Assembly (NCBI GenBank): GCA_001899685.1
Contig: MKWG01000039.1
Span: forward strand, 1 to 40,201
Origin: Sphingobacteriales bacterium 44-15
GTDB taxonomy: Bacteria; Bacteroidota; Bacteroidia; Chitinophagales; Chitinophagaceae
Length of the DNA stretch: 40,201 nucleotides
Direction: 5' to 3'
The translations under genes and the position numbers were made by a program. The stretch's first letter is position 1. The number at the start of each line of letters is the position of its first letter. Positions 1-40,201 of this stretch are shown in pieces. Under the pieces are notes generated by a model. That model ran no database searches. It saw nothing but the letters and a program-made list of their open reading frames with translations, and was not told the origin of the DNA.

Positions 1-291
1 AACGTCGCAAGACAGTTCGGTCCCTATCTGTGGTGGGCGTTAGTAAATTGAGTGGACATGACCTTAGTACGAGAGGACCGGGTCGTACGTACCGCTGGTG
101 TATCTGTTGTGCCGCCAGGTGCAATGCAGAGTAGCTATGTACGGACAGGATAAACGCTGAAAGCATCTAAGCGTGAAACCTTCCACAAGATGAGTTTACT
201 TTTAAGGGTCGTCGCAGACTACGACGTTGATAGGCTACAGGTCTAAAGGTGGTAACATCAAAGCCGAGTAGTACTAATTGCCCGTAAGCTT
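1..291 (+). rRNA. rrl: 23S ribosomal RNA, 3' end (partial)
   Basis: This is the last part of a 23S rRNA gene that begins before the window. The universally conserved sarcin-ricin loop, AGTACGAGAGGACCGG, is at 66-81, and the domain VI sequence that follows is typical of bacterial 23S. The 3' end is put near 291, where the sequence changes to an AT-rich spacer; the exact end is uncertain by several bases. The 5S gene lies about 130 bases downstream on the same strand. Confidence 0.97.
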
Positions 292-351
292 TAATTTTTT
301 TAATTAATATTCAATCTGTTATTCGTTATTTCCCAATATGTACATTATTTG

Positions 352-420
352 AGTAGTAAGTGATAAGTGATAAGTAGTAAGTACTTATTACCTACCACTA
401 AACACTTACCACTTATAACC
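352..420. repeat. Quasi-palindromic AAGTGATAAGT-type repeat in the 23S-5S spacer
   Basis: The spacer holds several copies of AAGTGATAAGT/AAGTAGTAAGT on the left (about 352-382) and their reverse complements on the right (about 383-420), around the core AAGTACTT at 379-386. The transcript could fold into a long imperfect stem. The same motif recurs at about 11370-11440 and 13261-13292, so it belongs to a dispersed intergenic family and not to the rRNA. A role in rRNA processing is possible but is an inference. Confidence 0.7.
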
Positions 421-424
421 TTCT

Positions 425-535
425 TATGGTGCTTTTGCCGAGGGTGTTCACCTCTTCCCATACCGAACAGAGAAGTTAAGCCCCTTATGGCCGATGGTAC
501 TGCACAGAAATGCGGGAGAGTAGGTAGGTGCCATA
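425..535 (+). rRNA. rrf: 5S ribosomal RNA
   Basis: The sequence carries the conserved 5S core CCCATACCGAACAGAGAAGTTAAG (about 458-481) and the GGGAGAGTAGGT segment. The ends are set by the terminal helix, TATGG at 425-429 pairing with CCATA at 531-535. The length of about 111 bases is normal for a bacterial 5S. An intrinsic terminator follows directly. Confidence 0.95.
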
Positions 536-542
536 TTTATTG

Positions 543-573
543 AACCCGGTCAGTTTACTGACCGGGTTTTTTT
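543..573 (+). terminator. Intrinsic terminator of the rRNA operon
   Basis: A perfect 11-bp stem (AACCCGGTCAG at 543-553 with CTGACCGGGTT at 558-568) and a four-base TTTA loop are followed by a run of T to 573. It lies 8 bases after the 5S helix, as expected for the end of an rRNA operon. Confidence 0.93.
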
Positions 574-792
574 ATGCCCGGAAATGATCCAATGACTTTT
601 TTTATAAGACAATATATCGTTTGTCCTTTCTTGCCTTTTTATTCTCGCCACTTGTGTCAATTGCGACGGGAAGCGCCATCAGGCAATATGAGCGTCGTAT
701 CCCCGTTTCATTGCTGTTACCTAGTGTTCGGGTTTGCTATATACGAACAAGCAGGCTATAAATTATCCATGATTGCTTAAAGTGTCTGAGAA

Positions 793-1566
793 ATGAACCA
801 TTTGCTGTCGATCACTTCCTCCTGTTTAATCCTGCTCTGTATTGTATCCTGTAGGAAAGATGAACGCTTCGAAGAGGAAAAGAGAATACAACTGACAAAA
901 ATAACAACCGAATGGGGTGCTTTATCTTATACTTATGATGCTTCAGGAAAGTTGACCATAGAAGAATGTACGGGTGGGGATGAAGCTTATAAAACAATAT
1001 ACAATAACTACGGCAGCCAGGGCGAACTGCTTGGTTTTACCATAACGTATGGGCGTGAGGAGGAGACAGATCTCCGTTGTGAGAATGTGTACGATGAGGT
1101 AGGAAGACTTATAAAAATGAGCAGGTATGATTTAATTGCCGGTGTGTTGCTATCTTATTGTACAATAGAATATGGAGACGAAAAAATTATAAGGCGTCAG
1201 TATAACCCGCCAACAACCCTTTGGGGAACGGATGAATATATACTCACTGCAGATAAAAAAAATATTGCCAAATATTTTTTTTATTTAGGAGGATCAACAA
1301 CGCCTAATTCTACCGTTACCTATGGGGAATATGATGATAGAAAGAATCCCAATACCTTGCTTCCTTCCGGCTATAGCCTTGAAAGAATGGTGCTTTCGCA
1401 AAATAATCCGCTTAGTGCAGTGTGGGTAACGGAGAGCATGCCCCCTGATGTGGAAATATCATACCGCTACACCTACGAGTACAACAGCAATGGATGTCCG
1501 GTTAAGTTTAGCACGACAAGTGAATTGCATAACAGCAATGTCTTTTATGAGTATAATGTAAACTGA
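793..1566 (+). CDS. Lipoprotein with YD-repeat-like motifs
   Basis: The 257-residue product has a lipoprotein signal: a hydrophobic stretch at residues 4-18, then the lipobox IVSC with Cys20, so it is probably a membrane-anchored lipoprotein. The body contains spaced motifs of the type YxYDxxGxL (YTYDASGKL near residue 46, VYDEVGRLIKM near 100, YTYEYNSNGCPVKF near the end). This is typical of YD/RHS-like and DUF4595-like secreted Bacteroidota proteins built from short beta-hairpin repeats. Its function is unknown. The gene stands alone after the rRNA terminator and converges on the esterase at 1808-3121. The ATG is preferred because the signal peptide begins there. Function confidence is low; confidence that it is a real gene is good. 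Confidence 0.8.
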   Translation: MNHLLSITSSCLILLCIVSCRKDERFEEEKRIQLTKITTEWGALSYTYDASGKLTIEECTGGDEAYKTIYNNYGSQGELLGFTITYGREEETDLRCENVYDEVGRLIKMSRYDLIAGVLLSYCTIEYGDEKIIRRQYNPPTTLWGTDEYILTADKKNIAKYFFYLGGSTTPNSTVTYGEYDDRKNPNTLLPSGYSLERMVLSQNNPLSAVWVTESMPPDVEISYRYTYEYNSNGCPVKFSTTSELHNSNVFYEYNVN

Positions 1567-1807
1567 TCAGGCAATATTTACAGCAGAGTTAAACCGGTAA
1601 AAACTATACGTAAGGCGATCAAGCATTTCATTATATGTATAAATATTATTCAGCAAAAATTTTCGCTGCCTGCTTATGGGAACGGATAAATTGTTTTCCA
1701 TTAATAGCGAGCCGCCATCCTCCTTTTATAGGCAACTATTTTATTGTCAAGGGTGAGAAGGAAGAAGCTGCGAATAATTTATATGCATGCTTTTTCACCG
1801 TTATCTG

Positions 1808-3121
1808 CTATTCCCTAAGCTTACTGACTATCCACCCGTTCAGTTTCTCTCCCTGCTCCGGAAATGCCCAGTGCCCTGTTTCAGGAACAACGAATAGTTC
1901 TTTGGGCGCCGTAATTACATTATAAGCGGCGTACATGGATGTGGGTGGGCAGGTTTCATCATTAAAGCCCATGGTATATATTCCGGGCACTTTTAATTGC
2001 CTCGCAAAGTTCACTACGTCATAATATCCTGCAGTATTGACCTTTTCTTTGGTATTGTTGAAGGCAATATTGTTCTTGTCAAACAGGTGCGGCCAACCTC
2101 CTGCCCGGCCTTTTAAATATCCTGTTACGTCGGATAAGGCAGGGTACAATGCAGCGAGGAACTTAACGCGGGGATCAAGCGCAGCCGTCACAATGGATAG
2201 AGCGCCTCCCTGGCTGCCGCCCATTACAGCAAGATGCTCTCCGTCGTACTGGGGTAAGCTGGTGAGGAAATCATTGGCACGTACACAACCGAGGTAAACA
2301 CGTTTGTAGTAATAACGGTCTTTATCATCCAGGTTATAATTCCAGTAACCCGCAAGCGCGCCTGTAGCAAGGCTGTTGTATATGGAAACATCCATATTAA
2401 CCGGTATGCCGTGGATGCCTATTTGAAAGGTGATGATCCCCTTTTCAGCGTTTGCTATATCACCCGAATAAGGTCTTACCCCTGCGCCGGGCACCTGCAG
2501 TAATGCCGGATATTTCCCTTCCTTTTTAGGCACACACAAAATACCATACAGCCTTGTGCCGACCTTGTAATTCTGAAGGTTTACATGATATACATTTACA
2601 TTTTCAGTGCAGCGCTCTGGGATCAGGGTCATTCTCGCATCAATAGGTATTGTGGCCAGCTCAGCTTTGGCATTATTCCAGTAAATGTTGAAATCCGAAG
2701 GATCCTGGATAGTTGGCGCTATCTGCAATGGATTGAAAGCTGCTGTAGCCAATCCTCTGTATACTTTGCCGTTTACTGTGGCAGTAGCTGTACAGCGTAA
2801 GAATCCGGGCGTTTTCATGGTGCCACCGTCTATGCTTAGTATGCCGTTTGCTATGGAGAGCGAATCTTTTTTGATTGCTTCCATCCTTTCAGGGCCAATT
2901 TCATATTTTATCACTGCGTTCTTTAATGCATTACCGCTTTGTAAAACTGTAATGGTAAACTTTACTTTTTCACCCGGCTTATATGTCCAGTCGGTGTGGT
3001 CGGGAGCTACCACTACTTTTATCAGTTGCTCGGCAGGCTGCCCCTGGCTGTATCCAATAAAAAAGGAAAGTATCAGTAGCAGAACAATACGGCGGGCGCT
3101 TGTAAATGTTATGGCAGGCAT
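1808..3121 (-). CDS. Acetylxylan esterase / cephalosporin-C deacetylase-like (CE7) secreted esterase
   Basis: The 437-residue alpha/beta hydrolase has an N-terminal signal peptide (hydrophobic 11-26). A beta-sandwich-like segment occupies about 30-140 and the hydrolase domain about 150-437. Visible catalytic elements are the nucleophile elbow GGSQGG (Ser near 301), the acid Asp in GFNDETCPP (near 386) and His in ETGHW (near 417). RGxxGCxR and GSQGG-type motifs are typical of CE7 (AXE1) enzymes, which remove acetyl groups from xylo-oligosaccharides and similar sugars. An N-terminal beta domain before the CE7 fold is seen in related Bacteroidota proteins. The likely location is periplasmic or secreted. 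It is divergent from hldD, sharing a 72-bp promoter region. No glycan-utilisation neighbours are present, so the substrate is unassigned. Confidence 0.88.
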   Translation of the reverse strand: MPAITFTSARRIVLLLILSFFIGYSQGQPAEQLIKVVVAPDHTDWTYKPGEKVKFTITVLQSGNALKNAVIKYEIGPERMEAIKKDSLSIANGILSIDGGTMKTPGFLRCTATATVNGKVYRGLATAAFNPLQIAPTIQDPSDFNIYWNNAKAELATIPIDARMTLIPERCTENVNVYHVNLQNYKVGTRLYGILCVPKKEGKYPALLQVPGAGVRPYSGDIANAEKGIITFQIGIHGIPVNMDVSIYNSLATGALAGYWNYNLDDKDRYYYKRVYLGCVRANDFLTSLPQYDGEHLAVMGGSQGGALSIVTAALDPRVKFLAALYPALSDVTGYLKGRAGGWPHLFDKNNIAFNNTKEKVNTAGYYDVVNFARQLKVPGIYTMGFNDETCPPTSMYAAYNVITAPKELFVVPETGHWAFPEQGEKLNGWIVSKLRE

Positions 3122-3166
3122 TATTATTAAATTTTAATGGAAAAATAAGCATATTTTTTATTCCTG

Positions 3167-3174
3167 TAATTTTG
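3167..3174 (+). promoter_or_regulatory. Predicted -7 promoter element of hldD
   Basis: TAATTTTG is an exact match to the Bacteroidota -7 consensus TAnnTTTG and lies 20 bases before the hldD ATG. No clear -33 TTTG is seen at the usual 19-base distance, so this is a half-supported promoter. Confidence 0.5.
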
Positions 3175-3193
3175 CCGCCAAACTTAAAGTATT

Positions 3194-4189
3194 ATGGCAG
3201 CCGGAGTGGCTATTTCAAAGGAGGATATCATACTGGTAACCGGCGCTGCCGGATTTATTGGCAGTTGCTTAACCAGTTACCTGAATAAGCAGGGGTTTCA
3301 TAATCTTATACTGGCAGATGAGTTTGAAAGAAGCGATAAGGAGGGCAATCTTGAGGGAAAAAAGTATATGCATAAAGTAGAAAGAGATGTGTTGCCGGAA
3401 TGGCTGGAAGAAAACAAGCCGGAAGTAAAGTTTGTATTTCATCTGGGTGCAAGAACAGATACCACGGAGTTTGATTATACTGTGCTTGAGAGGCTGAACG
3501 TAGAATATTCCCAGGACATCTGGAATTATTGTGTTGTTCATGATGTACCATTAGTATATGCTTCGTCTGCGGCTACCTATGGAGATGGTAAACTCGGCTA
3601 TAGCGACGGTATTCCTCCGCAGAAGCTGCACCCGCTTAATCCATACGGAGTATCAAAAAATGAGTTTGATAAATGGGCAACATACCAGGCCAGCAAACCT
3701 CCTTTTTGGGCCGGGCTGAAATTCTTCAATGTATATGGTCCTAATGAATATCATAAAGGACGTATGGCAAGCGTGATATTCCATTCATTCAACCAGATCC
3801 GGCAGGATGGTTTTGTAAAACTATTCAAATCACACCGCCCGGATTTTGAAGACGGGCAGCAATTGCGGGATTTTGTATATGTAAAAGATGTTTTGAAAGT
3901 TTGTATCTGGCTGATGAAGAACCAGCCGAGATCTACTATATATAACTTAGGCACTGGCCAGGCCAGAAGCTTTTATGATCTTGCAAAGGCTACATTTGCA
4001 GGGCTGGATAAGGAGCCTGATATCAGGTTTGTTGATATGCCGGAAGATATCAGGGATAAGTACCAGTATTTTACAGAAGCAGAAATGTTTAAACTGCGGG
4101 CTGCGGGCTATAAAGAAGAATTCTATACACTTGAAAGGGGCGTTAATGATTATGTGCGCAATTATTTAATTACAAAAAAGTATTACTGA
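3194..4189 (+). CDS. hldD: ADP-L-glycero-D-manno-heptose 6-epimerase
   Basis: The 331-residue extended short-chain dehydrogenase converts ADP-D-glycero- to ADP-L-glycero-D-manno-heptose for the inner core of lipopolysaccharide. Visible motifs are the NAD(P)-binding GAAGFIG (residues 18-24), HLGARTDTTE (the HldD version of the family's GACSSTTE segment), the SSAATYG strand with catalytic Ser, and YGVSK with catalytic Tyr and Lys. FNVYGPNEYHKGRMASV and QLRDFVYVKDV are characteristic of HldD. The length is close to the usual 310-330. proC follows one base after its stop, so the two are probably co-transcribed despite unrelated roles. A TAnnTTTG promoter element precedes it. Confidence 0.93.
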   Translation: MAAGVAISKEDIILVTGAAGFIGSCLTSYLNKQGFHNLILADEFERSDKEGNLEGKKYMHKVERDVLPEWLEENKPEVKFVFHLGARTDTTEFDYTVLERLNVEYSQDIWNYCVVHDVPLVYASSAATYGDGKLGYSDGIPPQKLHPLNPYGVSKNEFDKWATYQASKPPFWAGLKFFNVYGPNEYHKGRMASVIFHSFNQIRQDGFVKLFKSHRPDFEDGQQLRDFVYVKDVLKVCIWLMKNQPRSTIYNLGTGQARSFYDLAKATFAGLDKEPDIRFVDMPEDIRDKYQYFTEAEMFKLRAAGYKEEFYTLERGVNDYVRNYLITKKYY

Positions 4190-4190
4190 T

Positions 4191-4991
4191 ATGAACAAAA
4201 GAATTGCCATTATTGGCGGAGGAAACCTGGGCGCTGCCATTGCAGAGGGATTGATCCAGAGTGGATTTATCCTGCCCGGGCATCTGTTGATCACCAAGCG
4301 GAATATTAGTACACTTAAATCTCTTGAAGAGCAAGGAGTATTAGTAAGCAATGACAACGCAGAGGCGGTGAAGTTCGCGGACATGGTGATCCTGGCAGTC
4401 AAGCCTTTCCAGGTAGATGATGTACTGGATAAGCTTCGACCCTTGTTTGACGAAAACAGGCATGTATTGGTTTCCGTCATAACGGGAATATCCACCAGCC
4501 ATATCCATGATGTGCTGAAGAGAAAAATATCTACTGTGAGGGCGATGCCCAATACCGCTATAGCCATCCAGGAAAGCATGACCTGCATTAGTGCAAGAGA
4601 TGTCACCAGCGATCAGCTTAGTTATGTTACGGATGTATTTAATCAATTAGGGAAAGTGGTGGTAATAGAGGAGAAACTGATGGATGCAGCCACTGTGCTT
4701 GCTGCCTGCGGCACTGCTTATGCCATGCGTTATATCAGGGCCAACATACAAGGCGGAATACAGATAGGCTTTGATGCCGCTACGGCGAGTCTTATAGCTG
4801 CCCAAACCGTGAAAGGCGCTGCAGAATTGCTGCTTCGGAAAAATACACATCCCGAGCATGAAATTGATAAGGTGACCACGCCAAAAGGATGTACGATAGC
4901 AGGGTTGAATGAAATGGAACACCAGGGCTTTAGCTCTTCTTTAATTAAAGGTATTGTGGCAAGCTATGATAAGATAGCGGGTGAGCAGTGA
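4191..4991 (+). CDS. proC: Pyrroline-5-carboxylate reductase
   Basis: The 266-residue cytosolic enzyme reduces 1-pyrroline-5-carboxylate to L-proline with NAD(P)H, the last step of proline synthesis. The N-terminal Rossmann motif GGGNLGAAIAEGL is at residues 9-21. VILAVKPFQ and RAMPNTAIAIQESM are typical of ProC. The C-terminal dimerisation domain has a recognisable P5CR signature around TTPKGCTIAGLNEMEHQGF. The length is normal for the family (about 265-275). It starts one base after the hldD stop and has no visible promoter of its own. Confidence 0.95.
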   Translation: MNKRIAIIGGGNLGAAIAEGLIQSGFILPGHLLITKRNISTLKSLEEQGVLVSNDNAEAVKFADMVILAVKPFQVDDVLDKLRPLFDENRHVLVSVITGISTSHIHDVLKRKISTVRAMPNTAIAIQESMTCISARDVTSDQLSYVTDVFNQLGKVVVIEEKLMDAATVLAACGTAYAMRYIRANIQGGIQIGFDAATASLIAAQTVKGAAELLLRKNTHPEHEIDKVTTPKGCTIAGLNEMEHQGFSSSLIKGIVASYDKIAGEQ

Positions 4992-5016
4992 TTAATTTGA
5001 AAATGGGGAATTGAAC

Positions 5017-5178
5017 CACGGAGGCACAGAGAACAGGGAGGGGCACAGGGTATGAATTTGAAAATATGAAAACGCGCAAATGCGGAAACGTTTGCCTGGT
5101 TGTATTATATAGCTGATGTGGTAGAGATGTAGTTTGGAATTGTTCGGTAGCACCGCTCCTTTTCCTCAGGAAAGGGAG
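5017..5178. repeat. Intergenic repeat-like tract and hairpin between convergent genes
   Basis: The space between proC and the minus-strand gene holds an ACCACGGAGGCACAGAG-type tract (5017-5050), a form common between genes in Bacteroidota. It also holds a near-perfect hairpin: CTCCTTTTCC at 5156-5165 with GGAAAGGGAG at 5169-5178, one G-T pair, 3-base loop. The hairpin lies where two transcripts converge and may help end both; there is no T-run, so this is only an inference. Confidence 0.5.
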
Positions 5179-5195
5179 AAGGAGGGATAGGCTGC

Positions 5196-8000
5196 TTACC
5201 TGCTTATCAAGTTCACCGGCATAATAAATTCCCACCTGTTAGCTATAGCTGGTCCCCCGGAATTATTGTCCAGCAGGCGGCTATAACGGAATCCGAAGGT
5301 AACAGGTTGCTGGTTCCACCATTTGGTGTCGAAATATAATTCTGCTCCTGTGCTGCGAAAAGAAAAAATATTCTTTGTACGCAGGCTCTGCAACTGTGCA
5401 TAATCAAAAAAGAGGTTGGCTCTTATACGCGTAAAGTAGACAATTTGCCCGAACCCCCAATCCGGGTATATAAGCGGGATATGATAATTGGCAGCCCATT
5501 TCCACATTCTTGCTCCATCCAGACCATCATATCCTCTTGCAAAAGGGAAACCGTTGGAAAAGCGATATTGATCTGCAGTATCCCTTTGCTGGAATGCTCC
5601 GGTGAATACCAGGCTGTGATTTACTCCTATGCCGGGGAAATATACGCTGCCCGAGGCAAGCAACTGGCGTGCAGTATATTTATCTATAATAGTCCTGTAT
5701 CGTATATACAGCGTTTGTGCAAAGCGGGGATTAATGTGCTGGACTGCTTTTTGAATCTGGCTTGTCCAGCTTGCTGAAGCCTGTATATACTGAAATAGTG
5801 GCGATCGTATGCTGTCTTTGTATCTGCCGGTTACATTTAGCTGGTTAATATTATAATTTGAATTTATTGTAAGATTTTTATACCACCTGCCTTTACTAAA
5901 GTTCAGTGGTATGGTAAGACCAATATTGGTATTGAGCTCATCCCAGTGAATAGTCCGTATACTGTCGCTTTGCTTCCGGTCGAAAATATAAGATGCACCG
6001 ATGCTTATCCATGGGAATAAAGCCCCGTAAGTTTCGCTGATGCCTACCTGATGTGTTCTTTCATTTTCATTGTAGATATAATACAGGTTGGATTCGAGCG
6101 TATTGAGGATGTTTTGCCCGTATACGTTGAAGCTCCATTCAGGTTGTTCGTAATAAGGCCGCCAGCTATGGAAGTTGAAAGGGCGGCTGAGCTTGCTGTA
6201 TCCCGATACATTGTATTTTGCTGCAGGTACTTTCTGTAATGCATTACCACCTGTTTGTTGCAATACCTGTGGCACGTAAAGGTCTTGCTGGTTCACGGTG
6301 GAAGTCTGTATCAGGGGCTCCCAGTCCTCTGCCGTCAGTTGTTTTTCTTTCAACTGAAAACCATAAGCTGAAAAATTGCTGTATACCAGTTTCCCGTCTT
6401 CGTTTACGGTGGGTTGGTAGGCGCCGGTACTTTCATGGGTAAGCCTGAATATATTTTTGGTTTTCATATCCACGGCAAAAATATCATCGTAGTATCCCAT
6501 CGTACCAGAAAAATAAACAGTATTTTTTTTAATGAACGGGAACCCGTTTACACGATAGCTCCAGGGTAGCAGGAAATCTGTTTTATTGTGGACTATATCA
6601 ATAGTTGCGATATTCATCATCCCTTTCCTGTTTCTCACGGATACCACAATTACACTATCACTGCAGAATCTCGGGAAGCTGAACATATCTATTGTCTCTG
6701 AAGCCGGAATGCGTTGAAGTACGGCGCCGGTAGCTGCATCCAATATATGAAGTGAAGCTTGCTGGCTGGGCAGATACTCCACTGCAACGATTTTTTTCCC
6801 ATCATCAGAAATGCCGGGAGTAAAATATTTGCTTTTTGTGGAGATCTGCCTGGATTGCCTTGTAGCTATATCAAGTATTTTGATAACACTGTATTCCCGC
6901 TGCCCCCAGCGTATATCGGGTATTAATGCTGTATATACTATCCTGCCGTTGGCATAACCGTAATCATCGTCCTGGCTGATGTCGCGGGTATATATTTTCT
7001 GTTCACCTTTTTTTGTAAGCCAATACCAGGCTGCACGCTGGCGATAAGTTTGTTTTAACACCAATATGGAATCCCTCCCCGTCTGGTAAGGCATCAGGTA
7101 ATTGGACACAAAATGATCATTGCCCCTGGTGATAAACACTCCCGATGAATCAGGCGTTTCCTGGTCTTTGTAATATTTAAATGCGTTGGCTATAAAGTCA
7201 TGGTAAGGCATTCCGCTGTATTTTTTTACTGCCTTCTGAAAAGGATAGAACAAGCCGCGGTATCTTACGGCGTCATCCGTGACTTTTGCCCAAAATTGTT
7301 CTCCGAACTTTTCCCTGCCATAAGCGGTAAGCAAATATCCCAGGGGGTAATGATCGGGGACAAAATTTTTCAGTGAGCCATTGCGCAGTTTCATAAAGCT
7401 ATAGTCTTTATGCGCCTGCCACAGTGAGCGATAACCGTTAAAAAAATAAGGTAGCCTTCCCCGCCCCTGTTCGCTTACTGCTGTTTCCTGGAAGACGGCA
7501 TCTCCCTCAAAGAACCAGTTGGGTATAGCGCCGGTATTGCCTACAGCCTGCCCTTCTTCCCCCAATAAAATATATAACAGCTTTGAAACTCCTTTCCTGT
7601 AATTCATATACTGCTGCACGTGGCGGTATTCATGTATGGCAAGATTATCCACCCAGGGCAGGCTGCCCAGCTCAAAGCTGTTAAAGGAGGGTGTCATGAA
7701 AAACTCGCTGCGCCAGGGGGCAAGCCCTACATAGCCATTTGAATTGGTGGTTTGATTTTGTAATACAATATTGATCTTGCGATGGTCTCTGCCTGCAGTT
7801 GCAGAAGTGTGCCGGTTGAGATAATGAGCGATGGCGGCAGCACGCATACCTGCGGGTTCAAGCCCGGTGGGAAATATAACCTTCACTTCCGGAGTATTTA
7901 CCTGCTTCCATTTCAATGAAGGCGGGTTACCGCCAAATTCCTGGCCGGAGGCATTCAGTGCTGCTAAAAGGATACAGGAAAGAAGGGCATAAATCTTCAT
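5196..8000 (-). CDS. Outer-membrane protein: HExxH peptidase-like domain, beta-propeller, beta-barrel
   Basis: The start is placed at the ATG at 8000 (934 residues), because a classical signal peptide (MKIYALLSCILLAALNASGQ) begins there; an in-frame upstream ATG at 8060 would bury it. An N-terminal peptidase-like domain carries HEYRH at residues 123-127 and WFFEG with Glu165, the HExxH...E zinc pattern of gluzincin / MA-like peptidases. Residues of about 290-600 contain repeated strands of WD40/TolB-propeller type (for example FSFPRFCSDSVIVVSVR). The last 300 residues are rich in alternating aromatic strands and include FSNGFPFARGYDGLDG and FGFRYSRLL, resembling the C-terminal barrel of Omp85/D15-type surface proteins. 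Protease activity is inferred from motifs only; the substrate is unknown. It is a single-gene unit, divergent from rhaT. Confidence 0.8.
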   Translation of the reverse strand: MKIYALLSCILLAALNASGQEFGGNPPSLKWKQVNTPEVKVIFPTGLEPAGMRAAAIAHYLNRHTSATAGRDHRKINIVLQNQTTNSNGYVGLAPWRSEFFMTPSFNSFELGSLPWVDNLAIHEYRHVQQYMNYRKGVSKLLYILLGEEGQAVGNTGAIPNWFFEGDAVFQETAVSEQGRGRLPYFFNGYRSLWQAHKDYSFMKLRNGSLKNFVPDHYPLGYLLTAYGREKFGEQFWAKVTDDAVRYRGLFYPFQKAVKKYSGMPYHDFIANAFKYYKDQETPDSSGVFITRGNDHFVSNYLMPYQTGRDSILVLKQTYRQRAAWYWLTKKGEQKIYTRDISQDDDYGYANGRIVYTALIPDIRWGQREYSVIKILDIATRQSRQISTKSKYFTPGISDDGKKIVAVEYLPSQQASLHILDAATGAVLQRIPASETIDMFSFPRFCSDSVIVVSVRNRKGMMNIATIDIVHNKTDFLLPWSYRVNGFPFIKKNTVYFSGTMGYYDDIFAVDMKTKNIFRLTHESTGAYQPTVNEDGKLVYSNFSAYGFQLKEKQLTAEDWEPLIQTSTVNQQDLYVPQVLQQTGGNALQKVPAAKYNVSGYSKLSRPFNFHSWRPYYEQPEWSFNVYGQNILNTLESNLYYIYNENERTHQVGISETYGALFPWISIGASYIFDRKQSDSIRTIHWDELNTNIGLTIPLNFSKGRWYKNLTINSNYNINQLNVTGRYKDSIRSPLFQYIQASASWTSQIQKAVQHINPRFAQTLYIRYRTIIDKYTARQLLASGSVYFPGIGVNHSLVFTGAFQQRDTADQYRFSNGFPFARGYDGLDGARMWKWAANYHIPLIYPDWGFGQIVYFTRIRANLFFDYAQLQSLRTKNIFSFRSTGAELYFDTKWWNQQPVTFGFRYSRLLDNNSGGPAIANRWEFIMPVNLISR

Positions 8001-8086
8001 TTGTGTAGAATTACATCCTAAATATACGTTCAAAAAAAGCCTCGTATACCATGACAGCACATGATGGCTTACTGATAGTCATATTT

Positions 8087-8094
8087 TATTTTTG
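8087..8094 (+). promoter_or_regulatory. Predicted -7 promoter element of the rhamnose operon
   Basis: TATTTTTG matches TAnnTTTG exactly and lies 36 bases before the rhaT ATG. A -33 TTTG is not obvious at 19 bases upstream. It would give a leader of about 30 bases. Confidence 0.45.
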
Positions 8095-8130
8095 AAGCAC
8101 GGTTGAGTCCCTTAATGAAAAAAATAACGA

Positions 8131-9219
8131 ATGCAGGTAATCCTTGGAATTATTTATCATTTTATAGGCGGTTTTGCATCAGGTAGCTTTTATATTCCTT
8201 TCAAAAAAGTCAGGGGCTGGGCCTGGGAAAGTTATTGGATCGTTGGTGGCCTTTTTTCATGGCTCATCGTTCCGCCTCTGGCGGCTTATTTGACCATACC
8301 TGATTTCTCCGCGATCATAAAAAGCACCGGTGGAAGCATACTTGCGTTGACCTATTTATTTGGTGTACTGTGGGGTATAGGAGGGCTTACCTACGGATTG
8401 GGAGTAAGATATCTTGGGGTATCGCTTGGGAGCAGCATTATCCTTGGGCTGTGTATGGTATTCGGTGCGCTTATTCCTTCCATATTCTATAATTTTTTCC
8501 CAAAAGAAGGAAAGGATACCTTCAGCATGCTTATTCACTCCCAATGGGGGTTGACAGTAATAGGAGGTCTGCTGATATGCGTGTTTGGAATTGTACTATG
8601 TGGCAAGGCCGGTATGATGAAGGAAAAAGAACTGAAAATCATAGGCACTGATCCTCATGGCGTCGAGGCAAGCACAGAATATAAATTTGGGCTGGGGCTA
8701 TTTGTTTCGATCATTTCGGGAATCCTGAGCGCATGTTTCAATTTTGGCATAGAGGCAGGTAAATCGATGGCCGATGTGGCAAACAATTTATGGAAAGCAG
8801 GGCATCCGGGGCAGGGAGAATTTCTTTTCCAGAACAACATTATCTATATTGTTATTCTCTGGGGTGGGTTGACCACCAACTTTATATGGTGCATGATCCT
8901 GAATTCCCGGAATAAAACATTTGGAGATTATACTAATAAGAAGACCCCGCTATTCTCTAATTATATTTTTTCTGCTTTGGCAGGGATCACCTGGTTTCTC
9001 CAGTTTTTCTTCTACGGGATGGGTGAGAGCAAAATGGGTAATGGCGCCAGTTCCTGGATACTGCACATGGCTTTTATCATCCTGGTGGCTAATGCATGGG
9101 GAATTGTTTTAAAAGAATGGAAGGGGGTAAGCAACAAAACAAAAACAACTATTATATCCGGTATTCTTGTGATCATTATTGCCGTGCTGGTAGTGGGGTA
9201 CGGCAACTCATTGAAATAA
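8131..9219 (+). CDS. rhaT: L-rhamnose/H+ symporter
   Basis: The 362-residue polytopic inner-membrane protein has about ten hydrophobic segments spread over its length, matching the RhaT family (E. coli RhaT has 344 residues). Family sequence is clear from the start: GIIYHFIGGFASGSFYIP, FKKVRGWAWESYW, LFGVLWGIGGLTYGLGVRYLG and SLGSSIILGLCMVFG. It takes up L-rhamnose with protons. It is the first gene of the rhamnose block, followed after 28 bases by the aldolase/dehydrogenase fusion, which supports the substrate assignment. Confidence 0.93.
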   Translation: MQVILGIIYHFIGGFASGSFYIPFKKVRGWAWESYWIVGGLFSWLIVPPLAAYLTIPDFSAIIKSTGGSILALTYLFGVLWGIGGLTYGLGVRYLGVSLGSSIILGLCMVFGALIPSIFYNFFPKEGKDTFSMLIHSQWGLTVIGGLLICVFGIVLCGKAGMMKEKELKIIGTDPHGVEASTEYKFGLGLFVSIISGILSACFNFGIEAGKSMADVANNLWKAGHPGQGEFLFQNNIIYIVILWGGLTTNFIWCMILNSRNKTFGDYTNKKTPLFSNYIFSALAGITWFLQFFFYGMGESKMGNGASSWILHMAFIILVANAWGIVLKEWKGVSNKTKTTIISGILVIIIAVLVVGYGNSLK

Positions 9220-9247
9220 ATTAATTGATACATTTAAATAATGTTTT

Positions 9248-11368
9248 ATGGCATCTGCTGTTACAAAGAATTTTAAGCACGTAAGTTATTTGTGGGATGA
9301 AGCGAAAGCTGCAGCCCTGGCCGGCGACGAAGTGGCATTGTTGATTTACCGTTCCAATTTGCTGGGAGCTGATCTCCGGCTCACTAATTACGGAGGGGGA
9401 AATACTTCCTGCAAAGTGATCAGCAAAGATCCACTGACAGGGAATGAGACCGAAGTAATGTGGGTGAAAGGATCCGGCGGCGACCTTGGCACGTTAAAGA
9501 AATCGGGACTGGCTGCATTATACGTAGAGAGGCTCAGGAGCCTGAAAAATGTTTACCGTGGTGTGGAGCATGAAGACGAAATGGTAGAATTGTTTAATCA
9601 TTGCATTTTCGATCTTGCATCCAAGGCGCCTTCTATTGATACGCCATTGCACGGTTTCCTGCCTTTTAAGCATATAGATCATTTGCACCCTGATGCAGCT
9701 ATAGCCATTGCGGCTGCTAAGGATGGCAAGCGTATTACTAAGGAGTTGTTTGATGGTAAAATCGGCTGGGTAGAATGGAAGCGTCCGGGTTTTGAGCTTG
9801 GCTTAAAAATGAAAGAGTGCCTCGATGAAAATCCCGGGATACGTGGTATAATGCTGGGCTCGCATGGTTTGTTTACCTGGGGAGATACGGCTTACGAAAG
9901 CTATGTAAATACGCTTGAAGTCATTGAAACCTGTGCAGACTATCTTGAAAAAAACATAAAGAACAAACCGGTATTTGGTGGGGCAAAAATACAGTCTTTG
10001 CCTAAACAGGAGCGGTTGGACAAAGCCGCCGCACTTGCGCCAACATTAAGAGGTTTCTGCTCTTCCGCAGTTAAAATGATTGGTCATTTTACAGATGACG
10101 ACCGGGTGCTGGAATTTATCAACTCAAAAGACCTTGACCGGCTGGCGCCGATGGGTACAAGCTGCCCCGATCATTTTTTGAGAACAAAGATCAGTCCGCT
10201 GGTGCTGAATCTTGCTCCTGAAGAATCTGTGGCTGACATCGCCGCAGTGAAGTCCAAACTTGCACCCCAGTTTGAAGCATATCGTAAAATGTATGCTGAG
10301 TATTACGAAACGTGCAAGCATCCCAATAGCCCGGCAATGCGTGATGCAAATCCCGTGGTGATCCTGTATCCCGGCGTAGGTATGTTTACCTTTTCAAAAG
10401 ACAAGCAAACGGCAAGAGTTGCTGCTGAGTTTTATATCAATGCCATTAATGTAATGAAAGGCGCTGAGGCAGTCTCCGAATATACTTCGCTTCCCCGCCA
10501 GGAGGCATTTAATATTGAATACTGGTTGCTGGAAGAGGCAAAGTTGCAACGTATGCCAAAACCAAAGCCATTGAGCGGGCGCATTGCACTGATAACAGGC
10601 AGCGCCGGTGGTATAGGTAAAGCTATAGCGCAAAAATTTGCTGATGAGGGCGCCTGTGTTATTCTTTCTGATAATAATCCTGAAAGGCTGGAAGAAGCAA
10701 AGGGCGAGTTCAACAAAAAATACGGCAAGGATGTATTTACCGGCGATATATTAGATGTAACAAATGCCGCTACTATTGCGAAAACCATTCATACAGCCGT
10801 GCTGGCATTTGGAGGTTTGGATATTGTGGTCAACAATGCAGGCTTATCTATTTCAAAAGCGCTCGAAGATCATACTGAAAAAGACTGGGATCTGTTATAT
10901 GATGTGCTGGTAAAAGGTCAGTATCTCGTTACCCAGCAAAGTGTTGAGGTGATGCGCAAGCAAAATATGGGTGGAGATGTATTGAATATCGTAAGCAAAA
11001 ATGCATTGGTAAGCGGGCCAAATAATGCCGGGTATGGTTCTGCAAAAGCAGCGCAGTTGCACCTTTCTAGGCTCAACGCTGCTGAATTAGGCAAAGACAG
11101 GATACGCGTGAACGTTGTAAATCCGGATGCTGTGATCTCAGGAAGTAATATATGGAGCGGAGGCTGGGCTGAAGGTAGAGCGAAAGCTTACGGGATCACC
11201 GTTGAGGAGCTGCCTAAATATTATGCAGGCCGCACATTGCTTAATGAAATAATTTTGCCTGAAGATATAGCCAATGCCTGCTTTGCTTTTGTAGGAGGAT
11301 TATTGAATAAATCAACGGGTAATGTACTAAATGTGGATGGTGGGGTAGCGATGGCGTTTGTGAGGTAA
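9248..11368 (+). CDS. rhaEW: Bifunctional rhamnulose-1-phosphate aldolase / L-lactaldehyde dehydrogenase
   Basis: The 706-residue fusion has two domains. The N-terminal half (about 25-300) is a class II aldolase domain with the metal-binding and catalytic segments PLHGFLPFKHIDHLHPDAA and GIMLGSHGLFTWG; it cleaves L-rhamnulose-1-phosphate to dihydroxyacetone phosphate and L-lactaldehyde. The C-terminal part (about 440-706) is a short-chain dehydrogenase with TGSAGGIG near 449-456, NNAG, and YGSAK (Tyr near 595); in this family it oxidises L-lactaldehyde to L-lactate with NAD. The fusion is the known RhaEW arrangement. It sits in the block rhaT-rhaEW-rhaM-rhaI-kinase. A repeat-filled gap of about 290 bases separates it from rhaM. 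Confidence 0.93.
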   Translation: MASAVTKNFKHVSYLWDEAKAAALAGDEVALLIYRSNLLGADLRLTNYGGGNTSCKVISKDPLTGNETEVMWVKGSGGDLGTLKKSGLAALYVERLRSLKNVYRGVEHEDEMVELFNHCIFDLASKAPSIDTPLHGFLPFKHIDHLHPDAAIAIAAAKDGKRITKELFDGKIGWVEWKRPGFELGLKMKECLDENPGIRGIMLGSHGLFTWGDTAYESYVNTLEVIETCADYLEKNIKNKPVFGGAKIQSLPKQERLDKAAALAPTLRGFCSSAVKMIGHFTDDDRVLEFINSKDLDRLAPMGTSCPDHFLRTKISPLVLNLAPEESVADIAAVKSKLAPQFEAYRKMYAEYYETCKHPNSPAMRDANPVVILYPGVGMFTFSKDKQTARVAAEFYINAINVMKGAEAVSEYTSLPRQEAFNIEYWLLEEAKLQRMPKPKPLSGRIALITGSAGGIGKAIAQKFADEGACVILSDNNPERLEEAKGEFNKKYGKDVFTGDILDVTNAATIAKTIHTAVLAFGGLDIVVNNAGLSISKALEDHTEKDWDLLYDVLVKGQYLVTQQSVEVMRKQNMGGDVLNIVSKNALVSGPNNAGYGSAKAAQLHLSRLNAAELGKDRIRVNVVNPDAVISGSNIWSGGWAEGRAKAYGITVEELPKYYAGRTLLNEIILPEDIANACFAFVGGLLNKSTGNVLNVDGGVAMAFVR

Positions 11369-11369
11369 T

Positions 11370-11656
11370 AGTGGTAAGTGATAAGTCGTAAGGGGTAAGG
11401 TATAGGGTGTAAGGTATGAGGAGTAAGGTGGTAAGGCGATAAGGATTTTTTGAACTGAGCGGTAATACTACTATTGGGCTGCTGTTGCGTCGCACTCTTC
11501 TACTTTCTGTTCGTTATTGAGCCTATCGGTGGGTGTCTTCACCCACTGAAAAAGTCTGGTGGGCGAAGACACCACCAGTAAAGAATAAACATTACTGTTT
11601 TTCTTTGCGGGCTTTGCTCGTTGCGCACTTTGCGTGAAAAAAAATAGAATCACAAT
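11370..11656. repeat. Repeat-rich gap inside the rhamnose block
   Basis: The gap contains no gene. On the left (about 11370-11440) are AAGTGATAAGT/GTAAGG-type repeats of the same family as in the 23S-5S spacer. On the right are two hairpins built on a shared GTGGG/GTGTCTTC theme: GTGGGTG/CACCCAC at 11529-11546 and CTGGTGG/CCACCAG at 11556-11578. An AT-rich stretch with an A-run leads to the rhaM start. The hairpins have no long T-run, so they are not clear terminators. Confidence 0.65.
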
Positions 11657-11971
11657 ATGCAACGCAGGGCTTTCATAATGAAATTGTATAAAGGCTTTGA
11701 GGCAGAATATAAAAGGCGCCATGATGAAATATGGCCTGAATTGCAGGCATTATTAAAGCAAACGGGCATTCAGGAGTATTCTATCTTCCTGGACGAACGT
11801 ACCAATAATCTGTTCGGATACCTGCAGATAGATGATACGCTGGCGATAGATGAACTGCCAAAGCATCCTGTTATGCAACGCTGGTGGAACTATATGAAAG
11901 ACATCATGGAAACTAATGCCGACGCTTCGCCAGTAAGTATTCCATTGAAAGAAGTATTTTATATGCCATAA
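11657..11971 (+). CDS. rhaM: L-rhamnose mutarotase
   Basis: The 104-residue protein catalyses alpha/beta anomer exchange of L-rhamnose, feeding the isomerase. The length is standard for RhaM. Conserved segments are at the start (MQRRAFIMKL, matching the family's MIRKAFVM-type beginning), RRHDEIWPEL with the catalytic His at about 22, YSIFLDERTNNLFGYLQ, and MQRWWNYMKDIM with the Trp pair. The ATG at 11657 is preferred to the internal Met at residue 8 because the family N-terminus is complete only with it. rhaI begins 13 bases after its stop. Confidence 0.93.
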   Translation: MQRRAFIMKLYKGFEAEYKRRHDEIWPELQALLKQTGIQEYSIFLDERTNNLFGYLQIDDTLAIDELPKHPVMQRWWNYMKDIMETNADASPVSIPLKEVFYMP

Positions 11972-11984
11972 AAATTATCACGAT

Positions 11985-13259
11985 ATGCAGGTAGAAAAAT
12001 ATACTACAGACAGCCATAATGAAGCATTACTGAAGGAGCATAAACGCAGGCTGGACTATATTACAGCAGCCGTAAATGATGCGGAAAAGATCATCCAAAA
12101 GCTCACAGCATTCCAGGTAGCTATTCCCAGTTGGGCGTTGGGTACCGGCGGCACGCGTTTCGGACGGTTTTCCGGGGGCGGTGAACCGCGCAACCTGGAA
12201 GAGAAAATTGAAGATATCGGTTTGCTGCACAAGTTAAATCAATCCAGCGGGGCTATATCACTACATATTCCCTGGGATATTCCTGAGAATGCGTCGCATA
12301 TTAAAGCGCTGGCAGCCCAGAACGGACTGCGTTTTGATGCAATGAATTCCAATACTTTCCAGGATCAGCCGGGACAGGAGCTGAGCTATAAATTCGGCTC
12401 TTTGCAAAACGTAAATAAGGCTATCCGTCAGCAGGCCATTGACCACAATATTGAAGTGATAAAATACGGCATTGAATTAGGCTCTAACTCATTGACCGTA
12501 TGGTTGTCGGATGGTTCATGTTTCCCGGGTCAGTTGAATTTCAGGGAAGCATTCCAGCATACGTTGAGTGGATTGCAGGAGATATATAAGGCGCTTCCTG
12601 CCGATTGGAAAATATTTGTAGAATATAAAGCTTACGAGCCTAATTTCTATTCCACCACCGTTGGCGATTGGGGACAATCATATTTGTATTCAAGCAAGCT
12701 TGGACCGAAAGCATATACGCTGGTTGACCTTGGTCATCATTTGCCCAATGCAAATATCGAACAGATCGTTGCGCTGTTGCTGATGGAAGGAAAGCTGGGC
12801 GGTTTTCATTTCAATGATTCCAAATACGGAGATGATGATCTGACAACCGGTAGCATTAAGCCGTATCAGCTATTCCTCATCTTTAACGAGCTTGTAGAAG
12901 GCATGGATGCCAAAGGTATGGATCATGTGTCGGATATGGGTTGGATGATAGACGCCTCGCATAATGTAAAAGATCCGCTGGAAGATCTGCTGCAATCTGT
13001 AGAGGCTATTATGTTAGCTTATGCGCAGGCACTGTATGTTGACAGAAAAGCATTAAAAGATGCGCAGCAAAATAATGATGTAGTGGCAGCACAGGAAATA
13101 TTGCAAAATACTTTCCGTACTGATTTGCGGGTTCTTGTGGCCGAAGCAAGATTACGTGCAGGCGGCGTACTTGATCCTTTAGCGTTCTTCCGTAAAGAAA
13201 AAATACGGGAAAAGCTGATTAAGAGCCGCGGATCCAAAACAGTGGCAACAGGACTATGA
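11985..13259 (+). CDS. rhaI: L-rhamnose isomerase (RhaI type)
   Basis: The 424-residue TIM-barrel isomerase converts L-rhamnose to L-rhamnulose. It resembles the RhaI-type enzymes (L-rhamnose catabolism isomerase) and not E. coli RhaA. Visible features are PSWALGTGGTRFGRFSGGGEP near 46, and metal- and substrate-binding segments FVEYKAYEP, LVDLGHHLPNANIEQI, GFHFNDSKYGDDDL and DMGWMIDASHNVKDPLEDLLQS, all typical of this group. It is co-transcribed with rhaM (13-base gap). Downstream, before the kinase, lies another AAGTGATAAGT repeat. Confidence 0.93.
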   Translation: MQVEKYTTDSHNEALLKEHKRRLDYITAAVNDAEKIIQKLTAFQVAIPSWALGTGGTRFGRFSGGGEPRNLEEKIEDIGLLHKLNQSSGAISLHIPWDIPENASHIKALAAQNGLRFDAMNSNTFQDQPGQELSYKFGSLQNVNKAIRQQAIDHNIEVIKYGIELGSNSLTVWLSDGSCFPGQLNFREAFQHTLSGLQEIYKALPADWKIFVEYKAYEPNFYSTTVGDWGQSYLYSSKLGPKAYTLVDLGHHLPNANIEQIVALLLMEGKLGGFHFNDSKYGDDDLTTGSIKPYQLFLIFNELVEGMDAKGMDHVSDMGWMIDASHNVKDPLEDLLQSVEAIMLAYAQALYVDRKALKDAQQNNDVVAAQEILQNTFRTDLRVLVAEARLRAGGVLDPLAFFRKEKIREKLIKSRGSKTVATGL

Positions 13260-13260
13260 T

Positions 13261-13292
13261 AGTGGTGAGTGGTAAGTGATAAGTGGTAAGTA
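13261..13292. repeat. AGTGGTAAGTGATAAGT-type intergenic repeat
   Basis: Three tandem-like copies of GTGGTAAGTGATAAGT variants begin two bases after the rhaI stop. They are the same family as at 352-420 and 11370-11440. They fill the space between rhaI and the kinase. Confidence 0.7.
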
Positions 13293-13393
13293 GACGCAAG
13301 GCATGTTTTGCGCCTATAGGGAATAAGGTATAAATATCCTGACACGCATTTTTAATCTAAAATTTCAAATCTCAAATTTTGTATCTTCCCGAC

Positions 13394-14767
13394 ATGAGAG
13401 ACGCTTTGCCTGTTATAGCTGTATATGATATTGGAAAAACCAACAAAAAAGTTTTTCTGTTTAATGAAGATTACGAGATAGTGTATGAAAAAAGTACAAA
13501 TCTGGAAGAGATAACAGATGAAGATGGTGACGCCTGCGAAGACGTATATGCGCTTACAGACTGGGTGAAAGAATCGTTTGAAGCAATACAGCAGTTAAAA
13601 GAGTTTGATATAGTTGCGGTAAACGTAACGGCTTATGGTGCCAGCCTTGTGCACGTAGATGCCGCAGGCAAACCAGTGGCGCCTTTGTATAATTATCTTA
13701 AACCCTATCCTGAAAATTTGCAAAAGACATTTTACGAAAAATACGGAGGCGTAGTTAAAGTGTCTCAGCATACGGCTTCACCTGTGCTTGGCAGCTTAAA
13801 TTCCGGCATGCTGCTGTACAACATTATGAAAAACAAGCCGCAGATTTTTGAGAAAATAAAATATTCGCTTCATTTACCGCAGTATATCAGTTCATTGCTC
13901 ACGGGTAAATTCTGTTCAGATATTACGAGTATTGGCTGCCATACCATGTTGTGGGATTTTACAAAGATGGCATACCATGACTGGGTATACCAGGAAGGCA
14001 TAGCCGGAAAGTTAGCGCCTGTACAATCGGCCGATGATACTATTGATGTGATAATACGAAAAGGAAAGGTAAGGATGGGGATAGGATTGCATGACAGCTC
14101 TGCCGCGCTGATACCTTACCTGCTAAATTTTAAAGAACCATTTGTGCTATTGTCAACGGGCACGTGGTCAATCAGTTTAAATCCGTTTAATGACAGTCCT
14201 TTAACCGAAGATCAGTTGAAACAGGATTGCCTGTGCTATCTTACTTATAAAAAACAACCTGTTAAAGCCTCCCGTTTATTTGCGGGTTATGAACATGAGC
14301 AACAGGTAAAACGACTTGCTGAACATTTTGACAAGCCTGCTAATTATTATACCACTGTTAAGTTTGATAGTCGTATTGCTTCAGGCCTGCAGGCTGATCA
14401 ACAAGAGCTATTACGGGCAGACGGGCAGATCACAGCATTTTCTTCAAGAGATATTGCATCTTTCTCCGGCTATGAAGAGGCCTATTACCAGTTGATCGCG
14501 GATATTATCAGCCGGCAGATCATGTCTACCAAACTGGTATTAGAAGGAAGCCGTGATATAAAGCGCATTTTTGTAGATGGCGGGTTTGGTAAGAATCCGG
14601 TATATATGCATATGCTGGCTGATGCCTTTCCCGATATAGAAGTATATGCCGCATCAGTAGCGCAGGCTACGGCAATGGGCACGGCTTTATCTATACATGA
14701 TCATTGGAACAACAAAGCGCTTCCAGCGAATATTATTGATTTGATGTACTACCATAGTAATAAATAG
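13394..14767 (+). CDS. rhaB: Rhamnulokinase-like FGGY carbohydrate kinase
   Basis: The start is set at the ATG at 13394 (457 residues); the reading frame extends five codons upstream only through a TTG. FGGY kinase features are the first phosphate motif VYDIGKTNKKVFLF near the N-terminus, the catalytic Asp in GIGLHDSSAAL, STGTWSISLNPF, and the C-terminal adenosine/phosphate segment FVDGGFGKNPVYMHML. The family includes rhamnulo-, fuculo- and xylulokinases. Its place directly after rhaI argues for L-rhamnulose phosphorylation, which would supply the RhaEW substrate. A -7-like element TATCTTCC at 13382-13389 lies just 4 bases before the ATG, which hints at a very short leader. The family is certain; the exact substrate is inferred from context. 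Confidence 0.85.
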   Translation: MRDALPVIAVYDIGKTNKKVFLFNEDYEIVYEKSTNLEEITDEDGDACEDVYALTDWVKESFEAIQQLKEFDIVAVNVTAYGASLVHVDAAGKPVAPLYNYLKPYPENLQKTFYEKYGGVVKVSQHTASPVLGSLNSGMLLYNIMKNKPQIFEKIKYSLHLPQYISSLLTGKFCSDITSIGCHTMLWDFTKMAYHDWVYQEGIAGKLAPVQSADDTIDVIIRKGKVRMGIGLHDSSAALIPYLLNFKEPFVLLSTGTWSISLNPFNDSPLTEDQLKQDCLCYLTYKKQPVKASRLFAGYEHEQQVKRLAEHFDKPANYYTTVKFDSRIASGLQADQQELLRADGQITAFSSRDIASFSGYEEAYYQLIADIISRQIMSTKLVLEGSRDIKRIFVDGGFGKNPVYMHMLADAFPDIEVYAASVAQATAMGTALSIHDHWNNKALPANIIDLMYYHSNK

Positions 14768-15170
14768 ATATTGGGGATTAAGTCCCCTAAGAACATAGCC
14801 TGTACGAAGTCAGAGACTTCGTACAGCAGACTGCAGAGATAAATAATCATACCTGTAGAACATGGGATATATCAATGGGGCTCCAGCGAAAGAATGGATT
14901 ATTTGTAAACTGAATCGAGAGGAACGAAGCGATCTGTTTCACCAGGAGACTGTTTCACCGCAGTAATGTACCTCTTCGTGTGAAGTGTCCTGCATGCGGC
15001 TCGCAGTGATGTCGCAAGAGTGCAGCGTATTCGCAGGCTTGTTTCGCTTAGAGTTGCCAACCCCGGAGATGGGCATTCTCAGACTGATACGATCTTATTA
15101 AAGGTTAGCAGCCTTGCGGAAATCTGAAATGTATCCAAATGAACGAGGAGCAAAAAAGCGTTGATCCTGC
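14768..15170. other. Long non-coding gap with hairpins
   Basis: No gene was recognised in these 403 bases. There are two hairpins close to the kinase stop: GGGGA/TCCCC at 14773-14787 and a perfect 11-bp stem, CTGTACGAAGT at 14800-14810 with ACTTCGTACAG at 14816-14826. Neither has a T-run. Further on is a GAGGAACGAAGCGATCTG segment of a type common between genes in Bacteroidota, followed by a second copy of CTGTTTCACC. The rest is unassigned and could be decayed sequence. Confidence 0.6.
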
Positions 15171-16319
15171 TTATTGAATATAATTCCTGTAAAGCACCTG
15201 TGCTGCGCCTTTTAAAAGTGGGTTCCATCCGTCTACCTGCTCCTTATTGCATCCATTTGTTATTAATACAAGCCCGAATTTTTCTTCAGGGCTGAAAAAC
15301 ATAGCACTGTACAATCCATACGCAGATCCGGTATGTCCTTTGAGCACTTTACCGGGAATGAATGTATCCGTAGTCCACAATGCCAATCCGTATTTTTCAT
15401 TCAGGCTGACTGCAGTTTGCATCTGTTGCGCGCTTTCCCTGCCAATGATCTTTATGCCATTGCAGGTGCCCATATTCATGTGCATCTGCATATACAGGGC
15501 AAGATCATGTGCAGAAATCTTCATCCCACCGGTGGGCGAAAATACAGGTGTGGAGTAGCCGGCTTTGTAATGCTTTATCTCTTCCCGTCTCGGGTTGTAC
15601 GCTTCTGTAGCGAGTATATAGGTTTGAGTAGCAGAATCATATTCATATAAACCGGCAAATAAAGATTTATCCAGTGAGTCGATACAATAGCCGCCATATA
15701 AGTGTAAAGGCTCCAGAATATGGTTTATCACGTATTGATCAAACCGCTCGCCGCTTATTTTTTCAATTACAGCTCCTGCCATATTGAAATTAAGATTGCA
15801 ATATCTGTAGCCGCCTCCGGGAGGATAGTCGCTATAACATGCTGCATAATTGGGATTAGTATCGGGATTAATTACGTCCAGGTTAAAGTATCCCTGGCTG
15901 TCATTAATGCTCGAGGTATGGGAAAGCACCATTTTTAAAGTGATCACAATACCAGGGTATTTTGGATTGCGCACGGTAAAGCCTATCAGCCTGCTGAAGT
16001 CGTCATCAAGAGAGAGCTTGCCGGCTTCTGCCAGTTGCATGATGCTTGTTGCCGAAAAAGATTTGGAGATAGAAGCGATCCGGAAAATGTCCCGGGTTTT
16101 TAGCTTTTTCCTATTCTGCAGGTCCTTCCATCCAAATGCGTGGGTATATACGATTTCATTGTTTTTTACTACTGCTACAGAGAGCCCGACAGCATTATAT
16201 TCCTTCATCAGTTTTTTAATTTCTCTTTTGGGATGAGAATGCTGGGCATATATTTCAGACTGTCCTGCTGCCAGCAGCCAGCACATGAGGAACGTTGCTT
16301 TACATATTATTGCTTTCAT
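15171..16319 (-). CDS. Serine beta-lactamase-like hydrolase (class C / DD-peptidase family)
   Basis: The 382-residue secreted protein has a signal peptide at about 1-25 (AAGQSEIYAQ end). All three motifs of the penicillin-recognising serine hydrolase fold are present: SISK with Ser83 and Lys86, YCN at 173-175, and HTG at 329-331 in the position of KTG. Such proteins are annotated as beta-lactamase-related and include D-aminopeptidases, esterases and DD-carboxypeptidases as well as true class C enzymes. HTG in place of KTG is common in the esterase/peptidase members, so resistance activity should not be assumed. It is a single-gene unit, divergent from the LacI-type regulator. Confidence 0.88.
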   Translation of the reverse strand: MKAIICKATFLMCWLLAAGQSEIYAQHSHPKREIKKLMKEYNAVGLSVAVVKNNEIVYTHAFGWKDLQNRKKLKTRDIFRIASISKSFSATSIMQLAEAGKLSLDDDFSRLIGFTVRNPKYPGIVITLKMVLSHTSSINDSQGYFNLDVINPDTNPNYAACYSDYPPGGGYRYCNLNFNMAGAVIEKISGERFDQYVINHILEPLHLYGGYCIDSLDKSLFAGLYEYDSATQTYILATEAYNPRREEIKHYKAGYSTPVFSPTGGMKISAHDLALYMQMHMNMGTCNGIKIIGRESAQQMQTAVSLNEKYGLALWTTDTFIPGKVLKGHTGSAYGLYSAMFFSPEEKFGLVLITNGCNKEQVDGWNPLLKGAAQVLYRNYIQ

Positions 16320-16401
16320 ACCGGAATAGTACTATTGATGATCTCGGGAAAGAATCTTAACTTGCAGGCTCTTTCTCAAGGGTTTAGGGTTGAAACTAAA
16401 G

Positions 16402-16431
16402 GGGCTCCATTTCTATGGAGCTCAATTTTTT
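16402..16431 (+). terminator. Terminator-like hairpin upstream of the LacI-family gene
   Basis: A 9-bp stem with one G-T pair (16402-16410 with 16415-16423, loop TTCT) is followed by AATTTTTT. It lies about 40 bases before the regulator start, where no upstream plus-strand gene exists closer than the kinase at 14767. It may insulate the regulator from read-through or act in regulation. Confidence 0.5.
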
Positions 16432-16459
16432 GGTGATCGGTTACTCTAAAATACAATTT
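16429..16459 (+). promoter_or_regulatory. Possible promoter of the LacI-family regulator
   Basis: TTTG at 16429-16432 is followed after exactly 19 bases by TACAATTT (16452-16459), a two-mismatch match to TAnnTTTG. The implied start site would be only a few bases before the ATG at 16473. The evidence is weak. Confidence 0.35.
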
Positions 16460-16472
16460 TTAAAAGTATGCT

Positions 16473-17552
16473 ATGGCTAAAGCCAAAAGTACCAAGCCTC
16501 AGAAAGGGGTAAAAGAAATTGCAAGAAGGGCAAATGTTGCTCTGGCAACAGTTGACAGGGTAATACACGGACGTCCCGGAGTTTCCCAAAAGACACTGGA
16601 GAAGGTGAAGAAGGTAATTGAAGAAATGAATTACCAGCCGAATATCATCGGGCGAAGGCTTGCTTCAATGAAAGAGTATCATTTCGCGGTGCTTATTCCT
16701 GAAATCACTGAAGAGTCCGGTTTTTTTTGGCAGGCGCCTGCCGATGGTGTGCAACAGGCAGCTGAGGAGATCAGGTCAATGGGGGTGAGCGTGACTACTT
16801 TTTTCTTTGATCAAAATGATAAGCGCTCCTTTGCCGGTAGTGCCCGCAGAATATTGCGGGGCGGCTTTGACGGGATATTGCTGGCTCCTTTTTTTATGGA
16901 AGAATCGCTGGCTTTTACAAAAGCCTGCGAAACAAAGAACATTCCTTACGTTTTTATTAACTCAGATATTCCTGACCAGAAAAGCCTGACCTATATCGGT
17001 CCCGACCTGTATGCCAGCGGCTATCTTGGCGGGCAACTGATCAGCTATCTAATAAAACCTAAAGATCAGGTATTGATCGTAAACATTTCCCGGGAAATCA
17101 AGAATGTAAAACAGAACCGCCTGTTACGGAAAGAAGAAGGCGTTCGCTCTTATTTCACGGGTAATAAGATTAAAAATGAAATTTTGAAGATAGATATCAC
17201 GAACGTTGATGAAAAAGCAGTGGAGAAAAAAATACTGGAAATGCTGGCACAGTATCCACGCACAGGAGTGATTTTCGTTACCAACTCCCGTGTGGTAAGT
17301 GTTGCCAAATGCCTGAAAAAGCACTTTATTGATCATGTGCGTGTTATAGGGTATGACCTTTTGGAGTCCGGTATGGAATACCTTAAAAATGGTGTGATTG
17401 ATTTCCTTATCTGTCAAAAGCCACAGGAACAGGGGTACCGGGGCATCATGGCTTTATATCATCATCTGATCCTTAACCTTAAAGTGGCCGATCGTTATTA
17501 CATGCCTATTGATATTGTAACTAGGGAGAATTGTGCCTATTATAAAAATTAA
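16473..17552 (+). CDS. LacI-family transcriptional regulator
   Basis: The 359-residue regulator has an N-terminal LacI-type helix-turn-helix (residues about 13-60: VKEIARRANVALATVDRVIHG, hinge NYQPNIIGRRLA). A periplasmic-binding-protein-like sensor domain follows (about 65-350), beginning YHFAVLIPEI and containing GFDGILLAPFF and YIGPDLYASGYLGGQL, as in sugar-binding LacI members. It should bind a palindromic operator and release it or bind it with a sugar-type effector. It lies directly upstream of the operon at 17681, which has a 12-bp palindrome on its predicted start site, so that operon is the most likely target. The nearby rhamnose genes are an alternative target. The effector is not known. 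Confidence 0.9.
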   Translation: MAKAKSTKPQKGVKEIARRANVALATVDRVIHGRPGVSQKTLEKVKKVIEEMNYQPNIIGRRLASMKEYHFAVLIPEITEESGFFWQAPADGVQQAAEEIRSMGVSVTTFFFDQNDKRSFAGSARRILRGGFDGILLAPFFMEESLAFTKACETKNIPYVFINSDIPDQKSLTYIGPDLYASGYLGGQLISYLIKPKDQVLIVNISREIKNVKQNRLLRKEEGVRSYFTGNKIKNEILKIDITNVDEKAVEKKILEMLAQYPRTGVIFVTNSRVVSVAKCLKKHFIDHVRVIGYDLLESGMEYLKNGVIDFLICQKPQEQGYRGIMALYHHLILNLKVADRYYMPIDIVTRENCAYYKN

Positions 17553-17561
17553 AATAATTTT

Positions 17562-17592
17562 TTTGCAAAATAACCTGTAAAGTGTACTTTCG
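17562..17592 (+). promoter_or_regulatory. Bacteroidota-type promoter of the 17681 operon
   Basis: TTTG at 17562-17565, then exactly 19 bases, then TACTTTCG at 17585-17592, one mismatch from TAnnTTTG. The expected transcription start is near 17599, at the edge of the palindrome at 17600-17611. The leader would be about 80 bases. Confidence 0.68.
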
Positions 17593-17599
17593 ATGATAT

Positions 17600-17611
17600 G
17601 GGTACGTACCC
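17600..17611. promoter_or_regulatory. Candidate operator palindrome for the LacI-family regulator
   Basis: GGGTACGTACCC is a perfect 12-bp palindrome with a central CG, the usual centre of LacI-family operators. It lies on the predicted start site, where a bound repressor would block transcription. It is 48 bases downstream of the regulator's own stop codon. Confidence 0.55.
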
Positions 17612-17680
17612 GGAATTAAACTGCCTGCTATGAAATATGCCTCTGATTTTGGTACCGATTTTTTATAAAATAATAGAAGA

Positions 17681-18697
17681 ATGTCTGATGTGCTAAAAAA
17701 ATATACCAGCCTGCTGCTGCCCTCTGAAAGGCTGGTGAAGGATATTGCTGCTTTGGATGGTGATATTATCATACTGGGTGTTGGAGGAAAGATGGGACCC
17801 GACCTGGCAAGGTTGTGCAAAGCAGCTATAGTAAAAGCAGGTGTAGAAAAGAAAGTGACAGGGATAGCAAGATTTTCAGAGCCCGGGCTGAGGGAAGAAC
17901 TGGAAAAGGAGGGTATAGTCACTATAAAAGCGGATCTTTTGGATAATGCGGTCTGGGATACGCTGCCAAAGGCAAAAAATGTATTATACCTGGCCGGTAC
18001 TAAATTCGGTACAAAAGGTAACGAGCCGTTTACGTGGGCAATGAATACTTATTTGCCTTCAAAAGTGGCTGAACATTACAAAGATTCCCGTATTGTTGTA
18101 TTCTCTACCGGTAATGTATACCCTCTTACAGAAGTATATAAGGGAGGAGCTGCGGAAGACATCCGCCCGGAACCTATTGGCGAATATGGACAGTCATGCC
18201 TGGGAAGGGAACGGATATTTCAATACTTTTCAGCTAAATACGAAACCCCTGTTCTTATCTATCGCCTTAATTATGCCAACGATGTAAAATATGGCGTGCT
18301 GCTTGAAATAGCGAAAGCTGTTTTAAATGAAAAGACAGTCGATCTTACCATGGGAAACGTGAATGTGATATGGCAGGGAGATGCAAATGAATTTGCTATA
18401 AGAAGTTTATTACACTGCGCAGTCCCTTATAAGATATTAAACATTACAGGACCGGAAAACGTATCTGTTCGCTGGGTAGCAGAATGGTATGGCGCATATT
18501 TTAATAAGAAGCCGGTTTTCAGTGGCGAAGAAGCGCATACTGCCCTGCTGAGCAATGCTACCGAAAGCTTCAGACTGTTTGGTTATCCTAATACCACACT
18601 TAAAGTAATGATGGAAATGATAGGAGAGTGGTTGCTGAATGCCGGGGAGACAATTAATAAACCAACACATTTTCAGGAAAGAGATGGAAACTACTAA
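17681..18697 (+). CDS. SDR-superfamily (epimerase/dehydratase-like) protein with altered active site
   Basis: The 338-residue protein has an extended-SDR fold: a nucleotide-binding GVGGKMG at residues 33-39 (GxxGxxG pattern), YLAGTKFG, and the strand VVFSTGNVYPL with Ser142. The YxxxK catalytic motif is present as Y169-G-Q-S-C173, so Lys is replaced by Cys, followed by the usual LGRE-type helix. Either the enzyme uses another proton relay, or it has a non-redox or binding role. It is the first gene of an operon with a DapA-like aldolase whose ATG lies inside this gene's 3' end (14-base overlap), a sign of linked translation. A role in sugar or sugar-acid metabolism is inferred from neighbours. 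Family assignment is good; the reaction is unknown. Confidence 0.8.
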   Translation: MSDVLKKYTSLLLPSERLVKDIAALDGDIIILGVGGKMGPDLARLCKAAIVKAGVEKKVTGIARFSEPGLREELEKEGIVTIKADLLDNAVWDTLPKAKNVLYLAGTKFGTKGNEPFTWAMNTYLPSKVAEHYKDSRIVVFSTGNVYPLTEVYKGGAAEDIRPEPIGEYGQSCLGRERIFQYFSAKYETPVLIYRLNYANDVKYGVLLEIAKAVLNEKTVDLTMGNVNVIWQGDANEFAIRSLLHCAVPYKILNITGPENVSVRWVAEWYGAYFNKKPVFSGEEAHTALLSNATESFRLFGYPNTTLKVMMEMIGEWLLNAGETINKPTHFQERDGNY

Positions 18698-19733
18698 GCA
18701 TACACCTACTGCATTGCCGGAAGGGATAAAAGCATTGCTGCACCGTGGCGTTGTTATTCCCGCGCATCCATTGGTATTACAACCAGGGAAAAAAAGTATT
18801 GATGAGGAAGCGCAAAAAGCTTTAACGCGTTATTATGTAAACAGCGGTGCAGGCGGTGTTGCGGTAGGGGTGCACACTACACAATTTGAGATACGGGATA
18901 AGACATTCAGCTTGTTTGAACCGGTATTAAAAACAGTAGCTGAAGCTATAGACGAATTAGCTTTGCCGGCGCCGTTCATAAAGATCGCGGGAATATGCGG
19001 GGATACCCGGCAGGCAGTTTCCGAAGCAGAGACTGCTTTGAAATACGGGTATCATATGGGGCTGCTGAGCATGGGAGGATTATCCGGTTATTCGGAAGAA
19101 CAATTGCTGGACAGGGTAAGAGCTGTGGCGGCTGTAATACCGGTATTCGGGTTTTATTTACAGCCTGCGGTAGGCGGCAGGATACTATCCTATGATTTCT
19201 GGCGGCAATTCGCTGAAATACCCGGAGTGCTTGCTATAAAGATCGCCGCCTTCAACCGCTATCATACCATTGATGTGGTTAAGGCTGTTTGTCATTCCTC
19301 AAGGCGGGATGAAATCGCGTTGTATACAGGTAATGATGATAATATTATTCCTGACCTGTTAACGCCATACCGGTTTACTATTGATGGAGCAGTAGTAGAA
19401 AAGGTTTTTGTCGGCGGCTTATTGGGGCATTGGGCATTTTGTACCGAGCATGCGGTTCAGGTTTTAAAAGAAGTAAAGCAATGTGTGGATAGTGGTTATA
19501 AAGGCGTGGAGAATTTACTGGCGAAAGGTATAGAAGTTACGGATACGAATGCCGCGGTATTTGATGTTGCCAATAATTTTCACGGGTGCATCGCGGGTAT
19601 TCATGAAATGCTACGGAGAGAGGGCTTAATGACAAACACAGCCTGTTTGCTGGAGAAAGAAGTGTTGTCGCCCGGTCAGCTTAAAAAGATTGATGATATT
19701 TGCACCAGGTATTTTCCTTTACTAATGTCATAA
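18684..19733 (+). CDS. DapA-like (dihydrodipicolinate synthase/N-acetylneuraminate lyase family) aldolase or dehydratase
   Basis: The ATG at 18684 (349 residues) is chosen. It overlaps the previous gene by 14 bases, while the frame extends 15 codons further upstream without family sequence. The TIM-barrel protein has the family's Tyr (GFYLQP, Tyr158) and Schiff-base Lys (LAIKIAAF, Lys186) with 28 residues between them, the same spacing as Tyr133/Lys161 of E. coli DapA. GNDD near 225 replaces the usual SGDD. The family includes keto-deoxy-sugar-acid aldolases and dehydratases besides DapA. With a LacI regulator and an SDR-like protein alongside, a sugar-acid substrate is more likely than lysine synthesis, but this is an inference. 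Confidence 0.85.
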   Translation: METTKHTPTALPEGIKALLHRGVVIPAHPLVLQPGKKSIDEEAQKALTRYYVNSGAGGVAVGVHTTQFEIRDKTFSLFEPVLKTVAEAIDELALPAPFIKIAGICGDTRQAVSEAETALKYGYHMGLLSMGGLSGYSEEQLLDRVRAVAAVIPVFGFYLQPAVGGRILSYDFWRQFAEIPGVLAIKIAAFNRYHTIDVVKAVCHSSRRDEIALYTGNDDNIIPDLLTPYRFTIDGAVVEKVFVGGLLGHWAFCTEHAVQVLKEVKQCVDSGYKGVENLLAKGIEVTDTNAAVFDVANNFHGCIAGIHEMLRREGLMTNTACLLEKEVLSPGQLKKIDDICTRYFPLLMS

Positions 19734-19803
19734 CTTTACCTGTGTTGTTGAAATACGCCCTGCCGATGATAGAATATGGCTTTCTGATTAAATATTTTAA
19801 TTG

Positions 19804-21531
19804 ATGCAACTTTCTAAAAATGTCTTTCGTGTTTTGTTTGCCGGCGGGGTATCTGTGCTGGTTTCCTGTAATCAGGGGTCAAAAGGGGCAGGAGCGGATG
19901 GCTTTTCAACGGACACTACTATAATAGCTGCCGGGGAAGCTTCTTTCGGGAAAAATTGTAAAAGCTGTCATGGCTTCCTGCAGGATGGCATTGGCCCGCA
20001 GTTAGGCGGTATCACCGAAAAATTTTCTGCAGAATGGCTTATCCGGTTTATTAAAAATCCTGCGGAAGTCATTGCTTCCGGCGACAAAGATGCCCAACAG
20101 TTGCATGAGAAATATAAAGCAATAATGCCTTCGTTCCAGGCAATGGATGAAGCTGAGTTAAATGCAATCGTCTCTTTTCTGCATACCAAAAAGAATACTG
20201 CCGTTGCGGCGGATAATGACAGCACGGCAATTGCCAATCCTTTTCCGAAGCCCATTCCTTTCTCTGATATAACCATCAACCTTAAGCCGCTGATGCAGAT
20301 ACCGGCTTCAGCAAAAACTGCACCGCTGGCAAGGATCACCAAGCTGGTTGCCCAGCCGGGAACCGGTGATCTGTGCATCCTGGATTTACGCGGTAAGCTG
20401 TATAAGGTCATAAACAACCAGCCTGTTGTTTATATGGATATATCAAAGCTCAGACCCCGTTTCATTGAGCAGCCCGGTCTGGGATCCGGATTCGGCAGCT
20501 TTGCTTTTCATCCCGACTTTCAAAAGAATGGGTTGTTATATACCTCGCATACCGAGGCGGCAGGATCAGCTAACGCGGATTTTAAGTATAATGATTCCAT
20601 TAAAGTCGCTTTGCAATGGGTGCTTACCGAATGGAAAACGAGTGATCCTAAGGCTCCTGTTTTTTCAGGGACAGGCAGAGAAATATTGCGGGTGAATTTC
20701 GTAAGCGTTATCCATGGCATGCAGGAGATCGTTTTCAATCCCTATGCAAAACCGGGTGATAAGGATTACGGGATGCTGTATGCATGTATTGGAGACGGAG
20801 GAAGCGTAGAGCAGGGGTATCCCCTGATCCCGCACAATACCTCGCATATATGGGGAACCGTTATCCGCATTGACCCCCGTGGAAATAACAGTAAAAACAA
20901 ACAGTATGGTATTCCCGGAGACAATCCGTTTGTGAACAGCACGGATGACTCCCGGCTGAAAGAGATATACTGCTATGGTTTCAGGAATCCCCATCGTATT
21001 TCCTGGACTAAAGCCCGGGAAATGCTTGTATTCAATATCGGTCAGCATGAGATAGAATCTATTTATATGGTTAAGCCTGGGCAGGATTGCGGATGGCCGA
21101 TAAGGGAAGGGATTTTTTCCATTAATCCTTATGGTAACATAAATGCAGTTCATCCGCTTCCTGCAGATGATAGTGTATATCATATTACTTATCCCATTGC
21201 CTCCTTTGATCATGACGAAGGGAATGCAATTTCCGGCGGGTATGAATATACCGGTTCTTCTATAGCTATGCTTAAAGGGAAGATTGTATTTGGAGATATA
21301 CCCAGCGGCAGGGTTTTTTATATAGAAAGCAATGATAATAAACCCGGTAAGATGGCGGCTATTAAAGAATTGCATATAGCGATAAACGGGAAGCCTGAGA
21401 CCCTTGATAAGGCCTGTGGCAATAAAAGAGTGGAAATAAGGTTTGGCGAGGATACCGCAGGAGAATTATACGTACTTACAAAAGCTGACGGTAAAGTGTA
21501 CAAGGTAGCTAGCGCTACGGCTACTCAATAA
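19804..21531 (+). CDS. Cytochrome c / PQQ-dependent aldose sugar dehydrogenase lipoprotein
   Basis: The start is at ATG 19804 (575 residues); the codon before it is a TTG. A lipobox LVSC (Cys22) indicates a lipoprotein. A small cytochrome c domain follows: heme site CKSCH at 52-56 and probable axial Met108 in IMPSFQAM. Residues of about 150-575 form a glucose/sorbosone dehydrogenase-like six-bladed propeller, with typical segments FGSFAFHPDF, HIWGTVIRIDPRGN, YGFRNPHRISW, GQDCGWPIREG and GGYEYTGSSI. The fusion should oxidise an aldose or similar sugar at the cell surface or in the periplasm and pass electrons through its own heme. It lies 70 bases after the DapA-like gene, possibly in the same unit. 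Confidence 0.88.
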   Translation: MQLSKNVFRVLFAGGVSVLVSCNQGSKGAGADGFSTDTTIIAAGEASFGKNCKSCHGFLQDGIGPQLGGITEKFSAEWLIRFIKNPAEVIASGDKDAQQLHEKYKAIMPSFQAMDEAELNAIVSFLHTKKNTAVAADNDSTAIANPFPKPIPFSDITINLKPLMQIPASAKTAPLARITKLVAQPGTGDLCILDLRGKLYKVINNQPVVYMDISKLRPRFIEQPGLGSGFGSFAFHPDFQKNGLLYTSHTEAAGSANADFKYNDSIKVALQWVLTEWKTSDPKAPVFSGTGREILRVNFVSVIHGMQEIVFNPYAKPGDKDYGMLYACIGDGGSVEQGYPLIPHNTSHIWGTVIRIDPRGNNSKNKQYGIPGDNPFVNSTDDSRLKEIYCYGFRNPHRISWTKAREMLVFNIGQHEIESIYMVKPGQDCGWPIREGIFSINPYGNINAVHPLPADDSVYHITYPIASFDHDEGNAISGGYEYTGSSIAMLKGKIVFGDIPSGRVFYIESNDNKPGKMAAIKELHIAINGKPETLDKACGNKRVEIRFGEDTAGELYVLTKADGKVYKVASATATQ

Positions 21532-21644
21532 TAATAACAAGCGGCAACATTCAACCAGATATCCCCGGCGGTGAAATTACCGGTAATATTGAAAATACCC
21601 TTTAGAAATTTTCTTTTATTACAAAAACATTATAGCTTTATCTC

Positions 21645-21652
21645 TGTATTTG
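21645..21652 (+). promoter_or_regulatory. Possible -7 element of the PID-CTERM/exosortase pair
   Basis: TGTATTTG is one mismatch from TAnnTTTG and lies about 75 bases before the small PID-CTERM gene. No -33 TTTG is seen at the expected distance. The evidence is weak. Confidence 0.3.
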
Positions 21653-21727
21653 CAATCCGCACCCTTTCAGAATATTTATAAGATCCTTATTCTTTGCCGC
21701 TGTTTTATTACTTATAAAGCTTTTATT

Positions 21728-21946
21728 ATGAAATTGCAATCCTTGTTGACTGCTGTATTCGTTATCTGCGGGCTGGCTTATGTGCCCTCCCTGTTTGCGC
21801 AGACATTGCTTGTAGATGTAGAGGTGCCAATTGACGGCGGTGTCAGCCTGCTGGTGGCTGCCGGAGTTGCTTATGGCGCTAAAAAGGCTTATGATAAAAG
21901 GAAAAATCAAAAAGATGCCGAGGCGGTAGAAGCTGAAAGCAAATAG
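21728..21946 (+). CDS. PID-CTERM sorting-signal protein, putative exosortase substrate
   Basis: The 72-residue protein has a signal peptide (1-24, cleavage likely after SLFA). The mature part consists of VEVPIDGG (PIDGG at 34-38), a hydrophobic stretch at 39-50, a basic KKAYDKRK segment at 52-59 and an acidic tail. This is the tripartite form of exosortase C-terminal sorting signals: short motif, membrane segment, basic cluster. The PIDGG motif matches the PID-CTERM class known in silico from Bacteroidota. There is almost no protein besides the signal, so it may be a carrier or anchor peptide. The start ATG at 21728 is chosen because it gives a normal signal peptide; the frame continues upstream without such sequence. 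The exosortase gene follows 105 bases later. Confidence 0.85.
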   Translation: MKLQSLLTAVFVICGLAYVPSLFAQTLLVDVEVPIDGGVSLLVAAGVAYGAKKAYDKRKNQKDAEAVEAESK

Positions 21947-21969
21947 CACTAGGCCATTGTATATTATTC

Positions 21970-22046
21970 GTGAAAAGTGAGATGTGAGATGTGAAAAGAA
22001 CTTTCACATTTACGTTTCATGTTTCACGTCTCTCTGAAACTCTCTG
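21970..22046. repeat. GTGAGATGTGAAA-type repeat with hairpin between substrate and exosortase
   Basis: GTGAAAAGTGAGATGTGAGATGTGAAA variants on the left meet their reverse complements (TTTCACAT, GTTTCATGTTTCACGTC) on the right. The best stem is ATGTGAAA at 21989-21996 with TTTCACAT at 22002-22009, and longer imperfect pairing is possible. It is the same family as at 22685-22737, 32139-32160, 36301-36375 and 38125-38174. Confidence 0.7.
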
Positions 22047-22051
22047 GTATC

Positions 22052-22687
22052 ATGATGGCAAAATCCGTGATAAAACAGCTTAATTATTACCTCGATCTGC
22101 GTTTTCTCATAAAGTTCATTGCTCTTTTCCTGGTATTATATTATGTCAATATTTTTTTTGTACAACTGACATTGCCGGGAAAATGGCATAATGATTTTTT
22201 TGTGGAACATTTTAACTATATCGGTTGGCTGACCGGTTCTCTCACACATACTGCCAACCTTATTACGCATACTTTAGGATTAGATACTATTGTGGAAAGT
22301 AATGATACGCTTGCCCTGGCGCAGGGACCAAGAGTAGTTGTAAGATGGCAGTGTATAGGGCTTGGTATTATCAGCTTCTGGTTGGCATTTATACTGGCCC
22401 AGGATATGCGGCTCAAAAGAAAGATATTTCTTGGGCTGGGCGGTGTGCTGGTAGTTTGGTTTATGAATTGCTGCAGGATCGCGCTGTTGGTCTTTGCCCT
22501 CGATCGAAACCTCAAGCCATGGAAAAAAAAGCTTACCCTTATAGGAGGTATCAATCACCACGACCTTTTTAATTACGCCTGTTATGCCGTAATACTTCTT
22601 TCGATTTTTATATACTATAAAGTAAGCGCTAAAAAGGCTCAGCCGGGAGAATCTGCCGGTACTATGTCAGACGTGAAAGAAAAGTGA
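22052..22687 (+). CDS. Exosortase family protein (PID-CTERM associated)
   Basis: The ATG at 22052 is chosen (211 residues; ATG 22055 is equally possible). An upstream ATG at 22019 lies inside the GTGAAA-type repeat and is unlikely. The polytopic membrane protein has hydrophobic segments at about 18-40, 100-116, 126-150 and 172-190. The exosortase catalytic triad is visible: Cys101 in RWQCIGLGIISFW, Arg142 in MNCCRIALLV, and His169 or His170 in INHHDLFNYACY. Exosortases are transpeptidase-like enzymes that cut C-terminal sorting signals and transfer the protein to a surface anchor. The only obvious substrate here is the 72-residue PIDGG protein upstream. The subtype (XrtX, XrtN or another) cannot be settled by eye. 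Confidence 0.85.
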   Translation: MMAKSVIKQLNYYLDLRFLIKFIALFLVLYYVNIFFVQLTLPGKWHNDFFVEHFNYIGWLTGSLTHTANLITHTLGLDTIVESNDTLALAQGPRVVVRWQCIGLGIISFWLAFILAQDMRLKRKIFLGLGGVLVVWFMNCCRIALLVFALDRNLKPWKKKLTLIGGINHHDLFNYACYAVILLSIFIYYKVSAKKAQPGESAGTMSDVKEK

Positions 22688-22737
22688 GATGTGAGACGGT
22701 AAACGTGAACAGACAATGGGAATAGTGAATTCTCACC
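22685..22737. repeat. GTGAGATGTGAGACGG-type repeat between exosortase and purC
   Basis: The tract begins at the exosortase stop codon with GTGAGATGTGAGACG and GTAAACGTGAAC and ends with GTGAATTCTCACC, a small inverted repeat. It belongs to the dispersed GTGAGA/GTGAAA family. The purC promoter begins directly after it. Confidence 0.6.
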
Positions 22738-22738
22738 C

Positions 22739-22769
22739 TTTGCAATAATTAAATAGCCTCTTAAATTTG
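22739..22769 (+). promoter_or_regulatory. Promoter of purC
   Basis: TTTG at 22739-22742, 19 bases, then TAAATTTG at 22762-22769: a perfect match to the Bacteroidota TTTG-N19-TAnnTTTG consensus. The start site is predicted near 22776, giving a leader of about 24 bases. Confidence 0.8.
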
Positions 22770-22799
22770 CCAGATCAAACCTCATGGTTATTTTAGCGT

Positions 22800-23729
22800 A
22801 TGGATAATAACATATTCCCAAAGCAAACCGCTTTTTATAAAGGGAAAGTCCGTGATGTATATACTATCGGCAACGATTACCTGGTGATGATCGCCAGTGA
22901 CCGTATTTCGGCATTTGATGTGATACTGCCCAGGCCTATTCCTTTTAAAGGACAGGTATTGAACCAGATTGCCGCTATGATGCTGGGAGCAACAGCCGAC
23001 ATTTGCCCTAACTGGCTGCTTTCTACCCCTGCGCCTAATGCTGCCATAGGAAGAAAATGCATTCCTTTTAAGCTTGAAATGGTGGTGCGCGGACATCTTG
23101 TCGGGCATGCCTGGCGTACCTACAGCAGTGGTAAACGGGTATTGTGCGGCGTATCCATGCCTGAAGGATTGAAGGAAAATGACCCGTTCCCTTCTCCGAT
23201 CATTACGCCGGCTACTAAAGCCGAAGAAGGTCATGATGAAGATATTTCCCGGGAAGAAATACTGGAAAAAGGGCTGGCAACGGAAAAAGACTGGGAAATA
23301 CTTTCCCGCTATACCCTGCAACTGTTTGAACGGGGAAAAGCCATTGCAGCAAAGCACGGTCTGATCCTGGCCGATACAAAATATGAATTTGGTAAGATCG
23401 GCGATACCATTTACCTGATGGACGAAATACATACGCCGGATTCCTCGCGCTATTTTTATGCGGACGGTTTTGAAGAACGGCAAAAAAAAGGAGAACGGCA
23501 AAAACAGCTAAGCAAGGAGTTTGTGAGGGAATGGCTTATCGCGAACAACTTTATGGGCAAGGAAGGACAGATCGTCCCGGAAATGAGCGAAGACTGGGTA
23601 AAGACCATCAGTGAAAGATACATTGAGCTGTTTGAAAGAGTGACCGGCGAGACATTTAAACCGGAACCACTGTCACGGGAAGAGACCATTCAGCGCATTA
23701 CTTCGGCATTATACAACCTGAATATCTAA
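22800..23729 (+). CDS. purC: Phosphoribosylaminoimidazole-succinocarboxamide synthase (SAICAR synthetase)
   Basis: The 309-residue cytosolic enzyme joins CAIR and aspartate with ATP in purine synthesis. The start is typical: [33 protein letters not shown] carries the nucleotide-binding segment and the SAICAR synthetase signature. [23 protein letters not shown]-type sequence (here [15 protein letters not shown]) and LADTKYEFG are also conserved. The length is that of the longer PurC class (about 300) and not the 237-residue E. coli type. It has its own consensus promoter. It lies about 14 kb from purL in this window, so the purine genes are scattered. A lactonase-like gene begins 3 bases after its stop. 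Confidence 0.95.
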
Positions 23730-23732
23730 ATC

Positions 23733-24869
23733 ATGTACAAGCTCATTCTTATTTTCATCGGTATGGTTACCTTATTTTCCTGTAAAGAAAAAAAAGAAGA
23801 CGGGCATCAATATATGATCGTAGGCACTTATACTTCAGGTAAAAGCGAAGGCATATATGTATATGATTTTAACAGCGCCGATGGCACCTACAAAGAGCTC
23901 AGCCATGTAAAGACTTCTAATCCTTCGTATATAGCGGTTTCGCCGGATGAGAAATATGTTTTTGCAGTAAATGAAAACTCAAATAATGATAACGGCGGAG
24001 AGGTAAGCTCTTTTTCCTTTGATAAAACGACGGGCGCCCTCACAGCCCTCAACAAACAATTAACAGGAGGGGATAGTCCCTGCTATGTAGATGTAGATCA
24101 TACCGGCAAATGGATATTTGTTGCCAATTACAGCAGCGGCACGCTTTCTGTATTGCCTGTAGATGCCAATGGGATGATCAGGAAAGCAACCGCTATCATA
24201 AAGCATGAAGGTAGCGGCGTGAACAAAGCACGCCAGGAAAAGCCGCATGTGCATTGCACTTATATTTCCGACGACAATAAATGGCTTTTTGTGTCGGATC
24301 TCGGCATAGACAAAATAATGGTATATGCTTTTGATGCCTCCAACGGCTCGCTCACTCCCGCTCCACAGCCTTTTTTTGTGAAGATACCGGATGGCGGGGG
24401 ACCGCGACATATTGCGTTTCACCCCAACAAAAAATATGCATACCTGGTAGAAGAAATGGGAGGGGCTGTAGATGTATTCGGCTATAGTGACGGTAAGTTC
24501 GATTCGCTCCAGCATATTGCTTCTGTTGAACCTAATGATACCGGCTTTATCGGCAGCGCAGATATCCACATATCTTCTGACGGTAAATTCCTGTACGCGT
24601 CAAACCGGGGAGGATTTAACACTATTGCGATGTACAGCATCAACCAGGATAACGGCACCCTTCAACTTCTCGGTCATCAGCCTTCGGGGGGCGAAATACC
24701 CCGCGGTTTTTCCATTGATCCTTCAGGCAAATACCTGCTTGCTGCCAACCAGTCGAGCGATGATATTGTGATCTTTGAACGGAATGCCGAGACCGGACTG
24801 CTCAGGGATACGGGCAAACGGATACCTGTGGGCACACCGGTTTGTATTAAATGGATATCGAAGGAATAA
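23733..24869 (+). CDS. Lactonase-family (6-phosphogluconolactonase-like) beta-propeller lipoprotein
   Basis: The 378-residue protein has the lipobox LFSC (Cys17), so it is probably membrane-anchored and outside the cytosol. The body is a seven-bladed propeller of the lactonase/YbhE type: VGTYTSGKSEGIYVYDFN at the start, then repeats of the form NPSYIAVSPDEKYVFAVNE, SPCYVDVDHTGKWIFVANYSSGTLSV, GPRHIAFHPNKKYAYLVEE and IPRGFSIDPSGKYLLAANQ. E. coli Pgl of this fold hydrolyses 6-phosphogluconolactone in the cytosol. A lipoprotein location makes a different, extracytoplasmic lactone more likely here. It begins 3 bases after purC and is likely co-transcribed with it. Confidence 0.85.
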   Translation: MYKLILIFIGMVTLFSCKEKKEDGHQYMIVGTYTSGKSEGIYVYDFNSADGTYKELSHVKTSNPSYIAVSPDEKYVFAVNENSNNDNGGEVSSFSFDKTTGALTALNKQLTGGDSPCYVDVDHTGKWIFVANYSSGTLSVLPVDANGMIRKATAIIKHEGSGVNKARQEKPHVHCTYISDDNKWLFVSDLGIDKIMVYAFDASNGSLTPAPQPFFVKIPDGGGPRHIAFHPNKKYAYLVEEMGGAVDVFGYSDGKFDSLQHIASVEPNDTGFIGSADIHISSDGKFLYASNRGGFNTIAMYSINQDNGTLQLLGHQPSGGEIPRGFSIDPSGKYLLAANQSSDDIVIFERNAETGLLRDTGKRIPVGTPVCIKWISKE

Positions 24870-24996
24870 AGCATTGCTGCCGGCAGCAGGCTGAAAGATG
24901 TTTTTGGGGCGCTGTTGAAGCAGGTGCGACAGGTGTTTTCCGAAAGCCATATTTTACTTTCATCCTGACAGTTAATTTGTTTGTCGACACATTTTT

Positions 24997-25012
24997 TTAA
25001 TAAGCTTATTAA
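24997..25012. promoter_or_regulatory. 16-bp perfect palindrome before the LytS-type kinase
   Basis: TTAATAAGCTTATTAA is a perfect palindrome ending 16 bases before the kinase ATG. A dimeric regulator could bind it. A second short palindrome, TGCTGCCGGCAGCA, lies at 24875-24888 just after the lactonase stop. No clear promoter consensus was found in this gap. Confidence 0.4.
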
Positions 25013-25028
25013 TGTGTTTATTGCATAA

Positions 25029-26144
25029 ATGTACAGGCGGTCTTTCAGAATAGCTGCGCATATTATTGGCTGGGTACTCTTTTTTACCCTTGTTATAGGG
25101 TTTGTTTTCAGGAGATCAAACGCCGGGGATATAGCTGCTTTTGTTTTGTCGCTATCTTTTTTGCGATTCGCGCTTCTTTTCATTGCTCTTTTCTATCTCA
25201 ACCTGTATGTACTGGCCCCGGGACTGTTTTTACAGCGAAAATATATCTTATATCTCATTTGTTGCCTGCTGCTGTTTGCTGGTATATTTTATTTGAAGCC
25301 TTACGAAAGAGTGTTGGGATTTCATCGTCCGGGCACAGAAGAAAAACGGGGTCCGGGGGCGAGGGAAAGAGACAAGCCACCACCAGAGCCTGAGAATGAT
25401 AGCCATGACAGAAGACCGCGGGAGCCGGGTCCCGGAGCAAGGAAAGGTGATCTGCATGTTGATATTACCAGCGTTATTCTTTTTATTGCATGTATGTCGG
25501 TGAGCAGTGGATTGTGCATAACAAAACGGTGGAGAATAACAGAGCAACGGGCTGTGAAGGCAGAAGCGGACAAAGCGAATGCGGAACTTTCATTTTTAAA
25601 AACACAGATCAACCCTCATTTCTTATTTAATACGCTCAACAATATTTATTTATTGGCTGTTGTAAAAAGCGATAATACGGCGTCCAGTATTTTGAAATTA
25701 TCCAATATGATGCGCTATTTTACTGATGAAGTGCATGAAGATTTTGTAACACTGGAAGACGAGGTAGATTGTATGAAAGACTATATTGATCTGCAATCGT
25801 TGCGATTAGGCAGCTCAACCAAAGTTAATTTTACTATTGAAGGCAGGGTACAGGACAGGAAGATAGCTCCCCTGGTTTTGATGACCTTTGTCGAAAACGC
25901 GTTTAAACATGGTGTGAGCAAACATGAGCAGTCTTTTATAGATATTCAATTGAACGTGAATGATAGCCATATTAAATTTACGTGCAGCAACAGGCTGTTT
26001 GCTAATAATAAAAATGCGGAGCGCACGGGCATAGGGCTGACGAATGTGCAGCAGCGGCTGGATTATTTGTATCCCGACAGGTACAGGTTATCAATGAATA
26101 CAGATAATGGAAATTATACCGTTAACTTATTAATACAGTTATAG
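25029..26144 (+). CDS. LytS-type sensor histidine kinase
   Basis: The 371-residue inner-membrane kinase has four predicted membrane segments (about 8-27, 36-64, 72-89, 146-164), then a coiled linker and a His_kinase (LytS/YehU class) domain with KTQINPHFLFNTLNN; the phosphorylated His is about 197. The C-terminal ATPase part has VLMTFVENAFKHGVS (N box) and TGIGLTNVQQRLDYLY (G box). Between the third and fourth membrane segments is a loop of about 55 residues, unusually rich in Pro, Arg, Gly, Glu and Asp (residues 92-145), predicted to face the periplasm. The LytTR regulator gene begins 5 bases after its stop. The signal is unknown. Confidence 0.9.
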   Translation: MYRRSFRIAAHIIGWVLFFTLVIGFVFRRSNAGDIAAFVLSLSFLRFALLFIALFYLNLYVLAPGLFLQRKYILYLICCLLLFAGIFYLKPYERVLGFHRPGTEEKRGPGARERDKPPPEPENDSHDRRPREPGPGARKGDLHVDITSVILFIACMSVSSGLCITKRWRITEQRAVKAEADKANAELSFLKTQINPHFLFNTLNNIYLLAVVKSDNTASSILKLSNMMRYFTDEVHEDFVTLEDEVDCMKDYIDLQSLRLGSSTKVNFTIEGRVQDRKIAPLVLMTFVENAFKHGVSKHEQSFIDIQLNVNDSHIKFTCSNRLFANNKNAERTGIGLTNVQQRLDYLYPDRYRLSMNTDNGNYTVNLLIQL

Positions 26145-26149
26145 GCAAA

Positions 26150-26848
26150 ATGCAGCTACGATGTGTTGCCATAGATGATGAACCGCTGAGTCTCCTGCTC
26201 ATAAAGGAATGGATATCCAAATTCCCGGAGCTGAAGCTTATTGAAACTTTTGAAGACGCTATTTCCGGAGCTGAATTCATCAGGCATACTCCCGTTGATC
26301 TTCTTTTTATAGATATACAGATGCCGGATATCACAGGGCTTGATATTGTGCGTTCGCTTGAGGAAAGACCCATGGTAATTTTTACTACTGCGCATAAAAA
26401 ATTCGCCCTTGAAGGCTTTGAGCTCGATGCCATTGATTACCTGCTGAAGCCTATTGCCCTTGAACGCTTTACAAAAGCTGTTACCAAAGCAATAGAGTAC
26501 GATGCATTTAAAAAAAGCAGGAATGAAACCCCGCCTGAAAACCTTTTTGTTTATTCAGAATACCGCCTGATCAGGATCGGCATTGACGATATTATATTCA
26601 TAGAGAGCCTGCAGGATTATATTAAGATACACCTGGCGGATAAAAAGGAAATCATGACCCTGATGCCACTGAAAAAAGTCCTGGAAAAGCTGCCTGGAAC
26701 GAGGTTTAAAAGAATACACAGAAGCTATGTGGTGGCTGTGAATAAAGTGGCTTCTGTCATAAGCCGTAAGGTACAGCTTGTTAATGGAACGGAGCTTCCT
26801 TTAAGCAATTCATACCTTGATTTTCTCGAAACCTGGAGAAACCCCTGA
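26150..26848 (+). CDS. LytTR-family response regulator
   Basis: The 232-residue regulator has an N-terminal receiver domain (Asp9/Asp10 pocket, phosphorylation site Asp55 in LLFIDIQMPD, Thr80 and Lys100 in YLLKPI). A C-terminal LytTR DNA-binding domain covers about 130-230 (FIESLQDYIKIHL, RIHRSYVVAVNKV, LPLSNSYLDFL). It forms a two-component system with the kinase 5 bases upstream. LytTR proteins usually bind pairs of direct repeats near promoters; the targets are not evident here. It is the last gene of the unit; 190 bases without a recognised gene separate it from the DUF3500-like gene. Confidence 0.93.
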   Translation: MQLRCVAIDDEPLSLLLIKEWISKFPELKLIETFEDAISGAEFIRHTPVDLLFIDIQMPDITGLDIVRSLEERPMVIFTTAHKKFALEGFELDAIDYLLKPIALERFTKAVTKAIEYDAFKKSRNETPPENLFVYSEYRLIRIGIDDIIFIESLQDYIKIHLADKKEIMTLMPLKKVLEKLPGTRFKRIHRSYVVAVNKVASVISRKVQLVNGTELPLSNSYLDFLETWRNP

Positions 26849-27038
26849 GCTTTATCTCAATTTCATTTATCGGCTCACTTCCCGCAAATAAGTAAGATAA
26901 AATATTGTTAACATAATACTATCTGTAAGATCATCGATTCAATTGCTGTTTTTATCCGGTCATGCTTGGTGCAGGCTATTGTGAGCCCGATGTTTGTAAT
27001 ATGGATCCGATAAACCATACCATCTTTAAAAGAAGTAT

Positions 27039-28457
27039 ATGAATTACAGAAAAATGTATACCCACTTTGTGGTTATTCTACTGGTAGTAGCTGTAGTTGT
27101 TATTGCCTGCAAAAAAAATGATGACACAGACTCATCCGGTTCCGGAAGCGCCTCTGTCAGCACGCTTACCTGCGCTTCTGTTACATACAGCGCTACGGCT
27201 ACGGTAAATGTTGCTTATTCAGGTACTGCTACTGTGCCCTACACAGGAGGGAACGGGGCTACTTATTCTGCCGGAAGCGCTATTTCATCAACCGGGGTCA
27301 CCGGGCTCACCGCTACGCTTGTAGCAAATACCCTGGCCTCGGGAGCCGGAAGTATCGTATATAATATATCAGGTACGCCTGCATCGGCGGGCACAGCTTC
27401 TTTCGCTATCAGCTTTGGCAGCCAGAGCTGCACCTTATCCCTCACTGTAAATTCCGCGTCAACTTCTGCAACAGATTGCAGCAGCCTGACGGGGATTGCC
27501 AAAGTAGTATGCGCCGCTAATAACTTCCTGTCTACGCTTAGCTCAAGTCAACAATCCTCCGTGATCCTTACGCTGAATCTCACCAATGCAAAACGCTGGT
27601 CAAATCTTCCCTGCGCGTTAAGCTGCAGGAACGGCTTGTTGTTCAGCAGCCTTAGCAGCGCCCAGCTGGAAGCGGCAAAAGCAGTAATACAGGCGGCAGC
27701 CGGCACGGCATCCGGCGAAGGATATGATGAGTTTTTAACGATTACTGCTGCAGATGATTACCTGGGGCTTTCTGCAAACGGGTATTCTTCAGGCAACTAT
27801 ATTATAGCTTTCCTGGGAACACCCAGCACTACCGGAAAATGGATGCTGCAATATGGGGGCCATCATTTCGCGGCAAATATCACCTATGATGCAGGTAAAG
27901 TAGTAAGCATTACACCTTTGCATGAAGGGGTTGAGCCGCACGGGTCATTTACACTGAATGGCACTATTTATCCGTCTCCCCTGGCCTCAGAATTAGAGGT
28001 AATGCAGAATATGCTCGGTGCCTTATCCAGCACGGAATTATCGGGGGCGAAAATTTCAGGATCTTTTTCTGATGTATTAATGGTGCCCGGCTCCACTACC
28101 AACACCTTCCCCTCTACCAAGCAGGGCATTAAGGTAGGGACGCTCAGCGCTGATGTGCAGGCAAAAGTAAAAGCCGCTATAGCTGCATGGGTAAATGATG
28201 TGGACGATTCCTCAGCCACAGCTTACCTGGCAACTTATGAGAGCGAGCTGGCGAACACTTATATTTGCTATGCCAGCAACACCTCGGCAAAAGCCGGTGA
28301 CGCCTCATCCTTTTTTACTTCCAATACAGATTATGTTCGTATTGACGGACCAAGTGTATGGATTGAATTTATTTGCCAGAATGGTGTGGTGATCTCCAAT
28401 CAGATACATTATCACACTGTTATGAGGGATCATAATCGTGATTATATCGGTTTATAA
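27039..28457 (+). CDS. DUF3500-like lipoprotein with Ser/Thr/Ala-rich N-terminal region
   Basis: The 472-residue protein has a lipobox VIAC (Cys24). Residues 30-145 are a low-complexity Ser/Thr/Gly/Ala-rich region with repeated CTLS/SATVNVAYSGTATV-like strands, probably an Ig-like or linker module. The C-terminal two thirds look like DUF3500 (function unknown), with conserved His sites: GGHHFAANITYD (near 274), HEGVEPHG (near 295), and HYHTVMRDHNRDY at the end. The His clusters suggest metal binding. It is followed after 2 bases by the HupE/UreJ-type membrane protein and then by a TonB-dependent receptor, so a role in surface capture or maturation of a metal or metal complex is plausible. That role is an inference. 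Confidence 0.82.
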   Translation: MNYRKMYTHFVVILLVVAVVVIACKKNDDTDSSGSGSASVSTLTCASVTYSATATVNVAYSGTATVPYTGGNGATYSAGSAISSTGVTGLTATLVANTLASGAGSIVYNISGTPASAGTASFAISFGSQSCTLSLTVNSASTSATDCSSLTGIAKVVCAANNFLSTLSSSQQSSVILTLNLTNAKRWSNLPCALSCRNGLLFSSLSSAQLEAAKAVIQAAAGTASGEGYDEFLTITAADDYLGLSANGYSSGNYIIAFLGTPSTTGKWMLQYGGHHFAANITYDAGKVVSITPLHEGVEPHGSFTLNGTIYPSPLASELEVMQNMLGALSSTELSGAKISGSFSDVLMVPGSTTNTFPSTKQGIKVGTLSADVQAKVKAAIAAWVNDVDDSSATAYLATYESELANTYICYASNTSAKAGDASSFFTSNTDYVRIDGPSVWIEFICQNGVVISNQIHYHTVMRDHNRDYIGL

Positions 28458-28459
28458 TA

Positions 28460-29836
28460 ATGCATACCGGCATGATACATAATCATTCCCTTACCAGCCG
28501 GCCGGTGAATAACCGGCGGCTGGTTTTGATTTTTCTTGCAGCGGGGTTACTGTTTTCCTTCACAGGACGGCTATATGCTCACCAGGCGCCTACCACTATC
28601 GCCCTGCTGGATATCAGTCCGGGTAAAGCAAATCTTGAATTGCAATTGCCCATACCCGAGCTGGAGCTGGCTTTCGGGAACGATATCAGCAAAGATCCGG
28701 CAACTATCATTGATCGTTTCGGGCCGCAGCTAAAAGAATATCTCAAAGCTCATATTCACGCCTACACGAAAAGGGACGCTCCCTGGCAGGTGGAAGTGAG
28801 CAGCTTGCGCATGGATAAAGGCTATTATCCCGAAAACGGATTTCCTTATTGGGAATTGATCGCTGAAGTGGAAATGAAACCCAATGCCGGGGAAAGCACA
28901 CGTAAATTTTTGTTAGACTACGATGTGATCATGCACCAGGTGATCAATCATCTGGCATTTGTATCTGTGCGTAACGACTGGGAAGCAGGCACAACAGATG
29001 GACCACCTGCAGAAATGGGAGTTATTTCATGGAATTTGAAAGACAATGTGATCTATCCGCTCGAAATCAATCTCTCAAAAAAAGGAAGCTGGTTTACAGG
29101 CTTTAGAAGCATGGTAGGTTTGGGGATGAAGCATATTAAAGAAGGCACCGATCACCTGCTGTTCCTGCTGGTATTGCTGTTGCCTTCTATGTTGTTGATG
29201 AATGGAAAACGTTGGGGCGCTTTTGGAGGTACACGGTACAGCGTTGGCCGGTTGTTTAAAATCGTTACGGCATTTACTATCGGTCATTCTATCACATTAC
29301 TGATCGGGTCATTAGGATGGTTACATATTTCCCCGCAACCCATTGAAGTGCTGATCGCGGTGTCTATTTTGATCTCTGCCATTCATGCGGTTACTCCTGT
29401 ATTTTATGGTAAGGAAACTTTTCTTGCCGGTGGTTTTGGGTTAATTCATGGAATGGCCTTTGCCTCAGTATTGAGTGATCTGCACCTTGCTCCCGGCCCT
29501 ATGGCTTTAACTATATTGGGTTTTAATACAGGCATTGAGCTCATGCAGTTGTTGGTAGTGCTGCTCATCGTCCCCTGGTTGATCATATTGAGTAAAACAT
29601 GTTTATATGACTCCGTTAGAATAACAGGCGCAGCTTTAGCTGCAGTTGCCGCCCTGGGCTGGATATTAGAACGACTTTCAGGGAAAGCAAATTTTATCAG
29701 CCGGTTTATTCAAAACAACGCCATACTTTTATACTGGCTTATTCCGGCTTTGGCTGTGTTTTCTGTTGTTGGTTATTGTTTTTTTAAAGTGAAAAAGCAA
29801 AAGTCTTTTTCTGTATTGAAAGCAATTGCCCGATGA
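28460..29836 (+). CDS. HupE/UreJ-type membrane protein with extracytoplasmic N-terminal domain
   Basis: The 458-residue protein has an N-terminal signal/anchor (about 20-40), a soluble domain at 42-210, and a HupE/UreJ_2-like membrane domain from about 212. The core motifs are visible: GMKHIKEGTDHLLFLL (His225, Asp231, His232), FTIGHSITLLIGSLG (His276), IEVLIAVSILISAIHA (Glu296, His309), GFGLIHGMAFASVL (His330) and FNTGIELMQLL (Glu360). HupE/UreJ proteins are linked to nickel or cobalt uptake for hydrogenase or urease. No hydrogenase or urease gene is in this window, so the metal is not identified. It sits between the DUF3500-like lipoprotein (2-base gap) and the TonB-dependent receptor (16-base gap), pointing to a shared job. 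Confidence 0.88.
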   Translation: MHTGMIHNHSLTSRPVNNRRLVLIFLAAGLLFSFTGRLYAHQAPTTIALLDISPGKANLELQLPIPELELAFGNDISKDPATIIDRFGPQLKEYLKAHIHAYTKRDAPWQVEVSSLRMDKGYYPENGFPYWELIAEVEMKPNAGESTRKFLLDYDVIMHQVINHLAFVSVRNDWEAGTTDGPPAEMGVISWNLKDNVIYPLEINLSKKGSWFTGFRSMVGLGMKHIKEGTDHLLFLLVLLLPSMLLMNGKRWGAFGGTRYSVGRLFKIVTAFTIGHSITLLIGSLGWLHISPQPIEVLIAVSILISAIHAVTPVFYGKETFLAGGFGLIHGMAFASVLSDLHLAPGPMALTILGFNTGIELMQLLVVLLIVPWLIILSKTCLYDSVRITGAALAAVAALGWILERLSGKANFISRFIQNNAILLYWLIPALAVFSVVGYCFFKVKKQKSFSVLKAIAR

Positions 29837-29852
29837 TCCTCTTTCTTTTACC

Positions 29853-32069
29853 ATGAAAATCTACATATTGATATGCTCAGCGTTTTTTTGTTCTGTAAGC
29901 GTGTCAGCGCAAACGGCAAAAGGACGTGTAATAGATGAATTATCGAAACCCCTGGAAGGCGCTTATATAGCAAACCTTCGTTCAGGCACGCATGCACACG
30001 TGGATGAGACCGGTTTTTTCATCATTGCCAATACTGCTCCCGGCGACAGTATCATTGTCAGTCATATTGGTTACCAAAGCAGGATACTACGATATGAGGA
30101 CAGTAGTTTTAATCCTGTAAAACTATTTCTTTCGCCATTTGAGCTGAGCGAAGTCGTCATTAATTCCGGCATAAGGCATTTGAATATCATTTCTTCCATT
30201 GACCTGAATACGTCGCCTGTTAATTCATCGCAGGAGCTTTTACGGAAAGTGCCGGGCTTGTTTATTGGTCAGCATGCAGGTGGAGGGAAGGCGGAACAAA
30301 TCTTCCTGCGTGGTTTTGATTGTGATCACGGCACCGATATTAACATATCTGTAGATGGTATGCCGGTAAATATGGTAAGTCATGCTCACGGGCAGGGATA
30401 TGCTGACCTTCATTTTCTGATCCCTGAAACAGTAGATAAAATTGACTTTGACAAAGGACCCTATTTTGCCGACAAAGGCAATCTGGCTACGGCGGGATAT
30501 GTGGCTTTTAAAACCAAAGAAAGACTGGAGAGCAGCTCTGTTTCACTGGAAGCGGGGCGTTTTAACACATTCAGGGTTTTGGGTCTCCTGGATGTACTGA
30601 ATACTGATCATCAATCGGCCTACATTGCATCGGAGCTGTATATGACGAATGGTCCGTTTATAGCCCCGCAAAATTTTAAGCGCATCAACCTGATGGGTAA
30701 ATATACTGCCTGGCTGACCAATAATGATAAGCTTTCATTTAGCCTCTCACATTTCGCCGGCAAATGGAATGCAAGCGGGCAGATACCACAACGTGCAGTT
30801 GACGAAGGATTGATCACCCGTTTTGGTTCAATAGATAGTACAGAAGGCGGCCATACTTCAAGAACCAATGTGAACCTGCAATATATTCATCATGTTAATC
30901 CCTATACTTTTATAAAGAATACCGCTTATTACAGCCACTACAATTTTGAGCTGTATTCTAATTTCACTTTCTGGCTGAACGATCCTGTTAACGGCGACCA
31001 GATCAGGCAAAAGGAAGGCCGTAATACGACAGGCTTTGAAACTGAGCTGAACAAGTCCCTGCTCATCGGCAATGCGACAGTTACAATGCAGGCTGCTGCC
31101 GGGTTCCGCTCAGATGCAGTGCATAATATAGAATTATCGCATACGGTTGACCGTAAGACAACATTGCAAAATATAATGCTGGGCGATATTGATGAGACAA
31201 ATATATACAGTTATATCAATACGGAGTTCAGGACTGGTAAATGGCTGATCAACCCGGCTATACGGTTTGATCATCTTCAGTTTAATTATGAAGACCGGTT
31301 GGCTGCAGGCTTCAGTACGCAATCGCAATCTACATCTATTATAAGCCCCAAGCTGAATTTCCTGTATGCTCAAAGTAAGGATCTTCAATATTTTATCAAG
31401 CTGGGTAAAGGCTTTCACAGTAATGATACGCGGGTAGTCGTTGCACAATCGGGCAGGCAGATCCTTCCTGCTGCTTATGGCGCTGATATCGGGTTGATAT
31501 GGAAGCCCCTGCCAAGAGTGGTGGTAAATACAGCGCTTTGGTATTTATATCTTCAACAGGAATTTGTATATGTGGGGGATGAAGGGGTAGTTGAGCCCGG
31601 CGGAAGAACAGCAAGGAAAGGTATAGATATTGGATTACGCTGGCAGTTGAACAACTGGCTGTTTTTTAATGGTGATCTTACATATACCCACGGCAGAAGT
31701 CTCGACGATCCCAAAGGAGAGAACTATATTCCTCTCGCTCCCATCACCACATTTACCGGTGGTTTTAGCGTAAAAGACAAATCAGGATTTTCCGGAAGCA
31801 TAAAAAGCAGGTGTATAGGCGACAGACCTGCAAATGAAGATAACAGCATCGCCGCGAAAGGATATTTTGTTACCGATATGAATATAAATTATCAATGGCA
31901 CAATATCCGTTTTGGTATCATCACTGAAAATATATTCAATGCCCGGTGGAATGAAACACAGTTCGCAACTACTTCCCGTTTGTATAATGAACCTCAGGCA
32001 GTAACGGAAATTCATTTTACTCCCGGAACACCTTTTAATATCAGGGCTGCTGTCACTTTTTCGTTTTAG
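29853..32069 (+). CDS. TonB-dependent receptor with His-rich plug
   Basis: The start is at ATG 29853 (738 residues), where a signal peptide ending SVSAQ begins; the frame continues nine codons upstream only through a TTG. A carboxypeptidase-regulatory-like domain covers about 21-95. The plug (about 105-220) contains five His in motifs HAGGGKAEQ, DCDHGTD and VSHAHGQGYADLH (His 141, 159, 177, 179, 187), then a beta-barrel to the C-terminus ending in a typical aromatic residue (Phe). The receptor should import a ligand across the outer membrane with TonB energy. The His-rich plug and the HupE/UreJ neighbour suggest a metal or metal complex. It is convergent with the second receptor gene; a hairpin lies between them. 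Confidence 0.9.
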   Translation: MKIYILICSAFFCSVSVSAQTAKGRVIDELSKPLEGAYIANLRSGTHAHVDETGFFIIANTAPGDSIIVSHIGYQSRILRYEDSSFNPVKLFLSPFELSEVVINSGIRHLNIISSIDLNTSPVNSSQELLRKVPGLFIGQHAGGGKAEQIFLRGFDCDHGTDINISVDGMPVNMVSHAHGQGYADLHFLIPETVDKIDFDKGPYFADKGNLATAGYVAFKTKERLESSSVSLEAGRFNTFRVLGLLDVLNTDHQSAYIASELYMTNGPFIAPQNFKRINLMGKYTAWLTNNDKLSFSLSHFAGKWNASGQIPQRAVDEGLITRFGSIDSTEGGHTSRTNVNLQYIHHVNPYTFIKNTAYYSHYNFELYSNFTFWLNDPVNGDQIRQKEGRNTTGFETELNKSLLIGNATVTMQAAAGFRSDAVHNIELSHTVDRKTTLQNIMLGDIDETNIYSYINTEFRTGKWLINPAIRFDHLQFNYEDRLAAGFSTQSQSTSIISPKLNFLYAQSKDLQYFIKLGKGFHSNDTRVVVAQSGRQILPAAYGADIGLIWKPLPRVVVNTALWYLYLQQEFVYVGDEGVVEPGGRTARKGIDIGLRWQLNNWLFFNGDLTYTHGRSLDDPKGENYIPLAPITTFTGGFSVKDKSGFSGSIKSRCIGDRPANEDNSIAAKGYFVTDMNINYQWHNIRFGIITENIFNARWNETQFATTSRLYNEPQAVTEIHFTPGTPFNIRAAVTFSF

Positions 32070-32090
32070 GGGGAGGGTGTAAGGTGTTGG

Positions 32091-32135
32091 GCAGTTACAG
32101 GTTGCAGGTTACAGGTTGTGGTAACCTGTAACTGC
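32091..32135. terminator. Hairpin between two convergent TonB-dependent receptor genes
   Basis: A perfect 13-bp stem, GCAGTTACAGGTT at 32091-32103 with AACCTGTAACTGC at 32123-32135, has a loop that repeats GGTTACAGGTT. There is no strong T-run, but CTTTCACCTTTCACGTCTCAC follows at 32139-32160 (dispersed repeat family). The position between convergent genes supports a two-way terminator. Confidence 0.5.
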
Positions 32136-32170
32136 TTCTTTCACCTTTCACGTCTCACATTGGCGCCACG

Positions 32171-35086
32171 CTAAAATATATTATATGCGAAGCTCACATA
32201 GTACAATCCTCCGATTTGAGGATTGCCAAACGCATTCAGGTAATATTTGTTGAGGACATTGGTAGCCCCCAGCTTAAACAGCGACTTGATCTCGGGAAAT
32301 TTATATCCCACCATTGCATCAAGAGTGAAGAAGGACGGCACGGTGCCGGTAGCAAAATCCGCATCCCACATAAAGGCGCTTTGCCAGCGGCCATTGATGC
32401 CGGCTACTACACGTTTGGTCTTTCCAAAGCCTGAGTGTGATACTCCAAAATTTATCCTGTGCTTAGGCGTATTGAATTGAGCGCTGAAGTCTGAAGGAAC
32501 ATTGCCTAACTCATCGTGGTAATAATTAGCGAACACTGAAAAGCCGCCGGTAAGCCTGTAATCCAATCCCAAACCATATCCCGAGGTCTTGACTTTTATA
32601 GGATCCACTTTAACGGAGCCATCTGTCTGGGAAGACATGGTGGCTGCATTTTCCACAATGGAATATATCTGGTTTTGGGTAGGAGATACAGGTTTGGCAA
32701 CCAGTGTCCGGCCAAGAAAATTTTCATATTGGCCGGTATAGTAATATACATCTATCAAAAGTTTTTTTGCAATAAGCCCTTTATAGCCTATTTCATAAGA
32801 GACCACGCTTTCAGGTTTCAGCTCCCGGGGCTCGTAGGCGCCGATCACTGCAGCTGAATTGTTGAGGCGGTATACCGGTTGTGTGCCAAGATTAGGTCCT
32901 GACTTGCCGCCCGGTAATTGGGAGCCAAGTATCCAGGGTAATCCTCCTACAAGGAACTGCCCTCCACCGATCTCAAGATTGATGTATTGCTGCTGTGTGG
33001 ATGGGAAGCGGTAAGCGGTTTGATAGCTAAGCCTGAGGTTGTGATCTTCTGCAAGCTTTACAAGCGCTGTGGCGCGGGGTGTAAAGCGCCCTTTGAAGTT
33101 TTCATTCTTGTCGTATCGTCCTGAAAGACTAAGGGTGAGCCTGTCGTTGATAAGATGCTTGGTGAGCTGGGCATAAGCGCCATACTCGTTGATCTTTATT
33201 GGCCCATCATAATCTATAAATAATGTTCCCTTTGAGTTCAATACATACTGTTTCCAGGAACCTCCTACAATCAATTCAACAAAAGGAATTATATCCTTGA
33301 AATTGTATTGGCCTTCGGTTACCCACAGGTCGCTGCGATCGAGAAAGAGACCTCCATTAGGAATGGGGGTAGAACGAACCTGGTCAAATAAACTTTTGAA
33401 TGCACTTGTTCCCGGCAGGGGACGGCCCTGGTCTGCAAAAGCGCGTGCTGCGTTATGGGCGGTCTGGTCATCCGCTCCCTGCAGCCTTGCCTGAGAATAA
33501 GCTGCCACATACTGGGGAAACCAGTCTGTGCTCGATTTCCAGGCCTCATTCAGCCTTCTTGCCGTAATAGTGGCATTATATGCTTCACCGGCATTTTCCT
33601 GCGTGGTATAGCCGCGGATAAACCAGCTCTTACTGCGCAGCTCCAGCTTATACTGACCAATCTTGGCATCTTTGAGCGCATAGCGGTCGCTACCGGTATA
33701 GACGGTGCTTCCTGTGCCAAAATAGCCTGCAAACAACGCTTCCAGCCTTGAATTAAACTTGTAGTGAAGGCTACCGCTCAATTTAAAATTCACCGTATTG
33801 GGATTCACCATATCGCTCTCTGCATAGCCCGTACGTGAAGCGCTTTGCTCGGGGATGATATTATTTCTGAGCCCGAAATAAAAAGGTACGAGATTGGTAA
33901 CCGAAGGCTGCAGCTGCGCGGGAAGGCTGCCTATGAATGCACCTATCTGGTCAGGTGTGGCATTGGCCGGCAACAGCGCATTCATCATTTGCACAATATC
34001 CACCGTTCCTCCTGTTGCGCCGAGAATACCGGACTGGGTTGTTGTCTGCACTAATTGCGCCAGGCTCTTCATTGTATAACCATTATCGCGCATATTGGTC
34101 TCATCGCCATATACATTTACGCCGTCGTAATTGGGATCAGTCTGGCGGGTTTTATCAGATAATGTTTTGGTGAGACGGTCATAATCCTGTGTATTATTGG
34201 CTATCCAGTCTTTTGCCTGTATCAGCTCGAACCCTATTTTAAAAGCAAATTTATTATTGAAAGCTTTGGCCCAGCGTGCAGACCAGTCGTTGTACCAGCC
34301 CGGGCTGGACCGTTGTTCGCTCGCGTCGGTATGATTCATTCCTGTTTTGATCTGGAAGCTGAGCCCCTGGTATTTGAAAGGGTCTTTACTGTTGATCAAC
34401 AGCGTACCATTAATGCCTCCCTGCCCGTATAATGCGGAAGATGCGCCCGGCAGGAGCTCCATATTGTCTACATCGAGCTCGGTAAGCCCTACAAAGTTGC
34501 CAAGAGAAAAATTCAGCCCCGGCGCCTGGTTGTCCATACCATCCACCAACTGGTTAAACCTTGTATTGCCGGAGAAATTGAATCCCCTGGTACTTGGCGT
34601 TTTGAAAGTAAGAGAAGAAGTAGTGATATCAACACCTTTCAGTTGCCCTATCATATCATAATAGCTTGTGGCAGGAGTTGTACGGATACTTGCATTACTC
34701 ACTCTTTCGATGGAAACAGGTGATTCCATTACCCGTGTAGCCGTGCGGGTGGCGGCAACCACTACTTCTTCGCCAAGCGTTGCCGATGGGGTAAGCGTTA
34801 TTTTTACCGGCTCAGCGCTGCTAATTTCCAGCTCTTTTGTTTCAAACCCTATCGAAGAAAATACCAGCGTGAGTGGCAGTGCCCGGGAAGTAGTAAGCTT
34901 AAAAAAGCCTTTGCTGTCTGTAAATGTTCCTTCTGTTGATCCTTTGATTGTTACGGAAACAGCGCTGATGAAATTCATATCGCTGCTATTCTTTACGGTT
35001 CCGGTAATGGCAGAGGTCTGGGCAGACACAAACAGGGAGTGGCATACTAAGAATGCAACTGTAACATAAAGGGTGAGTCTTTTCAT
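32171..35086 (-). CDS. TonB-dependent receptor with carboxypeptidase-regulatory-like domain
   Basis: The ATG at 35086 (971 residues) starts a clear signal peptide (KRLTLYVTVAFLVCHSLFVSAQ); the frame extends three codons upstream through a TTG. The N-terminal CarboxypepD_reg-like domain is at about 24-100 (ITGTVKNSSDMNFISAVSVTIKG, FFKLTTSRALPL). The TonB plug begins near 110 (VVVAATRTATRVMESPVSIERV, LVDGMDNQAPG, LLPGASSALYGQGGINGTLLI), followed by a long barrel ending FAYNIF. The plug lacks the His clusters of the other receptor. No SusD-like partner is present. A Crp/Fnr-type gene lies upstream on the same strand, so it may be the regulator. The ligand is unknown. Confidence 0.92.
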   Translation of the reverse strand: MKRLTLYVTVAFLVCHSLFVSAQTSAITGTVKNSSDMNFISAVSVTIKGSTEGTFTDSKGFFKLTTSRALPLTLVFSSIGFETKELEISSAEPVKITLTPSATLGEEVVVAATRTATRVMESPVSIERVSNASIRTTPATSYYDMIGQLKGVDITTSSLTFKTPSTRGFNFSGNTRFNQLVDGMDNQAPGLNFSLGNFVGLTELDVDNMELLPGASSALYGQGGINGTLLINSKDPFKYQGLSFQIKTGMNHTDASEQRSSPGWYNDWSARWAKAFNNKFAFKIGFELIQAKDWIANNTQDYDRLTKTLSDKTRQTDPNYDGVNVYGDETNMRDNGYTMKSLAQLVQTTTQSGILGATGGTVDIVQMMNALLPANATPDQIGAFIGSLPAQLQPSVTNLVPFYFGLRNNIIPEQSASRTGYAESDMVNPNTVNFKLSGSLHYKFNSRLEALFAGYFGTGSTVYTGSDRYALKDAKIGQYKLELRSKSWFIRGYTTQENAGEAYNATITARRLNEAWKSSTDWFPQYVAAYSQARLQGADDQTAHNAARAFADQGRPLPGTSAFKSLFDQVRSTPIPNGGLFLDRSDLWVTEGQYNFKDIIPFVELIVGGSWKQYVLNSKGTLFIDYDGPIKINEYGAYAQLTKHLINDRLTLSLSGRYDKNENFKGRFTPRATALVKLAEDHNLRLSYQTAYRFPSTQQQYINLEIGGGQFLVGGLPWILGSQLPGGKSGPNLGTQPVYRLNNSAAVIGAYEPRELKPESVVSYEIGYKGLIAKKLLIDVYYYTGQYENFLGRTLVAKPVSPTQNQIYSIVENAATMSSQTDGSVKVDPIKVKTSGYGLGLDYRLTGGFSVFANYYHDELGNVPSDFSAQFNTPKHRINFGVSHSGFGKTKRVVAGINGRWQSAFMWDADFATGTVPSFFTLDAMVGYKFPEIKSLFKLGATNVLNKYYLNAFGNPQIGGLYYVSFAYNIF

Positions 35087-35119
35087 AACAAGCAAATATT
35101 AGTTAGTGTTATACCAAAT

Positions 35120-35131
35120 TAACAATTGTTA
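35120..35131. promoter_or_regulatory. 12-bp palindrome in the receptor gene's upstream region
   Basis: TAACAATTGTTA is a perfect palindrome 34 bases upstream of the receptor ATG (minus strand), in a very AT-rich stretch. It could be an operator, for example for the Crp/Fnr-type protein encoded upstream. Its role is not proven. Confidence 0.4.
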
Positions 35132-35248
35132 GTTTATAATAAAAATTTTACTTTATGAATACAATTTTCTATGCCACGAATTCCAGCGTTCTGCGCGGCA
35201 GGATGATTTTTAGGTACAACAATTTATCTTACAGAGTAAAGTAAGTCA

Positions 35249-35354
35249 CTAATGCACGAATGGGCACGAAGGCATTAGTGTAAATTCGTGCATTAGCGGC
35301 TATCTCTTAAAAATGCTATAACAGGAATGGTTTGTTGTACAGAATGCACGAATG
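35249..35354. repeat. AATGCACGAATGGGCACGAA-type repeat
   Basis: The 352-base gap between the receptor and the Crp/Fnr-type gene holds no gene. It contains a 13-bp inverted repeat, CTAATGCACGAAT at 35249-35261 and ATTCGTGCATTAG at 35284-35296, and a further copy GAATGCACGAATG at 35342-35354. This sequence type is common between genes in Bacteroidota. Confidence 0.65.
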
Positions 35355-35379
35355 AGGTTTTTTCAATTAAAGAAAGCTC

Positions 35380-35408
35380 AAAAAAAAGCCGGTACAAACT
35401 GTACCGGC
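35380..35408 (-). terminator. Intrinsic terminator of the Crp/Fnr-type gene
   Basis: On the minus strand GCCGGTAC pairs with GTACCGGC (plus-strand 35388-35395 and 35401-35408), followed by a run of eight T (plus-strand A-run 35380-35387). It lies 31 bases beyond the regulator's stop, so the regulator and the receptor gene downstream are probably separate transcripts. Confidence 0.85.
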
Positions 35409-35438
35409 AATGACGTTATATATTACAAAAGGCGAAGC

Positions 35439-36056
35439 TTATGAAGCCGTCCTCAGGTATGAATTGTTCAATCCGAAATTGGCATCACGATGCCTGAAGC
35501 CGGAACGAATGCGGCTTAAGCTCTCTTTGGTGATCCCGAGAAAAGAAGCCAGGTAGGTGAGTGGTATACGCTGCAGGGCCTCAGGCTGCTTTTGGGTAAA
35601 ATAATGATAGCGGTCTGCTGCTTCCATGAAGCGCGTTGCAAAAAGATTTTCCTGCATTTCCATGATGAACTTGCTCATGATAGTGCGGTGCAGCTTATCA
35701 ATAGAAGCATGCTGGCGGCTCAGACTGAGCAGCTCCTGGTAAGGTATTACGCCTATCACTGTTTCTTCCAGGATGTGCATGGTCTCTTTTGCAGGTGTAT
35801 TAAACAAAATGCTGTGTAATGAGGAGATGATGTGGTCATCATATCCCAGCCAGGTGGTATGCTCTTTCTGGGATGTTTTGTGAAAAAGGCGGTAAGAGCC
35901 TTTTACGATCACAAAAAGATCACCACAAAACTGATCCTGCTCAAAAACATAATCATTTTTCCGGTATTCTCTCAGCGTGATAATACTTTGCAGGGCCTGC
36001 TGGCTTGCTTCGTCCAGCGGAGCATACTGCTGGCAGATGGCTACAACCTTCTCCAT
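35439..36056 (-). CDS. Crp/Fnr-family transcriptional regulator
   Basis: The start at ATG 36056 gives 205 residues, close to the usual 190-200 of Bacteroidota members. In-frame ATGs at 36131 and 36185 would add 25 or 43 residues of non-conserved sequence. The N-terminal cyclic-nucleotide-binding-like domain (about 15-115) includes REYRKNDYVFEQDQFCGDLFVIVKGSYRLF. The C-terminal helix-turn-helix is IPLTYLASFLGITKESLSRIRSGF. The RPFQ/cAMP-pocket residues are not obvious, so the effector is uncertain. An intrinsic terminator follows. It lies upstream of a TonB-dependent receptor on the same strand, which may be its target. Confidence 0.88.
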   Translation of the reverse strand: MEKVVAICQQYAPLDEASQQALQSIITLREYRKNDYVFEQDQFCGDLFVIVKGSYRLFHKTSQKEHTTWLGYDDHIISSLHSILFNTPAKETMHILEETVIGVIPYQELLSLSRQHASIDKLHRTIMSKFIMEMQENLFATRFMEAADRYHYFTQKQPEALQRIPLTYLASFLGITKESLSRIRSGFRHRDANFGLNNSYLRTAS

Positions 36057-36300
36057 AGTTCCAGGTTCAATTAATGATATTTTTTTCACGGGGGTAGAAA
36101 TTAAATTCGATAAAATGGAATTATCATACATTAAACGGGGCGGGAGAGGGATTATTATGAATTTCCTTATTTTCTCATAAGGCATTACCCTATGCTAATC
36201 CTGCGCGGGAGAAACGGGCTGTATTCTTTCTTTTCTCAGAAATATCCTTCGGAAAAATACCCGGCGCAACAGGTAAATTACTAATAGCATTATATCAAAC

Positions 36301-36375
36301 GTGAAACGGTAGACTTGCCTACCGGCAGACAGGCGATAAATGAGAAATCCTCGCATCTATCGTCTCACCTCTCAC
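36301..36375. repeat. GTGAAACG / CGTCTCACCTCTCAC repeat with GCCTACCGGCAGACAGGC core
   Basis: The gap of 367 bases between the Crp/Fnr-type gene and rpe holds no recognised gene. The tract begins with GTGAAACG and ends with CGTCTCACCTCTCAC, the two complementary halves of the dispersed family. In between are GCCTACCGGCAGACAGGC (36317-36334, ends GCCT/AGGC pair) and CGATA/TATCG. It lies just past the rpe stop and may form a long imperfect stem. Confidence 0.55.
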
Positions 36376-36423
36376 AAAGAAATACGAAAAATTATTGTTG
36401 ACATAGCGCTGGTATCCAATGGT

Positions 36424-37071
36424 TTACAGATGCTTAAACCGGCTTATTACAGATTTGGGGTCTGCAGCCTTAAAAATGGTAGTGCCTATGACCAGGCTGT
36501 GGGCGCCGGCTTCAAGGATGGTTTTGGCATTTTCGAGCGTTACGCCGCCGTCTACTTCAATGATGGTATTTAATTGCATTTCATCAATCCGCTGTCGCAG
36601 CATTTGTATTTTGCTTAAGGAATGGGGAATGAACTGCTGTCCGCCAAAACCGGGGCTCACGCTCATTATCAGTACAATATCCAGGTCATGGAGAATGTCC
36701 TGTAAGAGCTGTACGGGTGTATGCGGGTTAATGGCCACCCCGGCTTTCATACCCAGGTTTTTAATCTGCTGGATATTACGATGAAGGTGAGGGCATACTT
36801 CGTAATGCACAATCAGGTGATCTGCTCCCGCCAGCTTGAAATCAGCGGCATATTTACCCGGCTCCTCGATCATAAGATGCACATCGAAGGGTTTGGTAGT
36901 AGCCTCTCTCATTTGGGCAATCACAGGTAATCCAAAGCTGATATTGGGCACAAAACGGCCATCCATTACATCAAGGTGATACCAGTCTGCTTCACTTTCA
37001 TTAAGCATACTGCACTCCCCCCGGAGATCCAGGAAATTGCTGGCTAATAAGGATGGCGCTACAATTGGCAT
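36424..37071 (-). CDS. rpe: Ribulose-phosphate 3-epimerase
   Basis: The ATG at 37071 (215 residues) matches the family start PIVAPSLLASNF; the longer frame from 37137 would add 22 unrelated residues. The cytosolic TIM-barrel enzyme interconverts ribulose-5-phosphate and xylulose-5-phosphate in the pentose phosphate pathway. Conserved catalytic and metal segments are DWYHLDVMDGRFVPNISFG, FDVHLMIEEP, LIVHYE, IVLIMSVSPGFGGQQF and IEVDGGV, then GTTIF near the end. A -7-like element (TATCTTCG on the minus strand, plus-strand 37077-37084) lies only 5 bases before the ATG, so the leader may be very short. Confidence 0.95.
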   Translation of the reverse strand: MPIVAPSLLASNFLDLRGECSMLNESEADWYHLDVMDGRFVPNISFGLPVIAQMREATTKPFDVHLMIEEPGKYAADFKLAGADHLIVHYEVCPHLHRNIQQIKNLGMKAGVAINPHTPVQLLQDILHDLDIVLIMSVSPGFGGQQFIPHSLSKIQMLRQRIDEMQLNTIIEVDGGVTLENAKTILEAGAHSLVIGTTIFKAADPKSVISRFKHL

Positions 37072-37110
37072 AGTAGCGAAGATATGGAATAAAAGAGTAT
37101 CACCTCTTAT

Positions 37111-37296
37111 CCCTCTCCTCGTAGAGAGGGACGGCACTGCAGAATGTTTACAAACTATATAACTACCACATCATCTATAAATGATATCCAAGCAAGACGT
37201 TGAGTATTTACCACTCTTTTACATTCACAATCTGCCGTCCACTGCATTTTATCAGTCTGATCTGAATTTAGACATCCCTCTCCACGGAGTGGAGAG
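37111..37296. repeat. Two CCTCTCC-type hairpins flanking the rpe upstream gap
   Basis: CCCTCTC/GAGAGGG at 37111-37117 and 37124-37130, and CTCTCCAC/GTGGAGAG at 37278-37285 and 37289-37296 followed by GGCGGGGGTGAGG. Both are of the CCCTCTCC...GGGGGTGAGG type seen between genes in many Bacteroidota genomes. The hairpin at 5156-5178 is similar. Nothing else was recognised in the gap 37072-37310. Confidence 0.6.
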
Positions 37297-37310
37297 AGGC
37301 GGGGGTGAGG

Positions 37311-38084
37311 TTACTTCAAACTCTTATCCAACCCATGTGCCTTTTCATAATACAATTTAGCTTCCTCCTTATTGCCTAATGCTTCCTCGCACCTGCCCGC
37401 ATTATAGTAACCCTCGGCAAAAGTGTTGCTCACCTGGATGGTCTGCTCAAACACAGCCAGTGCAGCTTTGTAATCTTTTGAATCATACAACAATAATCCC
37501 TTCTCCACATACGCATCCAAAAAAGTATAATCATTCTTTATACACTCATCAAAGCTGGCTAATGCCCTGGCTTTATCGTTAATATTAGAGTAATATAAAC
37601 CCTGTATAAACTTTGCCTGAGATTTAATGCGGGGGTCAGTAGCGATCCGGATGACTTTATTCGTGGTAGTTATTGCATTACTGTCAGACCGCGCTGCATA
37701 TACCGATGCAATATCCAGCAGCGGCTCCATGAACATCGGCTCTTTTTGCACGGCCGTTTGCATAGAGGCAATAGCCGTATTAGTATCGCCATGTTGTAAT
37801 TGAATAACGCCGCGCCTGTACCAGAAAACAGCATTAGCGCTATCTTCCTTTAGCAAAGTATCATTCTGCGCTATCGCTTCAGCATATAAATTGTTTTTCA
37901 GGAGTTCATTCATCAACTGATAGCGTAATCCCACGGAATCCGGGCGTGCTGCTACCTGCTTTTCCAATAGCATTAGTTCAGCCGTTTTGCCGGACTGGTT
38001 GTTGGTTTTGCCAGCATTACCATTGCATGCAAGAAGCAATACTGTTATAGCTGTAACAACTCCGGGTATATAATTTTTAGCCAT
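37311..38084 (-). CDS. TPR-repeat lipoprotein
   Basis: The ATG at 38084 (257 residues) starts a lipoprotein signal, MAKNYIPGVVTAITVLLLAC; the frame upstream to 38153 runs into the GTGAAA-type repeat and is unlikely. The mature protein is built of tetratricopeptide repeats from about residue 45, for example AVFWYRRGVIQLQHGDTNTAIASMQTAV, QAKFIQGLYYSNINDKARALASFDECI, LDAYVEKGLLLYDSKDYKAALAVFEQTI and AEGYYNAGRCEEALGNKEEAKLYYEKA. Such proteins are scaffolds for protein-protein contacts at the membrane; the partner is unknown. It may be downstream of purL, with a repeat of about 50 bases between. Confidence 0.88.
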   Translation of the reverse strand: MAKNYIPGVVTAITVLLLACNGNAGKTNNQSGKTAELMLLEKQVAARPDSVGLRYQLMNELLKNNLYAEAIAQNDTLLKEDSANAVFWYRRGVIQLQHGDTNTAIASMQTAVQKEPMFMEPLLDIASVYAARSDSNAITTTNKVIRIATDPRIKSQAKFIQGLYYSNINDKARALASFDECIKNDYTFLDAYVEKGLLLYDSKDYKAALAVFEQTIQVSNTFAEGYYNAGRCEEALGNKEEAKLYYEKAHGLDKSLK

Positions 38085-38124
38085 AATCTTGTTGATAGCA
38101 GGAACAGTTGCAGGGTGAAACTTA

Positions 38125-38174
38125 AAATGTGAGAAGTGAAACGCTGTTCTCACATTTCACGTTTCACTTCTCAC
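38125..38174. repeat. GTGAGAAGTGAAAC inverted repeat overlapping the purL stop codon
   Basis: A perfect 14-bp inverted repeat, GTGAGAAGTGAAAC at 38129-38142 and GTTTCACTTCTCAC at 38161-38174, includes the purL stop (38171-38173). A second, competing 11-bp stem uses AAATGTGAGAA at 38125-38135 and TTCTCACATTT at 38147-38157. Only one of the two can form at once. No T-run follows. Confidence 0.7.
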
Positions 38175-40201
38175 GATAACATATGCTGCTCCTCACGTTG
38201 CATATATTTTTCAATAGCTGTATCATATTTTTCCTTCCAGTCAGTAATATCACCCCATGATGCATCATCTACAATCACCTCACCATCCGTAACCTCACCC
38301 ACCTTAACAAACGGCACACCGCTTTCCTTCACTATCCTTTCAAACGCCGCAATATTATCCGCACTCACGCTCACCGCTATACGACTCTGCGATTCCCCGA
38401 ACCAGAAAGCATCCGGCCTCACTTTAGTTGAAGTAGTTGATTTAAATCCTAAATCATTATTAAACCCGCTTTCACACAATGTAACAAACAAACCACCCTC
38501 GCTAAGGTCATGCGCGGAAGCAATCACTTTGCTGCCGATCAGCTTACTAACGGTCTGCTGTAAACGATATTCCTCTTCCAGGCCAAAATGCGGCACAGGA
38601 GAATATTCCACCTTGTGCAGCTTATGTATGTATTCACTCGAATTGATATCATCATTTACTTCACCCAGCAAATAAATAGCATCACCCGACTGCTTGAAAT
38701 CAAGCGTCATCTTTGTATCAATATCTTCCAGCAAACCCACCATGCCGATAGTAGGAGTGGGGTATACCGCTCCGCCCGGATGCTGGTTATAAAAGCTCAC
38801 ATTACCACCCGTAACAGGCGTATCGAATTTTTTACAAGCCTCACTCATGCCCTTAATAGCATATACAAACTGATAATATACTTCCGGGTCGTAAGGGTTA
38901 CCGAAGTTCAGGCAGTTGGTCACACCCAACGGAACACCGCCGCTGACCACAATATTCCTTGCCGCTTCACTCACCGCGATCATACAACCCACAAACGGGT
39001 CGGCAAATACATAACGACTGTTACAGTCAACCGTAACCGCCAAACCCTTTTTCGTGCCCTTCACTTTCACGATCTGCGCATCGCTGGGCGCATTGGTGCT
39101 TGTATTGCCCGTACCCACCATGCTGTCGTACTGCGTATATATCCAGCGCTTGGAAGCGATATTCGGGATAGTGATTATTTTCTCCGCCACCGCTTTCAGA
39201 TCCTTTGGCACAGGTATGCCTGCCGGGTCAAACTTTTTGATCTCCGCAAAATATTTCGGTTCCCTGTATTCCCTTTCATATACCGGTGCGCCGCCGCCCA
39301 GCACCAGGCTCTCTGCCGGCACTTCCGCTTCCAGCTCACCGTGCATATAAAACTGCAGCATGCCGCCGTCCGTCACCTCGCCGATCTGCGAGCAGGGCAG
39401 ATCCCATTTTTCAAACACTTCCAGCACTTCTTTTTCGCGACCCTTCTTCACGATCATCAGCATACGCTCCTGGCTTTCGCTCAGCAGCAGTTCCCATGCT
39501 TTCATGTTTTGCTGGCGCATCGGCACTTTATCTAAGTCAATGCGCATACCCACGCCGCCTTTGGCGCTGGTCTCCGCGGTAGAGCATATAATGCCCGCAG
39601 CACCCATATCCTGCATGCCCACCAGTGCGCCTTTTGGTATGAGTTCTAAACAAGCTTCTAATAATTTTTTCTCCTGGAAAGGGTCACCCACCTGCACCGC
39701 AGGCAGGTCTTCCACACTGCTTTCCGTAATATCCGCCGACGCAAATGCCGCGCCGCCCATGCCATCCTTACCCGTTGCAGAACCCACGATAAACACCGGG
39801 TTGCCTTTGCCTTCGGCGGTAGCGCTCACGGTCTGACCCGCTTTCACCACACCCACGCTCATGGCGTTCACCAGCGGGTTGGTATGATAGCAGTCTTCAA
39901 AATAAATTTCGCCGCCCACGGTAGGCACGCCAAAGCAGTTGCCGTAATGACCAATGCCATGCACAATACCATTCATCAGGTGCTGCGTTTTCTCTTCGCT
40001 GAGGTTGCCGAAGCGCAGCGAATTCAGCGCCGCTATCGGGCGTGCGCCCATCGTAAAAATATCGCGGTGAATACCCCCCACGCCGGTTGCCGCACCCTGG
40101 AAAGGCTCAATGGCAGATGGGTGGTTATGGCTTTCAATTTTAAACACCACGCCCCAGCCGTCGCCGATATCGGCAAGCCCCGCGTTTTCCTCGCCGGCTT
40201 T
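38171..40201 (-). CDS. purL: Phosphoribosylformylglycinamidine synthase PurL (small type), 5' end outside the window
   Basis: The gene runs off the window; 676 residues are visible, reading in frame from base 40201 ([17 protein letters not shown]). It makes FGAM from FGAR, ATP and glutamine-derived ammonia in purine synthesis. Conserved segments include [73 protein letters not shown] and [11 protein letters not shown], with [18 protein letters not shown] near the end. The absence of a glutaminase domain and the early HNHP position indicate the small PurL that needs separate PurQ and PurS. Neither partner is seen here. The stop codon lies within a dispersed inverted repeat. Confidence 0.95.

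Follow-up and report, generated by a model that had tools for sequence, protein, structure and literature searches.

A PID-CTERM and exosortase gene pair in a Sphingobacteriales genome, and the pairing of PID-CTERM genes with genes for T9SS cargo

Exosortases cleave their substrates at a sorting motif, and transfer the product to an acceptor. The PID-CTERM signal resembles that of the PEP-CTERM/EpsH system, for which the available part of the description likewise gives a C-terminal motif, a membrane helix and a basic cluster, occurring in several copies per genome (PMC1569441). The anchoring of T9SS proteins, in the accessible portions of two accounts, has been described through PorU and A-LPS (PMC7468200, PMC10202324); the former speculates, within that portion, that exosortase acceptors and the linking sugar of A-LPS may be chemically connected, and does not extend this to a pairing of PID-CTERM with T9SS. 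The locus described here lies in a window of 40,201 nucleotides from Sphingobacteriales bacterium 44-15 (positions 1 to 40,201 of contig MKWG01000039.1, assembly GCA_001899685.1), in which a PID-CTERM gene is followed by an exosortase gene (Table 1). This pair is real and belongs to a known family, with an XrtY-like enzyme that scores under the curated cut-off. What was not expected is how widely PID-CTERM genes are paired with T9SS cargo genes.

Table 1. Positions in the window of the PID-CTERM and exosortase genes, their parts, and the conserved flank
Feature	Position	Strand	Evidence
PID-CTERM protein gene, 72 aa	21728..21946	+	NF046080 48.3 bits, cut-off 26; translation
Predicted signal peptide, residues 1-24	21728..21799	+	sequence reading, rough site pattern
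Mature stretch ahead of the motif, 9 aa (QTLLVDVEV), without the DPD motif of cargo-linked genus copies	21800..21826	+	sequence, genus comparison
PIDGG motif, presumed exosortase recognition/cut site	21827..21841	+	sequence; NF046080 match
Putative hydrophobic membrane stretch of PID-CTERM protein	21842..21880	+	sequence reading
Basic cluster of PID-CTERM protein	21881..21913	+	sequence reading
Acidic tail of PID-CTERM protein	21914..21943	+	sequence; comparison with relatives
Exosortase gene, 211 aa, XrtY-like (ORF open from 22019)	22052..22687	+	TIGR04178 36 bits; NF046083 115.1 bits, cut-off 160; AlphaFold2 model pLDDT 87.2
Cys101 codon, exosortase	22352..22354	+	invariant in 26/26 aligned exosortases
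Arg142 codon, exosortase	22475..22477	+	invariant in 26/26 aligned exosortases
His169 codon, exosortase	22556..22558	+	invariant in 26/26 aligned exosortases
purC, conserved genus flank, not part of the system	22800..23729	+	NF009251 447 bits

The 72 aa protein encoded by the reading frame at 21728-21946 is a member of the NCBIfam PID_CTERM family, matching NF046080 over residues 33-57 and all 25 model positions (E 6.1e-13, 48.3 bits against a cut-off of 26). Read from the translation, a predicted signal peptide, the motif, a membrane stretch and a basic cluster appear to follow one another in this order, with the likely signal-peptide cut before Gln25. The anatomy put forward in the sequence-only reading, including the presence of an acidic tail, is therefore borne out by the translation and the model match. 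From what is known of the family, the protein would be exported by Sec, lose its signal peptide, and act as the substrate of the adjoining exosortase. This membrane-embedded Cys/Arg/His enzyme would then cut at PIDGG, and would join the resulting short peptide to a lipid or glycan.

The frame of the exosortase is open from 22019 to 22687, and its start is likely the Met at 22052, because this residue (Met12 of the window frame) aligns with the start Met in most relatives; residue numbers are counted from it. The Cys, Arg and His of the exosortase/archaeosortase family are what we take to be the active site, and the sequence-only reading had numbered all three correctly as Cys101, Arg142 and His169; rather than being lost in the alignment, each is invariant. 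Membership of the family is given by TIGR04178 (36 bits, cut-off 23). In the comparison with XrtX, XrtF, XrtY and XrtN that the same reading had proposed, exosortase Y (NF046083) gave the best score among the named exosortase models, at 115.1 bits under its cut-off of 160, and the protein also fell below the cut-offs of exosortase X (NF046081; 44.3 bits, cut-off 170) and exosortase F (TIGR04128; 30.1 bits, cut-off 90), with no XrtN model among the matches up to E 10 in a library not confirmed to include XrtN. Two relatives from the genus, and one exosortase from another genus of the family, reach 115 to 122 bits against the XrtY model, likewise under the cut-off of 160, and four exosortases scanned from farther relatives passed that of XrtX. 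The AlphaFold2 model of the enzyme is confident (pLDDT 87.2), but gives no information on mechanism, as a Foldseek search of the PDB gave nothing at E ≤ 0.001, and a sequence-profile search for solved relatives found none at E 1. A 13-base string, GTGAGATGTGAGA, stands at 21977 and 22684, flanking the exosortase gene on either side, and does not recur in the 104,692 bases compared from other loci of this genome.

A substrate consisting of little beyond a sorting signal had been regarded as unusual, yet tiny size is the rule of the family. In the order sample (149 genomes, 33 of them with PID-CTERM matches at E 0.01), all 44 of the 44 over-cut-off matches lie in open frames of at most 144 aa, and in the phylum sample (395 genomes, 62 with matches at E 0.001), every PID-CTERM frame among the matches listed is at most 200 aa, except for one of 995 aa in genome G314. 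Hence a bare sorting signal is the rule in the PID-CTERM family. The sole long frame among the matches listed (L136, G314:C1:2162000-2172000; 965 aa from the chosen Met) encodes a protein whose N-terminus is hydrophobic and which carries PIDGE close to its C-terminus, and is possibly a different kind of protein. Nor is the acidic tail unusual, as had been supposed, since at least three Asp or Glu residues follow the first basic residue in 27 of 97 PID-CTERM proteins, including eight of the nine genus copies listed. Among these 97 relatives the motif reads PIDGG in 76 and PVDGG in 12, and Gln stands at the likely +1 position of at least 75 peptides, with a site pattern that allowed only Q, G or E. 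From the signal-peptidase site to the motif, the median distance is 14 residues in the 89 of 97 proteins in which a site was found and roughly placed, and the window's nine residues are the minimum measured.

The two halves of the system go together across genomes. Exosortases were found in 62 of the 62 PID-CTERM genomes of the phylum sample, against 81 of the 333 others, and in 31 of the 33 in the order sample, against 34 of 116; the two order-sample exceptions are G026, in which the match is under the PID-CTERM cut-off, and G089, which is 78% complete. Among the 12 genomes of the genus, nine have PID-CTERM over the cut-off and eight of these nine have an exosortase, with G151 (800 contigs) carrying PID-CTERM alone, and G153 and G158 carrying neither. 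In G154 (L135, G154:C4), an exosortase remnant with stops is accompanied by no PID-CTERM over the cut-off, an apparent decay of the system.

A profile search of the window's own genome found two PID-CTERM genes over the cut-off, the window copy and a 71 aa copy on contig C7, which are 85% identical over residues 29-61; the window copy scores as high as that on C7 (48.9 and 48.3 bits, NF046080). The single exosortase over the cut-off is that of the window. What stands of the sequence-only interpretation is therefore an active-looking exosortase adjoining a substrate that is nearly a bare sorting signal, whereas its single-substrate logic is rejected, as the genome carries a second PID-CTERM gene, and the bareness and the acidic tail are not the oddities they had seemed. 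Besides the two genes over the cut-off, there are three weak PID-CTERM matches (C29, C23 and C17), and those on C29 and C23 were discarded, because they sit within longer frames or close to where these begin, rather than at a C-terminal end. Weak exosortase matches on C2 (15.3 bits) and C24 (14.3 bits) fall in frames of 808 and 391 aa.

The second copy begins 34 bp behind a T9SS type A cargo gene, the tail of which matches TIGR04183 with 36.8 to 37.4 bits (cut-off 23), and the frame of which, at 4176 aa, is the longest among the 28 T9SS matches of the genome. The working pair in this genome is probably that of C7, where the 71 aa peptide, encoded behind the giant cargo gene, would be processed in trans by the window exosortase, the only one found. 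Among the 26 over-cut-off T9SS tails of the genome, that of the C7 cargo alone has a PID-CTERM gene beside it, hence most T9SS cargo does without PID-CTERM.

The reverse association was assessed at 102 PID-CTERM places. The order contributed 43, comprising 42 of the 44 over-cut-off matches (two at contig ends being left out) and one of the eight below the cut-off; the phylum contributed 51, hand-picked from the matches listed and weighted to genomes without PorU rather than randomly drawn; and the genus contributed eight. The 995 aa frame of G314 was left out, and three genus copies outside this set (G155:C79, G150:C14 and G151:C707) had their T9SS tails judged by eye. As one of the 43 order places has no upstream ORF, and two of the eight genus places lose theirs to contig ends, 99 places were counted. 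T9SS tails were called with an HMM built from 25 tails of the window's genome, none of which is beside a PID-CTERM gene, and cross-counts between lists were made by hand.

By this HMM, the upstream neighbour carries a same-strand T9SS tail at 61 of the 99 places (order 19/42, phylum 37/51, genus 5/6), against totals of 40 among 946 further ORFs of these regions and 9 among 100 neighbours on the downstream side. False frames among the mechanically called ORFs (at least 120 aa, longest kept) lower the rate of the 946 controls, and likewise affect the downstream ones. Such a tail occurs in 50 of the 72 genomes, which between them cover 13 of the 17 families, although many places are related and so non-independent, a kinship that Fisher's p ignores. 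The gap between cargo and PID-CTERM genes is between -60 and 120 bp at 56 of the 61 places, and the two may be co-transcribed. With the curated TIGR04183 model, a tail was recognised in 17 of the 38 upstream neighbours that share the strand in the order set; for the main phylum set the figure was 29 of 37. No upstream tail was called by the HMM at 38 of the 99 places, the window's included; it also calls none in the large upstream genes of G145:C140, G027:C21 and G027:C49, which end T9SS-like by eye. Cargo, PID-CTERM and exosortase occur together at nine places by HMM, cargo without an exosortase nearby at 52, an exosortase without cargo at 12, and neither at 29 of the 102, with this count missing G077 and G013, where an exosortase lies just downstream by coordinates and which would both join the nine-place group. 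In the order set, an ogt-like gene directly precedes PID-CTERM in 7 of the 38 cases with a same-strand upstream neighbour (L054, L062, L075, L079, L081, L086 and L091; family f8), with no T9SS cargo or exosortase nearby.

In G278, G338 and G419, a near-identical PID-CTERM copy lies beside each of several cargo genes, and such provision of each cargo gene with its own copy suggests a need in proportion to cargo. The domains identified in six cargo proteins that were scanned, including IgGFc-binding, Big_1, PKD, MopE, fn3 and LTD among others, would suit adhesins. Neither a description of the PID-CTERM/T9SS cargo pairing nor the term 'PID-CTERM' was found in the literature searched, the coverage of which mostly excluded subscription journals, and the pairing is absent from the descriptions of NF046080, NF046081 and NF046083 in their displayed, rather than full, form.

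The history of the locus can be followed within the genus. At all eight of the eight exosortase-linked places in other species the exosortase is the next gene after PID-CTERM, and at seven of these a purC-like gene then follows, as in the window; hence the arrangement is more than chance. Of the six genus places that have an ORF upstream, five show T9SS cargo followed by PID-CTERM and then the exosortase; the purC-like gene comes next in G155:C13, G150, G159 and G149, and not in G152. In two of the five, G155:C13 and G150, the contig ends within the cargo ORF. The cargo of C7 in the window's genome is related to that of G152 over the last 740 aa, with 71% identity. The window keeps the PID-CTERM, exosortase and purC genes, with a gene for a cytochrome c/GSDH protein upstream instead of cargo. 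Upstream of this cytochrome c/GSDH gene, epimerase-like (17681-18697) and DHDPS-like (18639-19733) genes overlap by 59 bases, and elsewhere in the window the adjacent ORFs at 25029-26144 and 26150-26848 read as a histidine kinase-like and a LytTR-type response regulator-like protein. Nine of nine genus copies linked to cargo have a DPD motif in the linker, which both copies without cargo (those of the window and G157) lack, within a small and related set. The copy in G155:C186 carries DPD with its upstream side cut off, and that of G156 is truncated. In L119 (G155:C79), one of the nine DPD copies, the PID-CTERM frame is interrupted near its start, an apparent decay.

PorU was found over the cut-off in 45 of the 62 PID-CTERM genomes and 211 of the 333 others, and is therefore not rarer where PID-CTERM occurs. 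Scores were obtained for the best two candidates in each genome (2 of 22 in the window's genome, G000), making the absence of a confident PorU provisional, although genomes with up to 99 candidates still yielded a full-length PorU from the best two. On this basis 17 PID-CTERM genomes lack a confident PorU, 11 having no match at E 1e-10 and six having weak matches, the window's genome being among the latter with a best E of 6.7e-31; these six were drawn from the 12 weakest E-values (268 genomes with a match, 256 over the cut-off). SprA, the T9SS translocon, was present in all 17, and in 29 of 30 genomes checked. The genomes with SprA and no PorU match at E 1e-10 among the best two candidates are G235, G261, G271, G319, G350, G397, G419, G479 and G507 in family f44, and G274 and G506 in family f23. 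As a T9SS tail is upstream at 16 of 25 places in 15 of the 17 genomes without a confident PorU, the pairing seems not to need PorU. Equally, the lack of PorU does not demand the pairing, because G020 and G088 have SprA and weak PorU matches but no PID-CTERM.

We propose that PID-CTERM peptides, once processed by the exosortase, serve T9SS surface proteins as dedicated partners and perhaps as anchors: each peptide would be processed by the exosortase, would contact its cargo, and might hold it at the surface. This reading is credited with slightly less than an even chance. The same gene order would arise if T9SS cargo and PID-CTERM genes simply duplicated or moved together, or shared a promoter, without their products cooperating, and near-identical cargo/PID-CTERM units do stand in tandem in G278 and G338, while 29 of 102 places have neither an upstream T9SS tail nor an exosortase nearby. 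Such a cassette is nevertheless unlikely to account for a pairing that recurs with varied cargo across 13 of 17 families, that is one-sided (61/99 upstream, 9/100 downstream), and that is accompanied in the genus by a linker motif going with the cargo. More improbable still is the reading drawn from the window alone, of a small surface peptide, carrier or decoy that has nothing to do with other cargo: most places have an upstream T9SS tail, far above both controls, and the second copy in this very genome is cargo-linked, even though there is no T9SS cargo beside the window gene, nor an upstream tail at 38 of 99 places.

The window copy may have a history of its own, as a leftover that lost its cargo gene and whose linker drifted, the exosortase being kept for the C7 peptide. 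This would be compatible with the partnership proposed above, and would fit both the missing upstream cargo and DPD motif, and the loss seen elsewhere in the genus in the exosortase remnant of G154; it is a doubtful history, given that the signal peptide, PIDGG, membrane stretch and basic cluster are all intact, and that the score equals that of the C7 copy. Alternatively, the exosortase might tie the peptide to a lipid, with PorU then moving the cut cargo onto the N-terminus of the peptide. The available part of PMC10202324 gives free amines, short peptides and A-LPS as acceptors open to PorU, which scores over the cut-off in 45 of the 62 PID-CTERM genomes. However, N-terminal Gln in Bacteroidetes is usually converted to pyroglutamate (accessible parts of PMC5837995 and PMC10653852), which would leave no free amine on those peptides, at least 75 of 97 under a pattern restricted to Q, G or E, that probably begin with Gln once mature; furthermore, PID-CTERM with T9SS cargo occurs also where PorU was not found among the best two candidates. 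Hence a hand-over by PorU to the peptide N-terminus is unlikely, and this scheme in its entirety is given very little credence. Returning to the partnership of peptide and cargo, a more specific form of it is that a large T9SS protein is made with its own exosortase-modified peptide, which would tether it at the surface in trans. This might constitute a second sortase route beside PorU, or replace PorU in SprA lineages without a confident PorU, the window's genome included; so detailed a scheme is offered tentatively, and is on balance doubtful.

The pairing in 13 of 17 families ties the exosortase system to T9SS surface proteins, and offers a testable function for the tiny PID-CTERM proteins. 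The PorU and exosortase routes could be separated in the genomes with SprA and an exosortase in which PorU was not found among the best two candidates scored.

This system is similar to several that have been described, while differing from each. It shares its signal and enzyme family with NF046080 and its companion models NF046081/NF046083, as the window PID-CTERM is over the cut-off and the exosortase is nearest to XrtY; unlike the curated XrtY, the enzyme falls below the NF046083 cut-off (115.1 vs 160 bits). PEP-CTERM, in the part of PMC1569441 available, is a module on diverse exported proteins, whereas the PID-CTERM protein is approximately the module alone, with the large protein encoded by the neighbouring gene. 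XrtF of Flavobacterium johnsoniae is likewise an exosortase-family protein in a T9SS organism (PMC10936215, in part), although the window protein reaches just 30 bits against the XrtF model, with a cut-off of 90. In Table 2 of that partly available source, the xrtF deletion mutant has the same colonisation and biofilm phenotype row as porU and porZ, but FJ0334 and FJ0651 mutants, outside T9SS, share this row, hence the likeness is not specific and lends weak support. In T9SS type B cargo with its PorP/SprF shuttle, the gene for a surface protein is likewise followed directly by that of a partner dedicated to it, and this partner is proposed, in the portion of PMC12618676 available, to be made in proportion to the cargo. 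That partner is an outer-membrane protein, whereas the PID-CTERM partner is a peptide of about 70 aa, and the tails here are mostly type A. Finally, anchoring through PorU and A-LPS is likewise a sortase-like surface fixation of T9SS proteins; yet, in the parts of PMC7468200 and PMC10202324 available, PorU cuts the cargo itself, whereas the exosortase presumably acts on a separate peptide.
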